49,705 nucleotides of DNA, taken from Bacteroidaceae bacterium. GTDB lineage: Bacteria; Bacteroidota; Bacteroidia; Bacteroidales; Bacteroidaceae. Position 1 is the first letter of the stretch, and every line of letters starts with the position of its first letter. The DNA is taken from NCBI GenBank assembly GCA_017642425.1, contig JAGCPB010000112.1:1-49705 (forward strand), written 5' to 3'. The position numbers and the translations under genes were made by a program. The notes below the pieces were generated by a model that was given only the letters and a program-made list of their open reading frames with translations, was not told the origin of the DNA and did no database searches. Shown piece by piece: positions 1 to 49,705 of the stretch.

Positions 1-721
1 CCTTCTTGAACTCCTCAACCAACCAGTTGATGATAACCTGGTCAAAGTCATCACCGCCCAAGTGGGTATCACCGTTGGTGGCAAGTACCTCGAATACGCC
101 ACCGCCGAACTCCAGAATGGAGATATCAAATGTACCACCACCCAGGTCGAATACGGCAATCTTCATATCCTTGTTGGCCTTGTCAACACCGTATGCCAAA
201 GCGGCAGCGGTAGGCTCGTTCACGATACGCTTTACATCCAGACCGGCAATCTGACCGGCCTCCTTGGTGGCCTGACGCTGTGAGTCGCTGAAGTATGCAG
301 GCACTGTGATGACAGCCTCTGTCACCTCCTGACCCAGATAATCCTCGGCGGTCTTCTTCATTTTCTGAAGAATCATGGCGCTGATCTCCTGAGCGGTGTA
401 CAGACGTCCGTCAATGTCCACACGCGGCATGTTGTTGTCGCCCCTTACTACCTTATAAGGTACGCGGGCAATCTCCTTCTGCACCTGATCCCAGTTCTCA
501 CCCATGAAACGCTTGATTGAGAACACGGTACGCTGCGGGTTTGTGATAGCCTGACGCTTAGCCGGATCACCTATCTTACGCTCGCCGCCGTCAACGAAAG
601 CCACGATCGAAGGGGTTGTACGCTTACCCTCACTGTTGGCAATCACAACAGGCTCATTACCCTCAAATACTGAAACGCACGAGTTAGTGGTTCCAAGGTC
701 AATTCCAATAATCTTTCCCAT
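1..721 (-). CDS. dnaK: Chaperone DnaK (Hsp70), 5' part only
   Basis: Reading leftward from the ATG at 719-721, the protein begins [20 protein letters not shown], the universal DnaK phosphate-1 motif. It continues through [33 protein letters not shown] and [11 protein letters not shown], all Hsp70 ATPase-domain signatures. About 240 residues are present; the rest of the ATPase domain and the substrate-binding domain lie beyond the left edge. DnaK is the cytoplasmic ATP-driven chaperone that works with DnaJ and GrpE. No dnaJ or grpE is seen in the window. The upstream region (722-850) has no clear TAnnTTTG box at good spacing, so its promoter is not assigned. Identity is certain; the gene is partial only because of the window edge. 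Confidence 0.98.
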
Positions 722-844
722 AGTTGTATGTTTTTATTTGTTTGAACTCAAAATTTGACACTAGGGTATGTACAAATGGTATGCCACGATATTTGTAAGG
801 CCGATGACATGACAGATGTGACGATTTGGCAGAATTTTCCGCAC

Positions 845-990
845 CCCCCTGACCTTAGGGAACTGTAGCGCACGTACAGCCATTTTCTTCCCTAACGTGA
901 GCCGGAGATACGCCAGTACCTGCGTTACCCCCCTGACCTTAGGGAGCTACAACGCAGGTGGGGTCATTCCTCTCCCTAAGGTGAATAGGA
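845..990. repeat. Hairpin repeat array 1 (2 units, 84-base period)
   Basis: Two 47-base units lie at 852-898 and 936-982. Each starts with ACCTTAGGGA and ends with its reverse complement TCCCTAAGGT (the first unit has TCCCTAACGT), so each can form a 10-base-pair stem around a 27-base loop. The array ends about 25 bases from the stop codon of the RAYT gene. Loops and spacers match those of array 2 in the same orientation. Confidence 0.9.
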
Positions 991-1007
991 AATACGCTCG
1001 TACTTGC

Positions 1008-1976
1008 TTAGTATGCGCGGAGCTTCCGTGGGCGGTATTCATCGGGCAGCATGGATACCGGTATCGCGACGCAGCGTGCAGCCTGAATTGCGTTGATGTG
1101 ACAATCATGAATAAGTTCCTGAGCGATTTGGCATCGGCGCTTATCACTTAACTGATAGATACTCTTGGTCTTATATCGACCAAGAATATCGTTGTCCACC
1201 ACCGAGCAAACCTCCAGGTCATTCATGTTCACCACCGACGCCCGGCCGCCCATCTCATTCTTGAGCATATCGGACTCCGAGTCAAACTGCACGCCTTTCT
1301 CTATGATTTTCAATGTGATAGGATCGGCCGTTACATCGTCTTTCTCCTGTTCTTTTATCCAATCTTCGGTGGTGCGGCGATTCATATTATAAATGTAATT
1401 GGTGGGCGTACCGTACCACGACTCGGCAAGTCTGATTTCCTGGAATGTATTCCTTGATATAACACCTTGATTATCAATGGCAAAATTGTCGGGAAAGTCA
1501 GCATTTTTAGGCAAGTACGATTGAATTTCGGCCCGATTGTATGACAGACTCGGATCCTGAATACCCCTAGCGCGCGAAAAAATGTAATTGCAAGTGCTGA
1601 ACGGGTAAGCAAAAGCGGTCTCACTCTGGCCGTGATGCAAACCATTTCGGAGACAATAGTTTATGGCCATCTGGATATGTTTAGTCCCCTCCAACTTCCT
1701 AATAAACACCCTTTTATCAAAAAGTCTGCCAGTCCTTCCATAGATGTAGTTGAAATGTTTGGTCAAAGAATACCGCAGCGAGAGCGAGAATTTCTTGGGC
1801 GACTCAGACAGAATGATAAAGTGGACGTGGTTAGACATCACGGAGTCCGCAAGAATGCTGGTGTCATTTCTGAACGCAGCCAATGCCATGAGATTTGTGA
1901 AATCGCGGGCGTCGTCAAAATTTCTTGTCATGACCTCTTTATGTGCGGTCATGCAAACATGGAAAAGATCCTTCAT
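1008..1976 (-). CDS. REP-associated tyrosine transposase (Y1/HUH family)
   Basis: This is a single-stranded-DNA transposase of the Y1_Tnp family (IS200-like, RAYT type). The HUH metal-binding motif is seen as SNHVHFII (HVH at residues 50-52 from the chosen start). The catalytic tyrosine is in INYCLRNGLHHG (Tyr107), matching the YxxRNP-like motif of RAYTs. The protein is 322 residues, with a C-terminal part of about 150 residues after the Y1 domain that I do not recognise. A start at 2009 is possible, but MKDLFHV at 1976 gives the usual short N-terminus. There are no insertion-sequence ends or target duplications. Instead the gene is bracketed by arrays of one hairpin repeat, as for RAYT genes and REP/BIME sequences in other bacteria. 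That the enzyme acts on these repeats is inference. Confidence 0.88.
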   Translation of the reverse strand: MKDLFHVCMTAHKEVMTRNFDDARDFTNLMALAAFRNDTSILADSVMSNHVHFIILSESPKKFSLSLRYSLTKHFNYIYGRTGRLFDKRVFIRKLEGTKHIQMAINYCLRNGLHHGQSETAFAYPFSTCNYIFSRARGIQDPSLSYNRAEIQSYLPKNADFPDNFAIDNQGVISRNTFQEIRLAESWYGTPTNYIYNMNRRTTEDWIKEQEKDDVTADPITLKIIEKGVQFDSESDMLKNEMGGRASVVNMNDLEVCSVVDNDILGRYKTKSIYQLSDKRRCQIAQELIHDCHINAIQAARCVAIPVSMLPDEYRPRKLRAY

Positions 1977-2036
1977 AGTAATTATTATTTGGTTTAGAGT
2001 TAGTCGCAAACAACAGTGTTATTCACTTATCATTCG

Positions 2037-2044
2037 CAAATATA
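2037..2044 (-). promoter_or_regulatory. -7 box upstream of the RAYT gene
   Basis: On the minus strand this reads TATATTTG, a perfect TAnnTTTG. It lies about 60 bases before the ATG at 1976 and between the gene and array 2. No TTTG lies 19 bases upstream, so the promoter is tentative. Confidence 0.4.
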
Positions 2045-2093
2045 GATATTTAGTCCGATTCCCGATACATCCGACGAACACTTTTCCACTCCA

Positions 2094-2479
2094 CCCCCTG
2101 ACCTTAGGGAGTCGTAACGCACGTAGAGCCATTTTCTTCCCTAAGGTAAAGCGAAAATACGCCAGCACCTGCGTCACCCCCTCACCTTAGGGAACTGTAG
2201 CGCACATAGAGCCATTTCTCTCCCTAAGGTGGATAGGAAATACGCTCGTACCTGCGTCACCCCCTGACCTTAGGGAACTGTAACGCACGTAGGGCCATTT
2301 CCTTCCCCAAGGTGAGCTGGAAATACGCCAGCACCTGCGTCACCCCCTCACCTTAGGGAACTGTAACGCACGTAGAGCCATTTCCTTCCCCAAGGTAAAG
2401 CGAAAATACGCCAGCACCTGCGTCACCCCCTCACCTTAGGGAGTCAGAACGCAGGTGCAAACGATTTCTTCCCTAAGGT
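2094..2479. repeat. Hairpin repeat array 2 (5 units, exact 83-base period)
   Basis: Five 47-base units start at 2101, 2184, 2267, 2350 and 2433, each exactly 83 bases after the previous one. Arms are ACCTTAGGGA and TCCCTAAGGT (TCCCCAAGGT in units 3 and 4). Spacers of 36 bases carry ATACGCCAGCACCTGCGT-like sequence. The first four loops are of one type (GTAGCGCACGTAGAGCC-like); the fifth is a second type with AACGCAGGTGC. The array fills the space between the RAYT promoter and the recA terminator. There is no open reading frame of substance in it. Confidence 0.93.
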
Positions 2480-2493
2480 GGCTTGGCGGAGAG

Positions 2494-2526
2494 CAAAAAA
2501 AAGCGACCCGGGAAGGATCGCTTTTA
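2494..2526 (-). terminator. recA terminator
   Basis: On the minus strand, AAAAGCGATCC, a short loop and GGGTCGC form a hairpin that runs into eight Ts. It begins about 20 bases past the recA stop codon, so it is a rho-independent terminator for recA and lies just before array 2. Confidence 0.8.
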
Positions 2527-2546
2527 AGTTGAACACTGCAATTGGA

Positions 2547-3626
2547 TCAGTCGTTCATCATTTCGGAGTCATCATCAGGCTCGGGCTCCTGGGGGTTGCC
2601 CAGGATGGCGGCCATGATCTTGGCTTCCAGCTCCTCGGCCAGCTCAGGATTGTCCTGCATAACCTGCTTTGCTGCATCGCGACCCTGTGCCAGGCGTGTA
2701 TCGCCGTAGCTGAACCAGGATCCGCTCTTCTTTATGATGCCGTACTCCACACCCAGGTCAACAATCTCGCCCGATTTAGAAATGCCCTCGCCGAACATGA
2801 TATCGAACTCTGCCTTGCGGAAAGGAGGCGCAACCTTGTTCTTGACAACCTTGACGCGAACCTGGTTGCCAACCACCTCATCACCATCCTTAAGTGATGT
2901 CACGCGGCGGATATCCAGACGGACCGATGCGTAGAACTTGAGCGCGTTACCGCCGGTTGTTGTCTCGGGGTTACCGAACATCACTCCGATCTTTTCACGT
3001 AACTGGTTGATAAAGATGCAGGTAGTATTTGTCTTGTTGATGGTCGATGTCAGTTTGCGCAGGGCCTGGCTCATCAGACGCGCCTGCAGACCAACCTTGT
3101 TGTCACCCATATCGCCCTCAATCTCGGCCTTGGGAGTAAGGGCTGCCACGCTGTCAATCACGATGATATCGATGGCGCTGGAACGGATAAGCTGCTCGGC
3201 AATCTCCAGGGCCTGCTCGCCGTTATCGGGCTGTGAAATCCACAGATTATCAATGTCTACACCCAGTTTTGAAGCGTAGAATCGGTCAAAAGCATGCTCA
3301 GCATCAATAAACGCTGCAATGCCGCCGGCTTTCTGGGCCTCGGCAATGGCATGAATTGCCAAAGTTGTCTTACCGGATGATTCGGGACCGTAAATCTCAA
3401 TTATTCGGCCACGAGGATAACCGCCCACTCCAAGTGCGGCGTTAAGGCCGATGGAACCGGTTGAGATCACTTCAACATTCTCAACGCTCTCATCGCCCAG
3501 TTTCATGATCGAGCCCTTACCAAAGCTCTTCTCGATCTTGTCAGTTGCAGCCTGCAGGGCCTTGAGCTTCTCACTCAAACCCGCATTCTGAGGGCCTGAC
3601 GCACCCCCAATCTCTTTCTTTGCCAT
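2547..3626 (-). CDS. recA: Recombinase RecA
   Basis: RecA forms ATP-dependent filaments on single-stranded DNA for homologous recombination and activates LexA-type self-cleavage. It has 359 residues, normal for the family. The Walker A motif is GPESSGKT (residues 80-87). Other conserved segments are the DNA-binding region [21 protein letters not shown], seen in two parts ([10 protein letters not shown] and [15 protein letters not shown]), and [11 protein letters not shown]. The C-terminus is acidic ([13 protein letters not shown]), the usual regulatory tail. The start ATG at 3624-3626 matches the family. The gene stands alone with its own terminator. It is flanked on both sides by inverted copies of the hairpin repeat, which is unusual. 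Confidence 0.99.
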
Positions 3627-3714
3627 AATATGAATGGTTTAAATTTTCAAATCCCGAAGCGTGTTCTCCAAGGTATCACAACTTCAGCAAAGCGCCTCTT
3701 TGACGCTCCGTAGG

Positions 3715-3722
3715 CAAAGTTA
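3715..3722 (-). promoter_or_regulatory. Candidate recA -7 box
   Basis: On the minus strand this reads TAACTTTG, a perfect TAnnTTTG match, about 90 bases upstream of the recA start. No TTTG is seen at the expected spacing, so this is a half-supported promoter. No SOS box is recognised. Confidence 0.4.
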
Positions 3723-3788
3723 TAAAATCACACCACATATTATGAATTACCCGCAAAAAAATTATCAACAACCGCACACACCCCACCC

Positions 3789-4001
3789 ACCTTAGGGAAA
3801 AAATCGTTTGCACCTGCGCTACAGCTCCCTATGGTCACGGGGTAACGCAGGTACGAGCGTATTTCCAGCGCACCTTAGGGAAGAAATCGTTTGCACCTGC
3901 GTTCTGACTCCCTAAGGTCACGGGGTAGCCCGCGGGAAAGCGTATTTCCGGTTCACCTTAGGGATGAAAATGGCTCCACATGCGCTACAGCTCCCTAAGG
4001 T
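3789..4001. repeat. Hairpin repeat array 3 (3 units, inverted)
   Basis: Units lie at 3789-3835, 3872-3918 and 3955-4001, again 47 bases long with an exact 83-base period. Their loops are reverse complements of those in arrays 1 and 2, so the array is in opposite orientation. Unit 3872-3918 is an exact reverse complement of unit 2433-2479 over all 47 bases. The last unit ends about 50 bases before the tex -7 box. The whole 3627-4075 gap holds only this array and the recA and tex promoter regions. Confidence 0.93.
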
Positions 4002-4049
4002 CAGCGGGTAAGGTCAGGGGGTAACCCGCAGAATTTGCAGAAAACGTGC

Positions 4050-4057
4050 TATATTTG
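4050..4057 (+). promoter_or_regulatory. tex -7 box
   Basis: TATATTTG matches TAnnTTTG and lies 18 bases before the ATG at 4076. It overlaps the first in-frame ATG (4046), which argues that translation starts at 4076. The only upstream TTTG (4034-4037) is 12 bases away, closer than the usual 19. Confidence 0.5.
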
Positions 4058-4075
4058 CTGAAAGAATGCAATGAT

Positions 4076-6289
4076 ATGAACAAGGAATACGTAAGCATAA
4101 TAGTACGCGAGACCGGCCTGCGGGAGAATCAGGTGGAGAACACGCTGAAACTGTTGGAGAACGGCGCCACAATCCCCTTCATAAGCCGATACCGCAAGGA
4201 GTCCACCGGCGGCATGGATGAGGTTCAGGTCACTCAGGTGAGTGATGCGCTGGACCGTCTTGAGGAGCTGGCTAAGCGCAAGGAGACGGTCATCGGCACA
4301 ATAGAAAGTCAGGACAAACTGACTCCGGAGCTGAAAAACCGCATTGAGCACTGCTGGGATTCGGTGGAACTTGAGGACATCTATGCCCCCTACAAGCCGC
4401 ATCGCAAGACCAGGGCCGATGCCGCCCGCGAGAAGGGGCTGGAGCCGCTGGCGGAGTTCGTGATGAAGCAGAACCTTTCCTGTGAGCCAAACGACCAGAG
4501 TGAACTTGTTCACTTTGGCGTGGCGGGGAAAGGTCGGATAGAATCCAACCAGTACGTTCCGCTGGAGCGCGAGGCAAGCAAATATATAAATAAGGAGAAA
4601 GGCGTTGAGAGTGTGGACGACGCCCTGCAGGGTGCCATGGATATAATTGCCGAGCAGGTGTCGCTTGATGAGAGCGCCCGAAACCTGGTTCGCAGCGGAT
4701 ACCGCCGAGAGGCACGGATCTACAGCAAGCTGGTTCGCGGCAAGGAGGCCGAAGCCCAGAAGTTCCGTGACTGGTTTGACTTTAACGAGCCGCTCAAGCA
4801 CTGCGCGTCACACCGACTGCTTGCAATGCGTCGCGGTGAGGCTGAAGGTTACCTGCGCATATCGATAGAAATTGATGACCAGAAGACGGCCGATGCACTC
4901 TCCCGCCGATATGTCAGGGGCAAGTCAGAGGCATCGGAACTGGTGGATGAGGCGGTCCAGGACTCTTACTTCAGATTGCTTCAGCCATCGGTAGAAAACG
5001 AGTTTGCGGTACAAGCGAAGAGTGTGGCTGACGCAGAAGCAATACGCATATTCGCACGCAACCTGGAGCAGCTGTTAATGGCGTCTCCACTAGGCCAGAA
5101 GGCCGTTTTGGGCATAGATCCGGGGTTCCGTACGGGCTGTAAGGTGGTGTGTCTTGATGCGCAGGGAACACTGCTGCACAACGAGGCAATTTTTCCCCAT
5201 CCGCCGCACAATGAGGCACGTCAGGCAGCCGCAAAAATCCAGGCTCTGGTGGAGCAATACAAGATAGAGGCAATAGCAATCGGTAACGGTACGGCCGGTC
5301 GCGAGACCAAGGAGTTTGTGGAGCATCTGCGGCTGCCGGCGGGAGTACAAATTTATAGTGTAAATGAGGACGGAGCATCGATTTACTCCGCATCCAAGAC
5401 GGCGCGCGACGAGTTTCCGGACTATGACGTGACGGTTCGCGGCGCTGTGTCTATCGGCCGCAGATTAATGGATCCACTGGCAGAGCTGGTCAAGATTGAC
5501 CCTTCATCGATTGGCGTGGGGCAGTATCAGAAGGACGTGAACCAGACGGAGCTGAAGCACTCGCTTGACCAGACCGTGATCAGTTGCGTGAACCGCGTGG
5601 GTGTGAACCTGAACACGGCCAGCACGCATCTGCTTACCTATATTAGCGGTCTGGGGCCGCAACTGGCGCAGAATATTGTCGATTATCGGACTGAGAACGG
5701 CCCGTTCCATAACCGCAAGGAGCTGATGAAAGTGCCGCGCCTGGGGGCCAAGGCGTTTGAGCAGGCGGCAGGATTCCTGCGTGTACCGGGCAGTGACCAG
5801 CCGCTGGACAATTCGGCCGTTCACCCTGAGAGCTACGGCATTGTGGAGAAAATGGCGCGTGACCTGGGCTGCACGGTGCAGGAACTCATGAAATCACCGG
5901 AACTGCGCTCCAAAATTGACATAAACCGGTACGTGACTGACAAGGTTGGCATACCCACCTTGACCGACATAATGCAGGAGCTTGAAAAGCCCGGGCGCGA
6001 CCCGCGCGGTCCTCTGCGCAAGTTTGAGTTTTCAAATGAGGTCCACACCATTGAGGATGTCAAGCCCGGCATGATTCTGCCCGGCATTGTGAACAACATC
6101 ACAAACTTTGGCGCCTTTGTTGACATCGGCGTTCACGTAAAAGGCCTCATCCACATCTCCCAACTCTCTCCCGGCAAATACATCAAAGATCCCACCCAGG
6201 TGGTCTCGTTGCAACAACAGCTCCTGGTCAAAGTCCTAAGCGTAGACCTGGACCGCCAGCGCATCAGCCTAACAATGCAATTAGAATGA
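4076..6289 (+). CDS. tex: Tex-like RNA-binding transcription accessory protein
   Basis: Tex is a cytoplasmic nucleic-acid-binding protein of the Spt6-like family. It has 737 residues from the ATG at 4076. The order of domains is an N-terminal helical Tex_N region (about 1-190), a YqgF/RNase H-like domain starting around LGIDPGFRTGCKVV, a helix-hairpin-helix region (TYISGLGPQLAQNIVDYR) and a C-terminal S1 domain (ITNFGAFVDIGVHVKGLIHIS). The upstream in-frame ATG at 4046 overlaps the probable -7 box and was not used. The stop codon overlaps the next gene's ATG (ATGA at 6286-6289), so translation of pgeF is probably coupled. The role in transcription is known only for relatives. Confidence 0.96.
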   Translation: MNKEYVSIIVRETGLRENQVENTLKLLENGATIPFISRYRKESTGGMDEVQVTQVSDALDRLEELAKRKETVIGTIESQDKLTPELKNRIEHCWDSVELEDIYAPYKPHRKTRADAAREKGLEPLAEFVMKQNLSCEPNDQSELVHFGVAGKGRIESNQYVPLEREASKYINKEKGVESVDDALQGAMDIIAEQVSLDESARNLVRSGYRREARIYSKLVRGKEAEAQKFRDWFDFNEPLKHCASHRLLAMRRGEAEGYLRISIEIDDQKTADALSRRYVRGKSEASELVDEAVQDSYFRLLQPSVENEFAVQAKSVADAEAIRIFARNLEQLLMASPLGQKAVLGIDPGFRTGCKVVCLDAQGTLLHNEAIFPHPPHNEARQAAAKIQALVEQYKIEAIAIGNGTAGRETKEFVEHLRLPAGVQIYSVNEDGASIYSASKTARDEFPDYDVTVRGAVSIGRRLMDPLAELVKIDPSSIGVGQYQKDVNQTELKHSLDQTVISCVNRVGVNLNTASTHLLTYISGLGPQLAQNIVDYRTENGPFHNRKELMKVPRLGAKAFEQAAGFLRVPGSDQPLDNSAVHPESYGIVEKMARDLGCTVQELMKSPELRSKIDINRYVTDKVGIPTLTDIMQELEKPGRDPRGPLRKFEFSNEVHTIEDVKPGMILPGIVNNITNFGAFVDIGVHVKGLIHISQLSPGKYIKDPTQVVSLQQQLLVKVLSVDLDRQRISLTMQLE

Positions 6290-6975
6290 GCGATAGGCTT
6301 CTGAAATATGATATGGGAGCGGGTGTGGAGGCGTTCAGCACGGAGCGGGACGCTGAGTTGCCGTACTATGTGGTGCAGCCGCATCAGGTGCACGGATGTG
6401 TGATTCGTGAAGTTATTGATCCGATGACCACGCGTGATGAACTGGAAGGAGTGGATGCTCTGATTACCAATGTGCCGGGTGTGGCGATTTCTGTCCGAAC
6501 GGCCGATTGCATTCCGGTGCTGCTGTATGATCCTGTACATAAGGCAATTGCGGCGGTACATGCGGGATGGCGTGGTACAGTGCAGCGTATCTCCAACAAA
6601 ACAATAAAGGTGATGCAACAATTGTACGGGACCGATGCACATAAACTTCGCGCGGTCATTGGCCCGGGTATCGGCCCTGAAAGCTTTCAGGTTGGTCAGG
6701 AGGTGGCCGATGCATTTGCGCAGGCGGGATTCCCAATGGAACAAATTCTGCAGGATTGCGGACCCAAGCGTCCAACAGAACAGAACCCAATGCAGGGCGG
6801 ACTTCATATTGATCTGTGGAAAGCAAACCGCTGGCTGTTGGAGCAGGCAGGGGTAAAAAATTCAAACATTCAGGTGGCAGGAATATGTACCTATCGCAAT
6901 AATGACCGCTTCTATTCCGCCCGGCGTGAAGGTACAAAATGCGGGCGTATAATCAACTGTATCAAACTGTTGTAA
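6286..6975 (+). CDS. pgeF: Peptidoglycan editing factor PgeF / laccase-domain protein
   Basis: This is a member of the YfiH/DUF152 laccase-domain family, now described in E. coli as an editing enzyme that removes wrong amino acids from cell-wall precursors. It was earlier described as a polyphenol oxidase or purine-nucleoside enzyme. The three metal-ligand motifs are present: HQVHG, RTADC and VHAGWRGT. C-terminal motifs GICTY and YSARR also fit. It has 229 residues, near the usual length. It overlaps tex by four bases, forming a two-gene operon ended by a strong hairpin. Family assignment is firm; the exact substrate here is inferred from relatives. Confidence 0.92.
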   Translation: MSDRLLKYDMGAGVEAFSTERDAELPYYVVQPHQVHGCVIREVIDPMTTRDELEGVDALITNVPGVAISVRTADCIPVLLYDPVHKAIAAVHAGWRGTVQRISNKTIKVMQQLYGTDAHKLRAVIGPGIGPESFQVGQEVADAFAQAGFPMEQILQDCGPKRPTEQNPMQGGLHIDLWKANRWLLEQAGVKNSNIQVAGICTYRNNDRFYSARREGTKCGRIINCIKLL

Positions 6976-6977
6976 AA

Positions 6978-7020
6978 AAACAAAGTCCGGTGGATTACTC
7001 CATCGGACTTTGTTTTGTTT
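6978..7020. terminator. Bidirectional terminator between pgeF and aquaporin
   Basis: ACAAAGTCCG and CGGACTTTGT are perfect reverse complements around a 14-base loop, with A-rich sequence on the left and T-rich on the right. It can end both the rightward pgeF transcript and the leftward aquaporin transcript. Confidence 0.85.
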
Positions 7021-7031
7021 AGATGAAATGA

Positions 7032-7697
7032 TTACTTCTCGCAGTCGCAGCCAATCACCTTCCAGAGGCCGGCTGCAAGTGCACCGCCGCACAGAGGAGC
7101 AAGGATGAAAATCCAGAGCTGGCTCAGGGCAGCACCGCCTGCAAAGATGGCGGGACCTATTGAACGGGCCGGGTTGACTGATGTGCCGGTGTAGCGGATG
7201 CAGACCAGGTGAACCAGAACCAATGACAGACCGATAGCAAGGCCTGCAAAGTTGCCGGCACCCTTCTTGGCATCGGTAGTACCCAGAACAACAAGTACGA
7301 ATACGCAGGTGAATACCAGCTCGGCAATAAAGCCTACGCCTGTGCTGATGCCTGCCTGGCATGCGTTCTCACCCAGTCCGCCGGGGGTGATGGCAAACAG
7401 GATGGCAGCGCCGATAATGGCACCTATTACCTGGAAAATCATGTACATGGCGGCATCTTTACCGCTCATACGACCTGAGAGCCAAACGCCCAATGTGATG
7501 GCGGGATTGATGTGGCAGCCCGATATTCCACCGATGGTGTAAGCCATTGCCACAACTGCAAGACCGAATGCCAATGCTGTTCCAACTACACCTGGAACGC
7601 CGATGCCGGCAGGTGTGCAACTCAGGCTGACAGCTGCGCCGCAACCCATAAGAACCAGAACCATAGTTCCGATCATCTCTGCTAAGTACTTTTTCAT
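7032..7697 (-). CDS. Aquaporin of the MIP family (AqpZ-like)
   Basis: This is an inner-membrane channel for water, possibly also small neutral solutes. It has 221 residues from MKKYLAEMIG; an upstream in-frame ATG at 7745 would add a non-conserved 16 residues. Six hydrophobic helices can be read. The two half-helix signatures are GCHINPAITLG (NPA at 64-66) and GTSVNPARSIGPA (NPA at 175-177, followed by the conserved arginine). The start MKKYLAEMIGT and the arginine context are typical of AqpZ rather than glycerol facilitators, but pore selectivity is inferred. The gene is monocistronic, bounded by a terminator on the left and a GGGACGGTTCT-type palindrome upstream. Confidence 0.93.
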   Translation of the reverse strand: MKKYLAEMIGTMVLVLMGCGAAVSLSCTPAGIGVPGVVGTALAFGLAVVAMAYTIGGISGCHINPAITLGVWLSGRMSGKDAAMYMIFQVIGAIIGAAILFAITPGGLGENACQAGISTGVGFIAELVFTCVFVLVVLGTTDAKKGAGNFAGLAIGLSLVLVHLVCIRYTGTSVNPARSIGPAIFAGGAALSQLWIFILAPLCGGALAAGLWKVIGCDCEK

Positions 7698-7757
7698 AAA
7701 TATCGTTTTAGTTAGTAAATAGGTTAATCTAGCGCTAAGATACACTTTTTTTTACAT

Positions 7758-7792
7758 AGGGGCACAAAAGGGACGGTTCTTTTTGTGCCCCT
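7758..7792. repeat. GGGACGGTTCT-centred inverted repeat
   Basis: The arms AGGGGCACAAAA and TTTTGTGCCCCT (12 bases, perfect) enclose GGGACGGTTCT. It lies about 60 bases upstream of the aquaporin start, just beyond a weak -7 box (TATCTTAG on the minus strand, 7735-7742). Related elements occur at 17645, 32341, 32595 and 33658. Confidence 0.85.
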
Positions 7793-7822
7793 GTGAGCGA
7801 ATCAAAAACTATAAAAATTATA

Positions 7823-8839
7823 TCAGAGCTGAATTTCGTTTCCGACCTTGCGGGCGCGGTTTGGATGATCCAGATCCATACCGGTTGCGATACCGATCTC
7901 AACCAGAACATTCCAGCCGGCGCACAGATATACGTACGGGTTGAAGTCACCTGCAGCAGGAGTCTTGATTGTGGGGAACGGAGTGTCATGATCGGCAATT
8001 GCAACGACCTTGACGCCGGCACCCTTGATCAGGCAGTCCTGAATCTTCTGATACTCATCGGCAATAGGATCAACCCAGAATATGATGTCACCCTCCTTCA
8101 TGACCTCCTCAATTCCGTGCAGAGCGTATGTGCCCTCCAGGAAATCGGACTTGCGGCGGGTAATCTCATTGGTCTTGAGGGTGAGCTCCTCGGCTACACC
8201 GTCATTGTAACCGGCAAAGTAGATGGTCTCAGCCTTTTTGACCCAGTCAACGATCTCGGCGGGAACCTGAAGTGTGAGAGCCTTTTCAATCTGTGCGGGC
8301 AGAGCAGCCAGACCGGCCTTTACATCCTTACCTGCGATGTTCCAAAGAACTGACTCATAGTAAAGTGCCTGCTCAACAACGCTCTTGGTGGCGGCAACAG
8401 CCTGCTCCCAACCGCAGTTGAGTACGTGTGTATTGGCGCAGAAAGTAGAAAGGATTGTGCCCTCATTGGCGGTAAGTCCGAAACGCAGGGGATTGCCCTC
8501 CTCCATCAGCTTCTTGGCCAGCAGGGTAACCTCCTTGGTACGGCCTGAGTTAGAAGCCAGGAATACGGCGAATGAGCTCAGATCATACTCGCGTGACTGC
8601 CATGAGCCATCGGTCTGGGCGTTCAGGTCCAGTCCCCAACGCTTGGTCTTGCGCAGAGCGTTCTTGGCGGGGAAGATACGGCTTGAACCCTCACCGGTAA
8701 AATAAGCCTTGCCTGCTTTTGCAACCTTGGCGGCAATCTCCTTGGTGCAAGCGGGATCAAACTTCTTAACAGTCTCTACTGTGTCCATCATCTCCTGTAC
8801 GAGTGCGTACTGAGAATACTTTTTGTCTGTAAGATTCAT
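7823..8839 (-). CDS. Two-SIS-domain sugar-phosphate isomerase/deaminase
   Basis: The protein is 338 residues with two SIS (sugar isomerase) domains, like the C-terminal half of glucosamine-6-phosphate synthase but without the glutaminase domain. Visible motifs are FTGEGSSR (first SIS phosphate loop), ASNSGRTKE (second phosphate-binding Ser/Thr segment) and, in the second half, GYNDGVAEELTLKTNEITRR with EGTYALHGIEE, which match the LKLKEI...HG region of GlmS-type isomerases. The likely reaction is isomerisation or deamination of an amino-sugar or ketosamine phosphate; the substrate is not determined. The start MNLTDKK (8839) was chosen over the ATG at 8866. The DUF4954 gene lies immediately upstream on the same strand, separated by a palindromic repeat pair, so the two may act together. 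Confidence 0.8.
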   Translation of the reverse strand: MNLTDKKYSQYALVQEMMDTVETVKKFDPACTKEIAAKVAKAGKAYFTGEGSSRIFPAKNALRKTKRWGLDLNAQTDGSWQSREYDLSSFAVFLASNSGRTKEVTLLAKKLMEEGNPLRFGLTANEGTILSTFCANTHVLNCGWEQAVAATKSVVEQALYYESVLWNIAGKDVKAGLAALPAQIEKALTLQVPAEIVDWVKKAETIYFAGYNDGVAEELTLKTNEITRRKSDFLEGTYALHGIEEVMKEGDIIFWVDPIADEYQKIQDCLIKGAGVKVVAIADHDTPFPTIKTPAAGDFNPYVYLCAGWNVLVEIGIATGMDLDHPNRARKVGNEIQL

Positions 8840-8874
8840 ATTATAAAGGTTTAAAAATAATATCAAACATGAAA

Positions 8875-8953
8875 ATGGTACAATTGGGGTCAGACCCCTT
8901 TTGTACTATTTTTCCAAAATGATACAAAAGGGGTCTGACCCCAATTGTATCAT
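8875..8953. repeat. Facing pair of GGGGTCAGACCCC repeats
   Basis: The left arm (8875-8906) and right arm (8921-8953) are near-perfect reverse complements of about 32 bases, around a 14-base A/T-rich centre. Each arm also contains its own palindrome, GGGGTCAGACCCC or GGGGTCTGACCCC, flanked by CAATT and TTTTGTA. The right end covers the stop codon of the DUF4954 gene (TCA at 8950-8952), so the last codons of that gene lie in the repeat. Confidence 0.9.
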
Positions 8954-11163
8954 TTTTGGAGGAGGCGCTTGCGGATGCTCTGGACGCGCTCCGTGAACTC
9001 CTTGAGCTCCTTGCGCTGATTCAGGATGAAGCTGTTCTCATCCAGCTTGCCCCATGCAGCCAGCATCTCATCCTCATTCAGGAATGTAGCCTGGCGGAAC
9101 TTGTTCTCATAGTCCTTCTTGCGGGTTGCATAAACCTGATCAAAGATGTAGTTCTGGATATCGATACCCTTGTTGAGTATATTTGCCCAGTCATCGGTGG
9201 TAATTGTCTCTGTACCAAGCACATGCTTGAGCGACATGTACGCGTGACGCAGCTTGTCAATAGGATATTTCTTCCAAATCTCAGTGTAACGGTGGTGAAT
9301 CTCCTTCCAGGTGTTGAGCGTGCCGTCCTTGATATCGGAACGCAACTGGTCAACATCCTCCATTGACATGAGCTGGCCGCCCAGATTGAACCAAACGCGT
9401 GCGCGGTCACCGTCAAACATTTCGCTGATGTTCTGGAATGACTTGTCCTCATTCTCCTCAAGATAAGCCACAATGTTCCTGACAGCATAGTAAATAAGCA
9501 TGTCGCCGTATGCATGGTATGCCTTGTACGGATGCAGGATTACCACCTTGCGCTTTGATTTCTCCATGTTCTCACCAAGCACCTCAAAATCAGCAATCTT
9601 TTCAGGATCACCGTTAAGAAGACCTCGGCCGATTTCCATAAGCTGCTCATCGGTCATTCCATCCAGGCTCTTGCCCTCCTTGCGCAGCCATGCCTTGGCA
9701 GTCCACTTGTCAAGCAGTTTGCGGGCCTCAATGGCCTCTTCCATTGAATCAGGTGCGTAGGCATCGAACTCAATGTTCTGCACCTTGAATACGCGGGTGT
9801 CGCGGGTGGCATACTTCCAGTTGTTGCGGGCCATGGCGAACATATTGTGCAGCCATGAGAATGCCGGCATTACGTGCAGTTCACCGTGAACCTCATCATT
9901 ACTGATGAGCGCGAACGGGAACGGGTTGATCATCTCGGCGGGATAAGCGCCCTTGGCCAGCATTGTGAACGATGCAAACTTGCAAGAGTGCTTGACGCTC
10001 ACGCACAGACCCGGCCAGAATCCGCGTCCGGCCTCAATCTCGTTGTCATTTGTACGTGAATTGTGGTTTGAGCCGATGGTTGCGCCGGCAGCCAGGTTTG
10101 ACTGGCCCTTGACCACGCTTGCAATCAGGAACGAGTTGTTGTGATGCTGCTCGTGAGCCGGGAAAATAAGGTTGTGGAGCACCTCACAGCAGGATATTGT
10201 GGAATTATCGCCCATGAAAGAGTTCATGAGGCGGGCACCGTATTTAAGATTTGAATGACTGCCCAGCACAAAGCGAACGGCAATCACTGAGTAGAACAGA
10301 CGGCAGCCGTATCCGATTATACCGTTTACAAGCACCACGTTCTCACCTATCTGAGTAGGCTCTTTCTCCGATGAATTAATGGTTACGTTCTTGAGTTTGC
10401 TGGCACCCTTGATGTAGCAGCAATTACCTATCTTTACGTCCTTTATGATCCAGCAGTTCTTGATTACGTTGCCGTATCCGATGGTTCCGTAGAATCCGCG
10501 GCGGTTGTCAAAACTGTTCTGCGTGATGGATTTGAGACGGTCCTGCAGACGGCGGTCATTGATGAACTTGGCCCACAGGTAGGCATCGGCCGCAATCATG
10601 CCGTCAAACGGGAGCACCTTGCGGCATCCGGTCTCATTCATGAGCTCCAGCCACACGCGGACATCCTCATCCTCACCCTCCTTGACAATTCCGTTACCGA
10701 ACTTGGCGTGGTCTGTGCACGACATCTCCTGGATGTTGAACAGCATGCATCGGTCACCTATTATATAATGTGACAGGTAATGCACGTTATGGATGGCGCA
10801 GTCATCACCTATATCGCACGAGTGGATTGAGCTGTTGGTGATACCGCATGAGAGCCTAAGATCATGATACTGAAGTCCGTTTGATGTAACACGGCCGATA
10901 CGAACGAATCCGTAGAACTTGTTGTTCTTGATCATCATGGGGTCGAACTCATCGGTCACCAGGATGTTGTCCCAGCTCATAGCTGTGTTGTCATTCTTGA
11001 CCAGAGTCTCAATCTCAAAACTGGTCAGATGACGCCAACCGCCCTTGGGTGCGCACACCTGGGTGTTACGGAGATAATACTTGTCCTGACCTGATGGGAT
11101 ATACTTGGGATCAAGGAAGCTGTTGTAAAGCTGATCCGCCGAAAGAACTGTAACTTTTTCCAT
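8950..11163 (-). CDS. DUF4954 family protein with left-handed beta-helix
   Basis: This is a 737-residue cytoplasmic-looking protein without a signal peptide. The middle region (about 110-430) carries hexapeptide-like repeats typical of left-handed beta-helix acyl- or nucleotidyl-transferase folds (for example IGDDCAIHNVHYL, IGNCCYIKGASKL, IGENVVLVNGII, MGDNSTISCCEVL). The N-terminus and long helical C-terminus match the DUF4954 family found in Bacteroidales and spirochaetes. No function is established for the family. The fold and the neighbouring SIS-domain gene suggest sugar or amino-sugar metabolism, which is inference. The gene ends inside a palindromic repeat. Its 5' side borders the first structured repeat. 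Confidence 0.8.
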   Translation of the reverse strand: MEKVTVLSADQLYNSFLDPKYIPSGQDKYYLRNTQVCAPKGGWRHLTSFEIETLVKNDNTAMSWDNILVTDEFDPMMIKNNKFYGFVRIGRVTSNGLQYHDLRLSCGITNSSIHSCDIGDDCAIHNVHYLSHYIIGDRCMLFNIQEMSCTDHAKFGNGIVKEGEDEDVRVWLELMNETGCRKVLPFDGMIAADAYLWAKFINDRRLQDRLKSITQNSFDNRRGFYGTIGYGNVIKNCWIIKDVKIGNCCYIKGASKLKNVTINSSEKEPTQIGENVVLVNGIIGYGCRLFYSVIAVRFVLGSHSNLKYGARLMNSFMGDNSTISCCEVLHNLIFPAHEQHHNNSFLIASVVKGQSNLAAGATIGSNHNSRTNDNEIEAGRGFWPGLCVSVKHSCKFASFTMLAKGAYPAEMINPFPFALISNDEVHGELHVMPAFSWLHNMFAMARNNWKYATRDTRVFKVQNIEFDAYAPDSMEEAIEARKLLDKWTAKAWLRKEGKSLDGMTDEQLMEIGRGLLNGDPEKIADFEVLGENMEKSKRKVVILHPYKAYHAYGDMLIYYAVRNIVAYLEENEDKSFQNISEMFDGDRARVWFNLGGQLMSMEDVDQLRSDIKDGTLNTWKEIHHRYTEIWKKYPIDKLRHAYMSLKHVLGTETITTDDWANILNKGIDIQNYIFDQVYATRKKDYENKFRQATFLNEDEMLAAWGKLDENSFILNQRKELKEFTERVQSIRKRLLQK

Positions 11164-11290
11164 TAATTATACCATTTTTTGGAATGCGGGTGCAAAGTTA
11201 TTGCATATTTTTTAATTCCGCAAGAATTTGGGCATATAAAATATTATTTTATATGAAGTGCGGATTTTACGTTTTTTCGATATAATCCGA

Positions 11291-11600
11291 TGGAAACTCG
11301 CTGTTTCGCTTCGCTCGGTATTTGCGCTTTACGGCCTATGGCCTTAAGCGTCAGGACAGGATCCTATCTGCGTATTAGAAGCTTTTTACCTTTTTTTAGT
11401 TTGGGGCGGCGACGCCCCAAACCCGTTCCGCGGGACAAGGTCCCGCTCCACTCTGCCGGCCTTCCAGGCCGGGTAAAAAATATCCTCGCTAGCTTTGCTC
11501 GCGAGGATATTTTTTACTTTACTGCAACTGGAAACCTTTTTACACTTTGTATTTCCTATCTGGAAACCTTGTGCGGATTAGAAACACGCACGTGGAAACG
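11291..11600. repeat. Four-hairpin structured repeat, copy 1
   Basis: This fills most of the 450-base gap at 11164-11614. Hairpin 1 (11325-11350) has stem CGCTT/AAGCG with inner GGCC/GGCC. Hairpin 2 (11399-11422) is GTTTGGGGCG, loop GCGA, CGCCCCAAAC. An extra stem GCGGGAC/GTCCCGC lies at 11430-11446. Hairpin 3 (11456-11472) is CCGGCCT, TCC, AGGCCGG. Hairpin 4 (11475-11515) is AAAAATATCCTCGC paired with GCGAGGATATTTTT around a GCTTTGCT-containing loop. TGGAAAC recurs at 11529, 11561 and 11593 with a 32-base period. Copy 2 is at 15595-15870. The last hairpin could also act as a terminator in either direction. Confidence 0.85.
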
Positions 11601-11614
11601 CAGGTGCATTGGTT

Positions 11615-12040
11615 TTATTCAGCAGGTGTCTCTGCTTCCGGTTGTGGTTCGGAGAAATCGTTTTCTCCGTATTTGACAAGGAGATCGTACCAGCCGGCAA
11701 TTTTCTTGATGTGGCTGGGGTATACGCGGTCGCGGTCAAAATCGGGAACGATTCCGGCAAAGAACTTGATGAGCTCGGGGTTTGAGGCCTTGCGCCAGTC
11801 AAACTCTATCTCCTTCTTGCCAAGCTTGTCCTCGATGGCCTGGAAGACCTCGCGCAGAGGCATCTCCTTCTCATCGGTAAAGATGGATATGTCACCAAGA
11901 GAAACCACCTTGTCAGTTCCCTGGATGGGGAAACGTTTCTTGGTCTCGTCAATGTTCTCAACAATAAGGGCTCCGCGTCCGCGGGTGAGCAGCTTGTACA
12001 GGCTGGGTTTGCCCGAAATAGTCAAAATCTCGTTCAGCAT
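11615..12040 (-). CDS. DUF5606 domain protein
   Basis: The protein is 141 residues, starting MLNEILTISGKPSLYKLLTR. This matches the DUF5606 family, a small protein conserved across Bacteroidales next to coaE. The N-terminal part (about 1-50) looks like a small beta-barrel reading GRGALIVENID; the rest contains YPSHIKKIAGWYDLLVKYG. The tail is acidic and proline-rich (EPQPEAETPAE). No catalytic motif or signal peptide is visible. It is the last gene of the nusB-yajC-ybbR-coaE operon, nine bases after the coaE stop. Its function is unknown, and the association with CoA synthesis or the Sec machinery is by gene order only. Confidence 0.85.
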   Translation of the reverse strand: MLNEILTISGKPSLYKLLTRGRGALIVENIDETKKRFPIQGTDKVVSLGDISIFTDEKEMPLREVFQAIEDKLGKKEIEFDWRKASNPELIKFFAGIVPDFDRDRVYPSHIKKIAGWYDLLVKYGENDFSEPQPEAETPAE

Positions 12041-12049
12041 AATAATCTG

Positions 12050-12652
12050 TTATTTATTGAATAATTCCTTACATTTATCCAAAAGCGCATCAATCTGGGG
12101 CTCCAGAGGCTGCACGTTATCATTCACAATTACAAAGTCCGATAAGCGACACTTCTCAGCCTGGTCCATCTGACTCTCAATCCTGGCCATGACCGATTCA
12201 CGGGTAGAGTCATCACGCACAACGCAACGCTGTATGCGGAGCTCCAGCGGGGCATCAACACATACTTTAAAATCCACCTCACCGTCAAATCCCGATTCAA
12301 GCAGTATGGCAGATTCCAATATGCAGAAATCCTTACTTTTCATACCCGCGGCCCACTGTCTGAAATCCTCCCTTACACGAGGATGTATTATGCCATTCAC
12401 CTTAGCCATATTCTCCGGGTTGCCGAAAATAAACCGAGCAAGCACATCCTTCTGCATAATGCCGCATCCGCACGGGCAGTAGAGCGTAGGCCCCACCAGG
12501 CGTGTAAGCTCCAGTTTAAGCACCGGATCCGTGGAAGTAAGCAGCTTGGCGCGATAATCGGAATCATAGACCGGGATGCCACGAAGCTGCATCTTGCCGG
12601 CCACGTAACTCTTGCCGCACCCTATCCCGCCTGTCAGACCTATCGTTACCAT
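12050..12652 (-). CDS. coaE: Dephospho-CoA kinase
   Basis: CoaE phosphorylates the 3' hydroxyl of dephospho-CoA in the last step of coenzyme A synthesis. The protein is 200 residues, the usual size. The P-loop is GLTGGIGCGKS near the N-terminus, followed by the substrate motif YDSDYRAK. Further conserved parts are the HPRVREDF segment and the CVDAPLELRIQR lid region. An insertion CPCGCGIMQKD is somewhat cysteine-rich but lies where the family varies. The start ATG is five bases after the YbbR stop codon, so the gene is part of the same leftward operon. Confidence 0.96.
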   Translation of the reverse strand: MVTIGLTGGIGCGKSYVAGKMQLRGIPVYDSDYRAKLLTSTDPVLKLELTRLVGPTLYCPCGCGIMQKDVLARFIFGNPENMAKVNGIIHPRVREDFRQWAAGMKSKDFCILESAILLESGFDGEVDFKVCVDAPLELRIQRCVVRDDSTRESVMARIESQMDQAEKCRLSDFVIVNDNVQPLEPQIDALLDKCKELFNK

Positions 12653-12657
12653 CAGAA

Positions 12658-13659
12658 TCAGAAGAAATGGCTTTCCATCAAGAAATCAACGGTACGACTC
12701 TGCAAACGGACATTCCGCACATTGGCCGGCTGAGAGAATATATGCAACGGAGCCTTGGAGACATCGCGCCCGGCTATATCATTGTAATCCACCACAATCT
12801 GGAAGTCCCGGGTACTGACCCTGTCATACTCTGACATCTTGACCCAGAAGACAACCACTGCCTTAGACGGGAAAGACTTGAGCGACACGGATTCCGGGAA
12901 ATTCACCCCGGTTACAGGTATCTCCAGACTCTTCTCAGTGTATTGCTGCGAAATCACGGTCATATTCACCTTGTCAGCATCCAGAATCACACCGGGAATT
13001 GGTTTTACTGAAGCGGTAATGAAGGTTGAATCAGACGCCACAGTAACACTCCCGATATCCAGGACAAGACGGTGCGATAAGGTATCGGACAACAGGACCT
13101 GAGCCCTAATGCTGTCCGGCCTGAGTTCAATCCGCTCCATAAAGAACTGATTCTGACTCTCTACGCTACCGTCAAACTCGACAGGAAGCATAACGCTGCG
13201 CTGGAGAGCGTACTGATAGACCAATGAATCCGGCTTGACAGAACCGATGGAGACCGATGGGGGCAGAAGAACTGAAATGGAATCACGTAACCGCTGTGTC
13301 GGAACAGCTGCGTGGCCCTGGTTCAAGATGAAAAGGTCATTGCTGACATTCAGCACACGCTTGCCTCCCCTACGGCCCGATTTACGCAAAGCCGTACCCT
13401 TACCGTTTAACGATACCGTAATCTGGCTTGCCGGAGGAGTGATCACACGTATGCCATCAGGGATTCCCGTAACCTGGACCGGCACCTTGAGCTCAGAGTC
13501 ATAGTTCTTGCTCATGGTCTGTGTCCACCAGAAAAAGAAGGTTATGGCCAAAATAAGCAGAAAAACCGTAAAATCCCCCTTGAACAGTTTCAAGAGGGAA
13601 GCTCCGATTTTTCTCAATGATTCTGCAAATCGGGATTTTGGCCTACCTGAGTCCCGCAT
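12658..13659 (-). CDS. YbbR-like (CdaR-type) membrane-anchored protein
   Basis: The protein is 333 residues. One transmembrane segment near residues 32-48 (FTVFLLILAITFFFWWTQ) anchors a long outside region built of YbbR-like beta repeats (for example ELKVPVQVTGIPDGI and KSLEIPVTGVNFPESV). In Firmicutes the YbbR protein CdaR regulates the c-di-AMP cyclase. No cyclase gene is seen here, so that role is not claimed. Its place between yajC and coaE is the common Bacteroidales order. There is no lipobox. Confidence 0.85.
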   Translation of the reverse strand: MRDSGRPKSRFAESLRKIGASLLKLFKGDFTVFLLILAITFFFWWTQTMSKNYDSELKVPVQVTGIPDGIRVITPPASQITVSLNGKGTALRKSGRRGGKRVLNVSNDLFILNQGHAAVPTQRLRDSISVLLPPSVSIGSVKPDSLVYQYALQRSVMLPVEFDGSVESQNQFFMERIELRPDSIRAQVLLSDTLSHRLVLDIGSVTVASDSTFITASVKPIPGVILDADKVNMTVISQQYTEKSLEIPVTGVNFPESVSLKSFPSKAVVVFWVKMSEYDRVSTRDFQIVVDYNDIAGRDVSKAPLHIFSQPANVRNVRLQSRTVDFLMESHFF

Positions 13660-13677
13660 GCGTATTCCTACAAAAAA

Positions 13678-14130
13678 TTAAGCTTTCTCGTCCTTGCTGG
13701 GATCCTTCTTGCGGCGGCGTGAAGGTTTCTCAGGCTTGGCGGGCTGAGGTGTGGGAACCGGATTGACATAACGCTTGTCAACCTTGATTCTCATGCCCTG
13801 AGCAATCTCAAGGGTTACTGATACCTCATCCATATCCTTTACCTTACCGAATATACCGGAACTTGTAACAACATCCTGCTCTTTCTGCAGGGCGTTGCGG
13901 AACTTTTCACCCTCCTTGTCCTGACGGGGACGCATAAAGATCATCATGAGAGCCAGCATGACCAGGATCAGCATGAACGGACCGCCAAGCAGGCCGCCGC
14001 CCTGTGCGCCGGAACTCTGAGAATCCGATGCGGGTGCATCAAGGTTAACATCCTGGATAAAGTTCACTGTGTGTACGTTCACCTCCTGATATGTCATCTG
14101 GAAGGGATCAAGCATAAGCATCTGTGCCAT
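13678..14130 (-). CDS. yajC: Preprotein translocase subunit YajC
   Basis: YajC is a small inner-membrane partner of SecDF in protein export. The protein is 150 residues. One transmembrane helix (about 52-66, PFMLILVMLALMMIFM) is followed by RPRQDKEGEKFRNALQ and SSGIFGKVKDMDEVSVTLEI, the typical YajC core. The N-terminal extension (MAQMLMLDPFQMTYQEVN) and basic tail (RRRKKDPSKDEKA) are as often seen in Bacteroidota. It lies 21 bases after nusB in the same operon. Confidence 0.95.
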   Translation of the reverse strand: MAQMLMLDPFQMTYQEVNVHTVNFIQDVNLDAPASDSQSSGAQGGGLLGGPFMLILVMLALMMIFMRPRQDKEGEKFRNALQKEQDVVTSSGIFGKVKDMDEVSVTLEIAQGMRIKVDKRYVNPVPTPQPAKPEKPSRRRKKDPSKDEKA

Positions 14131-14151
14131 AATCGATTTATTTTTTGTTGT

Positions 14152-15075
14152 TTATAATTCCTTATTGAGACGGCCCTGCGATGACAGGTCCTTTACTATC
14201 GTATCAAGCATGCCGTTCACGAAACTACCGCTGGCCGGCGTACTCAGGAACTTGGCCAGTTCAACATACTCGTTTATGGTAACCCGGAGCGGTATCTGCG
14301 GGAAATGAAGCATCTCGGCCATTGCAACCTGAATGATAATCACGTCCAGGAATGCCAGACGGCTGGGATCCCATCGGCGGCAATTGGCGGCCACCACCTC
14401 TTCACGCTCTGCAGCAGTATCCAGTCCGTAATGCAGCAGGTCCAGTGCAAACTGACGGTCCTCATCATCCTTGAACTCACTTTTGAGCGGCTGCTCACCG
14501 GCCTTACCGTCTTCAAAGCCACGGATAGTCTTGAGCACGAATGAGTCAATCAGCTCCTTATCGCCGTTCCAGTAAATGTTCTGCTCCTCAAGAAGTGCGT
14601 CAAGCTCATCACTGTTCTCCACAAATTCCTTGTAGAGCTTGCGGACCAGCTCCTTATCGGACTCAAAATCAAACTTTTCACACTGCATGTACTCTTCCAT
14701 GATATCGGACTCAAGAATACGCGTGCAGGTGTCATTAAGCCAATCGGACTCAAAAAGCCAGTCCATGTCATTGCTCTGGATGTACGCGGCCAGCTCAACA
14801 TTGGTTTCCAGCTGCTCCAGGAAACGGTTCCCGGCAAACAGATGCTCCCTACGGGATATATGCGGAGCGTTCATGCGCTGCTGACGGGCCACCGACTTGC
14901 GGATCCGGAGCGCCCACGCCACAGGAATGAAAAGAAGGGTTTTATAAAGTGAATATGCGCTGTCAATGCTCTGAGCGAGCTCACGATCGGCCGATGCCGT
15001 GTTCTGCCCGCCGTTCTGGTAGTATGCGTAGATTACCTGAACTACTTTCAGTCTGATGAGAACTCTGTTGATCAT
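14152..15075 (-). CDS. nusB: Transcription antitermination factor NusB (long form)
   Basis: NusB binds boxA RNA with S10 (NusE) to promote rRNA antitermination. The protein is 307 residues from MINRVLIRLKVVQVIYAYYQ. The longer open frame to 15291 would add 72 residues of no similarity across the promoter. The NusB fold is in the C-terminal third (SRLAFLDVIIIQVAMAEMLHFPQIPLRVTINEYVELAKFLST, with GSFVNGMLD). The extended N-terminal half is typical of Bacteroidota NusB. It is the first gene of a leftward operon continuing to DUF5606. Confidence 0.95.
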   Translation of the reverse strand: MINRVLIRLKVVQVIYAYYQNGGQNTASADRELAQSIDSAYSLYKTLLFIPVAWALRIRKSVARQQRMNAPHISRREHLFAGNRFLEQLETNVELAAYIQSNDMDWLFESDWLNDTCTRILESDIMEEYMQCEKFDFESDKELVRKLYKEFVENSDELDALLEEQNIYWNGDKELIDSFVLKTIRGFEDGKAGEQPLKSEFKDDEDRQFALDLLHYGLDTAAEREEVVAANCRRWDPSRLAFLDVIIIQVAMAEMLHFPQIPLRVTINEYVELAKFLSTPASGSFVNGMLDTIVKDLSSQGRLNKEL

Positions 15076-15102
15076 TTGCGTCCAAACCGTTAATCCGGTC
15101 CG

Positions 15103-15110
15103 CAAAAGTA
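15103..15110 (-). promoter_or_regulatory. -7 box for the nusB operon
   Basis: On the minus strand this reads TACTTTTG, a TAnnTTTG match, 27 bases before the nusB ATG. A TTTG lies only 15 bases upstream, so the -33 element is uncertain. Confidence 0.45.
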
Positions 15111-15208
15111 CAACTTTTTTCGTGACAAACTCCATTTTATGGAGGCTATTTCTTGGCTGGACCGAATCAAATTCCCATATTTGTGGAAATTTCAACAATA
15201 CGAGCGTT

Positions 15209-15577
15209 ATGGAAGAGTACAGGAAGAAGACAGCCGATGAGATTGAGAAAGACGTAATCTTCTCACACGCCATCAAGGCAGGCAAGCGCATCTACTACAT
15301 GGATGTGCGCAAGACACGCAAGGACGAGATGTATCTGTCCATCACCGAGAGCAAGAAAATCGTGACCGGAGAGGGTGATGACCAGCAGGTAAGTTTTGAG
15401 AAGCACAAGATTTTCCTCTACAGGGAGGATTTCAGCAATTTTATAGACGGACTGACCAAGACTATCAAATTCATTCACGAGGCGGAGAAGGATGGGGCCG
15501 ATGAGGCCGAACCGGAGGCTCCTGCAGAGGAGAAAGCTGAGGATAAAACCGAGGAGGATTTTAAGATTGAGTTTTAA
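15209..15577 (+). CDS. DUF3276 / PUR-alpha-like nucleic-acid-binding protein
   Basis: The protein is 122 residues from MEEYRKKTADEIEKDVIFSH, matching the DUF3276 family. Members have a PUR-repeat fold that binds single-stranded nucleic acid. Conserved segments are KAGKRIYYMDVRKTRKDEMYLSITESKK and HKIFLYREDFSNFIDGL, each seen in full here. The tail is very acidic (EPEAPAEEKAEDKTEEDF). A longer frame from 15056 is rejected because it overlaps nusB and lacks similarity. The gene is divergent from nusB and is followed by the second structured repeat. Confidence 0.88.
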   Translation: MEEYRKKTADEIEKDVIFSHAIKAGKRIYYMDVRKTRKDEMYLSITESKKIVTGEGDDQQVSFEKHKIFLYREDFSNFIDGLTKTIKFIHEAEKDGADEAEPEAPAEEKAEDKTEEDFKIEF

Positions 15578-15594
15578 GCCTTGCGGCGGGTTTC

Positions 15595-15870
15595 TCGCTG
15601 CTTTGCAGCTCGGTTTCTTTTGACTTTTATGGCCCTTTTGGCCTAAAAAGTCGCTAACTGGAAACTTATCTGCGTATTTGATATACGACATTTTTTTAGT
15701 TTGGGGCGGCGACGCCCCAAACCCGTTCCATTCCACTACGTTCCATTCCACTCTGCCGGCCTTCCAGGCCGGGTAAAACGGAATCCCGACGGGCTTCGCT
15801 GTCGGAATTCCGTTTTACTGGGTGCAGATGGAAACTTTCTGCGGATTTGAATCACGGGATGGAAACCTTT
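15595..15870. repeat. Four-hairpin structured repeat, copy 2
   Basis: This occupies most of the gap at 15578-16023. Hairpin 1 (15622-15652) is GACTTTT/AAAAGTC with inner GGCC/GGCC. Hairpin 2 (15699-15722) and hairpin 3 (15756-15772) are identical to copy 1 and lie exactly 4300 bases from it. Hairpin 4 (15775-15816) pairs AAAACGGAAT with ATTCCGTTTT and CCGAC with GTCGG around GGGCTTCGCT. TGGAAAC recurs at 15659, 15829 and 15860. In place of the extra stem of copy 1 there is a direct repeat of GTTCCATTCCACT. Confidence 0.85.
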
Positions 15871-15886
15871 GTGAATCGGTATTCAT

Positions 15887-15924
15887 AATTTTCAATTTTC
15901 AATTCTCAATTTTCAATTTTTTTT
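15887..15924. repeat. AATTTTC micro-repeat
   Basis: The motif TTTCAATT is repeated about four times with a period of 10 bases, ending in a T tract just before the rplY -7 box. It makes the region A/T-rich, as often seen upstream of strong promoters. Confidence 0.6.
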
Positions 15925-15925
15925 A

Positions 15926-15971
15926 TACCTTTGCGCCGCTTTTACGTAAAGCCTGCCCTGAAAGGGCGGAG
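15926..15971 (+). promoter_or_regulatory. rplY promoter and two-hairpin leader
   Basis: TACCTTTG at 15926-15933 is a TAnnTTTG match. Directly after it come GCTTTTACGTAAAGC (15938-15952, near-perfect hairpin) and GCCC, TGAAA, GGGC (15955-15967), then GTTTTG. The leader is about 85 bases long. The hairpins could be an autoregulatory or attenuator structure for L25; this is inference. Confidence 0.45.
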
Positions 15972-16023
15972 TTTTGTGTGATGGTGAATTGAATAATAAC
16001 AATTTAGAGTAACACGTTTAAAG

Positions 16024-16638
16024 ATGAAATCAATTGACGTAAAGGGCACAGCCCGCAACGAGTTCGGTAAGAAAGGTGCCAAGGCACTTCGTAAGCAGAA
16101 CCTTATTCCCTGCAACCTGTACGGTGTAGAGCGCGACGAGAAAGGTCTTCCCGTAGCAAAGGCATTCAGCGTAACATTTGAGGAGGTTAGAAAGCTTGTC
16201 TATTCACCCGATATTTTCTCAGTAAACCTGACCATAGACGGCAACACCGTTCTGGCAGTAATGCGTGAGATCCAGTTCCACCCCGTAAAGGACAACATCC
16301 TTCACATTGACTTCTATCAGGTAGATCCCCAGAAGCCCATCGTTATGGCAGTTCCCGTTAAGCTTAACGGTCTGGCAGCCGGTGTAAAGGCTGGTGGTAA
16401 GCTGGAGCAGATCCTGCGCCGCGTAAAGGCCAAGGCTCTCTACACTGCAATTCCTGAGAAGGTTGAGATAGACGTTACACCTCTTACCATCGGTAAGTCA
16501 TTCAAGGTTGGTGACCTGAACGTTGAGGGCATCGAGTTTGTAAGCCCCAAGGACGCTGTGATCTGCACAGTTATGTCAACCCGTTCAGCTGCCGCTGCTG
16601 CAACTGAAGAGGGCACCGAGGAGGCTCCTGCCGAATAA
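16024..16638 (+). CDS. rplY: 50S ribosomal protein L25 (CTC form)
   Basis: L25/CTC binds 5S rRNA in the large subunit. The protein is 204 residues, so it is the long CTC form with a C-terminal TL5-type domain. The N-terminal L25 domain (about 1-95) has RNEFGKKGAKALRKQNLIPC and VMREIQFHPVKDNILHIDFY. The second domain (about 96-185) includes AAGVKAGGKLEQILRRVK and PLTIGKSFKVGDL. The tail is rich in alanine and glutamate. It is the first gene of an operon with pth and the S4 protein, a common Bacteroidales order. Confidence 0.97.
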   Translation: MKSIDVKGTARNEFGKKGAKALRKQNLIPCNLYGVERDEKGLPVAKAFSVTFEEVRKLVYSPDIFSVNLTIDGNTVLAVMREIQFHPVKDNILHIDFYQVDPQKPIVMAVPVKLNGLAAGVKAGGKLEQILRRVKAKALYTAIPEKVEIDVTPLTIGKSFKVGDLNVEGIEFVSPKDAVICTVMSTRSAAAAATEEGTEEAPAE

Positions 16639-16646
16639 TATAAGTA

Positions 16647-17210
16647 ATGAAGTATCTGATTGTGGGTTTGGGTAACCCGGGCGACGAATACCAAGATACC
16701 CGCCACAACATAGGATTTATGGTATTGGATGCCCTAGCTAAGGCATCCGATACTGTTTTTGAGGACAGGCGATACGGTTTTGTTGCCCAGATGCGCATAA
16801 AGAACCGTGAGCTTGTGCTCCTAAAGCCCACAACCTTCATGAACCTGAGCGGCAACGCCGTGCGCTACTGGATGAACAAGGAGAACATTGAGCCCGAGAA
16901 CCTTCTGGTCGTGGCCGATGACCTGGCCCTACCCCTTGGCAAGATTCGCCTGCGCAAGCAAGGCAGTGGCGGCGGCCACAACGGCATAGGCAATATCATC
17001 CAGGTGCTCTGCTCCGAGCAGTTCAGCCGACTGCGTTTTGGCATAGGCAATGATTTCCCCATGGGTGCGCAGATAAAGTTTGTGTTGGATCCTTTCAGCG
17101 AGGATGAGCGCAAGATACTTGATGAACGCATTCCCGTAGCCGTTGAGGCCGTAAAGAACTTCTGCCTGGCCGGCATTGACGACACAATGTGCAAATTCAA
17201 CAATAAGTAA
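16647..17210 (+). CDS. pth: Peptidyl-tRNA hydrolase
   Basis: Pth releases peptides from tRNA after premature drop-off. The protein is 187 residues. Conserved motifs are VGLGNPGDEYQDTRHNIGFM (with the catalytic histidine in RHNIGF), KPTTFMNLSG, VVADDLALPLGKIR and GSGGGHNGIGNI. All expected catalytic residues (Asn, His, Asp) are seen. The gene follows rplY by eight bases and precedes the S4 gene by ten. Confidence 0.98.
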   Translation: MKYLIVGLGNPGDEYQDTRHNIGFMVLDALAKASDTVFEDRRYGFVAQMRIKNRELVLLKPTTFMNLSGNAVRYWMNKENIEPENLLVVADDLALPLGKIRLRKQGSGGGHNGIGNIIQVLCSEQFSRLRFGIGNDFPMGAQIKFVLDPFSEDERKILDERIPVAVEAVKNFCLAGIDDTMCKFNNK

Positions 17211-17220
17211 TTTTGCAAAA

Positions 17221-17634
17221 ATGGCAGAGGCAAGGATAGACAAGTGGCTCTGGTCCGTGCGTATCTTCAAGACCCGCACCATTGCTTCAGAGGCCTGCAA
17301 GAAAGGCCGTATCCAGATAAACGGAGTCCAGTGCAAGCCCTCAAAAACAGTAAAGGAGGGCGATACCGTATCGGTCCGTAAAGCCCCCGTAACCTACACC
17401 TTCAAGGTCCTGCAAGCCATTGAGAACCGCGTAGGCGCCAAACTAGTCCCGCAGATGATGGAGAACATCACCCCGCAAGACCAGTATGACCTGCTGGAAA
17501 TGAACCGCATAGGCGGATTCGTAAAACGCGCCGCCGGCCTGGGCCGCCCCACCAAGAAAGACCGCCGCGATATGGAGGACTTCCTCTCCGACTCTCCCTT
17601 TGACCTTCCCGAAGAATTCGACTTTGACGAGTGA
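17221..17634 (+). CDS. S4-domain RNA-binding protein (Hsp15-like)
   Basis: The protein is 137 residues from MAEARIDKWLWSVRIFKTRT, the standard start of Hsp15/HslR-type S4 proteins. An alternative ATG at 17176 overlaps pth and is rejected. The S4 domain covers about 1-65 (ACKKGRIQINGVQCKPSKTVKEGD). The rest is basic then acidic (GRPTKKDRRDMEDFL, then PEEFDFDE). In E. coli Hsp15 binds stalled 50S subunits carrying nascent chains. That function fits the neighbouring pth but is inferred. It is the last gene of the L25 operon. Confidence 0.9.
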   Translation: MAEARIDKWLWSVRIFKTRTIASEACKKGRIQINGVQCKPSKTVKEGDTVSVRKAPVTYTFKVLQAIENRVGAKLVPQMMENITPQDQYDLLEMNRIGGFVKRAAGLGRPTKKDRRDMEDFLSDSPFDLPEEFDFDE

Positions 17635-17644
17635 GCAATTGGGA

Positions 17645-17678
17645 GCCATTGGGGACGGTTCTGTTTGGCCCCTTTTTG
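17645..17678. repeat. Degenerate GGGACGGTTCT-type element
   Basis: GGGAGCCATT and TTTGGCCCC flank GGGGACGGTTCTG. The centre matches the elements at 7758 and 33658, while the arms differ yet still partly pair (GGG.GCCA with TGGCCCC). It lies between the S4 stop codon and the -7 box of the next gene. Confidence 0.65.
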
Positions 17679-17679
17679 T

Positions 17680-17687
17680 TATCTTTG
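17680..17687 (+). promoter_or_regulatory. -7 box of the SDR gene
   Basis: TATCTTTG, a perfect TAnnTTTG, ends only four bases before the ATG at 17692. The transcript would be leaderless or nearly so. Confidence 0.5.
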
Positions 17688-17691
17688 CCAC

Positions 17692-18519
17692 ATGAGAAAA
17701 CAGAAAAAGGTAATTCTTATAACCGGAGCCAGCAGTGGAATCGGTTATAATGCAGCACTGATACTGGCTGAGCAGGGGCATAGGGTCTATGGTGCGGCCC
17801 GCAGGGTAGAACTGTTGGAACAACTACGGGAATATGGTGTGACACCCGTAAGAATGGATGTGACCGATGACGCATCGATGGTGGACGGAGTAAATGCCAT
17901 TATTGATGCGGAAGGTAGAATAGACGTGCTCATAAACAATGCCGGCTATGGCTATATGGGTGCTATTGAGAACGTTACTATCGCTGAGGCCAAGCGCCAG
18001 CTCGAGGTAAATCTCTTTGGATTGGCACGTCTGACACAATTGGTCCTGCCGTATATGCGTACTCAGAAATCGGGCCGAATCATCAACACCTCATCGGTTG
18101 CAGGTAAGGCTGTCATTCCTTTTGGCGGCTGGTACAACGTTTCCAAATACTCAGTCGAGGCACTTAGCGATGCCCTCCGCATAGAGGTAAAGCCTTTTGG
18201 AATCAAGGTCTGCCTGATTGAACCCGGTGGCATAAAAACCGATTGGGGTATAATTGCGGCCGATAACCTATCGGCTTCATCAAAAGATACTGAATATGAG
18301 GATGCTGGACTAAGAATGGCGCGCCTGCTCAAAATCGGCTACACTTCCAATTTCTTGAGCAACCCGATAAGAGTGGCTAAGGCCATAGCCCGTGCGGCCA
18401 ATTCGCGCTGTCCAAAGGTGCGTTACCGCCTGGGTGCAGGATCTGGCCTGATAGTAATACTTCATGCACTTTTGCCCGCCCGCTGGTGGGATGCTCTAAT
18501 GCGCGCAATCTGCAGATAG
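17692..18519 (+). CDS. Short-chain dehydrogenase/reductase
   Basis: This is a classical SDR oxidoreductase of 275 residues from MRKQKKVILITGASSGIG. The NAD(P)-binding motif TGASSGIG, the structural NNAGYG motif, the serine in TSSVAG and the catalytic YNVSK are all present. An arginine pair after the glycine motif (AARRVE) suggests NADPH preference, by family rule. The substrate is unknown. The frame upstream of 17692 (to 17665) runs through the -7 box and is not used. Genes on both sides are on the same strand, but pepT has its own promoter. Confidence 0.92.
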   Translation: MRKQKKVILITGASSGIGYNAALILAEQGHRVYGAARRVELLEQLREYGVTPVRMDVTDDASMVDGVNAIIDAEGRIDVLINNAGYGYMGAIENVTIAEAKRQLEVNLFGLARLTQLVLPYMRTQKSGRIINTSSVAGKAVIPFGGWYNVSKYSVEALSDALRIEVKPFGIKVCLIEPGGIKTDWGIIAADNLSASSKDTEYEDAGLRMARLLKIGYTSNFLSNPIRVAKAIARAANSRCPKVRYRLGAGSGLIVILHALLPARWWDALMRAICR

Positions 18520-18539
18520 TGCCATTTGACTCTTTTTGC

Positions 18540-18547
18540 TATATTTG
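18540..18547 (+). promoter_or_regulatory. pepT -7 box
   Basis: TATATTTG matches TAnnTTTG, 29 bases before the pepT ATG. The nearest TTTG (18525-18528) is 11 bases upstream, too close for the usual -33 element. Confidence 0.45.
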
Positions 18548-18576
18548 CAGTAAGACAAAACTAAAAACGCAATAAT

Positions 18577-19806
18577 ATGGATCTGATTAAGAGATTTTTG
18601 GGCTATACGGCTGTAGATACGCAGTCGGATGAGAACTCTCAGAGTGTTCCCAGCACCGCAAAACAGATGAATCTGGCACGCCAGCTTAAGGCTGAGCTGG
18701 AGAGTATGGGACTTGAAGAGGTGTTTATGGATGATATGGGATACGTCTATGCCACGCTCCCTGCAAACACGGACAAGAAGATTCCTACGATAGGTTTCAT
18801 ATCGCACATGGACACCAGCCCCTCAATGAGCGGCAAGGATGTCAAGCCCAGAATTGTTGAGAAATATGACGGTGGAGACATAGTGCTGAACAAAGAACAG
18901 AATATAATTCTTTCACCAAGCCTCTTCCCGGAACTACTGGCGCATAAGGGTGAAGACCTAATTGTGACCGATGGCACCACCCTTCTGGGAGCCGATGACA
19001 AGGCCGGAATTGCAGAGATAATCACCGCTGTAGAGTATCTGCAGCAGCATCCGGAAATAAAGCACGGCCGTGTTCGCGTAGGTTTCAATCCAGATGAGGA
19101 GATTGGCATGGGCGCCGCTCACTTTGATGTGGAGCGTTTTGGATGCCAGTTTGGTTATACCGTTGATGGCGGTGAGGTTGGTGAAATGGAGTACGAAAAT
19201 TTCAACGCCGCCAAGGCCGTATTCAAAATACAGGGCCTGGAAGTGCACCCGGGATATGCAAAGGATAAGATGGTCAACGCTTCACTGTTGGCCGCAGAAC
19301 TGATAAAGATGTTCCCTGTAAACGAGACTCCAGGCACAACTCAGGGATATGAAGGATTCTATCATCTGGTAGGCCTTAACGGTGAGGTTGACCATGCATC
19401 GGCCATATTCATCATACGCGACCATGATCGCGCCAAGTTTGAGCAGCGCAAGGCATTTGCCAGGAGCGTGGCAGACAAGATGAACGCCAAATACGGCAAG
19501 GATACCATTGTGGCCGAGGTTACAGACCAATATTACAACATGAAGGAGCAGATTGACAAGGTACCGTATGTGGTTGACATTGCTTGCGATGCAATGAAGC
19601 TGGCAGGTGTGAATCCCGTCAAGGTTCCCATACGCGGCGGTACGGACGGCGCCCAGCTCTCATTCAAGGGACTGCCCTGCCCCAACCTCTTTGCAGGCGG
19701 CATGAATTTCCACGGCCGCTATGAGTGGGTTCCCATCCAGAGTATGGAAAAAGCCATGATGACGGTGGTTAAGATTATTGAAATAGTAGGCAAGAGAGAT
19801 TGGTAA
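18577..19806 (+). CDS. pepT: Peptidase T (tripeptide aminopeptidase)
   Basis: PepT is a cytoplasmic M20-family dizinc aminopeptidase that removes the N-terminal residue of tripeptides. The protein is 409 residues, normal length. Metal and catalytic residues are seen in ISHMDTSPS (His, Asp), [12 protein letters not shown] (Asp), [11 protein letters not shown] (Glu-Glu), [10 protein letters not shown] (Asp) and, near the C-terminus, [14 protein letters not shown] (His). A strong hairpin terminator lies five bases after the stop codon. It stands alone between the SDR gene and the convergent SRP RNA. Confidence 0.97.
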
Positions 19807-19810
19807 AACA

Positions 19811-19842
19811 GAGAAGGCCACCGCAGAGGTGGCCTTCTTGTA
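19811..19842. terminator. pepT terminator, probably bidirectional
   Basis: AGAAGGCCACC (19812-19822) and GGTGGCCTTCT (19828-19838) form an 11-base-pair stem with a five-base loop. Ts follow on the right, and on the minus strand CTCTGTTTTACC follows, so it may also end the SRP RNA. Confidence 0.85.
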
Positions 19843-19857
19843 TGAGATGGGTAAGCG

Positions 19858-19965
19858 GGCTACATCGCGCCGCTACAACCGACGTACCTTTGCTGCCGTC
19901 AAGCCCTGGAGGGTTAGAAGGGAGCTGGCCGTGTAGGACTTACCCGGCACGAAGGTACGGCTTTT
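19858..19965 (-). ncRNA. ffs: Probable signal recognition particle RNA (small SRP RNA)
   Basis: On the minus strand the RNA starts near CCGTACCTT and ends near AAGGTACGTCGG, which pair to close the molecule. Near the 3' side is the domain IV hairpin: CAGG, then GCU, tetraloop UGAC, GGC, then AGCA, followed by AAGG. CAGG facing AGCA is the symmetric internal loop bound by Ffh, and UGAC fits the URRC tetraloop class known in SRP RNAs. No protein frame fits the region. The ends are approximate, and a covariance-model search would settle the call. It is convergent with pepT and divergent from the DUF4199 gene. Confidence 0.65.
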
Positions 19966-20000
19966 ATTTGAATCTGCAATCGGCAATAAAAAGAAATGAT

Positions 20001-20008
20001 TAAATTTG
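20001..20008 (+). promoter_or_regulatory. -7 box of the DUF4199 operon
   Basis: TAAATTTG matches TAnnTTTG and lies 18 bases before the ATG at 20027. No TTTG at 19 bases upstream is visible. Confidence 0.45.
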
Positions 20009-20026
20009 CAGATTATTATAAGAATT

Positions 20027-20617
20027 ATGGAAGAACAGGAGGGCAAGAAAGTGATAAAGATAAACCTGCTGCAGACGTCAATGACGTTGGGCTCGTATCT
20101 TGGCGCATACATGATACTGGCGTATCTTGTCACGGTCCTTACAATCAAGTACCCCGCCCTGTCACTTCTGGCACTGCCTTTGCTGCTTGGAATTCCGGTT
20201 GTGGCTTTCTTCCTGATTAAGCGTTTCCGCGACTCCACACAGGTGCCGTTCTTCCCGTTCCCCCTGTCTTGGATGATCTCCATCCTTACGTTCCTGTTCG
20301 CCACGGTGCTGTCATGCATGGTGGCATACCTCTACCTGCGTTATTTGGACCACGGCGCACTGGCAAACGGCCTTATGGCGCGCATGGAAATGATGATGCA
20401 GTCAACACAGGCTGTGACATCGGCCATGACAGACCAGGCACAGGTGGAGCAATACAACAAGTCTATGGAGCTTATGCAGCAGACAATTACATGGTTCTGC
20501 TCGCTGTCGGCATCGGCCATGACCAAACAGCTGATCCAGGCGTCACTCATGTGGGGCAACATACTGTCACTGATAATCGGACTGATAACAGCTAAAAGAT
20601 TAAAACTCAATCAATAA
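20027..20617 (+). CDS. DUF4199 family membrane protein
   Basis: The protein is 196 residues from MEEQEGKKVIKINLLQ; an ATG seven codons upstream sits on the -7 box. It has four predicted membrane segments (around LGAYMILAYLVTVLTI, LALPLLLGIPVVAFFLI, WMISILTFLFATVLSCMV and WGNILSLIIGLI) with a methionine- and glutamine-rich stretch between the third and fourth. This matches the DUF4199 family, which is common in Bacteroidetes just before a dolichol-phosphate-mannose-type glycosyltransferase, exactly as here. The function is unknown; gene order suggests a role with that transferase. Confidence 0.82.
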   Translation: MEEQEGKKVIKINLLQTSMTLGSYLGAYMILAYLVTVLTIKYPALSLLALPLLLGIPVVAFFLIKRFRDSTQVPFFPFPLSWMISILTFLFATVLSCMVAYLYLRYLDHGALANGLMARMEMMMQSTQAVTSAMTDQAQVEQYNKSMELMQQTITWFCSLSASAMTKQLIQASLMWGNILSLIIGLITAKRLKLNQ

Positions 20618-20618
20618 T

Positions 20619-21575
20619 ATGGATATTTCAATTATTGTACCGCTCCTTAATGAGGAGGAATCAATTCCTGAACTCTTTGCGTGGATAGGCCGCGTAATGA
20701 AAGAAAATGACTTCAGTTATGAGGTCATATTTGTGGATGACGGCAGCACAGACGGTTCATGGAAGATAATTGAAGGTCTTAAGGCCGATAACCCCGACAT
20801 AGTGAAGGGCATAAAGTTCCGCCGCAACTACGGCAAATCCCCCGCCCTGTTCTGCGGATTCGATATGGCTCAGGGCGATATCGTGGTCACTATGGATGCA
20901 GACCTTCAGGATAGCCCCGAGGAGGTACCCGAGATGGTACGCATGATCCGCGAGGAGGGCTATGACCTGGTATCGGGCTGGAAGAAAAAGCGTTATGACG
21001 GTACTCTGAGCAAGAATATCCCGTCCAAGATTTACAACTGGACCGCCCGCAAGGTTACAGGTCTCAAGCTGCATGACATGAACTGCGGACTCAAGGCCTA
21101 TCGCCGCGAGGTTGTAAAGAACATTGAGGTTTACGGCGAGATGCACCGCTACATTCCGTTCCTGGCCAAAAATGCCGGTTTTGGAAATATCGGCGAGAAG
21201 GTGGTTCACCATCAGGCCCGCAAGTACGGCAAGACCAAGTTCGGTCTGGACCGCTTTGTGAACGGATATCTGGACCTGATGTCACTTTGGTTCCTGAACC
21301 GTTTTGGCAAGCAGCCCATGCATTTCTTTGGCCTGTGTGGCTCTGCCATGTTCGTGCTCTGCTTTATTGCCATAATCGTTATAGGCGTTAACAAGCTGCT
21401 GTGTCTGGCTCACAACGTTCCCGCCCGTCTCATTACGGACAACCCCTATTTCTACATTGCCCTGACCGGTATGATAATGGGTACGTTGATGTTCCTGGTG
21501 GGATTCCTGGCCGAGCTGGTAAGCCGCAGCTCGCAGAACCGCAACGACTACAAGATTGAGAAGGAAATCAAGTAA
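20619..21575 (+). CDS. GT2 glycosyltransferase, polyprenyl-phosphate type
   Basis: The protein is 318 residues. The N-terminal GT-A domain (about 1-225) shows IIVPLLNEEESIPELF, FVDDGSTDGSW, MDADLQDSPEE (the DxD metal site) and the acceptor-region NYGKSPALFCGFDMA. Two C-terminal membrane helices (about 235-265 and 275-305) anchor it. This layout matches GtrB/ArnC/DPM1-like enzymes that move a sugar from a nucleotide donor to undecaprenyl phosphate at the cytoplasmic face. The sugar is not determined. It begins one base after the DUF4199 stop and is followed by mntP after three bases. Confidence 0.92.
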   Translation: MDISIIVPLLNEEESIPELFAWIGRVMKENDFSYEVIFVDDGSTDGSWKIIEGLKADNPDIVKGIKFRRNYGKSPALFCGFDMAQGDIVVTMDADLQDSPEEVPEMVRMIREEGYDLVSGWKKKRYDGTLSKNIPSKIYNWTARKVTGLKLHDMNCGLKAYRREVVKNIEVYGEMHRYIPFLAKNAGFGNIGEKVVHHQARKYGKTKFGLDRFVNGYLDLMSLWFLNRFGKQPMHFFGLCGSAMFVLCFIAIIVIGVNKLLCLAHNVPARLITDNPYFYIALTGMIMGTLMFLVGFLAELVSRSSQNRNDYKIEKEIK

Positions 21576-21578
21576 TCT

Positions 21579-22151
21579 ATGTCAATCCTTGACCTGATAC
21601 TCCTGTCCGTGGCGCTTGCAATGGACTGCTTTACGGTGTCCATCACCAGCGGTCTGATACAGCGCAGGCTTGTGGTGCGTACCATGCTCATTACTGCCCT
21701 CATGTTCGGGCTTTTCCAGGGTCTGATGCCTATGATAGGCTGGTTGGGCATAAGCTCTTTCAGCAACGCCCTGGAGCGTTGGGACCACTGGATCGCGTTC
21801 GGTCTGCTGGCATTCCTGGGCGGCAGGATGATAATTAGCGGGCTCAAGGGTGATGAAGAGGAGAAGTCTTTTGATCCTTCAAAGTTCTCCACTACCATAA
21901 CGATGGCAATTGCCACCAGCATTGACGCACTGGCGGTTGGCCTTTCTTTCGGTTGCTCGGGTTATGAGACTTTTGGAAGTATTCTGCTGCCCATAACCAT
22001 CATTGCAATTGGCTCATTCCTGTTCTCGGTGGCGGGATTCATGATTGGCGCATATGCAGGCAAGCGCATCAATTTTCCTGTGGAGATTATCGGCGGTATT
22101 ATCCTGATTGGTATAGGTGTAAAGATTCTTGTTGAACATTTAACCGCTTGA
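21579..22151 (+). CDS. mntP: Manganese efflux pump MntP
   Basis: The protein is 190 residues with six membrane helices in two similar halves. The conserved acidic residues appear in ALAMDCFTVSITSG (first half) and ATSIDALAVGLSFG (second half), the hallmark of the MntP/DUF204 family that exports Mn2+. A yybP-ykoY riboswitch, often found before mntP, is not present; the gene follows the glycosyltransferase by three bases and is probably cotranscribed. Confidence 0.93.
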   Translation: MSILDLILLSVALAMDCFTVSITSGLIQRRLVVRTMLITALMFGLFQGLMPMIGWLGISSFSNALERWDHWIAFGLLAFLGGRMIISGLKGDEEEKSFDPSKFSTTITMAIATSIDALAVGLSFGCSGYETFGSILLPITIIAIGSFLFSVAGFMIGAYAGKRINFPVEIIGGIILIGIGVKILVEHLTA

Positions 22152-22154
22152 TTC

Positions 22155-23159
22155 ATGAAGAGGTGGCACTACCCTTTCCTGGCGTTTCTGATAATAGGCA
22201 CAATCGTTATCCTGTCGCAGAGCAAGCCCGCCAAACCCGAGTTCCGCAAGGCGCAGGGTCTGGTGTTCGGAACCAGCTACAATATCACATACTTCTACAA
22301 CGCTGACCTTCAGCCAGATATAGAGCAGACTCTGACGCTTGTGGACAATGCGCTCTCCATGTTCAACCCTGAGTCAACCATATCTCAGGTCAATAATTCG
22401 GAGGTCATGATAGTTGGTGACCAACTCTTTCTGAAGGTATTCCGCCGCGCAATGGAAATATCGGATTTGACAAACGGAGCTTTCGATATAACCGTGGCCC
22501 CTGCCGTCAATGCATGGGGATTCGGGTTCAAGCACGCCCAAAACATAAGCCAGACAACCATCGACAGCCTGTTAGAGATAACCGGCTACACCAAAATTCA
22601 TGAAGTCAATGGCATAATTGAAAAGGATGATCCGCGCATCATGCTGGACTGCAGCGCCATAGCTAAGGGGTTCGGCACTGACATGGTGGCCGATATGCTC
22701 CGCTCCAAGGGCATCAACGACTTTATGGTTGAGATTGGTGGCGAGATTGTGGTCAGCGGACACAACCCCAAAGGCAAGCTCTGGAATATAGGCATAAGCA
22801 AGCCTGTCGATGACTCACTCTCCGTAAACAATGAGCTCCAGACCGTGATACCGGTCACAGACATAGCTATGGCCACATCGGGCAATTACCGCAACTTCTA
22901 CGTTAAGGACGGACGCAAATACGCCCACACCATTGACCCTCACACATGCACGCCTGTTAGCCACAGCCTGCTGTCTGTCACCGTATTCGCACAGGACTGC
23001 GCTACGGCCGATGCTTTGGCTACATCCATGATGGTGATGGGGTTGGACAGCGCCCAGGCTCTCTGCTCTCGGCATCCTGAGATTGAGGCTTACTTTATTT
23101 TTGAGGGGGCTGAGGGCGAGATGGAGACGACTTCCACTTCAGGCTCGTTATTTCAATAA
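22155..23159 (+). CDS. apbE: FAD:protein FMN transferase ApbE
   Basis: ApbE attaches FMN to threonines of exported flavoproteins such as NqrB/C and RnfG/D. The protein is 334 residues with an N-terminal membrane segment (WHYPFLAFLIIGTIVILSQ) that could be an uncleaved anchor; there is no lipobox cysteine. Family motifs are MFNPESTISQVN, GAFDITVAPAVNAWGFG, DCSAIAKGFGTD and MVEIGGEIVVSG. The catalytic C-terminal part is YAHTIDPHTCTPVSH. The last residues (EGEMETTSTSGSLFQ) look non-conserved. The stop codon directly abuts a 29-base inverted repeat. It ends the DUF4199-GT2-mntP-apbE run. Confidence 0.95.
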   Translation: MKRWHYPFLAFLIIGTIVILSQSKPAKPEFRKAQGLVFGTSYNITYFYNADLQPDIEQTLTLVDNALSMFNPESTISQVNNSEVMIVGDQLFLKVFRRAMEISDLTNGAFDITVAPAVNAWGFGFKHAQNISQTTIDSLLEITGYTKIHEVNGIIEKDDPRIMLDCSAIAKGFGTDMVADMLRSKGINDFMVEIGGEIVVSGHNPKGKLWNIGISKPVDDSLSVNNELQTVIPVTDIAMATSGNYRNFYVKDGRKYAHTIDPHTCTPVSHSLLSVTVFAQDCATADALATSMMVMGLDSAQALCSRHPEIEAYFIFEGAEGEMETTSTSGSLFQ

Positions 23160-23359
23160 CCTCCGCTGGACCAATATGTTTGGAGCCAGCACCTCCGGGC
23201 TACTCCGAACCTCTCCGGACCCTAAACGTCGAACTCCTCCTTAAAATCCCCTACGGGGCTTTACGTTCGTCAGACATGCGCCGTTCTTAACGGGATCCTC
23301 CAAGGCTCTCCGCTATACGCCCTCCGCTAATGGCTCCAAACATATTGGTCCAGCGGAGG
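23160..23359. repeat. 200-base element with perfect 29-base terminal inverted repeats
   Basis: The arms 23160-23188 (starting CCTCCGCTGGACC) and 23331-23359 (ending GGTCCAGCGGAGG) are perfect reverse complements over 29 bases. The 142-base interior is rich in CTCC and CTCCGG motifs with small stems (CCCC.TACGGGG near 23250), and has no plausible open reading frame. It sits between the apbE stop codon and a strong terminator. Confidence 0.88.
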
Positions 23360-23360
23360 C

Positions 23361-23400
23361 AAAAAATAACGGCCCAATTAAAATTGAGCCGTTATTTTTT
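23361..23400. terminator. Bidirectional terminator between apbE and the acyl-CoA synthetase
   Basis: AAAAAATAACGGC and GCCGTTATTTTTT are perfect complements; the inside also pairs (CAATT/AATTG). A and T tracts on both sides allow use in both directions. Confidence 0.9.
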
Positions 23401-23414
23401 GCTGAAATACTGTC

Positions 23415-25067
23415 TTATTTGTACATGAAGCGGCGGATGCTTCCCTTGGGTGTCTTGCTGAAGGGCTCAAAGCGGAGCTCGTAGCCGTTCACTGTTGAGT
23501 AGGCGGGCAGCTTGGAGTTCAGGAACACTATGTTCTGCTTCATTATGGCGTCCAGGGCATCGGCTCCTATGCCGGCCTTGTCAAGTGCATCCATGTTGGG
23601 CACTATCAGGGCAATGATATGGCTGTCGCGCTGGAGTACGATTGACTCTGCAACGTACGGCAGCTCGTTCAGTATTACCTCAATCTCCTCCGGATATACG
23701 TTCTGTCCGTTGTCGGCCAGGATCATGTTCTTGCTGCGGCCCAGCAGGAAGACGTTGCGGTTCTTGTCTATGGTGCCTATATCGCCGGTGCGGAACCAGC
23801 CGTCCTGCAGTACCTGAGCGGTTGCCTCGGGGTTCTTGTAGTAGCCTTTGAACACCACATCGCCCTTGATGGAGAGTTCTCCTGCAATGTGCTCGGGATC
23901 CGGTGAATCTATCTTGGCCTCCATGATTTCGGGCAGGTACTCGCCGCATGACTTGGGGATATAATGGCCAATCTTTCCGTATGAAACGATAGGTGCAAGC
24001 TCGGTGAGTCCGTAACCTGTTATGAACGGGAGCTGCAGCTTATATACGAGCAGTGATTCTACCTCGGATGGAATTGCGGCGCCACCTGTGGCAAATACCT
24101 CTATGTTGCCGCCCATGGCGTTGAGCAGTTTGTCATGAAGCATCCTGCAGTATTCGGGGTTATCCTGGTAGTTGTCCAGCTTGGCCTTGCCTTCGGGGCT
24201 GTGAATCTCATTGCCCAGCACGAACTCAGCAAACTTTACGAATATAAGAGGTACTCCGTAGAATATGCGGGGCTTGACCTCCTGAAGTGCAGCCTGAACA
24301 TTGGCAGGGATGGGCGGAAGGCCAAGCACTGTCACGTGCATACCCATTGTCATGGGGATGACCACATCGCAGGTAAGACCAAAGCTGTGTGCATGCGGCA
24401 GCAGGCTCAGGTAGTTCTCGCGCGGATGGAACGGGAATCCGGGACGTATGCCCTGCACGTTGGCGGTATAGTTGCGGTATGTTAACATCACGCCCTTGGG
24501 GTTGCCGGTTGATCCCGATGTATAAAGGATTGCGCATACATCGTCTATATCAGGGTTGCAGACGGTGAAATCATCGGGTTTCATGCCTGATGGATACTTT
24601 GCTGCAAAAAGGTTCCGGGCATCGGCATAGAGCTCTCCTACTCCGTTGCGGCTGGCCAGCACATCGCCTGTAGCACCGTCAATGATGCACAGCAGCTCGG
24701 GCATATCGTCAAAGTTCATCTCATCGAAAGTACGTTTCTCAGTATAGAGAATCCTACTGTCAGAGTGATTGACGAGCTTGACCGTATCGGCGGGAGTGAA
24801 TGCGTTGTAGAGATGCACTGCCACATAGCCCTTGCTTACGGCGGCCATAAAGACCGATGCGCCCAGTGCGCAGCTCTTGGTATTGATGGCTATCTTGTCA
24901 CCGGTCTTGAGGCCGGCCTTCTTCCATATAATATCCAAGGTATCTATACGCTCTGCAAGTTCACGGTAAGTGATGGTGGATTTACGGAAATCACTGAGTG
25001 CCGGGCGGTCCCAGCATTCTTTTGCAGCACCTTCAAAGAGGCGGATGAAATTGTCAATTGTCAACAT
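23415..25067 (-). CDS. AMP-binding long-chain fatty acid-CoA ligase family protein
   Basis: The protein is 550 residues of the ANL adenylate-forming superfamily. The AMP-binding P-loop-like motif is YTSGSTGNPKGV. Later core motifs are YGLTELAPIVS, GDVVFKGYYKNPEAT and GWFRTGDIGTIDKNRNVFLLGRSKN. The catalytic lysine region near the C-terminus is FSKTPKGSIRRF. It therefore activates a carboxylic acid, most likely a fatty acid, to acyl-AMP then acyl-CoA; chain length is not known. There is no membrane segment or signal peptide. It is a single gene with its own -7 box and terminator. Confidence 0.9.
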   Translation of the reverse strand: MLTIDNFIRLFEGAAKECWDRPALSDFRKSTITYRELAERIDTLDIIWKKAGLKTGDKIAINTKSCALGASVFMAAVSKGYVAVHLYNAFTPADTVKLVNHSDSRILYTEKRTFDEMNFDDMPELLCIIDGATGDVLASRNGVGELYADARNLFAAKYPSGMKPDDFTVCNPDIDDVCAILYTSGSTGNPKGVMLTYRNYTANVQGIRPGFPFHPRENYLSLLPHAHSFGLTCDVVIPMTMGMHVTVLGLPPIPANVQAALQEVKPRIFYGVPLIFVKFAEFVLGNEIHSPEGKAKLDNYQDNPEYCRMLHDKLLNAMGGNIEVFATGGAAIPSEVESLLVYKLQLPFITGYGLTELAPIVSYGKIGHYIPKSCGEYLPEIMEAKIDSPDPEHIAGELSIKGDVVFKGYYKNPEATAQVLQDGWFRTGDIGTIDKNRNVFLLGRSKNMILADNGQNVYPEEIEVILNELPYVAESIVLQRDSHIIALIVPNMDALDKAGIGADALDAIMKQNIVFLNSKLPAYSTVNGYELRFEPFSKTPKGSIRRFMYK

Positions 25068-25097
25068 TGAATTAAAGGATTTGAATTAATGTTGTCG

Positions 25098-25105
25098 CAA
25101 AGATA
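25098..25105 (-). promoter_or_regulatory. -7 box of the acyl-CoA synthetase gene
   Basis: On the minus strand this reads TATCTTTG, matching TAnnTTTG, about 30 bases before the ATG at 25067. Confidence 0.45.
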
Positions 25106-25171
25106 GGCAATGGATGCAACCTCAATATAACAAAAACCCATTTTGTGGCGAAATACACGCTCTTGTTGGCG

Positions 25172-25205
25172 AAAGATGACAAAGGGGCGCCCCTTTGTCA
25201 TCTTT
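25172..25205. terminator. Rubrerythrin terminator (34-base perfect palindrome)
   Basis: AAAGATGACAAAGGGGC is followed at once by its exact reverse complement GCCCCTTTGTCATCTTT, with no extra loop. T runs lie at the right and A-rich sequence at the left. It ends the leftward rubrerythrin transcript eight bases after its stop codon. Confidence 0.8.
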
Positions 25206-25212
25206 TTCTGAT

Positions 25213-25752
25213 TCAGTAATTCTCTTTGTGCACTTCAAAGTAGGCCTGGGGATGCTGGCAGACGGGGCAGATCTGCGGAGCCTTGGTGCCCACTACGATA
25301 TGACCGCAGTTACGGCACTCCCAAACCTTGACCTCCGATTTCTCAAATACCTTGGCAGTCTCAACGTTCTTGAGCAGTGCGCGGTAACGCTCCTCGTGCT
25401 GCTTCTCGATAGCGGCAACCATACGGAAACGTGCGGCCAGTACGGGGAATCCCTCCTGCTCGGCGGTCTTGGCAAAGCCCTCGTACATATCGGTCCACTC
25501 ATAATTCTCACCATCGGCGGCGGCACCCAGGTTCTGTGCGGTATCGCCAATGCCCTCCAGTTCCTTGAACCAGAGCTTGGCGTGCTCCTTCTCATTGTTT
25601 GCTGTCTCCTCAAATATTGCTGCTATCTGCTCAAAGCCCTCTTTCTTGGCTTTTGATGCAAAATAGGTGTACTTGTTACGTGCCATTGACTCTCCGGCAA
25701 ATGCTGCCTCCAGATTCTTCTCGGTCTGTGTTCCTGCATACTTGTTACTCAT
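25213..25752 (-). CDS. rbr: Rubrerythrin
   Basis: Rubrerythrin is a cytoplasmic diiron peroxidase that reduces H2O2 in anaerobes. The protein is 179 residues from [20 protein letters not shown]; the longer frame to 25929 overlaps a divergent promoter and is rejected. The diiron ligands are in [22 protein letters not shown], and [11 protein letters not shown]. The C-terminal rubredoxin-like site has two CxxC motifs (CRNCGH and CPVCQH). It stands alone with its own -7 box (25791-25798) and terminator. Confidence 0.97.
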
Positions 25753-25790
25753 AATTGTGTTGTTTATAAGGTTAATAATCTTCTTATTGG

Positions 25791-25798
25791 CAAAAATA
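25791..25798 (-). promoter_or_regulatory. Rubrerythrin -7 box
   Basis: On the minus strand this reads TATTTTTG, matching TAnnTTTG, 38 bases before the rubrerythrin ATG. No clear -33 box. Confidence 0.4.
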
Positions 25799-25897
25799 GT
25801 GAAAAAAACAGAAAACATATTCCGGAACAGCAGCGCAACTTTAACCCGGAGCCGATTTTCATATCGGATATATATACGTCTATCATTTCCAATTAAT

Positions 25898-27007
25898 ATG
25901 AAAACGCCCAAAATCTTATTCTCATTCATGGCAGGATTATTTCTTTTCTGCCTCCCTGTTTGTTCCCTGGCTCAATCATCGGGCGGAAACCGCCTGACAT
26001 GGAAAGACTTTACGCCGGCAAGCGCCGACAGTATAGGAATGACAAGTCGTCTTGTTGTTGGCGTATCACAAGCCTTAGTTCAGGGTAAAAATAACCGCTT
26101 TAGGGATCTGTATATGGTTGAAGTGGAAACCAAAAGCAGTTTATACGATCCAACCAAGGTATCTGACTGGGACCTGAGATATAATCAGATTCTGTATGAT
26201 ATGGCACTTCTTTCCATGAAGCAAGCCATACAGGATAACCATAATGGCCAGGTGGGTATTTATGAAATCTATGCCCGATACAGTCAGCTTTATGATGAAA
26301 GCAAAAGAGAATTCATTGTTAACAGTATCTCTGGAAGGGACACGGCAGTAATTAAGGATTATGAAAACAGGATGAAGGATGAAATGGCCGGCATCAAGAG
26401 TGAAGACTTCTATACTAAAGACTTTTCACTGTCGGCCATGGGTGCAAGTCCTTTTTCAAATATGAGTGCAGGTTATTATATTGCATTGATTGCAGGTTAT
26501 GAGAATAACTGGTTTCTAACCGGCCTTTCCGATAATTTTGGTTTATGGAACGGTTTCAACATATCGGCCGAGTTACATATCAAATCAAAATTCAGGTTTG
26601 AAATGCAGTTCTCCCGATTATGGAGCGATATCAAGACACCGGGTTTCTACTACGATTCGGACAACGATTATCACTGGGATGATAATAAAGCCAATGAGAT
26701 GATAATCAGAATAGGTGCCGGTTTTGAGGTTCTGTCAAAAGACAAGATCAGCCTTATTCCCTTTGCTGGACTTCAATCTGCTGAAGTATATCAAAATACC
26801 AGCATCAAAGACCAGAAAGGAAATAAGATCAGAAGCAATATTCCCGATGGCGGAGGCGTATATCTTGGTATGGATATAGATTACCGGCCCAAAGGAACGT
26901 ACGGATTAAGATTAAGGGTATTCGGCTCATACGGATCGTTTGACAAAACAGTAAACACATGGTCTCTGAATACCGGATTAACGATCCTGTTCCCTAAAGA
27001 TTTTTAG
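25898..27007 (+). CDS. Exported protein, probably outer-membrane beta-barrel; unrecognised
   Basis: The protein is 369 residues with a clear signal peptide ([26 protein letters not shown]). I do not recognise the family. The first half (about 27-170) is helical and polar with [17 protein letters not shown] and [14 protein letters not shown]. The second half (about 185-369) alternates short hydrophobic and aromatic strands ([55 protein letters not shown]) and ends ...LTILFPKDF, the terminal phenylalanine typical of outer-membrane beta-barrels. The gene is more A/T-rich than its neighbours. The start at 25667 in the same frame overlaps rubrerythrin and was rejected. It is convergent with hipA. 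Confidence 0.75.
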
Positions 27008-27093
27008 TGAATTAGAGAGAGGTTTATTATTTGCCGGTTCTTCCGAAATAAACACTAATTATAGTTCTATTAAAAACTCTTATCAACAACAAT

Positions 27094-28374
27094 CTACATA
27101 TCTAGCAAAAGAGTGGAATTGATGGCTTTTGCGATATCATCAGGTATACCGTATTCCTTTGCAAGATTGGGCCAGTGACTTACTGATTCTACGACTTGGC
27201 CTATAATCTGATCCGCATGTTTGATGTTAACGTTCCGGGCTACCGCAAGCAGGTCCTCCCTGGTTATTTCATCGAACTTGTTGTTAATGGACATCTGGTG
27301 GTTTGATGTCCACATACCTGTAGGATTGTATGCCCATGACATATCATATGCAGGTGAAAGGGCCCACTTTCCTTGACGGTCCATAAGGAACGAAATGTTC
27401 TTGGTATGATCATCCTGGTTACGTGCCACCACATTGAATACCATTCTGCGATACATCTGCTCTGCATCACTGTATGAGAGCCGCAAGCGGCGCATTACCT
27501 GAAATACTTGCTCATAACTATATGCATGAATCATTTTGTAATCATAATGAGCCATTCCGCATAATGTCTGCATGTGCAGTTTCTCATTTCCGTTGGCACG
27601 GTCAAACCGCTTGGTCATAAAATGCGCTCTGCCGTTTTCCTCAAGCAGACGGCATTCTGTCATGTCAATTCCAGCATCATGTGACATGAGATGATATACA
27701 TATTCTATCTGGCCATAATGTTTTGGATCACCAAGTTCATTATTTGTAACGCCATCCAGTTTTATAAGCCAATGACTGAAGCCATCCGGAGCATCAATCT
27801 GTCCGCTGCGTATATCTCCGGTAGTTTCATTAAATGCTATGACCGCCTTTGCTCTCTGGCCTCCTGCCGATGTACCTACTCTAATGATATTTGCTACAGC
27901 CTCTTTAGTGTCGTTGTTCAGATTTGCATCCAGTTTCTTTTTCTCATCAAGAACCTCACGGGCAGTTTCAATAAGAGTCTTTATTTCCAAACCAGTACTC
28001 AATTCCAGATAGTTGTCTTGAGCAGGAACAAACTCCAAAGCACCCATACTGCGTTTACCCTGATAGCAGAGTCTTTCTATGGGATTGGCAAAAGTTCTTC
28101 CAGATAGCGCAAGCCATTTGTCCAACAACGCTTTACCGAACGCATCAGGCAGGGCATCGGCCAAAAGCCCCGGTAGTCCGATGAAAGTATCATGCGATAA
28201 TTCCGGAAACTGATAAACACGATGAGGCTGGAGCGGCATCATCAAAGGAGAGAGTTCTATACCCGATTCCGCAAACTCTGGGGTATATTCAAATCTGGAC
28301 GAGAGGTGTCTCCCATCCCAAGCTACTGTGGCAACATGGTTTTGCCAAAGATAAATGTCAGCGTAGTTAATCAT
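27094..28374 (-). CDS. hipA: HipA-family toxin kinase
   Basis: The protein is 426 residues. HipA enzymes are Ser/Thr kinases; the E. coli one inactivates glutamyl-tRNA synthetase. The N-terminal HipA_N domain (about 1-110) includes SPLMMPLQPHRVYQFPEL and GLPGLLADALPDAFG. The kinase part has RVGTSAGGQRAKAV (the glycine-rich ATP loop), the catalytic loop NVVARNQDDHTKNIS and the metal-binding SPAYDMSW. All catalytic residues appear intact, so the toxin is probably active. It lies 27 bases after the HTH gene on the same strand, so hipB-hipA is an operon. The target in this host is unknown. Confidence 0.93.
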   Translation of the reverse strand: MINYADIYLWQNHVATVAWDGRHLSSRFEYTPEFAESGIELSPLMMPLQPHRVYQFPELSHDTFIGLPGLLADALPDAFGKALLDKWLALSGRTFANPIERLCYQGKRSMGALEFVPAQDNYLELSTGLEIKTLIETAREVLDEKKKLDANLNNDTKEAVANIIRVGTSAGGQRAKAVIAFNETTGDIRSGQIDAPDGFSHWLIKLDGVTNNELGDPKHYGQIEYVYHLMSHDAGIDMTECRLLEENGRAHFMTKRFDRANGNEKLHMQTLCGMAHYDYKMIHAYSYEQVFQVMRRLRLSYSDAEQMYRRMVFNVVARNQDDHTKNISFLMDRQGKWALSPAYDMSWAYNPTGMWTSNHQMSINNKFDEITREDLLAVARNVNIKHADQIIGQVVESVSHWPNLAKEYGIPDDIAKAINSTLLLDM

Positions 28375-28401
28375 TATTTATTGGTTTAGGTTATTGATGT
28401 A

Positions 28402-28767
28402 TTAATCCCAATTGAAATCTTCTGCTACTTTTCTGTCCGGATTATCTATTGTATAAGAACGATAAGCGTGTTTCCTCTCATTCATCTGCATTTTCTTCAT
28501 AGCCTCGGAATATGCAACGGGACTTAATTGCTTTTCGGCAAAAAGGTCACTCAGAATATCAAGACGCTCAAGAGTACGCAGTATCATTATCAGGCTCAAA
28601 AGTGACGTATTGTGGCCATTCTCTATCTGGCTGATGGAAAACATGGATAGTCCACAGGTTCTGGCAAGTTCCTTCTGTGAGATGTTCCTTGCCACCCGCT
28701 CCTCTTTCAGCTTCAGGCCAATCTGAACCATGATAGCATTGTCTGTCAATTCATAAATATCAACCAT
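28402..28767 (-). CDS. hipB: HipB-like antitoxin / HTH repressor
   Basis: The protein is 121 residues with a Cro/C1-type helix-turn-helix at about 13-70 (ERVARNISQKELARTCGLSMFSISQIENG). The C-terminal 50 residues (AYSEAMKKMQMNERKHAYRS..., ending EDFNWD) are charged and probably bind HipA. An internal ATG at 28731 is a possible alternative start. The 5' region has a perfect promoter and a TATTAG/CTAATA palindrome, a likely autoregulatory operator. Confidence 0.88.
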   Translation of the reverse strand: MVDIYELTDNAIMVQIGLKLKEERVARNISQKELARTCGLSMFSISQIENGHNTSLLSLIMILRTLERLDILSDLFAEKQLSPVAYSEAMKKMQMNERKHAYRSYTIDNPDRKVAEDFNWD

Positions 28768-28769
28768 AA

Positions 28770-28826
28770 TATTAGTTATATCTAATAATTCACAGCAAAT
28801 TTACCACTTTTATTTGACATAACAAA
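28770..28826 (-). promoter_or_regulatory. hipBA promoter with candidate HipB operator
   Basis: On the minus strand TTTG (28823-28826) and TAAATTTG (28796-28803) are separated by exactly 19 bases, a full Bacteroidetes promoter. Immediately downstream, TATTAG, TTATAT, CTAATA (28770-28787) is an inverted repeat ending two bases before the hipB ATG. Binding there would block transcription start or early elongation. Confidence 0.65.
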
Positions 28827-28874
28827 TATTATTGCCGATTATTTGTGCAATAAGGGACAGCGCACCAGGGGCAC

Positions 28875-31800
28875 CTAGTGTAGGATGGCGGTGAGGATAC
28901 TGATGGCGCGCTCCACATCGGGTACGTCCGATATCAGGAGGCTGCGCTTGGTGCCTTCTTCGCGGAGGCGGCAGGTTGTGGGGTTTTGACCGGCGTAGGC
29001 CAGGATGGCTCCGAAGGCCTCACTTTCGTAATAGGGGCTGTCGGGGTTGCTGACAAAGAACAGACTCATGCGGCCGGCTTTTAGGAATATGCGCTCGATG
29101 CCAAGTTCGCGGCCCATGCGGCGCAGGGTTACCAGACGGATAAGCTCCTGAGCCTCCTTGGGAATCTGGCCGAAACGGTCCTGCAGGCGGTCCTGGAAGC
29201 GCTTGATATCAGTTTCGCGCTCCATGCTGTCAAGTTCACGGTACAAGAGGATTCGCTCGCTGCCATCGGGCACGAATGAATCCGGGAAGAACAGGTCAAG
29301 ATCTGTCTCAACAGTACACTCATCAACAAACCGCGATGCATCAACCGGAGTCGCGCCGGCACCCGCATCCGAACCAGCACCACCCTGACCTGCAGACTGC
29401 TCACGGAACAGATCCTGGAACTCATCATTCTTAAGTTCGCGAACAGCCTCCTTGAGTATCTTCTGATAGGTCTCGTAACCCAGATCGGCTATAAATCCGC
29501 TCTGCTCGGCACCCAGCAGGTTACCGGCACCGCGTATGTCGAGGTCCTGGAGTGCAACCTGTATGCCGCTGCCCAGATCGCTGAAACTCTCAATAGCCTG
29601 CAGACGGCGGCGTGACTCATCGGACAATGCGGACAACGGAGGAGCCAGCAGATAGCAGAACGCCTTTCGGTTGCTTCGGCCCACACGTCCGCGCATCTGA
29701 TGCAGGTCACTCAGGCCAAAATTCTGAGCCTGATTCACGATTATGGTGTTGGCATTGGGAATGTCTATTCCGTTCTCTATGATTGACGTAGCCACCAGAA
29801 CATCATAATCATAGTTTATGAATCCAGTCAGGATCTTTTCAAGTTCATCGGGGTCCATCTGTCCATGTCCGATGGCCACGCGGGCATCGGGCACTTCACG
29901 CTGTACGGTCTGAGCAAGGTCAGGCAGGGACGATATGCGGTTGCTCACAATGAAAAGCTGTCCGTTACGGCTCATCTCAAAGTTCACGGCCTCGCGGATG
30001 ATATCGGCACTGAACACATGGACCTCGGTCTGGATGGGATAACGGTTGGGCGGCGGGGTCTGTATGACGGAGAGGTCACGGGCTCCCATGAGCGAGAACT
30101 GCAGCGTACGCGGTATGGGCGTGGCGGTCATGGTGAGCACATCCACGTTGGCGCGCATCTGCTTGAGTTTTTCCTTGACCGATACGCCGAACTTCTGCTC
30201 CTCATCAATTATGAGCAGGCCCAGGTCCTTGAACTTGACCTGCTTTCCGATGAGTTTGTGCGTACCTATTATGATGTCTATCTTTCCGGCCTTGAGGTCA
30301 TCAAGGATAGCTGTAACCTTTGCTGCACTGCGGGCACGCGACAGATACTCCACCCTGCACGGGAAGTCCTTAAGGCGGTCACGGAATGTCTGATAGTGCT
30401 GGAATGCAAGTATGGTGGTAGGTACCAGGACTGCAACCTGCTTGTTGTCAGCCACAGCCTTGAAGGCGGCACGTATTGCAACCTCGGTCTTTCCGAATCC
30501 CACATCGCCGCAGATAAGGCGGTCCATGGGGCGGCTGCTCTCCATATCCATCTTGACATCCTGCGTGGCCTTGAGCTGATCAGGGGTATCCTCATACATG
30601 AAGCTGGCCTCCAACTCGTTCTGCAGGTAACTGTCGGGGCTGTAGGCAAATCCCTTCTCCTCCAGACGCTTTGCGTACAACTTGATAAGGTCACGGGCAA
30701 TGTCCTTGATCTTGCCCTTGGTGCGCTCCTTGAGGTTTTCCCAGGCGCCGGTGCCAAGCTTGTTTATGTGCGGTTCCTCACCCTCTTTGCCCTTGTATTT
30801 GGAAACCTTGTGCAGGGCGTGGATGGATACAAACACTACGTCATCATTCTTGTAGATGATCTTGATCTTCTCCTGATAACCGCCTCCCTGCGGCACGCGA
30901 ACCAGACCGCCGAACTTGCCCACACCGTGGTCCATATGAACCACATAATCACCAATCTGGAACTCCTGCAGCTCCTTGAGCGTAAGCGCAACCTTGCCGT
31001 TGCGGGCACGCTCGCTCTTTAGGTTGTACTTGTGGTAGCGGTCAAATATCTGGTGGTCAGTGAAAAAGCAGCATTTCAGCAGGCCGTCGGCAAAACCTTC
31101 ATGAAGGGTTTTACCGATGGTGGTGAACTGAAAGTTCTCACCGCGCTCTGTAAAAATGTCATGCAGACGGTCTCCCTGCTTGGGGTTATCGGTCAGGATA
31201 TATAATTTGTAGCCCTGTACCATATAGTCTGTCAAGGTCTTGGACACCAGTTCAAAATTCTTGTGGAACAGCGGCTGGGGCGTGGTATCAAATGTGATTG
31301 TAGCTGCGGCTACGCCGGTGGGTTTGTTGCCGAATTCCACTACACGGAACTGCGTGGTTTTGCGCAGGAAATCCTCGGCTGTAAGCAATGAGGGCAGTTC
31401 ATCGGGCTTATAAGCGTCATCGGCACCTTCCTTTATCTTGTCTTTCTGTGCATCCAGCTGACGCATACGCGCCGCCACGCTCTCCCGGTCAGCCACCTCA
31501 TTGCCCACTGTGGTCATGCGGTCTGCAGTGAGCAGCAAGTCCTTGACTGCCAGCACGGTATCGGCCGGCAGGAAATCCATTAATGATACCTGCGCGCCCT
31601 CCACCTTATCCATATCGGGCACAATCACAACGCTATCCTTCTTGTCTGTGGAGAGCTGCGTATCCACCGAAAAGTGGCGAATGCTGTCTATGTCGTCGCC
31701 AAAGAAGTCTATGCGCAACGGATACTCCGATGAGAACGAGAATACGTCCAGGATACTACCGCGCAAGGCAAACTGCCCCGGCTCATAAACATAATCAACG

Positions 31801-32315
31801 CGATTGAAACCAAGCTCCAGCAACAGGTTCTGCAGCTCCTCGCGGTCCAGCGTCTCACCGGTATACACCTGTATTGACTTGTCCTCAAGGCTGGATTTGG
31901 AGACCACCTTCTCTGCCAACGCATCGGCCGATGTGACAATCACAAGTGTGGCATTGCCGGGCTCAATGGTGGTAAGGCGGCTCAGCACCTCGGTACGCAA
32001 TATCTCGCTGGCATCATCCTTCTGGCCGTACTTGACGGCGCGACGGTAGGCTGACGGGAAGTAGAGCACATCGGCATCACCCATGGTCTGCACCATATCA
32101 TGATAGAAATAGGCGGCCTCTTCCTGGTCGTTGAGTATTACCAGCAGATAGGGCATATCGGTCTTAAGAGCCAATCCTGAGAATAACAATGGAGCCGATG
32201 ACGCACGCAGACCCTGCAGAAAAACGTTTCCTCCGCGTTTTCCCGCAAGCTCCTTTATCAGCGCCTTAGTCTGTGCCAGGCCTCCGTAAAGGACACAAAG
32301 ATCAGCCAATGTCAT
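28875..32315 (-). CDS. mfd: Transcription-repair coupling factor Mfd
   Basis: Mfd removes RNA polymerase stalled at DNA damage and recruits UvrA. The protein is 1146 residues, normal length. Order of domains: UvrB-like N-terminal modules (about 1-400), the RNA-polymerase-interacting CarD-like domain (FQIGDYVVHMDHGVGKFGGL), the RecG-like helicase with Walker A GDVGFGKTEVAIRAAF and DEEQ box LLIIDEEQKFGV, helicase motifs TMTATPIPRTLQ and HQMRGRVGRSNRKAFCYLL, and the C-terminal TRCF domain (ELDSMERETDIKRFQDRLQDRFG). The start MTLADLCVLYGG at 32315 is 8 bases after a -7 box. An alanine/glycine-rich linker (GQGGAGSDAGAGA) precedes the C-terminal domain. Confidence 0.98.
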   Translation of the reverse strand: MTLADLCVLYGGLAQTKALIKELAGKRGGNVFLQGLRASSAPLLFSGLALKTDMPYLLVILNDQEEAAYFYHDMVQTMGDADVLYFPSAYRRAVKYGQKDDASEILRTEVLSRLTTIEPGNATLVIVTSADALAEKVVSKSSLEDKSIQVYTGETLDREELQNLLLELGFNRVDYVYEPGQFALRGSILDVFSFSSEYPLRIDFFGDDIDSIRHFSVDTQLSTDKKDSVVIVPDMDKVEGAQVSLMDFLPADTVLAVKDLLLTADRMTTVGNEVADRESVAARMRQLDAQKDKIKEGADDAYKPDELPSLLTAEDFLRKTTQFRVVEFGNKPTGVAAATITFDTTPQPLFHKNFELVSKTLTDYMVQGYKLYILTDNPKQGDRLHDIFTERGENFQFTTIGKTLHEGFADGLLKCCFFTDHQIFDRYHKYNLKSERARNGKVALTLKELQEFQIGDYVVHMDHGVGKFGGLVRVPQGGGYQEKIKIIYKNDDVVFVSIHALHKVSKYKGKEGEEPHINKLGTGAWENLKERTKGKIKDIARDLIKLYAKRLEEKGFAYSPDSYLQNELEASFMYEDTPDQLKATQDVKMDMESSRPMDRLICGDVGFGKTEVAIRAAFKAVADNKQVAVLVPTTILAFQHYQTFRDRLKDFPCRVEYLSRARSAAKVTAILDDLKAGKIDIIIGTHKLIGKQVKFKDLGLLIIDEEQKFGVSVKEKLKQMRANVDVLTMTATPIPRTLQFSLMGARDLSVIQTPPPNRYPIQTEVHVFSADIIREAVNFEMSRNGQLFIVSNRISSLPDLAQTVQREVPDARVAIGHGQMDPDELEKILTGFINYDYDVLVATSIIENGIDIPNANTIIVNQAQNFGLSDLHQMRGRVGRSNRKAFCYLLAPPLSALSDESRRRLQAIESFSDLGSGIQVALQDLDIRGAGNLLGAEQSGFIADLGYETYQKILKEAVRELKNDEFQDLFREQSAGQGGAGSDAGAGATPVDASRFVDECTVETDLDLFFPDSFVPDGSERILLYRELDSMERETDIKRFQDRLQDRFGQIPKEAQELIRLVTLRRMGRELGIERIFLKAGRMSLFFVSNPDSPYYESEAFGAILAYAGQNPTTCRLREEGTKRSLLISDVPDVERAISILTAILH

Positions 32316-32323
32316 TGCAGGCG

Positions 32324-32331
32324 CAAAGATA
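32324..32331 (-). promoter_or_regulatory. mfd -7 box
   Basis: On the minus strand this reads TATCTTTG, matching TAnnTTTG, eight bases before the mfd ATG, so the leader is very short. The closest upstream TTTG is 22 bases away, inside the neighbouring repeat. Confidence 0.5.
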
Positions 32332-32340
32332 CAAAAAGGG

Positions 32341-32622
32341 TGCCAAAAGGAACCAAAGGAGACGGTTCTATCTTTGCCCTTTTTTCCAAGAGAACTTTTG
32401 GGGTATCAGTATCTGAAACTACGCGCTTCGCGCTATCCCTCCTATTCCCAATAAGACGCTCTGAAAGGCATGAGTAAACTCCTACCTTCCAGAACATCTT
32501 CTTGAGAACAGGCTCCTCCCGTTCACAAGCCCACGGGCGGCCATGGTTTCCGATACCGATACCCCAAAAGTTCTGTGCACCTTGGATTATTATCAAAAAG
32601 GGCACAGATAGAACTGTCCCCC
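32341..32622. repeat. Nested inverted-repeat element (mfd / DUF2975 gap)
   Basis: The outer pair is 32359-32385 (GAGACGGTTCTATCTTTGCC...) and 32595-32622 (...GGGCACAGATAGAACTGTCC), about 25 of 28 bases complementary. The inner pair, 32391-32419 (starting AGAACTTTTGGGGTATC) and 32546-32574 (ending ATACCCCAAAAGTTCT), matches at 27 of 29 positions. The interior is 126 bases with no convincing reading frame. The element fills most of the 424-base gap. Confidence 0.85.
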
Positions 32623-32664
32623 GACTCCTTTTTATCGAAATTCAATAAATTTTTCTTGTTTTTC

Positions 32665-32695
32665 TTTGGTGGATTAAAAACAACGCTTATCTTTG
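32665..32695 (+). promoter_or_regulatory. Promoter of the DUF2975/XRE pair
   Basis: TTTG (32665-32668), 19 bases, then TATCTTTG (32688-32695): a full consensus promoter. The leader to the ATG at 32740 is about 40 bases. Confidence 0.65.
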
Positions 32696-32739
32696 CACCG
32701 AAAATATTTATCGTTTAACAATAAAGACTCTTTCCAATT

Positions 32740-33444
32740 ATGAACAAAAAACTAAAAATTTACACCACATTGTTTTTGGTAGTATTAATTGTATTGTTGG
32801 TATTTCCAGTCAATCTTCATCACTACTCATCCACTTATATTCCTGGTTCTGAGGGAAAACTGGAATACGGGAACATTCCTGAGCAGTTTTATGAGCGAGA
32901 TACCATCATTGAAGCAGATGGTATCTCAACATCAAGTAAAATGAGTACCAGGACTTATACTGTTAATGTATTACCTAAGAAACCATATGCAAATACCGCT
33001 ATAATATCGACTGTAGGGGATCAGGCATACAAGGTAACTATGAAACAGGTAACATTGGCACTTCCAACTGCAAAAGCAAAAAAGACACCTACTGTCATTT
33101 TTATTACATCAATCATCATTTCTCTGGCAATGCTTATATGGGTTCTTTGTTTGGTTATTAAACTCATACAAAGTATACGCCGTGGAGAGATATTTGTTTC
33201 AAATGTTTCAAAATATCTGGAAACTACCGGAATACTTCTTTCTGTTATTTACATCATTCAGTTAATCAGTTCCTATGCAGAAGCACTTTTCTTTATGAGG
33301 AATATTAAACTGGCTGAATATGATGTTGTATTCCAGAACAATACAAACAGCATGCTGATTATTACAGGTTTGGCGCTGATGATTATATCTCAGATCATCC
33401 TCATGGGTAAGGACCTTAAGGACGAACAGGAATTGACAATCTAA
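32740..33444 (+). CDS. DUF2975 family membrane protein
   Basis: The protein is 234 residues. Four membrane segments are visible: at the N-terminus (TLFLVVLIVLLVFPVNL), then after a polar external region of about 100 residues PTVIFITSIIISLAMLIWVLCLVI, GILLSVIYIIQLISSYAEAL and MLIITGLALMIISQIILMG. RRGEIFVSNVSKYLETTG is typical of DUF2975. The family is usually encoded just before a small XRE regulator, as here, twelve bases downstream. The function is unknown. Its codons are more A/T-rich than the housekeeping genes around it. Confidence 0.82.
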   Translation: MNKKLKIYTTLFLVVLIVLLVFPVNLHHYSSTYIPGSEGKLEYGNIPEQFYERDTIIEADGISTSSKMSTRTYTVNVLPKKPYANTAIISTVGDQAYKVTMKQVTLALPTAKAKKTPTVIFITSIIISLAMLIWVLCLVIKLIQSIRRGEIFVSNVSKYLETTGILLSVIYIIQLISSYAEALFFMRNIKLAEYDVVFQNNTNSMLIITGLALMIISQIILMGKDLKDEQELTI

Positions 33445-33456
33445 AACACCGCAACT

Positions 33457-33657
33457 ATGAGCATAATAGTAAACGTTGACGTAATGATGGCCAAACGCAA
33501 GATGTCATCGGGCGAACTGGCCGATAAGATAGGTATAACCCAGGCCAACCTCTCGATACTCAAGACGGGAAAGGCCAAGGCCATTAGGTTCAGCACCCTC
33601 GATGCCATCTGCAAAGCTCTCGACTGCCAGCCCGGCGATATCCTCGAGTACAAATAA
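33457..33657 (+). CDS. Small XRE-family DNA-binding protein (YozG type)
   Basis: The protein is 66 residues, almost all of it one helix-turn-helix: MMAKRKMSSGELADKIGITQ, ANLSILKTGKAKAIRF and CKALDCQPGDILEYK. This is the single-domain regulator usually paired with a DUF2975 membrane protein. It probably regulates its own operon. Its stop codon (33655-33657) directly touches a GGGACGG palindrome. Confidence 0.9.
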   Translation: MSIIVNVDVMMAKRKMSSGELADKIGITQANLSILKTGKAKAIRFSTLDAICKALDCQPGDILEYK

Positions 33658-33690
33658 GGGGCACAAAAAGAACCGTCCCCTTTGTGCCCC
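33658..33690. repeat. GGGACGGTTCT-type palindrome (reverse orientation)
   Basis: GGGGCACAAA (33658-33667) and TTTGTGCCCC (33681-33690) enclose AAGAACCGTCCCC, the reverse complement of GGGGACGGTTCTT. The TTTG that opens the right arm is exactly 19 bases from the next -7 box. Confidence 0.88.
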
Positions 33691-33711
33691 AGAAAAAAAA
33701 TATTAGCTTTG
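33681..33711 (+). promoter_or_regulatory. Promoter of the GT2-pyrC-plsC operon
   Basis: TTTG at 33681-33684 (inside the palindrome arm), 19 bases, then TAGCTTTG at 33704-33711: a full consensus. The ATG at 33732 follows by 20 bases. Confidence 0.65.
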
Positions 33712-33731
33712 CATATTCAAATACTGACCTG

Positions 33732-34484
33732 ATGAAAAAGAGTGAGAGCATAGTTATAATACCTACTTATAACGAGAAGGAGAACATCGAGAACATCATC
33801 CGCGCGGTGCTTGCGCTTGAGGATTATTTCAGCATACTGGTTATTGATGACGGATCGCCCGATGGCACTGCATCCATCGTGAAGGGCCTGATGGAAAGTG
33901 AATTCAAGGATCGCCTTTTCATTGTAGAACGCTCCGGCAAATTGGGACTTGGCACTGCATATATCACCGGATTCAAGTGGTGCATTGAGCACGGGTACGA
34001 TTACATATTTGAGATGGATGCCGATTTCTCACACGCTCCGTCCGATCTGCCCCGCCTGCTGAGCGCCTGCCGTGATGACGGTTATGACGTTGCCATAGGC
34101 TCCCGATATGTGAGCGGCGTGAACGTGGTCAACTGGCCCATGGGACGCGTGCTGATGTCATACTTTGCATCAAAATACGTACATATCATAACCGGCCTGC
34201 CCATTCATGACACCACCGCCGGATTCAAATGCTACCGCCGTCAGGTACTGGAAACGATAGAACTTGACAAGATCCACTTTAAGGGGTACGCATTCCAGAT
34301 TGAGATGAAATTTACCGCATACAAGTGCGGATTCAAGATAAAGGAGGTTCCGGTAATATTCGTGAACCGCGAGCTTGGCACATCAAAGATGAGCGGAGGC
34401 ATATTCAGCGAGGCATTCTTTGGCGTAATCCGCCTCAAGGTCTCAAGCTGGTTCCGCAAGTATCCGCAGAAACCCGTAGCCTGA
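33732..34484 (+). CDS. Polyprenol-phosphate mannosyltransferase-like GT2 enzyme
   Basis: The protein is 250 residues from MKKSESIVIIPTYNEKENIE; the frame upstream to 33684 lies in the promoter. Motifs: VIDDGSPDGTA, EMDADFSHAPSDLP (DxD site), GSRYVSGVNVVNWP and TTAGFKCYRRQVL, which match the soluble DPM1-like dolichol/polyprenol monophosphomannose synthases. It lacks C-terminal membrane helices, unlike the GT2 enzyme at 20619. It probably makes a polyprenyl-phosphate-linked mannose for envelope glycan or protein O-glycosylation; the donor is inferred. First gene of an operon with pyrC and plsC. Confidence 0.92.
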   Translation: MKKSESIVIIPTYNEKENIENIIRAVLALEDYFSILVIDDGSPDGTASIVKGLMESEFKDRLFIVERSGKLGLGTAYITGFKWCIEHGYDYIFEMDADFSHAPSDLPRLLSACRDDGYDVAIGSRYVSGVNVVNWPMGRVLMSYFASKYVHIITGLPIHDTTAGFKCYRRQVLETIELDKIHFKGYAFQIEMKFTAYKCGFKIKEVPVIFVNRELGTSKMSGGIFSEAFFGVIRLKVSSWFRKYPQKPVA

Positions 34485-34491
34485 GCCACCA

Positions 34492-35826
34492 ATGAGCAGG
34501 ACACTCATCAAGGACGCTACAGTCATCAATGAGGGCCTGATACAGAAGGCATCGGTTCTCATTGAAGATGAGGTCATTGCAGGCATTTTCACTTCAGATA
34601 TCCCAGAAACCGACACGGTAATAGACGCACAGGGGCTGTTCCTGCTTCCTGGTGCCATAGATGACCATGTCCATTTCCGCGATCCCGGTCTTACACACAA
34701 GGCCGATATGGAAACCGAAAGCCGCGCCGCAGCAGCCGGTGGCGTAACCACAGTGTTCGATATGCCCAACTGCATTCCCCAGACGGTTACCATCGGGGCA
34801 CTGGACGACAAGTTCAGGAAAGCATCGGAGCACTGTCTTGTAAACCACTCGTTCTATCTGGGTGCCACTCATGACAATATTGACCAGATAGAGAAGATTG
34901 ACGCAAGCCGTGTATGCGGCATTAAGCTGTTTATGGGTTCCAGCACAGGCGGAATGCTGCTTGATGACAGGGAATCACTCCGCACGCTTTTCAGCGCCGC
35001 CTCCATTCCCGTAGCTGTTCACTGTGAGGAGACCAGCATCATAAACGCCAACATGGAGCGTTACATGCAGGAGTGCGGTGGTGAGCCGCCCGTGCAGTTC
35101 CATCCTCTTATCCGCAGCGAGGAGGCCTGCTATGCATCGACCGCAAAGGCACTTGAGGTGGCATCGGGCACAAACGTACACCTTCATATTCTGCACGTTA
35201 CCACGGCACGAGAGCTGGAACTGTTCAAAAGCGGACCAATAGAAGACAAGCGGTTCACGGCCGAGGCCTGCCCTGCCCACCTGTGGTTTTCTGATGCGGA
35301 CTACAGCACAAAGGGTACGCTTATAAAGTGTAATCCCGCCATCAAGACATCGGCCGACAGGGACGCTCTGCGCCATGCGCTCACAAACGGCCTGATTGAC
35401 GTTATAGGGACTGACCACGCCCCGCATCTGCTGAAAGAAAAACAGGGCGGATGCAAGACCGCGGCGTCAGGAATGCCGGTTCTGCCCTACTCCCTGCCTG
35501 CCATGCTTGAACTCTCAGACCAAGGCATTCTTAAACCGACCGATGTGGTGAAACTGATGTGCCACAACCCGGCCAAACTGTTCAGCATAAAGGAGAGAGG
35601 TTTTATAAGAGAGGGTTACAAGGCTGACCTCACACTGGTATCACACAGTGATCAGGGATGGACTGCCGGTCCGCATAACAACCCCAGCAAATGCGGCTGG
35701 ACTCCGTTTGAAGGCTACCGGTTCCATTGGAAAGTAGAGAAGACATTTATTAACGGCCACACCGTCTATGACGGAGGACTGTTTGACGAAACTATAAAAG
35801 GACAACAAGTTACATTCTTAAGATGA
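34492..35826 (+). CDS. pyrC: Dihydroorotase
   Basis: Dihydroorotase closes carbamoyl-aspartate to dihydroorotate in pyrimidine synthesis. The protein is 444 residues, the class I (amidohydrolase) length. Metal site HVHFRDPG and the motif FDMPNC lie near the N-terminus. Also present are GIKLFMGSSTGG (position of the usual carboxylated lysine), HCEET, HILHVTTA and GTDHAPH (the catalytic Asp-His). It overlaps plsC by four bases (ATGA at 35823-35826). Confidence 0.95.
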   Translation: MSRTLIKDATVINEGLIQKASVLIEDEVIAGIFTSDIPETDTVIDAQGLFLLPGAIDDHVHFRDPGLTHKADMETESRAAAAGGVTTVFDMPNCIPQTVTIGALDDKFRKASEHCLVNHSFYLGATHDNIDQIEKIDASRVCGIKLFMGSSTGGMLLDDRESLRTLFSAASIPVAVHCEETSIINANMERYMQECGGEPPVQFHPLIRSEEACYASTAKALEVASGTNVHLHILHVTTARELELFKSGPIEDKRFTAEACPAHLWFSDADYSTKGTLIKCNPAIKTSADRDALRHALTNGLIDVIGTDHAPHLLKEKQGGCKTAASGMPVLPYSLPAMLELSDQGILKPTDVVKLMCHNPAKLFSIKERGFIREGYKADLTLVSHSDQGWTAGPHNNPSKCGWTPFEGYRFHWKVEKTFINGHTVYDGGLFDETIKGQQVTFLR

Positions 35827-36569
35827 TAAAAGCGCTCTATTTACTTTATCAGATTTTCATTGCACTGCCCATAATGATAGTAGTGACTATTATCGTGGCA
35901 CTGTTCACCATGATAGGTTCCATTTTCAATGACCGTTTCTGGGGCTACTGGCCTGGAATGATCTGGGGCAGACTGTTTTACCGCATATTCTTCATACCAA
36001 TCCACGTTCACGGGAGCGAGAATATAAAGAAAGGTCAGTCATACGTTGTGGCTGCCAACCACCAGAGCTACTGGGACGCATTCCTGATGTACGGATTCCT
36101 GGGTATCAAGTTCAAATGGGTCATGAAGAAGGAACTTGGCAAGATTCCGTTCGTAGGCTGGGCATGCTATATGGCAGGACACATTTTCATTGAGCGCAGT
36201 TCAAGGGTCAAGTCAATGGAGAGCATACGCAAGGCCGAGTCCAGACTCAAGGACGGCATGTCTGTAGTAATATTCCCCGAGGGCACTCGCAGCCCGGACG
36301 GCAAGATGGCCCGATTCAAGCGCGGAGCGTTCATGATATCGCAGGAACTCAGTCTGCCTATCCTGCCTGTAACCATTGACGGCAACTATGATGTGATGTC
36401 ACGTCACGCATGGCATGTAACCTGGCATCCGGTCCACATGACCATTCATGAGCCCATCATGCCACGTACCGATATAGGCAACACAGAGCAGGAGCAGACC
36501 CAGGCCATGATGGAGACTGCACAGAAAGTAAGCGGAATAATTCAGGAGACCCTTGACAAAGGGTATTGA
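35823..36569 (+). CDS. plsC: 1-acyl-sn-glycerol-3-phosphate acyltransferase
   Basis: PlsC acylates lysophosphatidic acid in phospholipid synthesis at the inner membrane. The protein is 248 residues. The catalytic HxxxxD motif is NHQSYWDAF; the substrate-binding motif is FPEGTRSPDG. A hydrophobic N-terminal segment (FIALPIMIVVTIIVALFTMIG) anchors it. It ends three bases from the convergent DUF4369 gene with no terminator between. Confidence 0.94.
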   Translation: MIKALYLLYQIFIALPIMIVVTIIVALFTMIGSIFNDRFWGYWPGMIWGRLFYRIFFIPIHVHGSENIKKGQSYVVAANHQSYWDAFLMYGFLGIKFKWVMKKELGKIPFVGWACYMAGHIFIERSSRVKSMESIRKAESRLKDGMSVVIFPEGTRSPDGKMARFKRGAFMISQELSLPILPVTIDGNYDVMSRHAWHVTWHPVHMTIHEPIMPRTDIGNTEQEQTQAMMETAQKVSGIIQETLDKGY

Positions 36570-36572
36570 GTC

Positions 36573-37259
36573 TTATCGGTTGTAACCCACGCGATGGGTA
36601 TAACCGCTCACGTATGACTGACTGAGGAACTCATCGGGAGCAGCATCAAGAATTCTGCGGATCAACGGCGGGACGTCAGGTGTAGGCGCTGCGCTGAGCA
36701 TCATGAACACTCCCACGGCAGCCGGTTCCTTGTAGTTACGTTCCATGAATGAGCATATCATCTCCTCGCATTCATTCACAATCATGCGCAAAGAGTCCTG
36801 AATGAGCTCCATCCGGCGGATATCCATTCCGTTACGCGACATGGACATGCGTTTCTGTGACATATCCTCATAGCGGTTGTCAATCTCTATCTTTTTCTTG
36901 AGGAAACTGTAGAACAAGTCATTCTGGCGGGTGCCCGAAACAGTCATATCTGTGGGCAGCAGGCTGATGACGGCATGTCCCTTCTCCATATATACCGGAA
37001 TGATGGGCTGGCCGTCCTTGCAGAGAAACACAAGCCGGGTAGTATCAATCTGGCCTTTCATCTGGAACTTGCCGTGATTGACCAGGCAGGAATCAAACTT
37101 TGTGGTACGAAACGGCAGGAATTCTATCAGTGACAATTCACGTCCCTCATAACCAAGGGTCTCTACAACGCCGTCAATCCTGTAATGGCTTGTGCAAGAC
37201 AGTATTCCAAGCATCAAGCCTGCAACCGTCAGAGTCAAATTCAAGCGTTGTCTAAACAT
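36573..37259 (-). CDS. DUF4369 lipoprotein
   Basis: The protein is 228 residues. The lipobox LGILSC around residue 22 marks a lipoprotein signal peptide. The N-terminal domain of about 90 residues (YRIDGVVETLGYEGRELSLI, FDSCLVNHGKFQMKGQID) matches DUF4369, found at the N-terminus of many Bacteroidetes thioredoxin-like lipoproteins. Here no thioredoxin domain or CxxC follows; the rest is helical (RMELIQDSLRMIVNECEEMI). Its function is not known. A -7 box TAATTTTG (minus strand, 37283-37290) lies 23 bases before the ATG. Confidence 0.78.
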   Translation of the reverse strand: MFRQRLNLTLTVAGLMLGILSCTSHYRIDGVVETLGYEGRELSLIEFLPFRTTKFDSCLVNHGKFQMKGQIDTTRLVFLCKDGQPIIPVYMEKGHAVISLLPTDMTVSGTRQNDLFYSFLKKKIEIDNRYEDMSQKRMSMSRNGMDIRRMELIQDSLRMIVNECEEMICSFMERNYKEPAAVGVFMMLSAAPTPDVPPLIRRILDAAPDEFLSQSYVSGYTHRVGYNR

Positions 37260-37398
37260 GTCACTAATCCTTTTTCGACGTGCAAAATTACAACACAGGA
37301 ATTTACCAGATACGGTTTTATTATTCTTTAATGTAATCCCGCTAATAAGCGGCTAAAAGTTGTTAAATCCATTAGAATCAATTAAGAATCTAATGCAT

Positions 37399-37818
37399 TT
37401 ACAGTTCTTTGGATATACGGTCCATGCGGAAGGATGAATAGAGCTCGAATACGGCACCTATGGAGAGAGTCACAATCCAGTTGTTCCTGCGGGTAAGGTC
37501 AAGCAGGAAAGAGCGCATCCTGCCGCCCAATGTGATATCGGCCAGGAGACGTTCATGAATAGCGCCCGAAAACATCAGAGCAGCTGTAAGCAGAAGGAAA
37601 CAGGCACCCAGCACCTGCTGGCCACGCAGACGTTTCATGATACGGTCATCACCCTCATATCGGTCTGCAAACTGTCCGCAGGCAAACATAAGCGAACCTA
37701 CCAGATAAATGTACGGTGCATATTCCCAACCGGTTATGAATATAGCCGCTCCGAACAGAAGCAGTACACCTCCAACTGTAGTGAACGATTCTATAAGACG
37801 GCTCTCTTTCTTATCCAT
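37399..37818 (-). CDS. Small inner-membrane protein, unrecognised
   Basis: The protein is 139 residues with four hydrophobic helices (SFTTVGGVLLLFGAAIFITG, PYIYLVGSLMFACGQFA, VLGACFLLLTAALMFSG and NNWIVTLSIGAVFELYSSF). No signal peptide, no catalytic motif. It lies six bases after the DivIC/FtsB-like gene and is probably cotranscribed, so a role at the envelope is likely but unproven. The 139-base gap to the DUF4369 gene holds no obvious terminator. Confidence 0.72.
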   Translation of the reverse strand: MDKKESRLIESFTTVGGVLLLFGAAIFITGWEYAPYIYLVGSLMFACGQFADRYEGDDRIMKRLRGQQVLGACFLLLTAALMFSGAIHERLLADITLGGRMRSFLLDLTRRNNWIVTLSIGAVFELYSSFRMDRISKEL

Positions 37819-37824
37819 AAAAAA

Positions 37825-38130
37825 TCAGCGCTCATTCTCCAGGAAAAGGTCCTCATCGGCACGATGCATGAGATAACGTTCGCGTGCAATGCGTTCCTTG
37901 ACAAGACTGTCGTTATCAAGGTCATTCAGCATAAGTTCGTTCTGTCGTTTCTGCTCTGCGCTCTCCTGCAGTTGCTCCTGGAGATCATGTATCTCACGCT
38001 TAAGGACCATACGCTTGATCATACTGTTGTCACTCACCACAAGTATGACAAGCAGGAACAGTGCCAGCACAATCCAGTATTTGTACTTGCCGATAAAAAC
38101 CTTGAGTCTGGGTAAAAATCCGTTATCCAT
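37825..38130 (-). CDS. Septum formation initiator (FtsB/DivIC-like)
   Basis: The protein is 101 residues from MDNGFLPRLKVFIGKYKYW. One membrane helix (about 19-37, WIVLALFLLVILVVSD) is followed by a coiled coil (LKREIHDLQEQLQESAEQKRQNELMLNDL) and the segment LVKERIARERYLMHRADED, the standard DivIC/FtsB family layout. Such proteins join FtsL and FtsQ in the divisome. Its start was taken seven codons inside the longer frame (38148). It is divergent from dnaX. Confidence 0.85.
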   Translation of the reverse strand: MDNGFLPRLKVFIGKYKYWIVLALFLLVILVVSDNSMIKRMVLKREIHDLQEQLQESAEQKRQNELMLNDLDNDSLVKERIARERYLMHRADEDLFLENER

Positions 38131-38190
38131 ATTGCAAAAGTAGTTCAAAAAATCGGAGTATCAATTAGGGAATTGACCGAAAAAAATCAG

Positions 38191-38198
38191 TATCTTTG
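38191..38198 (+). promoter_or_regulatory. dnaX -7 box
   Basis: TATCTTTG matches TAnnTTTG, 19 bases before the ATG at 38218. An ATTG lies 15 bases upstream; the -33 element is uncertain. Confidence 0.45.
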
Positions 38199-38217
38199 AA
38201 TTCTATTGAATACGATT

Positions 38218-39963
38218 ATGGAAGATTATATAGTATCGGCCCGCAAGTACCGTCCTGTGACGTTTGACAGCGTGGTAGGCCAGAAAGCGCTTACCACAAC
38301 GCTCAAGAACGCCATAAGCAGCGGCAAGCTTGCCAACACCTATCTGTTCTGCGGCCCACGAGGCGTGGGCAAGACCACCTGCGCCAGGATATTCGCCAAG
38401 ACCATAAACTGTACCAACCGTGGGGCCGATGGCGAAGCATGCGGAGAGTGCGAGTCATGCAAGAGTTTCAATGAGGAACTGCGTTCATACAACGTATTTG
38501 AGTTGGATGCCGCCAGCAACAACTCGGTCGATGATATCCGCAATCTCACGGAGCAGGTCCGCATCCCGCCCATGAACGGCAAGTACAAGGTCTACATAAT
38601 AGATGAGGTCCACATGCTGTCACAGGCAGCTTTCAACGCCTTCCTCAAGACACTTGAGGAGCCGCCCAAGTACGCCATATTCATACTTGCCACGACCGAG
38701 AAGCACAAGATCATACCCACGATACTCTCCCGCTGCCAGATCTATGATTTTGGCCGCATCAGCAACAAGGATATAATAGAGCATCTGCAGTCTGTCGCCC
38801 AAAAGGAGGGCGTTACCGCCGAGAAGGAGGCATTGGCTGTCATCGCAGAGAAGTCTGACGGCGGTATGCGTGACGCACTCTCCATATTTGACCAGGTGGT
38901 AAGTTTTACCGGCGGTCAGGTCACATATCAGAAGACAATTGAGAACCTGAACGTAATAGATTATGACTATTACTTCCGTTTTACCGATATGTTCCTTGAG
39001 AAACGCATACCGGAATCAATGGTTCTGCTCAATGATATCCTGTCCAAGGGATTTGACGGAAGCCATCTGATAAGCGGTCTGATGCTGCATCTGCGCAACC
39101 TGCTGGTAAGCCGTGACGCCTGCACCCTGCCCCTGCTTGAGGTAAGTGATGAGATGCGTGAGCGCTACAAGGCACAGGCCGCCAAATGCTCGCCCAGGTT
39201 CCTGTATCGGGCCCTTAAGATATGCAATGACTGTGACCTGAACTACCGCATCAGCAAGAACAAGCGTCTGCTGGTGGAGCTCACGCTCATACAGGCAGCC
39301 CAGGCCGATGAAGACGATGACAGTAGTGGGCGCAAGCCCAAGAGATTACACCCCATATTCAAAACGATAGCTGCCACAACAAAGGCAGCTCCGGCAACGG
39401 CAGCGCCCAAGGCCACCGCGAAGCCGGTCACAGCACAGACCGTACAGCAACCCGCTCCGCAGCCTGTGCGTAAGAATACAGTACCCACACTTAACGGTAG
39501 CATTTTTACATCAATATACGGCGGCAGGACTGCAGGACGTCCTGACCAGCTGCATGGCCGACAGACGGTACAGGTCATTGACCAGGAGCAGCATCCTGCC
39601 AAACCGCTTACTCTGGATGCACTGCAGAATGCCTGGAATGAATTTGCCGCTACACTGCCCCGTCAGGACACGCCGCTCAAGAACCGCATGATAAACTGTC
39701 ATCCCACGGTCAAGTCTGACACTGAATTTACCGCGATGGCCGGCAATGCGATGATGGCCGATGAGATACGTCAGGCTCAGGAGCGCATACTCAGCTTTAT
39801 ACGTGAAAGATTCAGCAATCCCGCCATTACGATGGAGATTGAGATTGACCAGTCACGTAATGTGGAGCATCTGCTCACCCGCGAGGAACAGTATGATAAG
39901 ATGAAAAAAGAGAATCCAGCCCTTATCGAGCTGGAATCAGTGTTCGGCCTAGAACTCCGCTAG
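38218..39963 (+). CDS. dnaX: DNA polymerase III gamma/tau subunit
   Basis: DnaX is the ATPase of the clamp loader. The protein is 581 residues from MEDYIVSARKYRPVTFDSVV. Walker A is CGPRGVGKTTCARIFAK. The zinc-binding cysteines are in NCTNRG and EACGECESC. The DExH-like box is IIDEVHMLSQAAFNAFLKTL and the sensor 1 segment ILSRCQIYDF. The C-terminal region from about 385 is a long Ala/Pro/Thr/Lys linker (TTKAAPATAAPKATAKPVTA) and then a short domain. The A-rich AAGAAC tract at 39470 was checked; no obvious slippery site for a gamma form was seen. It is convergent with kdgA, with one base between stop codons. Confidence 0.95.
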   Translation: MEDYIVSARKYRPVTFDSVVGQKALTTTLKNAISSGKLANTYLFCGPRGVGKTTCARIFAKTINCTNRGADGEACGECESCKSFNEELRSYNVFELDAASNNSVDDIRNLTEQVRIPPMNGKYKVYIIDEVHMLSQAAFNAFLKTLEEPPKYAIFILATTEKHKIIPTILSRCQIYDFGRISNKDIIEHLQSVAQKEGVTAEKEALAVIAEKSDGGMRDALSIFDQVVSFTGGQVTYQKTIENLNVIDYDYYFRFTDMFLEKRIPESMVLLNDILSKGFDGSHLISGLMLHLRNLLVSRDACTLPLLEVSDEMRERYKAQAAKCSPRFLYRALKICNDCDLNYRISKNKRLLVELTLIQAAQADEDDDSSGRKPKRLHPIFKTIAATTKAAPATAAPKATAKPVTAQTVQQPAPQPVRKNTVPTLNGSIFTSIYGGRTAGRPDQLHGRQTVQVIDQEQHPAKPLTLDALQNAWNEFAATLPRQDTPLKNRMINCHPTVKSDTEFTAMAGNAMMADEIRQAQERILSFIRERFSNPAITMEIEIDQSRNVEHLLTREEQYDKMKKENPALIELESVFGLELR

Positions 39964-39964
39964 T

Positions 39965-40636
39965 TTATTTTTTCAAACCTTTGACGAATTCGATGCACTC
40001 GCGGACTTTGGTTTCGATGAAACCGAAGTCTCCGTTGGCGATTACGTCTTTGGGGGTGAGCTGGGAGCCCAGACCTACGCAGGCTACGCCGGCTTTGAAC
40101 CAGGCCTCAAGGCTGGCGGGATCAGGTGATACGCCACCAGAGGGCATGATTTCTGTCCACGGGCACGGGCCTTTGATTGCTTTTACGAACGAAGGGCCGC
40201 CAACCTCGGTTCCGGGGAATATCTTCACAATCTCACAGCCCAGCTCTTCGGCCGTATTTATCTCTGTCAGGGTTCCGCAGCCCGGAATCCATGCAATCTT
40301 GCGGCGATTGCAGATCTTGGCCATATCAGGGTTGAGACTGGGTGATACTATGAATCCGGCACCAAGCTGGATATAGAGAGCAGCGGTGGCGGGATCACTT
40401 ACGGAGCCCACGCCCATTATCATTTCAGGGCACTCTGTTGCACACCACTTGTTTACCTGGGCAAACACCTCATGAGCGTAGTCACCGCGGTTGGTGAACT
40501 CAAATACACGGGCACCGCCTTTATAGCATGCCTTAACCACATTCTTTACCAATTCCACATCCTTGTTGTAGAACAGCGGAACTATTCCAGTATTGACAAA
40601 GGTGTTGAGCACCTGTAATCTCTTGAATCTGCTCAT
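39965..40636 (-). CDS. kdgA: KDPG / KHG aldolase (2-dehydro-3-deoxyphosphogluconate aldolase)
   Basis: The aldolase cleaves 2-keto-3-deoxy-6-phosphogluconate to pyruvate and glyceraldehyde-3-phosphate. The protein is 223 residues. Characteristic segments are RVFEFTNRGDYAHEVF, MGVGSVSDPATAALYIQLGA (substrate site), SPSLNPDMAKICNRR and CEIVKIFPGTEVG (Schiff-base lysine). PSGGVSPDP and ACVGLGSQL follow. It forms a two-gene operon with kdgK 11 bases upstream, the usual pair for uronate breakdown. Confidence 0.94.
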   Translation of the reverse strand: MSRFKRLQVLNTFVNTGIVPLFYNKDVELVKNVVKACYKGGARVFEFTNRGDYAHEVFAQVNKWCATECPEMIMGVGSVSDPATAALYIQLGAGFIVSPSLNPDMAKICNRRKIAWIPGCGTLTEINTAEELGCEIVKIFPGTEVGGPSFVKAIKGPCPWTEIMPSGGVSPDPASLEAWFKAGVACVGLGSQLTPKDVIANGDFGFIETKVRECIEFVKGLKK

Positions 40637-40647
40637 ATCAGTATGTT

Positions 40648-41679
40648 TTAGCGGGCTACGCGACCTGATGCGTCGCCACCCATGAGTTTCTCTACTTCCG
40701 ATACAGTCACGCGGTTATAATCACCATAGATGGTGTGCTTGAGGCATGATGCAGCAACGGCAAAGTCAAGTGCCTTCTGGTCATCCTCATACACGCGCAG
40801 TCCGTAGATGAGACCGCCCATGAATGAATCGCCGCCACCAACACGGTCAACTATGTGAGTGATATCATATTCTCTTGATTTAAACAGAGTCTTGCCGTCA
40901 TAAAGCACACCCTTCCACATGTTGTGGTTGGCGTTGATTGATCCGCGCAGGGTTGTGATAACCTTCTTGCAGCGCGGGAATCGGGCCATGATCTGCTTTG
41001 ATACTGACAGGTATGCATCGGCATCAACCTTACCACCGGTTACGTCAACGCCCTCGGGTTTGATACCCAAAGCCATCTGTGCATCCTCCTCGTTGCCAAG
41101 AACTATGTCTGTGCAGGCTACCAGACCAGGCATTACATCGGCGGCTTTCTTGCCCCATTTCCACAGGTTCTTGCGGTAGTTAAGGTCACATGAAACTGTT
41201 ATGCCTTTCTCATTGCACTTCTTTACGGCCTCGAGGCAAACCTTGGCTGCACCCTCAGATATAGCCGGTGTGATTCCGGTCCAGTGGAACCAGCCTGCAC
41301 CCTCAAGCACCTTGTCCCAATCTATCATGCCGGGCTCAATCTGTGCTATCGATGAGCCAGCACGGTCATAGATGACCTTGCTGCCGCGGCTAACGGCACC
41401 TGTCTCAAGGAAATAGATGCCCAGACGGTTGCCGCCCTTTACAACATCATTCACATCAACGCCGAACCCGCGCAGTTCACGCAGGCAGGCTGCTGCTATA
41501 TCATTATCGGGAACTCTTGTAACGAATGATACGGGTAATCCGTAATTGGCGAGTGATACGGCCACATTTGCCTCACCGCCGCCGAAAGTGGCACTCAGCA
41601 TATTGCCCTGTCCAAAGCGCTCATAGCCCGGAGTGGCAAGACGAAGCATGACCTCGCCGAAAGTAACTGTCTTAGTCAT
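40648..41679 (-). CDS. kdgK: 2-dehydro-3-deoxygluconokinase (PfkB family)
   Basis: KdgK phosphorylates 2-keto-3-deoxygluconate with ATP, feeding KDPG to the aldolase next door. The protein is 343 residues from MTKTVTFGEVMLRLATPGYE. The N-terminal sugar site GGGEANVAVSLANYG and the C-terminal PfkB signature DRVGGGDSFMGGLIYG with the catalytic aspartate are intact. The family assignment as KDG kinase rather than another PfkB sugar kinase rests on similarity of the N-terminus and on the kdgA neighbour. Confidence 0.93.
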   Translation of the reverse strand: MTKTVTFGEVMLRLATPGYERFGQGNMLSATFGGGEANVAVSLANYGLPVSFVTRVPDNDIAAACLRELRGFGVDVNDVVKGGNRLGIYFLETGAVSRGSKVIYDRAGSSIAQIEPGMIDWDKVLEGAGWFHWTGITPAISEGAAKVCLEAVKKCNEKGITVSCDLNYRKNLWKWGKKAADVMPGLVACTDIVLGNEEDAQMALGIKPEGVDVTGGKVDADAYLSVSKQIMARFPRCKKVITTLRGSINANHNMWKGVLYDGKTLFKSREYDITHIVDRVGGGDSFMGGLIYGLRVYEDDQKALDFAVAASCLKHTIYGDYNRVTVSEVEKLMGGDASGRVAR

Positions 41680-41714
41680 AAACAATAAGTTTTCTGACCG
41701 CGAAGTTACACAAA

Positions 41715-42512
41715 TTAATTCACATAGAACAAAACACCGGCACGAAAGCCAAAGCCGGTCTTATCATAAAGAAGTGTTGTAGAAAAAGCGTATTGCTCAG
41801 TGAACGCGCATTTGAAGTTGAGGCCACCACGCAGGTAACCGCTCCAGCCACTGATTGCGGTATCAACATGATCAAACCAGACGCCTGCATATCCTATCTG
41901 AGGTATCAGACGGAAACGGTTAAGACGTCCCATAATGAATCCATAGCCCACAGAGCCCTCAAAAGAGACTGTATTGTTTATACCGATGTGCACAACGGTA
42001 GTCTGTTCCAGATTTATATTCCTGATATATACGCCCCATGAATTACCCACGCCCCAGCCTTCGGCATTCATCTTACTGTTCTCATAGATGACAGTAGTAT
42101 AGAGCTCACGACGGTCAAAAAAGTAATGGGGACGGAGCTGCAATCCCGCAGTAACATGTGACTGCAGTGTTGCGGCAACATCAAAAGACATATAGTGATT
42201 AAGGTATCCCTCCATCTCAAAACGGCCGCTGTATGTTCCGTCCGGGACATTGTCAATGAGCAGCGGAGTCTGTCCCTGATATATATCGTCTATATAGACC
42301 TTGGCACCGGTAGGATTGGTCTCAAACAATACGGAACCCACTCCTGCTGGACGACCGCCAAACACCAAAGGGGAACCCTCCTGCAAAGGATACTCAGTAT
42401 GCTGATAGTTGTCATCAATCACAATAGGCTCCTCCCACTGCGCAAGAACAGGGCCGCAAAGACATAAAGCCAATACGGCAAAAAATATTCTATTAAGACG
42501 GCAAATGTTCAT
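41715..42512 (-). CDS. PEGA-domain exported protein
   Basis: The protein is 265 residues from MNICRLNRIFFAVLALCLCG with a signal peptide ending near GPVLAQ. A PEGA domain follows (VLFETNPTGAKVYIDDIYQG, TPLLIDNVPDGTYSGRFEMEGY, about 50-120). The remainder alternates strands with aromatic residues (YTTVIYENSKMNAEGWGVG, FGFRAGVLFYVN) like an outer-membrane barrel. PEGA domains are thought to bind cell-surface structures. The function is not known; no partner gene is evident. Confidence 0.8.
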   Translation of the reverse strand: MNICRLNRIFFAVLALCLCGPVLAQWEEPIVIDDNYQHTEYPLQEGSPLVFGGRPAGVGSVLFETNPTGAKVYIDDIYQGQTPLLIDNVPDGTYSGRFEMEGYLNHYMSFDVAATLQSHVTAGLQLRPHYFFDRRELYTTVIYENSKMNAEGWGVGNSWGVYIRNINLEQTTVVHIGINNTVSFEGSVGYGFIMGRLNRFRLIPQIGYAGVWFDHVDTAISGWSGYLRGGLNFKCAFTEQYAFSTTLLYDKTGFGFRAGVLFYVN

Positions 42513-42563
42513 ACTGTAAATTAGATACCTGAAACACAAAATGGTTTAACACCTGTTCCACCT

Positions 42564-42842
42564 TTATAAATAGTTCTCATCATGCTCCTGGTCCGGTTTT
42601 TCTTCATCATCCTGTTTCTGACCGTTTTTCTTGTCGATCAGATACAGGACTACGGGAATGACAAACAGTACCAGAAGAGCCATGACAGCCATTCCGTAAT
42701 GGAAGGCTGGAGGTTTCTTTGATATCAACGTTATGATAAGCTGGATTATCTCTGACAGGACAACGCACAGAATGATGCTGAGAATAGGTCTATCTCTTAA
42801 CGCTCTGAGTATATTCTGTATCATCTCCTTTTTCTTTGACAA
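42564..42842 (-). CDS. Small membrane protein, unrecognised
   Basis: The protein is 92 residues with two membrane helices (RPILSIILCVVLSEIIQLIITLI and FHYGMAVMALLVLFVIPVVLYLI) and a charged tail (KKNGQKQDDEEKPDQEHDE). No recognised family. It is one of several small membrane genes in this part, on the same strand as the PEGA gene 51 bases downstream. Confidence 0.65.
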   Translation of the reverse strand: MSKKKEMIQNILRALRDRPILSIILCVVLSEIIQLIITLISKKPPAFHYGMAVMALLVLFVIPVVLYLIDKKNGQKQDDEEKPDQEHDENYL

Positions 42843-42950
42843 GGACTATCATCCACTCCTAACAGCAAAGATATACAAAAAAAGGGCACAATATTATCCT
42901 TGACCGCAGTTTTTATGTACGGTGAAAGATGAGAACATCGGGAAAAAAGA

Positions 42951-42958
42951 TACCTTTG
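42951..42958 (+). promoter_or_regulatory. -7 box of the 42995 membrane-protein gene
   Basis: TACCTTTG matches TAnnTTTG, 36 bases before the ATG. No TTTG at the right spacing. Confidence 0.4.
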
Positions 42959-42994
42959 TGCATCAATAACCTTAACCAATTAAATCACACTGTT

Positions 42995-43681
42995 ATGGAA
43001 GAATTGAAAAAAAACTCACTCAAACTTGCCATCTGGAACCTGGGACTGAATGCATTGGTCCTTATCATCATGCTTATCTTTATTAGCGGTCCCGACCCGG
43101 CTTTGAACCACTCCGATATTAAAGCTTTTACTGTCTGGATGTGTGTAATGTATGCTGTTTTACTGCCTATTGTATATTATCTGTGGTTTAAGTTTATAAG
43201 GAATTTGAAAGATGCATATCCCGACAACAGCGACATTAACTATGCAACCATAATAGGAAAAATCACATTCATTCTGTTCTCAATTGCAGCTGCATTAGGA
43301 TTGATTGCAACTGTTTTTGACGCATTTATAATAACACCCGATAATTTTGGATGCGATTGGAATATACATGGAATATTCCCAAGGGATGCTGTTGGAGCGC
43401 GGGCCGATAACCTTTCAACAGGCGCCACATTCCTGATGTCATTAATGTTCTATTTCCTCATCAAATCCACCAAGCCTCAAAGTTATATGAGGGCACTGAC
43501 CGTTATACTTGCACTCAGAGTTCCGATACAGCTGGTCATGTTCTTATTTAAGCCATCAATAATATTAGTATCCCTGACGTATTTGTTCGCTATAGTAGAG
43601 TTCCTGTTCCTTATACAGATTTATAAGGGATATGAGTTTGAAAAGCTGAAAGAAGAAGTTGCTCAAGAAATTCAGGAATAA
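42995..43681 (+). CDS. Multi-pass membrane protein, unrecognised
   Basis: The protein is 228 residues from MEELKKNSLKLAIWNLGLNA. Five or six hydrophobic segments are visible (ALVLIIMLIFISG, VWMCVMYAVLLPIVYYLWF, KITFILFSIAAALGLIATVF, TFLMSLMFYFLIKS, IILVSLTYLFAIVEFLFLI). No catalytic motif or known domain is recognised. The codons are A/T-rich. It ends with its own terminator and lies just outside the first integrase gene, so it may belong to accessory DNA. Confidence 0.7.
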   Translation: MEELKKNSLKLAIWNLGLNALVLIIMLIFISGPDPALNHSDIKAFTVWMCVMYAVLLPIVYYLWFKFIRNLKDAYPDNSDINYATIIGKITFILFSIAAALGLIATVFDAFIITPDNFGCDWNIHGIFPRDAVGARADNLSTGATFLMSLMFYFLIKSTKPQSYMRALTVILALRVPIQLVMFLFKPSIILVSLTYLFAIVEFLFLIQIYKGYEFEKLKEEVAQEIQE

Positions 43682-43708
43682 TAAGGAGATATTGATAAAC
43701 ACTAAACA

Positions 43709-43746
43709 GATCCGTTGCAGTCAAGATGCAGCGGATCATTTTTTTA
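43709..43746 (+). terminator. Terminator after the 42995 gene
   Basis: GATCCGTTGCA and TGCAGCGGATC pair (one G-T) around seven bases, followed by ATTTTTTT. A typical rho-independent terminator. Confidence 0.85.
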
Positions 43747-43767
43747 TTAACTTAAACTATTAACATT

Positions 43768-45114
43768 ATGTCTATCAACTTTTATTTGGGAGACAACCTG
43801 CAGTTTGGTAAGGCTCCTATCTTAATCAAAATTCAGGATCGCAAGTACAGAATCAGCATCAGGCGCAAAACCGGTCTGAGCATACAGCCTGTACTATGGG
43901 AACAGAAAAACAATTATCAATCATTGAGCAAATTATCAAAGAACCGTGACATCATTGAAACATTGGCATTACTTGAAGAAATTAAAGAGAGAATCACGCA
44001 AATGCACGTAGAGGGAGCCAAAATAACATCCCTGTTAGTCAAAGACTGTATAGATAGAATCATCTACGTGGATTATCCGAACAAGACAGGACAGAACAAT
44101 CCAATGACCTTGTCCAGATACATTGACAATTATTTCAATGACATCAAAGAGGGTAACAAGAAAACCGTAAATGGAACCCCGTATAAACAGGGTACAATAA
44201 ACAGCATCAAACAGGTTATTGACCATTTCAGGGCTTTTGAAAAAGAGCAGAAAAGGCTATTGAATTTTGAAGACATCACAATGGATTTCTATTACAAGTA
44301 TATTGATTACCTGACCAAACGGGGATTTGCCCCAAACACTATCGGCAAAGACATTAAATGGCTTAAGACATTTCTGTATAGTGCCGAATCAGATGGGCTC
44401 AACAACAACAAGTTCTACCGCAACAAAAGATTCAGGACATGCAGAGAGTATGTTGATTCCATATACCTGACTCAAGATGACCTGAAAAGAATCCGTTCAG
44501 TAGACCTAAGCGGAAAAGCATCTGGTTACACCCTTGCCCGCGACATATTTTTCATCGGAGTTTTGACTGCACAACGGGTATCGGACTATAATCACATTAA
44601 GTTAGAAGACATGCAGCATGTTCGGGATTATTCCGATGCATTTAACAAATCGTCAGATTATACTGAAAATGAAAGCGGACAAGAGTCCAATAAATATATG
44701 GTCATAAATTTTATCCAGAAGAAAACCGGTGTCCGGGTAACTGTTCCATGCAATCCACAGGTCATAGAAATTATGAATAAGTATAATTTCAATATGCCAT
44801 ACCTTCCTGAGCAGAAACTAAACAAATATATCAAGGAGATTGCAAAGGAAGCCGGCCTGACAGAATTGATAAAAACAGAAAAAACAAGAGGCGGCATAAG
44901 AACCACCGAATACATCCCCAAATACAAACTGATCACCTCACATACTGCCAGACGGACAGGAGTCACTCACATGTATCTCTCCGGCATGGAATTATCGGAT
45001 ATAATGAGCATATCCGGACACACTCAAGTCAAAACACTAATGCAATATATCAAAGCCGATAAACTACAAGTCATCAGAAACAGATTCCACGATTATTCAT
45101 TTTTCAAAGGGTAG
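43768..45114 (+). CDS. Tyrosine recombinase/integrase (first of two)
   Basis: The protein is 448 residues. An N-terminal arm-type binding part (about 1-110) precedes a SAM-like core-binding domain (GTINSIKQVIDHFRAFE, APNTIGKDIKWLKTFLYS). The catalytic domain has the first Arg in LTAQRVSDYNHI, His-x-x-Arg in SHTARRTGVTHMYLSG, a His in SISGHTQVKTLMQ and the probable nucleophile Tyr in MQYIKAD. All appear intact. It is clearly related to the next integrase (45471). It points toward the tRNA-like fragment. Its stop codon lies in the first of three 19-base direct repeats. It may belong to an older or degenerate element. Confidence 0.93.
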   Translation: MSINFYLGDNLQFGKAPILIKIQDRKYRISIRRKTGLSIQPVLWEQKNNYQSLSKLSKNRDIIETLALLEEIKERITQMHVEGAKITSLLVKDCIDRIIYVDYPNKTGQNNPMTLSRYIDNYFNDIKEGNKKTVNGTPYKQGTINSIKQVIDHFRAFEKEQKRLLNFEDITMDFYYKYIDYLTKRGFAPNTIGKDIKWLKTFLYSAESDGLNNNKFYRNKRFRTCREYVDSIYLTQDDLKRIRSVDLSGKASGYTLARDIFFIGVLTAQRVSDYNHIKLEDMQHVRDYSDAFNKSSDYTENESGQESNKYMVINFIQKKTGVRVTVPCNPQVIEIMNKYNFNMPYLPEQKLNKYIKEIAKEAGLTELIKTEKTRGGIRTTEYIPKYKLITSHTARRTGVTHMYLSGMELSDIMSISGHTQVKTLMQYIKADKLQVIRNRFHDYSFFKG

Positions 45115-45152
45115 TATAACTTTCAAAAGATAGCATCACTTTCAAAGGGTAG
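45101..45152. repeat. Three 19-base direct repeats at the end of integrase 1
   Basis: TTTTCAAAGGGTAG (45101), CTTTCAAAAGATAG (45120) and CTTTCAAAGGGTAG (45139) start exactly 19 bases apart. They overlap the integrase stop codon. They resemble arm-type recombinase sites, but this is inference. Confidence 0.75.
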
Positions 45153-45177
45153 CCCCATATAATCCCACCAAAAAGTA

Positions 45178-45202
45178 GTGGGTTCGAGTCCCGTACACAC
45201 CG
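45178..45202 (+). other. tRNA 3'-end-like fragment, candidate attachment site
   Basis: GTGGG, TTCGAGT, CCCGT is shaped like a T arm; ACACACC and G follow as an acceptor strand and discriminator base. No D or anticodon arm precedes it, so this is only the 3' part of a tRNA, as left behind when an element inserts into a tRNA gene. CCCGTACACACCGC (45190-45203) is nearly the reverse complement of GCGGTGTGTATGGG (45281-45294). Confidence 0.5.
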
Positions 45203-45241
45203 CAAAAACGGGTCTCTAGTACATTTTTAGTACACACTGAA

Positions 45242-45281
45242 CGGAAAACCGCTCCAGAAACACTTCTGAAGCGGTTTTCCG
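45242..45281. terminator. Strong hairpin in the integrase 1 / integrase 2 gap
   Basis: CGGAAAACCGCT (45242-45253) and AGCGGTTTTCCG (45270-45281) pair perfectly; the inside also partly pairs (CAGAA/TTCTG). It lies between the inverted GTACACACCGC copies and could be a terminator or part of the recombination site. The rest of the 356-base gap holds TTTCAAC/GTTGAAA (45381-45396), a doubled ATGTAGGAAAG and the integrase 2 -7 box. Confidence 0.65.
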
Positions 45282-45436
45282 CGGTGTGTATGGGTCTATA
45301 GGGTGGATATTGGTGATGCATGGGGTTTGCGTAAGTGTACTATTTTTCAATGAATTACGACAATTTAATGTTGCAAAATGTTTCAACTTGTTGAAAAAAT
45401 GTAGGAAAGATGTAGGAAAGTTTCACAAACTATTAT

Positions 45437-45444
45437 TATCTTTG
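45437..45444 (+). promoter_or_regulatory. Integrase 2 -7 box
   Basis: TATCTTTG matches TAnnTTTG, 26 bases before the ATG at 45471. No TTTG 19 bases upstream. Confidence 0.45.
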
Positions 45445-45470
45445 CTACAGATACTTAAAACCCAATATTT

Positions 45471-46850
45471 ATGGCTGTAAATTTCTCTTTGAAGAGTACA
45501 ATTAAGGACGGAAAATCACAGATTGTGGTTAGAGTCCAGAGTAGAAAGCTCCAGATTGATGTAAAGCAAGGTACTAACCTTTACATTGAACCCAATATCT
45601 GGGAGCGTAGGAACAACCCCTCTTACATGCGGCAGTACCGGACGAATGAATCCGTACAGCGAGTGCTGAATACTGTTGATGATCTCTTTATGGCATTGAC
45701 CCAGAAGATTGATAATGGCGTGGTCCTGGATAACCAGATGGTGCATGACATTATTTATAAGGTGTCATTCCAGAGAGAGATTGCACAGGAGAAACGTGAG
45801 GAGGAGGAACGGCTGGCGGCAGAGGCTTATGCCAAGAGGATGACTTTCAAAAAGTATGTGGACCAGTTCTACGCCGATGCCAAAGCCGGCATCCGACTGA
45901 CGGAGAAGAACACTGTCTATACGCAAGGTTCACTTACCAGCATCAAGCAGGCCATTGACCATCTGAGGGCCTTTGAGAAGAAGGAAAAGCATACCTATGA
46001 CTTTGATGAGATTGACATGGATTTCTACCGCAAGTACCTGTCATTCCTGAATGATGAGAACTATGCCCTTAATACTGTAGGAAAGAACATCAATTGGCTG
46101 AAGACGTTTATGAATTCTGCTCAGATTGAAGGGTATCACAGCAATGTGGCTTTCAAAAACAAGATGTTCAAGGGTGCCCGTGTTGAGGTGGATACCATAT
46201 ACCTAAATCATGATGACCTGGAAAAGATCAGGGCGGTTGACCTTAGCGGCAAGACTCCCGGATATGAGCTGGCGCGTGACATCTTTATGGTTGGTGTGTG
46301 GACGGCTCAGCGTATATCCGACTACAACAATATCAAGCCGCAGGACATCAACACTCATGTGATTAAGAAGGTGGTGGAGAAAGATGACCCTGAGCATCCC
46401 GGCCAGAAGATTGAAGCTATTGAATCAAAGGAGGTGCTTGTGGTGACTATCACCCAGAAGAAGACGGGCGCAAGAGTTTATATCCCCTGCTCCACTGAGC
46501 TGCGCAGCATCTTTGAGAAATACCACTATAACATACCCAGACTCTCTGACCAGAACGTGAATGACAACATGAAGAAGATTGCCGAGTGGGCCGGATTGGA
46601 TGAGCCTATCAAGATTGATTACATTGAGGGCGGCAAGAGGCAGTCTGAGATAAAGAAAAAGTATGAGCTGGTTCATACACACACGGCAAGACGTACCGGT
46701 GCTACCCTGATGTATCTTTCGGGTATGGATTTCTATGACATCATGAAGATTACGGGTCATGCCACCGTTCAGAACCTGAAGAAATACATCAAGGCTGACG
46801 AGCTTGAGGTGCTGGAGAAGCTGGTGGACAAATATGATTACTTCAAGTAA
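45471..46850 (+). CDS. Tyrosine recombinase/integrase (second)
   Basis: The protein is 459 residues with the same plan as integrase 1. The core-binding segment is GSLTSIKQAIDHLRAFE and the conserved bridge is NTVGKNINWLKTFMNSAQ. Catalytic residues lie in WTAQRISDYNNI (Arg), HTHTARRTGATLMYLSG (His-x-x-Arg), TGHATVQNL (His) and KKYIKADE (Tyr). It differs by a charged insert (VVEKDDPEHPGQKIEAIESK) before the beta-strand VTITQKKTGARV. It is followed by genes of a mobilisable element and is probably its integrase. Confidence 0.95.
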   Translation: MAVNFSLKSTIKDGKSQIVVRVQSRKLQIDVKQGTNLYIEPNIWERRNNPSYMRQYRTNESVQRVLNTVDDLFMALTQKIDNGVVLDNQMVHDIIYKVSFQREIAQEKREEEERLAAEAYAKRMTFKKYVDQFYADAKAGIRLTEKNTVYTQGSLTSIKQAIDHLRAFEKKEKHTYDFDEIDMDFYRKYLSFLNDENYALNTVGKNINWLKTFMNSAQIEGYHSNVAFKNKMFKGARVEVDTIYLNHDDLEKIRAVDLSGKTPGYELARDIFMVGVWTAQRISDYNNIKPQDINTHVIKKVVEKDDPEHPGQKIEAIESKEVLVVTITQKKTGARVYIPCSTELRSIFEKYHYNIPRLSDQNVNDNMKKIAEWAGLDEPIKIDYIEGGKRQSEIKKKYELVHTHTARRTGATLMYLSGMDFYDIMKITGHATVQNLKKYIKADELEVLEKLVDKYDYFK

Positions 46851-46889
46851 ACGGCATCCTGTAACTTTCATACAAGAATATGCACTGAG

Positions 46890-46922
46890 GCGGGCCTTTT
46901 GGGGCCTGCTTCTGTGTTTTTA
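46890..46922 (+). terminator. Integrase 2 terminator
   Basis: GCGGGCC, a six-base loop and GGCCTGC pair, followed by TTCTGTGTTTTT. About 40 bases past the stop codon. Confidence 0.65.
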
Positions 46923-47018
46923 TGTGTTTTGCTGCCATAGATTGAATTATTATGCTAAATTCGCGGTCGATTTAAGTCCTGATTACATCCGATAGTTGAA
47001 ATTAGCGGTTTCTGTACT

Positions 47019-47807
47019 ATGGTGCGGAGAAACGAGTTGATTAAAGAAATACGCAATATGACCGCGGCTGTGGCTGATGCCATGGCGGCGGTTTCTTTGT
47101 TTGTGGGATATGAGGAGGATGAACGGGATGCGCTTGGCGGATGCAAGTATGAAGCGGATGTTATCAGGGATTCTATCATCCCACTGAAGGAACGGCTCTA
47201 CGAGGTTCTGGACTGCATCAGGGAGGATTGGAACGCTATCATACAGAATGACCTGCTTTGTAACGATGTCAAGACGCTGCTGGAGGTGTGCAGCGGTTTT
47301 CATAAGAAGGCGTTTGAGTTTGATGAGGCTACCGTATTATATCCCCGTGTGGTTGAGGGTTTGCTTGGTGATGCCTGGCTGCCGCGTGCGTACCTTGTGC
47401 TGATGTATGAGTGGGAAGATGAGGCATCGGCCATTAGAGAATACGTTATGAAGAACTGTGGGCTTGGCACTCTTTTGGACGATCCTTTTCGTGGCATCGT
47501 ATCGAGACTGCGGCATTTCTTTACTGGTGTGACGGATGAGGAGTTTGAGAAGTTCGTGATGAACGGTGTGTCTTTGGCGGTTAAGCCCAGATGGATTAGC
47601 GACAAAAGGCAGGCAGTGGTTATGGGCAAACTGCTGGGTAAGAGCTGCAAGGATATGAACGACTCTTTCCTATTCTGCAAGAAGGACGGTACTCCGGTGT
47701 TGCTGAACTATACCCAGAACGGACCTAAACTGGAGATGGACCAATATGAGATATATGGTGTAATTAAACCGCTGATTGGTGTAACAGACAGAAAACGGCA
47801 GCAATAA
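47019..47807 (+). CDS. Hypothetical protein of the integrated element
   Basis: The protein is 262 residues, rich in Glu, Leu and Trp, with no signal peptide or membrane segment. I do not recognise a domain. The N-terminal half is helical (NELIKEIRNMTAAVADAMAA, YEEDERDALGGCKYEADVIR). The C-terminal half (SDKRQAVVMGKLLGKSCKDM, YEIYGVIKPLIGVTD) might be a small DNA-binding or regulatory part, but this is a guess. It lies where Bacteroides mobile elements carry unknown genes between integrase and excisionase, and has its own terminator-like hairpin at 47849-47880. Confidence 0.75.
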   Translation: MVRRNELIKEIRNMTAAVADAMAAVSLFVGYEEDERDALGGCKYEADVIRDSIIPLKERLYEVLDCIREDWNAIIQNDLLCNDVKTLLEVCSGFHKKAFEFDEATVLYPRVVEGLLGDAWLPRAYLVLMYEWEDEASAIREYVMKNCGLGTLLDDPFRGIVSRLRHFFTGVTDEEFEKFVMNGVSLAVKPRWISDKRQAVVMGKLLGKSCKDMNDSFLFCKKDGTPVLLNYTQNGPKLEMDQYEIYGVIKPLIGVTDRKRQQ

Positions 47808-47848
47808 ATAAACTACAAAAAAACTACACAGCGGAGATTGGGAGTATC

Positions 47849-47880
47849 GGGGCACAGAGGTTTCTGCGCCCTGTTTTTGT
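47849..47880 (+). terminator. Terminator after the 47019 gene
   Basis: GGGC, a bulged A, CAGA, a short loop, TCTG, C, GCCC form a hairpin followed by TGTTTTTG. Confidence 0.65.
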
Positions 47881-47926
47881 TTGTCATCATCGGCCAAAGT
47901 AGTTTTTGACTACACTCGGGTAGGTT

Positions 47927-47956
47927 TTTGTAACAGATTTCCGGTATATACTTTTG
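47927..47956 (+). promoter_or_regulatory. Promoter of the HTH gene
   Basis: TTTG (47927-47930), 18 bases, TACTTTTG (47949-47956): a near-consensus promoter. Slightly upstream GTAGT, TTTTG, ACTAC is a small inverted repeat that may be an operator. The leader is about 60 bases. Confidence 0.55.
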
Positions 47957-48025
47957 CGGTGTCGGTGGTTTGCATCGGCACAGTTAAGGCCTTAGCTGTT
48001 ATTGTTCAATCTTAACAGTTTTATT

Positions 48026-48340
48026 ATGAATTTGGAAGATACTTTAAAATCGTTCCTGACGGAACTTATCGTACCTATCGTACAGGATGCCATAAACGGT
48101 ACTCTTGTTACAAAGGAGGAAAAGGAAGAGACTGTCTATATGACCTTTAAGCAGATTGAGAAGGAGTACTATGTTTCAAGACAGACCGTGGACAGACGCG
48201 TGAAAAACGGCAGGCTGACCAAGATCAAGGATGGAGGCCGGGTACTCTTCAGCAGAAAAGAGGTGGACGGAATGTTCAAGAAGCGCACGCTTGCGGGTGT
48301 TGATACCAACAAGTTCAAGAAAAAATACAATGCCGCATGA
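48026..48340 (+). CDS. Helix-turn-helix (excisionase-like) protein
   Basis: The protein is 104 residues from MNLEDTLKSFLTELIVPIVQ. The HTH_17/MerR-like winged helix (about 40-90) reads YMTFKQIEKEYYVSRQTVDR, RVKNGRLTKIKDGGRVLFSR. Such proteins next to an integrase in Bacteroides elements act as excisionases or regulators. A start eight codons upstream (48002) is possible. A -7 box TAGTTTTG (48390-48397) follows the gene and may serve the next one. Confidence 0.88.
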   Translation: MNLEDTLKSFLTELIVPIVQDAINGTLVTKEEKEETVYMTFKQIEKEYYVSRQTVDRRVKNGRLTKIKDGGRVLFSRKEVDGMFKKRTLAGVDTNKFKKKYNAA

Positions 48341-48389
48341 ATAATGTGAAAAAAGTGATGTTGTGTCGCAAATTGACAATCGGGGGCTT

Positions 48390-48397
48390 TAGTTTTG
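48390..48397 (+). promoter_or_regulatory. -7 box of the BT4734/DUF3987 gene
   Basis: TAGTTTTG matches TAnnTTTG, 30 bases before the ATG at 48428. A TTG lies 14 bases upstream, so the -33 box is uncertain. Confidence 0.4.
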
Positions 48398-48427
48398 CGG
48401 CCACGTTCTCAATAGCCCTTTTAAATA

Positions 48428-49705
48428 ATGAAATTGACGATTAATGCAATGAATAGAGAATTTGACCCGGCGAGTGTGTATGTCTCGCTGTTTGAGCAGA
48501 AGTACCCGTATATGTCACAGGGGTACAAGGAGAAGGATAAGACCAGAGAATATCACATGTGCGTGAGATACCCCAAGGAGGCTCTGATTACTGATTTCCT
48601 GCAGCTGGGAACACGTTATATCCCGGAGCTGGAGATGGTATGGAAGGAAGAGGATGAGAAGAAACGCAGGCAGATCAAGGCCGATTTCCTGCCGTTTGCC
48701 ACCATATCATGCACTCTGCATACAAGGCTTAAAGAGGTTTCTCTGAAGGATAAGCTGAAGCATTATACCGGTCTGATTGTGCTGGACTTTGACCACGTTG
48801 ATAATGTGGAGGAGATGAAGCACGAGGTGGCCGCCCTGCCTTGGGTTTGGTATGTGGGCATTTCAGCCAGCAAGAGAGGGTTCTTTGCAATTGTTCCTAC
48901 CAACAACACAGATTATGAGAAGCACAAGCTTTACTGCCTGGCACTGGAGCATGAGATGCTGAAGCTGGGGCTGAAGCTTGACGACAAATGTTATTACGTG
49001 ACCTGCCCCAGGTTTATATCGTTTGATGATGAGCCGTTGTATAACAATCATTGCATCTACTACACCCTGCCGGAAGGATTCGAGGATGAGGTGAAGGATG
49101 AGCTGGCCATGAAGGTTCAAGAGCTGGATAAAGCCGACCGGATGCAAGAGAAAGTATCAAAGGAGAAAGCCGCACAGTTCAAGGCGGAGGAGCCCACTGA
49201 CCTGCTCAAGCAGAAGATTGAGGCGTATTGCAAGGAATGGGAAAGAAAGCAGGTGGTTCTGGATGACTACACAGACTGGCTGAAGATTGGGATGAGTCTG
49301 AGAAGGTTCACTGAATCCGGTTGGAGTTGGTTTGACAGGATTTCAATATTCAGCACCAAATACGACTTTGAGAACAACCGTAGGATCTGGGACGGAATGA
49401 GCCCTGAGGCGATACGGGTTCAGGTGGGGTCTTTCTTCTACATGTGTCACCGGTACGGGGTTATGCCCAACATTCATCAGATTTATGATGAGGTCCCTTT
49501 TCCGGTTGAGGTGTTCCCGCCGCACGTGCAGGACATCATAAGTGAGACGAACCGATGCCTGAACTTCACGAAGGATCATATTGCATCGAGCCTTCTGTTC
49601 GTGGCCAGCATTGCTATAGGAAACAGCCTGGAAGTGCAGTTCAAGAACAACTGGAGGGATAAGGCCATCCTCTATATGGCTTTGGTTGGTAAGCCCGGCA
49701 CGAAC
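48428..49705 (+). CDS. BT4734/BF3469-type protein with DUF3987 domain, 5' part
   Basis: The open frame from the ATG at 48428 runs off the right edge (426 codons so far) without a stop. The N-terminal part (about 50-230) includes KADFLPFATISCTLHTR, YTGLIVLDFDHVDNVEEMK and WYVGISASKRGFFAIV, matching the BT4734/VirE-N family, a primase-like fold with the acidic pair DFDH. A middle PriCT-like segment (QKIEAYCKEWERKQ, DWLKIGMSLRRF) follows. From about 355 the DUF3987 helicase-like domain starts (FPVEVFPPHVQDIISE, ASSLLFVASIAIGNSLEV), and the frame ends at MALVGKPGTN, the start of its P-loop. Such proteins replicate or mobilise Bacteroides elements. Confidence 0.85.
   Translation, partial: MKLTINAMNREFDPASVYVSLFEQKYPYMSQGYKEKDKTREYHMCVRYPKEALITDFLQLGTRYIPELEMVWKEEDEKKRRQIKADFLPFATISCTLHTRLKEVSLKDKLKHYTGLIVLDFDHVDNVEEMKHEVAALPWVWYVGISASKRGFFAIVPTNNTDYEKHKLYCLALEHEMLKLGLKLDDKCYYVTCPRFISFDDEPLYNNHCIYYTLPEGFEDEVKDELAMKVQELDKADRMQEKVSKEKAAQFKAEEPTDLLKQKIEAYCKEWERKQVVLDDYTDWLKIGMSLRRFTESGWSWFDRISIFSTKYDFENNRRIWDGMSPEAIRVQVGSFFYMCHRYGVMPNIHQIYDEVPFPVEVFPPHVQDIISETNRCLNFTKDHIASSLLFVASIAIGNSLEVQFKNNWRDKAILYMALVGKPGTN

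Follow-up and report, generated by a model that had tools for sequence, protein, structure and literature searches.

In the accessible sections of the published classification of RAYT proteins (PMC6006769), class 2 TnpAREP/RAYT proteins combine the tyrosine motif Y[IV]xxNP with a conserved W[EQ]. Among them, subclass 2.6 (Quentin et al. 2018; Bertels group 5) is described there as mostly from Bacteroidetes, with HuH and one Tyr, a median length of 179 aa, WQ, YIH[QN]NP and a HuH–Tyr distance of about 82, and its genes as flanked by 'atypical secondary structures' that lack GT[AG]G and have copies elsewhere. By the same sections, subclass 1.2 has DH[IV]H, Y---Q--HH, about 148 aa and no REPs. 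The REPtrons of E. coli (group 2) and of Pseudomonas and Stenotrophomonas (group 3), as far as the available part of their description goes (PMC8266576), combine a single-copy HuH-Y1 protein with adjoining and dispersed intergenic cognate palindromes of 20–50 bases that bear a GTAG foot; the RAYT/REP experiments described in that part use proteobacterial GTAG REPs.

Here we describe a RAYT-like gene of a Bacteroidaceae bacterium that lies between arrays of one hairpin repeat. As in class 2, the protein has a Y1 core with HuH and one catalytic Tyr, the gene is of low copy number without IS-like movement (one full copy, with constant neighbours in the genomes that hold an orthologue), and cognate palindromic repeats both adjoin it and are dispersed; in place of Y[IV]xxNP and W[EQ], however, it has YCLRNG and no W at that position. 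N-P follows the Tyr in 13 of 38 relatives, which puts the family near class 2 and the window member outside the printed motif. Compared with what the accessible text says of subclass 2.6, the Bacteroidetes host and the flanking hairpins without GT[AG]G agree, the repeats being matched by description only, whereas the window RAYT differs in its 322 aa, the lack of WQ, YCLRNG, a HuH–Tyr distance of 57 and a large C-terminal part. With subclass 1.2, as described in those sections, it shares HH at Tyr+7/+8 but has NHVH, N instead of Q at Tyr+4, a length of 322 aa and repeats. On sequence features, the nearest described subclass in the accessible text appears to be Bacteroidetes 2.6, from whose printed motifs the window member departs.

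Measured against the available description of the classical REPtrons, the system is alike in its single-copy HuH-Y1 protein, its adjoining and dispersed intergenic palindromes, co-evolution and a strand-marking 5′ foot; it differs in having a C5T(G/C)A foot, a long loop, a fixed 83-base tandem period and an extra C-terminal domain. With its single-copy protein, cognate hairpins and strand-marking foot, it would by sequence work like a REPtron. Because it has neither the published REP foot nor the length, W motif and Tyr motif printed for subclass 2.6, we regard it as a variant of the RAYT/REP kind, outside the subclasses described in the accessible sources. Among the best-matching open-licence PMC papers, none was found on this hairpin repeat or on RAYTs of this genus.

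The RAYT locus and its hairpin arrays

The window, that is, the whole stretch of 49,705 nucleotides analysed, is an entire contig of a draft genome of 2.62 Mb that is 87% complete. An earlier note on this DNA had described two arrays of 2 and 5 units, in one orientation and with an 83/84-base period, and had placed HVH and Tyr107 in the ORF at 1008–1976 on the minus strand; these coordinates and positions were confirmed (Table 1). The note had missed array 3, which lies between recA and tex and is inverted relative to arrays 1 and 2, and the arrays on six other contigs. In array 1 the foot CCCCCTGA stands ahead of each unit, and the partial spacer at the end of the array adjoins the RAYT stop.

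At up to one mismatch, the 9-base arm occurs 26 times in the window, compared with a mean of 8.6 and a maximum of 16 in shuffled sequences. At up to three mismatches, the two-arm pattern is found at 30 places in the source genome, on the window contig and the six others, compared with 2 for a reversed-pattern control. Both excesses indicate that the arrays are not due to chance.

Several other readings were tried. No tRNA was detected, positions 1–6300 gave no Rfam match up to E=1 that would suggest a CRISPR-like or other RNA, and a terminator scan detected two terminator-like sites, both outside the arrays. PADLOC returned no match for the RAYT as a defence gene, and 50,697 phage and 72,556 plasmid records yielded no match for the locus as cargo. 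Separately, tex contains an in-frame insertion of ~72 bases (window 4475–4547) through which reading continues; it is absent from the compared relatives, and nothing else among the fetched loci matches its sequence.

Table 1 Features of the window, and hairpin arm types beside related RAYT genes
Feature	Position	Strand	Remarks
dnaK, 5′ part, cut by contig end	2..721	-	Pfam HSP70 3e-118
Array 1	845..1007	+	2 hairpin units, 852-898 and 936-982; spacing 84
RAYT-like Y1/HuH gene	1008..1976	-	322 aa; ATG at 1976, stop 1008-1010
Tyr107 codon	1656..1658	-	Invariant in 38/38 aligned relatives; motif YCLRNGLHHG
HVH codons, residues 50-52	1821..1829	-	His50 and His52 invariant in 38/38 aligned relatives
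Array 2	2094..2480	+	5 units, orientation as array 1: 2101-2147, 2184-2230, 2267-2313, 2350-2396, 2433-2479; spacing 83 each
recA, between arrays 2 and 3	2547..3626	-	Pfam RecA 4e-143
Array 3	about 3786..4026	-	3 units: 3789-3835, 3872-3918, 3955-4001
tex, beyond array 3	4076..6289	+	Pfam Tex domains
CGTTAGGGA arms	G119:C40		Protein 63% identical to window RAYT
CGATAGGGA arms	G213:C23		Protein 53% identical
GGATAGGGA arms	G216:C3		Protein 52% identical
GTTAGGGA arms	G214:C66		Protein 47% identical
TAGTGTCCGC arms	G119:C47		
AGCGTCC arms			Several ~40% relatives
GCCGTACTTGC, GCCATACTTGC, GCCAAAC, GCCAATA and other arms			At further RAYT paralogues

Anatomy of the hairpin repeat

A unit consists of the arm CCTTAGGGA, a 27-base loop and the arm′ TCCCTAAGG, followed by a 38-base spacer. 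The 10-base arms given in the earlier note hold for the best window units (ACCTTAGGGA/TCCCTAAGGT), but in the first unit and two units of array 2 the 9-base arms show one mismatch. For wider counts we used 47 arrays with 177 units, drawn from 30 chosen loci of the source genome and its relatives rather than from whole genomes and including orthologous arrays; the counts of array ends, feet, closest units, loop and spacer exchange and gene positions given here and below come from the same sample (the gene-position count omits L061, and the exchange comparison omits L061 and some genomes). Unit spacing in this sample is 83 or 84 bases in 126 of 130 neighbour pairs (83 in 115, 84 in 11, 82 in 3 and 99 in 1), and unit orientation is mixed in three of the 47 arrays. 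Judged by eye, loop and spacer are alike when read in opposite directions (GGAAAT..GC...C.TGCGT), which suggests that an array is a chain of alternating half-units. Alternating inverted copies, and arrays of them, are also known from BIMEs and REPINs (REP doublets); here, by contrast, arm–loop–arm and arm–spacer–arm′ use one arm, and the arrays contain no evident separate internal hairpin of fixed sequence.

On one strand the hairpin is preceded by a foot, CCCCCTGA or CCCCCTCA, that is, CCCCCT(G/C)A. On the foot strand, 153 of 177 units have CCCC at most 10 bases from the hairpin, versus 22 of 177 on the other, while GT[AG]G lies within that distance in 2 of 177 units on each strand; the canonical REP foot is thus missing, as expected from the earlier view that this is not a classic GTAG REP. 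At outer left array ends the eight bases CCCCCTGA are conserved (64–95% per position, 44 ends), with nothing conserved beyond them, and right ends keep T(G) plus a weaker G-rich stretch. The two kinds of end tend to mirror one another, with a CCC foot at 42 of the 47 left ends and 24 of the 47 right ends.

Folding as single-stranded DNA gave −9.7 to −12.2 kcal/mol for the arm stem of array 2 (z about −1.8 to −2.4) and −9.8 to −11.3 kcal/mol for its spacer hairpin (z about −3.6); the arm-mismatched units of arrays 1 and 3 folded unremarkably (z about −0.8). Arm covariation was examined in 28 units, 26 of them distinct, that represent five arm types. Both-sided changes affect 3 of 10 arm pairs and amount to 20 cells, compared with 7.1 on average in shuffles, none of 500 shuffles reaching 20; the other 7 pairs never vary. 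Two of five covariation measures were weak, pair counts being reached by 167 of 500 shuffles and further pair types by 23 of 500. Paired arm cells make up 99.2%, a percentage biased upward by the choice of units mostly with intact arms, and sliding the partner arm lowers pairing to 33–55%.

The RAYT protein

The identification as a RAYT made in the earlier note was supported by profile searches. Pfam Y1_Tnp matches the protein at E=0.016, which falls short of the cut-off, and a PF01797 search of the source genome gave no match at E≤0.001. The NCBIfam model REP_Tyr_transpos (NF047646) matches at 7.8e-7, with 29 bits against an 80-bit cut-off, and also matches 28 of the 38 aligned relatives at E≤0.01. 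Searched against the PDB, the profile of the 38 relatives has as its top match E. coli TnpAREP (4er8, E=9e-4), followed by IS200-type transposases at E 0.28 or worse. An AlphaFold2 model from the same alignment (mean pLDDT 92, pTM 0.90) shows the order E3-10, H20-36, E40-46, E50-57, H60-79, E90-94, H98-109, that is, beta-alpha-beta-beta-alpha-beta-alpha with Tyr107 in helix 98-109, the fold being judged from this secondary-structure order. Together, the matches and the model support the window protein as a divergent Y1/HuH protein, a presumed relative of RAYT/TnpAREP.

The C-terminal part is all-helical in the model, and its final ~70 residues have the conserved pattern SD..VC..ID ... S.Y.L ... 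RC. PDB profile and Pfam searches assigned this domain to no convincing known family: its PDB matches, to protein A constructs, included no single stretch that passed alone, and six Pfam models matched one member each (E 0.02–0.28); we took both as chance. PHROGs gave one weak match of unknown function (E=0.0024).

RAYT clades and hairpin arms

RAYT paralogues are likewise flanked by recurrent long-loop hairpins, with arms that differ between paralogues (Table 1). We scored 80 loci, kept from 119 relatives found by one peptide pattern, all from Bacteroidia or a lower group within it and including some duplicate genus-genome loci. At least two recurrent hairpins lie within 600 bases of the RAYT at 63 of 80 loci, compared with 7 of 79 control regions 1.8–2.4 kb away and 35 of 1600 shuffles; for at least three the counts are 24 of 80, 2 of 79 and 1 of 1600. 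By the same test 17 of the 80 loci have no recurrent hairpin.

Arm similarity follows protein identity (Mantel r=0.677; reached by 0 of 9999 permutations, the largest permuted value being 0.239) among 56 RAYTs dereplicated at <90% identity from 80+8 loci, after 20 of the 88 loci had been dropped for want of a usable recurrent hairpin; below about 50% protein identity it is at baseline. Linkage and shared descent can yield part of this correlation, and, against a pairing, arms beside the gene could co-diverge through shared descent alone. Dispersed copies that carry the arms of the local RAYT appear to add independent weight for cognate pairing. Hairpins of the form GATAGGGA/N28 number 40 in G213, 36 in G216 and 7 in G215, and none occur in the 34 other genus genomes; G213 and G216 are the two genomes with a 52–53% identical RAYT, while G215 has its 7 units yet no RAYT match. 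The CGTTAGGGA/N27 hairpins are confined, among 37 genomes, to G119 (18) and G175 (1, at the RAYT locus). Of the 37 genomes, 10 contain TACTTGC/N29 hairpins, nine of them together with a RAYT of that clade or its remnant; the tenth, G205, has 4 units and no such RAYT, and G224 has a RAYT of this clade and no exact TACTTGC unit. In the sequences compared, the arms differ between RAYT clades yet remain complementary.

In G214, RAYT matches were found at eight places (L088, L096, L099, L100, L101, L108 and L111 are those listed), several with different hairpin arms. The source genome itself holds, at C81 ~19639–20420 (L052), pieces of a second RAYT, interrupted and belonging to another clade, which TACTTGC-type hairpins adjoin.

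Distribution of gene and repeat

The genus was sampled by 37 draft MAGs of 62–100% completeness, of which six hold an orthologue 90–100% identical to the window RAYT. At up to two mismatches these six contain 29 (G000), 37 (G221), 28 (G175), 91 (G217), 41 (G222) and 7 (G133) units. G119 was set aside, since its 19 matches to the CCTTAGGGA-type search belong to its own CGTTAGGGA type. Among the remaining 30 congeners without the orthologue, 20 have no units and 10 have 1–22. The expectation in the earlier note that repeat abundance would track the gene was therefore borne out in numbers, with 7–91 CCTTAGGGA-type units against a median of 0 (Mann–Whitney p=3e-5, Fisher p=0.004, counting genomes as independent and ignoring kinship), but not as a strict rule: the ten carriers whose assemblies lack the orthologue partly fulfil what the note had named as grounds for refutation. 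At up to one mismatch the repeat is found in 14 of 399 genomes overall, all 14 within the genus, and in 0 of 366 family genomes outside it.

In seven of these ten the dnaK–recA interval is assembled and lacks the gene (units: G189 13, G225 19, G219 4, G218 3, G161 2, G203 1, G024 1), which implies that the repeats can outlast the RAYT or do without it; the units in these genomes may be relics. The source-genome contigs C31 and C42 both terminate within one array, which is unbroken in G224 (L060, L061, L189), and the two arrays that G000 has at contig ends probably form a single array. Arrays thus break draft assemblies and may hide a RAYT in other MAGs.

A model for the RAYT–hairpin system

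The locus is probably a REPtron-like system, in which a conserved single-copy Y1 HuH-tyrosine nuclease is paired with its own hairpin-repeat family. The geometry, the foot, arm pairing, co-divergence, cognate distribution and a change of unit number at one site are all read from the sequences, and the pairing suspected in the earlier note is strengthened by arm and protein co-divergence, compensatory arm changes and orthogonal repeat families that track their own RAYTs. We propose that the site comprises a loop of ~27 bases enclosed by two complementary arms of ~10 bases, with CCCCCT(G/C)A ahead on one strand, and that sites are chained through the 38-base spacer into 83-base tandem arrays. 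When single-stranded during replication, the arms would fold into a hairpin; the arm sequence would identify the RAYT's own hairpins, and the C-rich foot would mark the strand, as GTAG does in classical REPs. H50 and H52 would hold the metal, and Tyr107 would cut beside the hairpin and rejoin the end to another hairpin, adding, removing or swapping units and occasionally seeding a new intergenic array. What we infer here is that the protein binds, cuts and transfers strands and that repeats reach new sites, as well as any benefit to the host.

Matching gene and hairpin versions in gut and rumen relatives point, at the sequence level, to a family of enzyme and DNA-repeat pairs that has been little described. 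More tentatively, and with somewhat less than even confidence, we suggest that these form a separate REPtron clade, widespread in gut and rumen Bacteroidales, with long RAYTs whose C-terminal domain belongs to no known family and similar long-loop geometry. In such a clade the arms would serve as an address code, one genus, and even one genome such as G214 with at least three arm types, would hold several mutually orthogonal enzyme/hairpin pairs, and loops and spacers would be small exchangeable cassettes. For the question of how RAYTs recognise and spread REPs, closely related enzymes with stepwise different arms (CCTTAGGGA, CGTTAGGGA, CGATAGGGA, GGATAGGGA) and similar geometry are a natural series, a ready set for swaps that could reveal the residues that read the arms. 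The dispersed repeats also have practical weight in a major gut and rumen lineage, where they break assemblies and sit at rearrangement points around recA.

Array dynamics and alternative explanations

The order dnaK, RAYT, recA, tex is identical in G000, G221, G175 and G133. In G222 (L085) recA is inverted and in G217 (L084) the RAYT/recA block is rearranged, in both with arrays at the joints; G217 has one 9-unit array in place of two G000 arrays and the intervening 2.8 kb, and in its comparison with G175 the junction is rearranged and fuzzy. The arrays are old and common to several species at the same sites, and their unit numbers vary: the recA–tex site has 3 units in G000, 4 in G221, 3 in G201 and 1 in G218. 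No clean empty site was found in the recA–tex or dnaK–recA intervals of relatives, which are too divergent. In four genomes roughly every second unit is most similar to another unit of its own array (15/30, 30.5/62, 10/22 and 9/16, ties halved). As a side observation, oppositely oriented arrays may flip recA (equivalent of window 2487–3780; L085, L084); around the inverted recA of G214 no own-type arrays were found (TAGGGA pattern, generic hairpins).

Such rearrangements, including the recA inversion and the 2.8-kb loss, resemble ordinary recombination, and could be read as the work of passive arrays whose tandem hairpins are gained, lost and converted through RecA-dependent recombination or slippage during replication, with the part of the RAYT long past or the gene merely adjacent and its selected role elsewhere. 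The persistence of arrays in gene-less genomes and at shared sites with varying unit numbers fits this account as well. It does not explain why arms follow the protein clade and why the arms of dispersed copies match those at the local RAYT. Among 1716 loop pairs, moreover, the 54 near-identical ones from different arrays have neighbours 77% alike versus a background of 66%, only 7% of these pairs having neighbours at least 92% alike, and near-identical spacers (21 of 1027 pairs) have neighbours 77% alike versus 65%. Near-identical pieces with mostly unlike neighbours indicate that the copied tracts are short, and short pieces would thus be exchanged, whether by the RAYT or by recombination. 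We consider a purely passive origin unlikely.

The six orthologues are uninterrupted, with dN/dS of 0.044–0.105 (0.04–0.11 when rounded), and by these ratios the gene is under strong purifying selection; with one intact copy and constant dnaK/recA/tex neighbours, this agrees with the earlier suggestion of a domesticated gene. Selection of this kind, together with the intergenic position of the arrays (0 of 46 overlapped by a long ORF reaching beyond), would also suit host-function sites, bound for nucleoid organization, supercoiling, or transcript stability or termination, with the RAYT kept to maintain or read arrays, not to spread them. The arrays, however, contain no terminator-like site and have no Rfam match, and their gene positions (22 tandem, 13 divergent, 6 convergent and 5 contig-edge, orthologous arrays being counted more than once) show no terminator bias, which leaves this explanation with a small probability.

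The REPtron-like reading is also to be set against a conventional IS200/IS605-like or terminal-repeat element with the arrays as its ends, which we judge the least probable of all: the Y1 catalytic core and fold, hairpin-marked DNA on both sides and mirrored array ends recall TnpA elements such as IS608 and ISDra2, but there is one full gene copy plus one broken remote paralogue instead of many near-identical copies with defined ends, the protein is about twice as long, the locus is the same in the orthologue genomes, repeats far outnumber the gene, and phage and plasmid records gave no match.

Two further observations concern the locus in relatives. RAYT dS is 0.025 between G133 (L045) and G222 (L085), where the adjacent recA has 0.342, and 0.283 between G000 and G221, where recA has 0.618; these values suggest an exchange of the RAYT allele between species, with the locus itself staying in place. 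In the dnaK–recA interval, L145 (G218) and L147 (G161) carry an inverted-repeat insert with GGGGCACAAAGGGGACGGTTCTTTTTGTGCCCC-like ends that also occurs near other genes and is another short mobile element.
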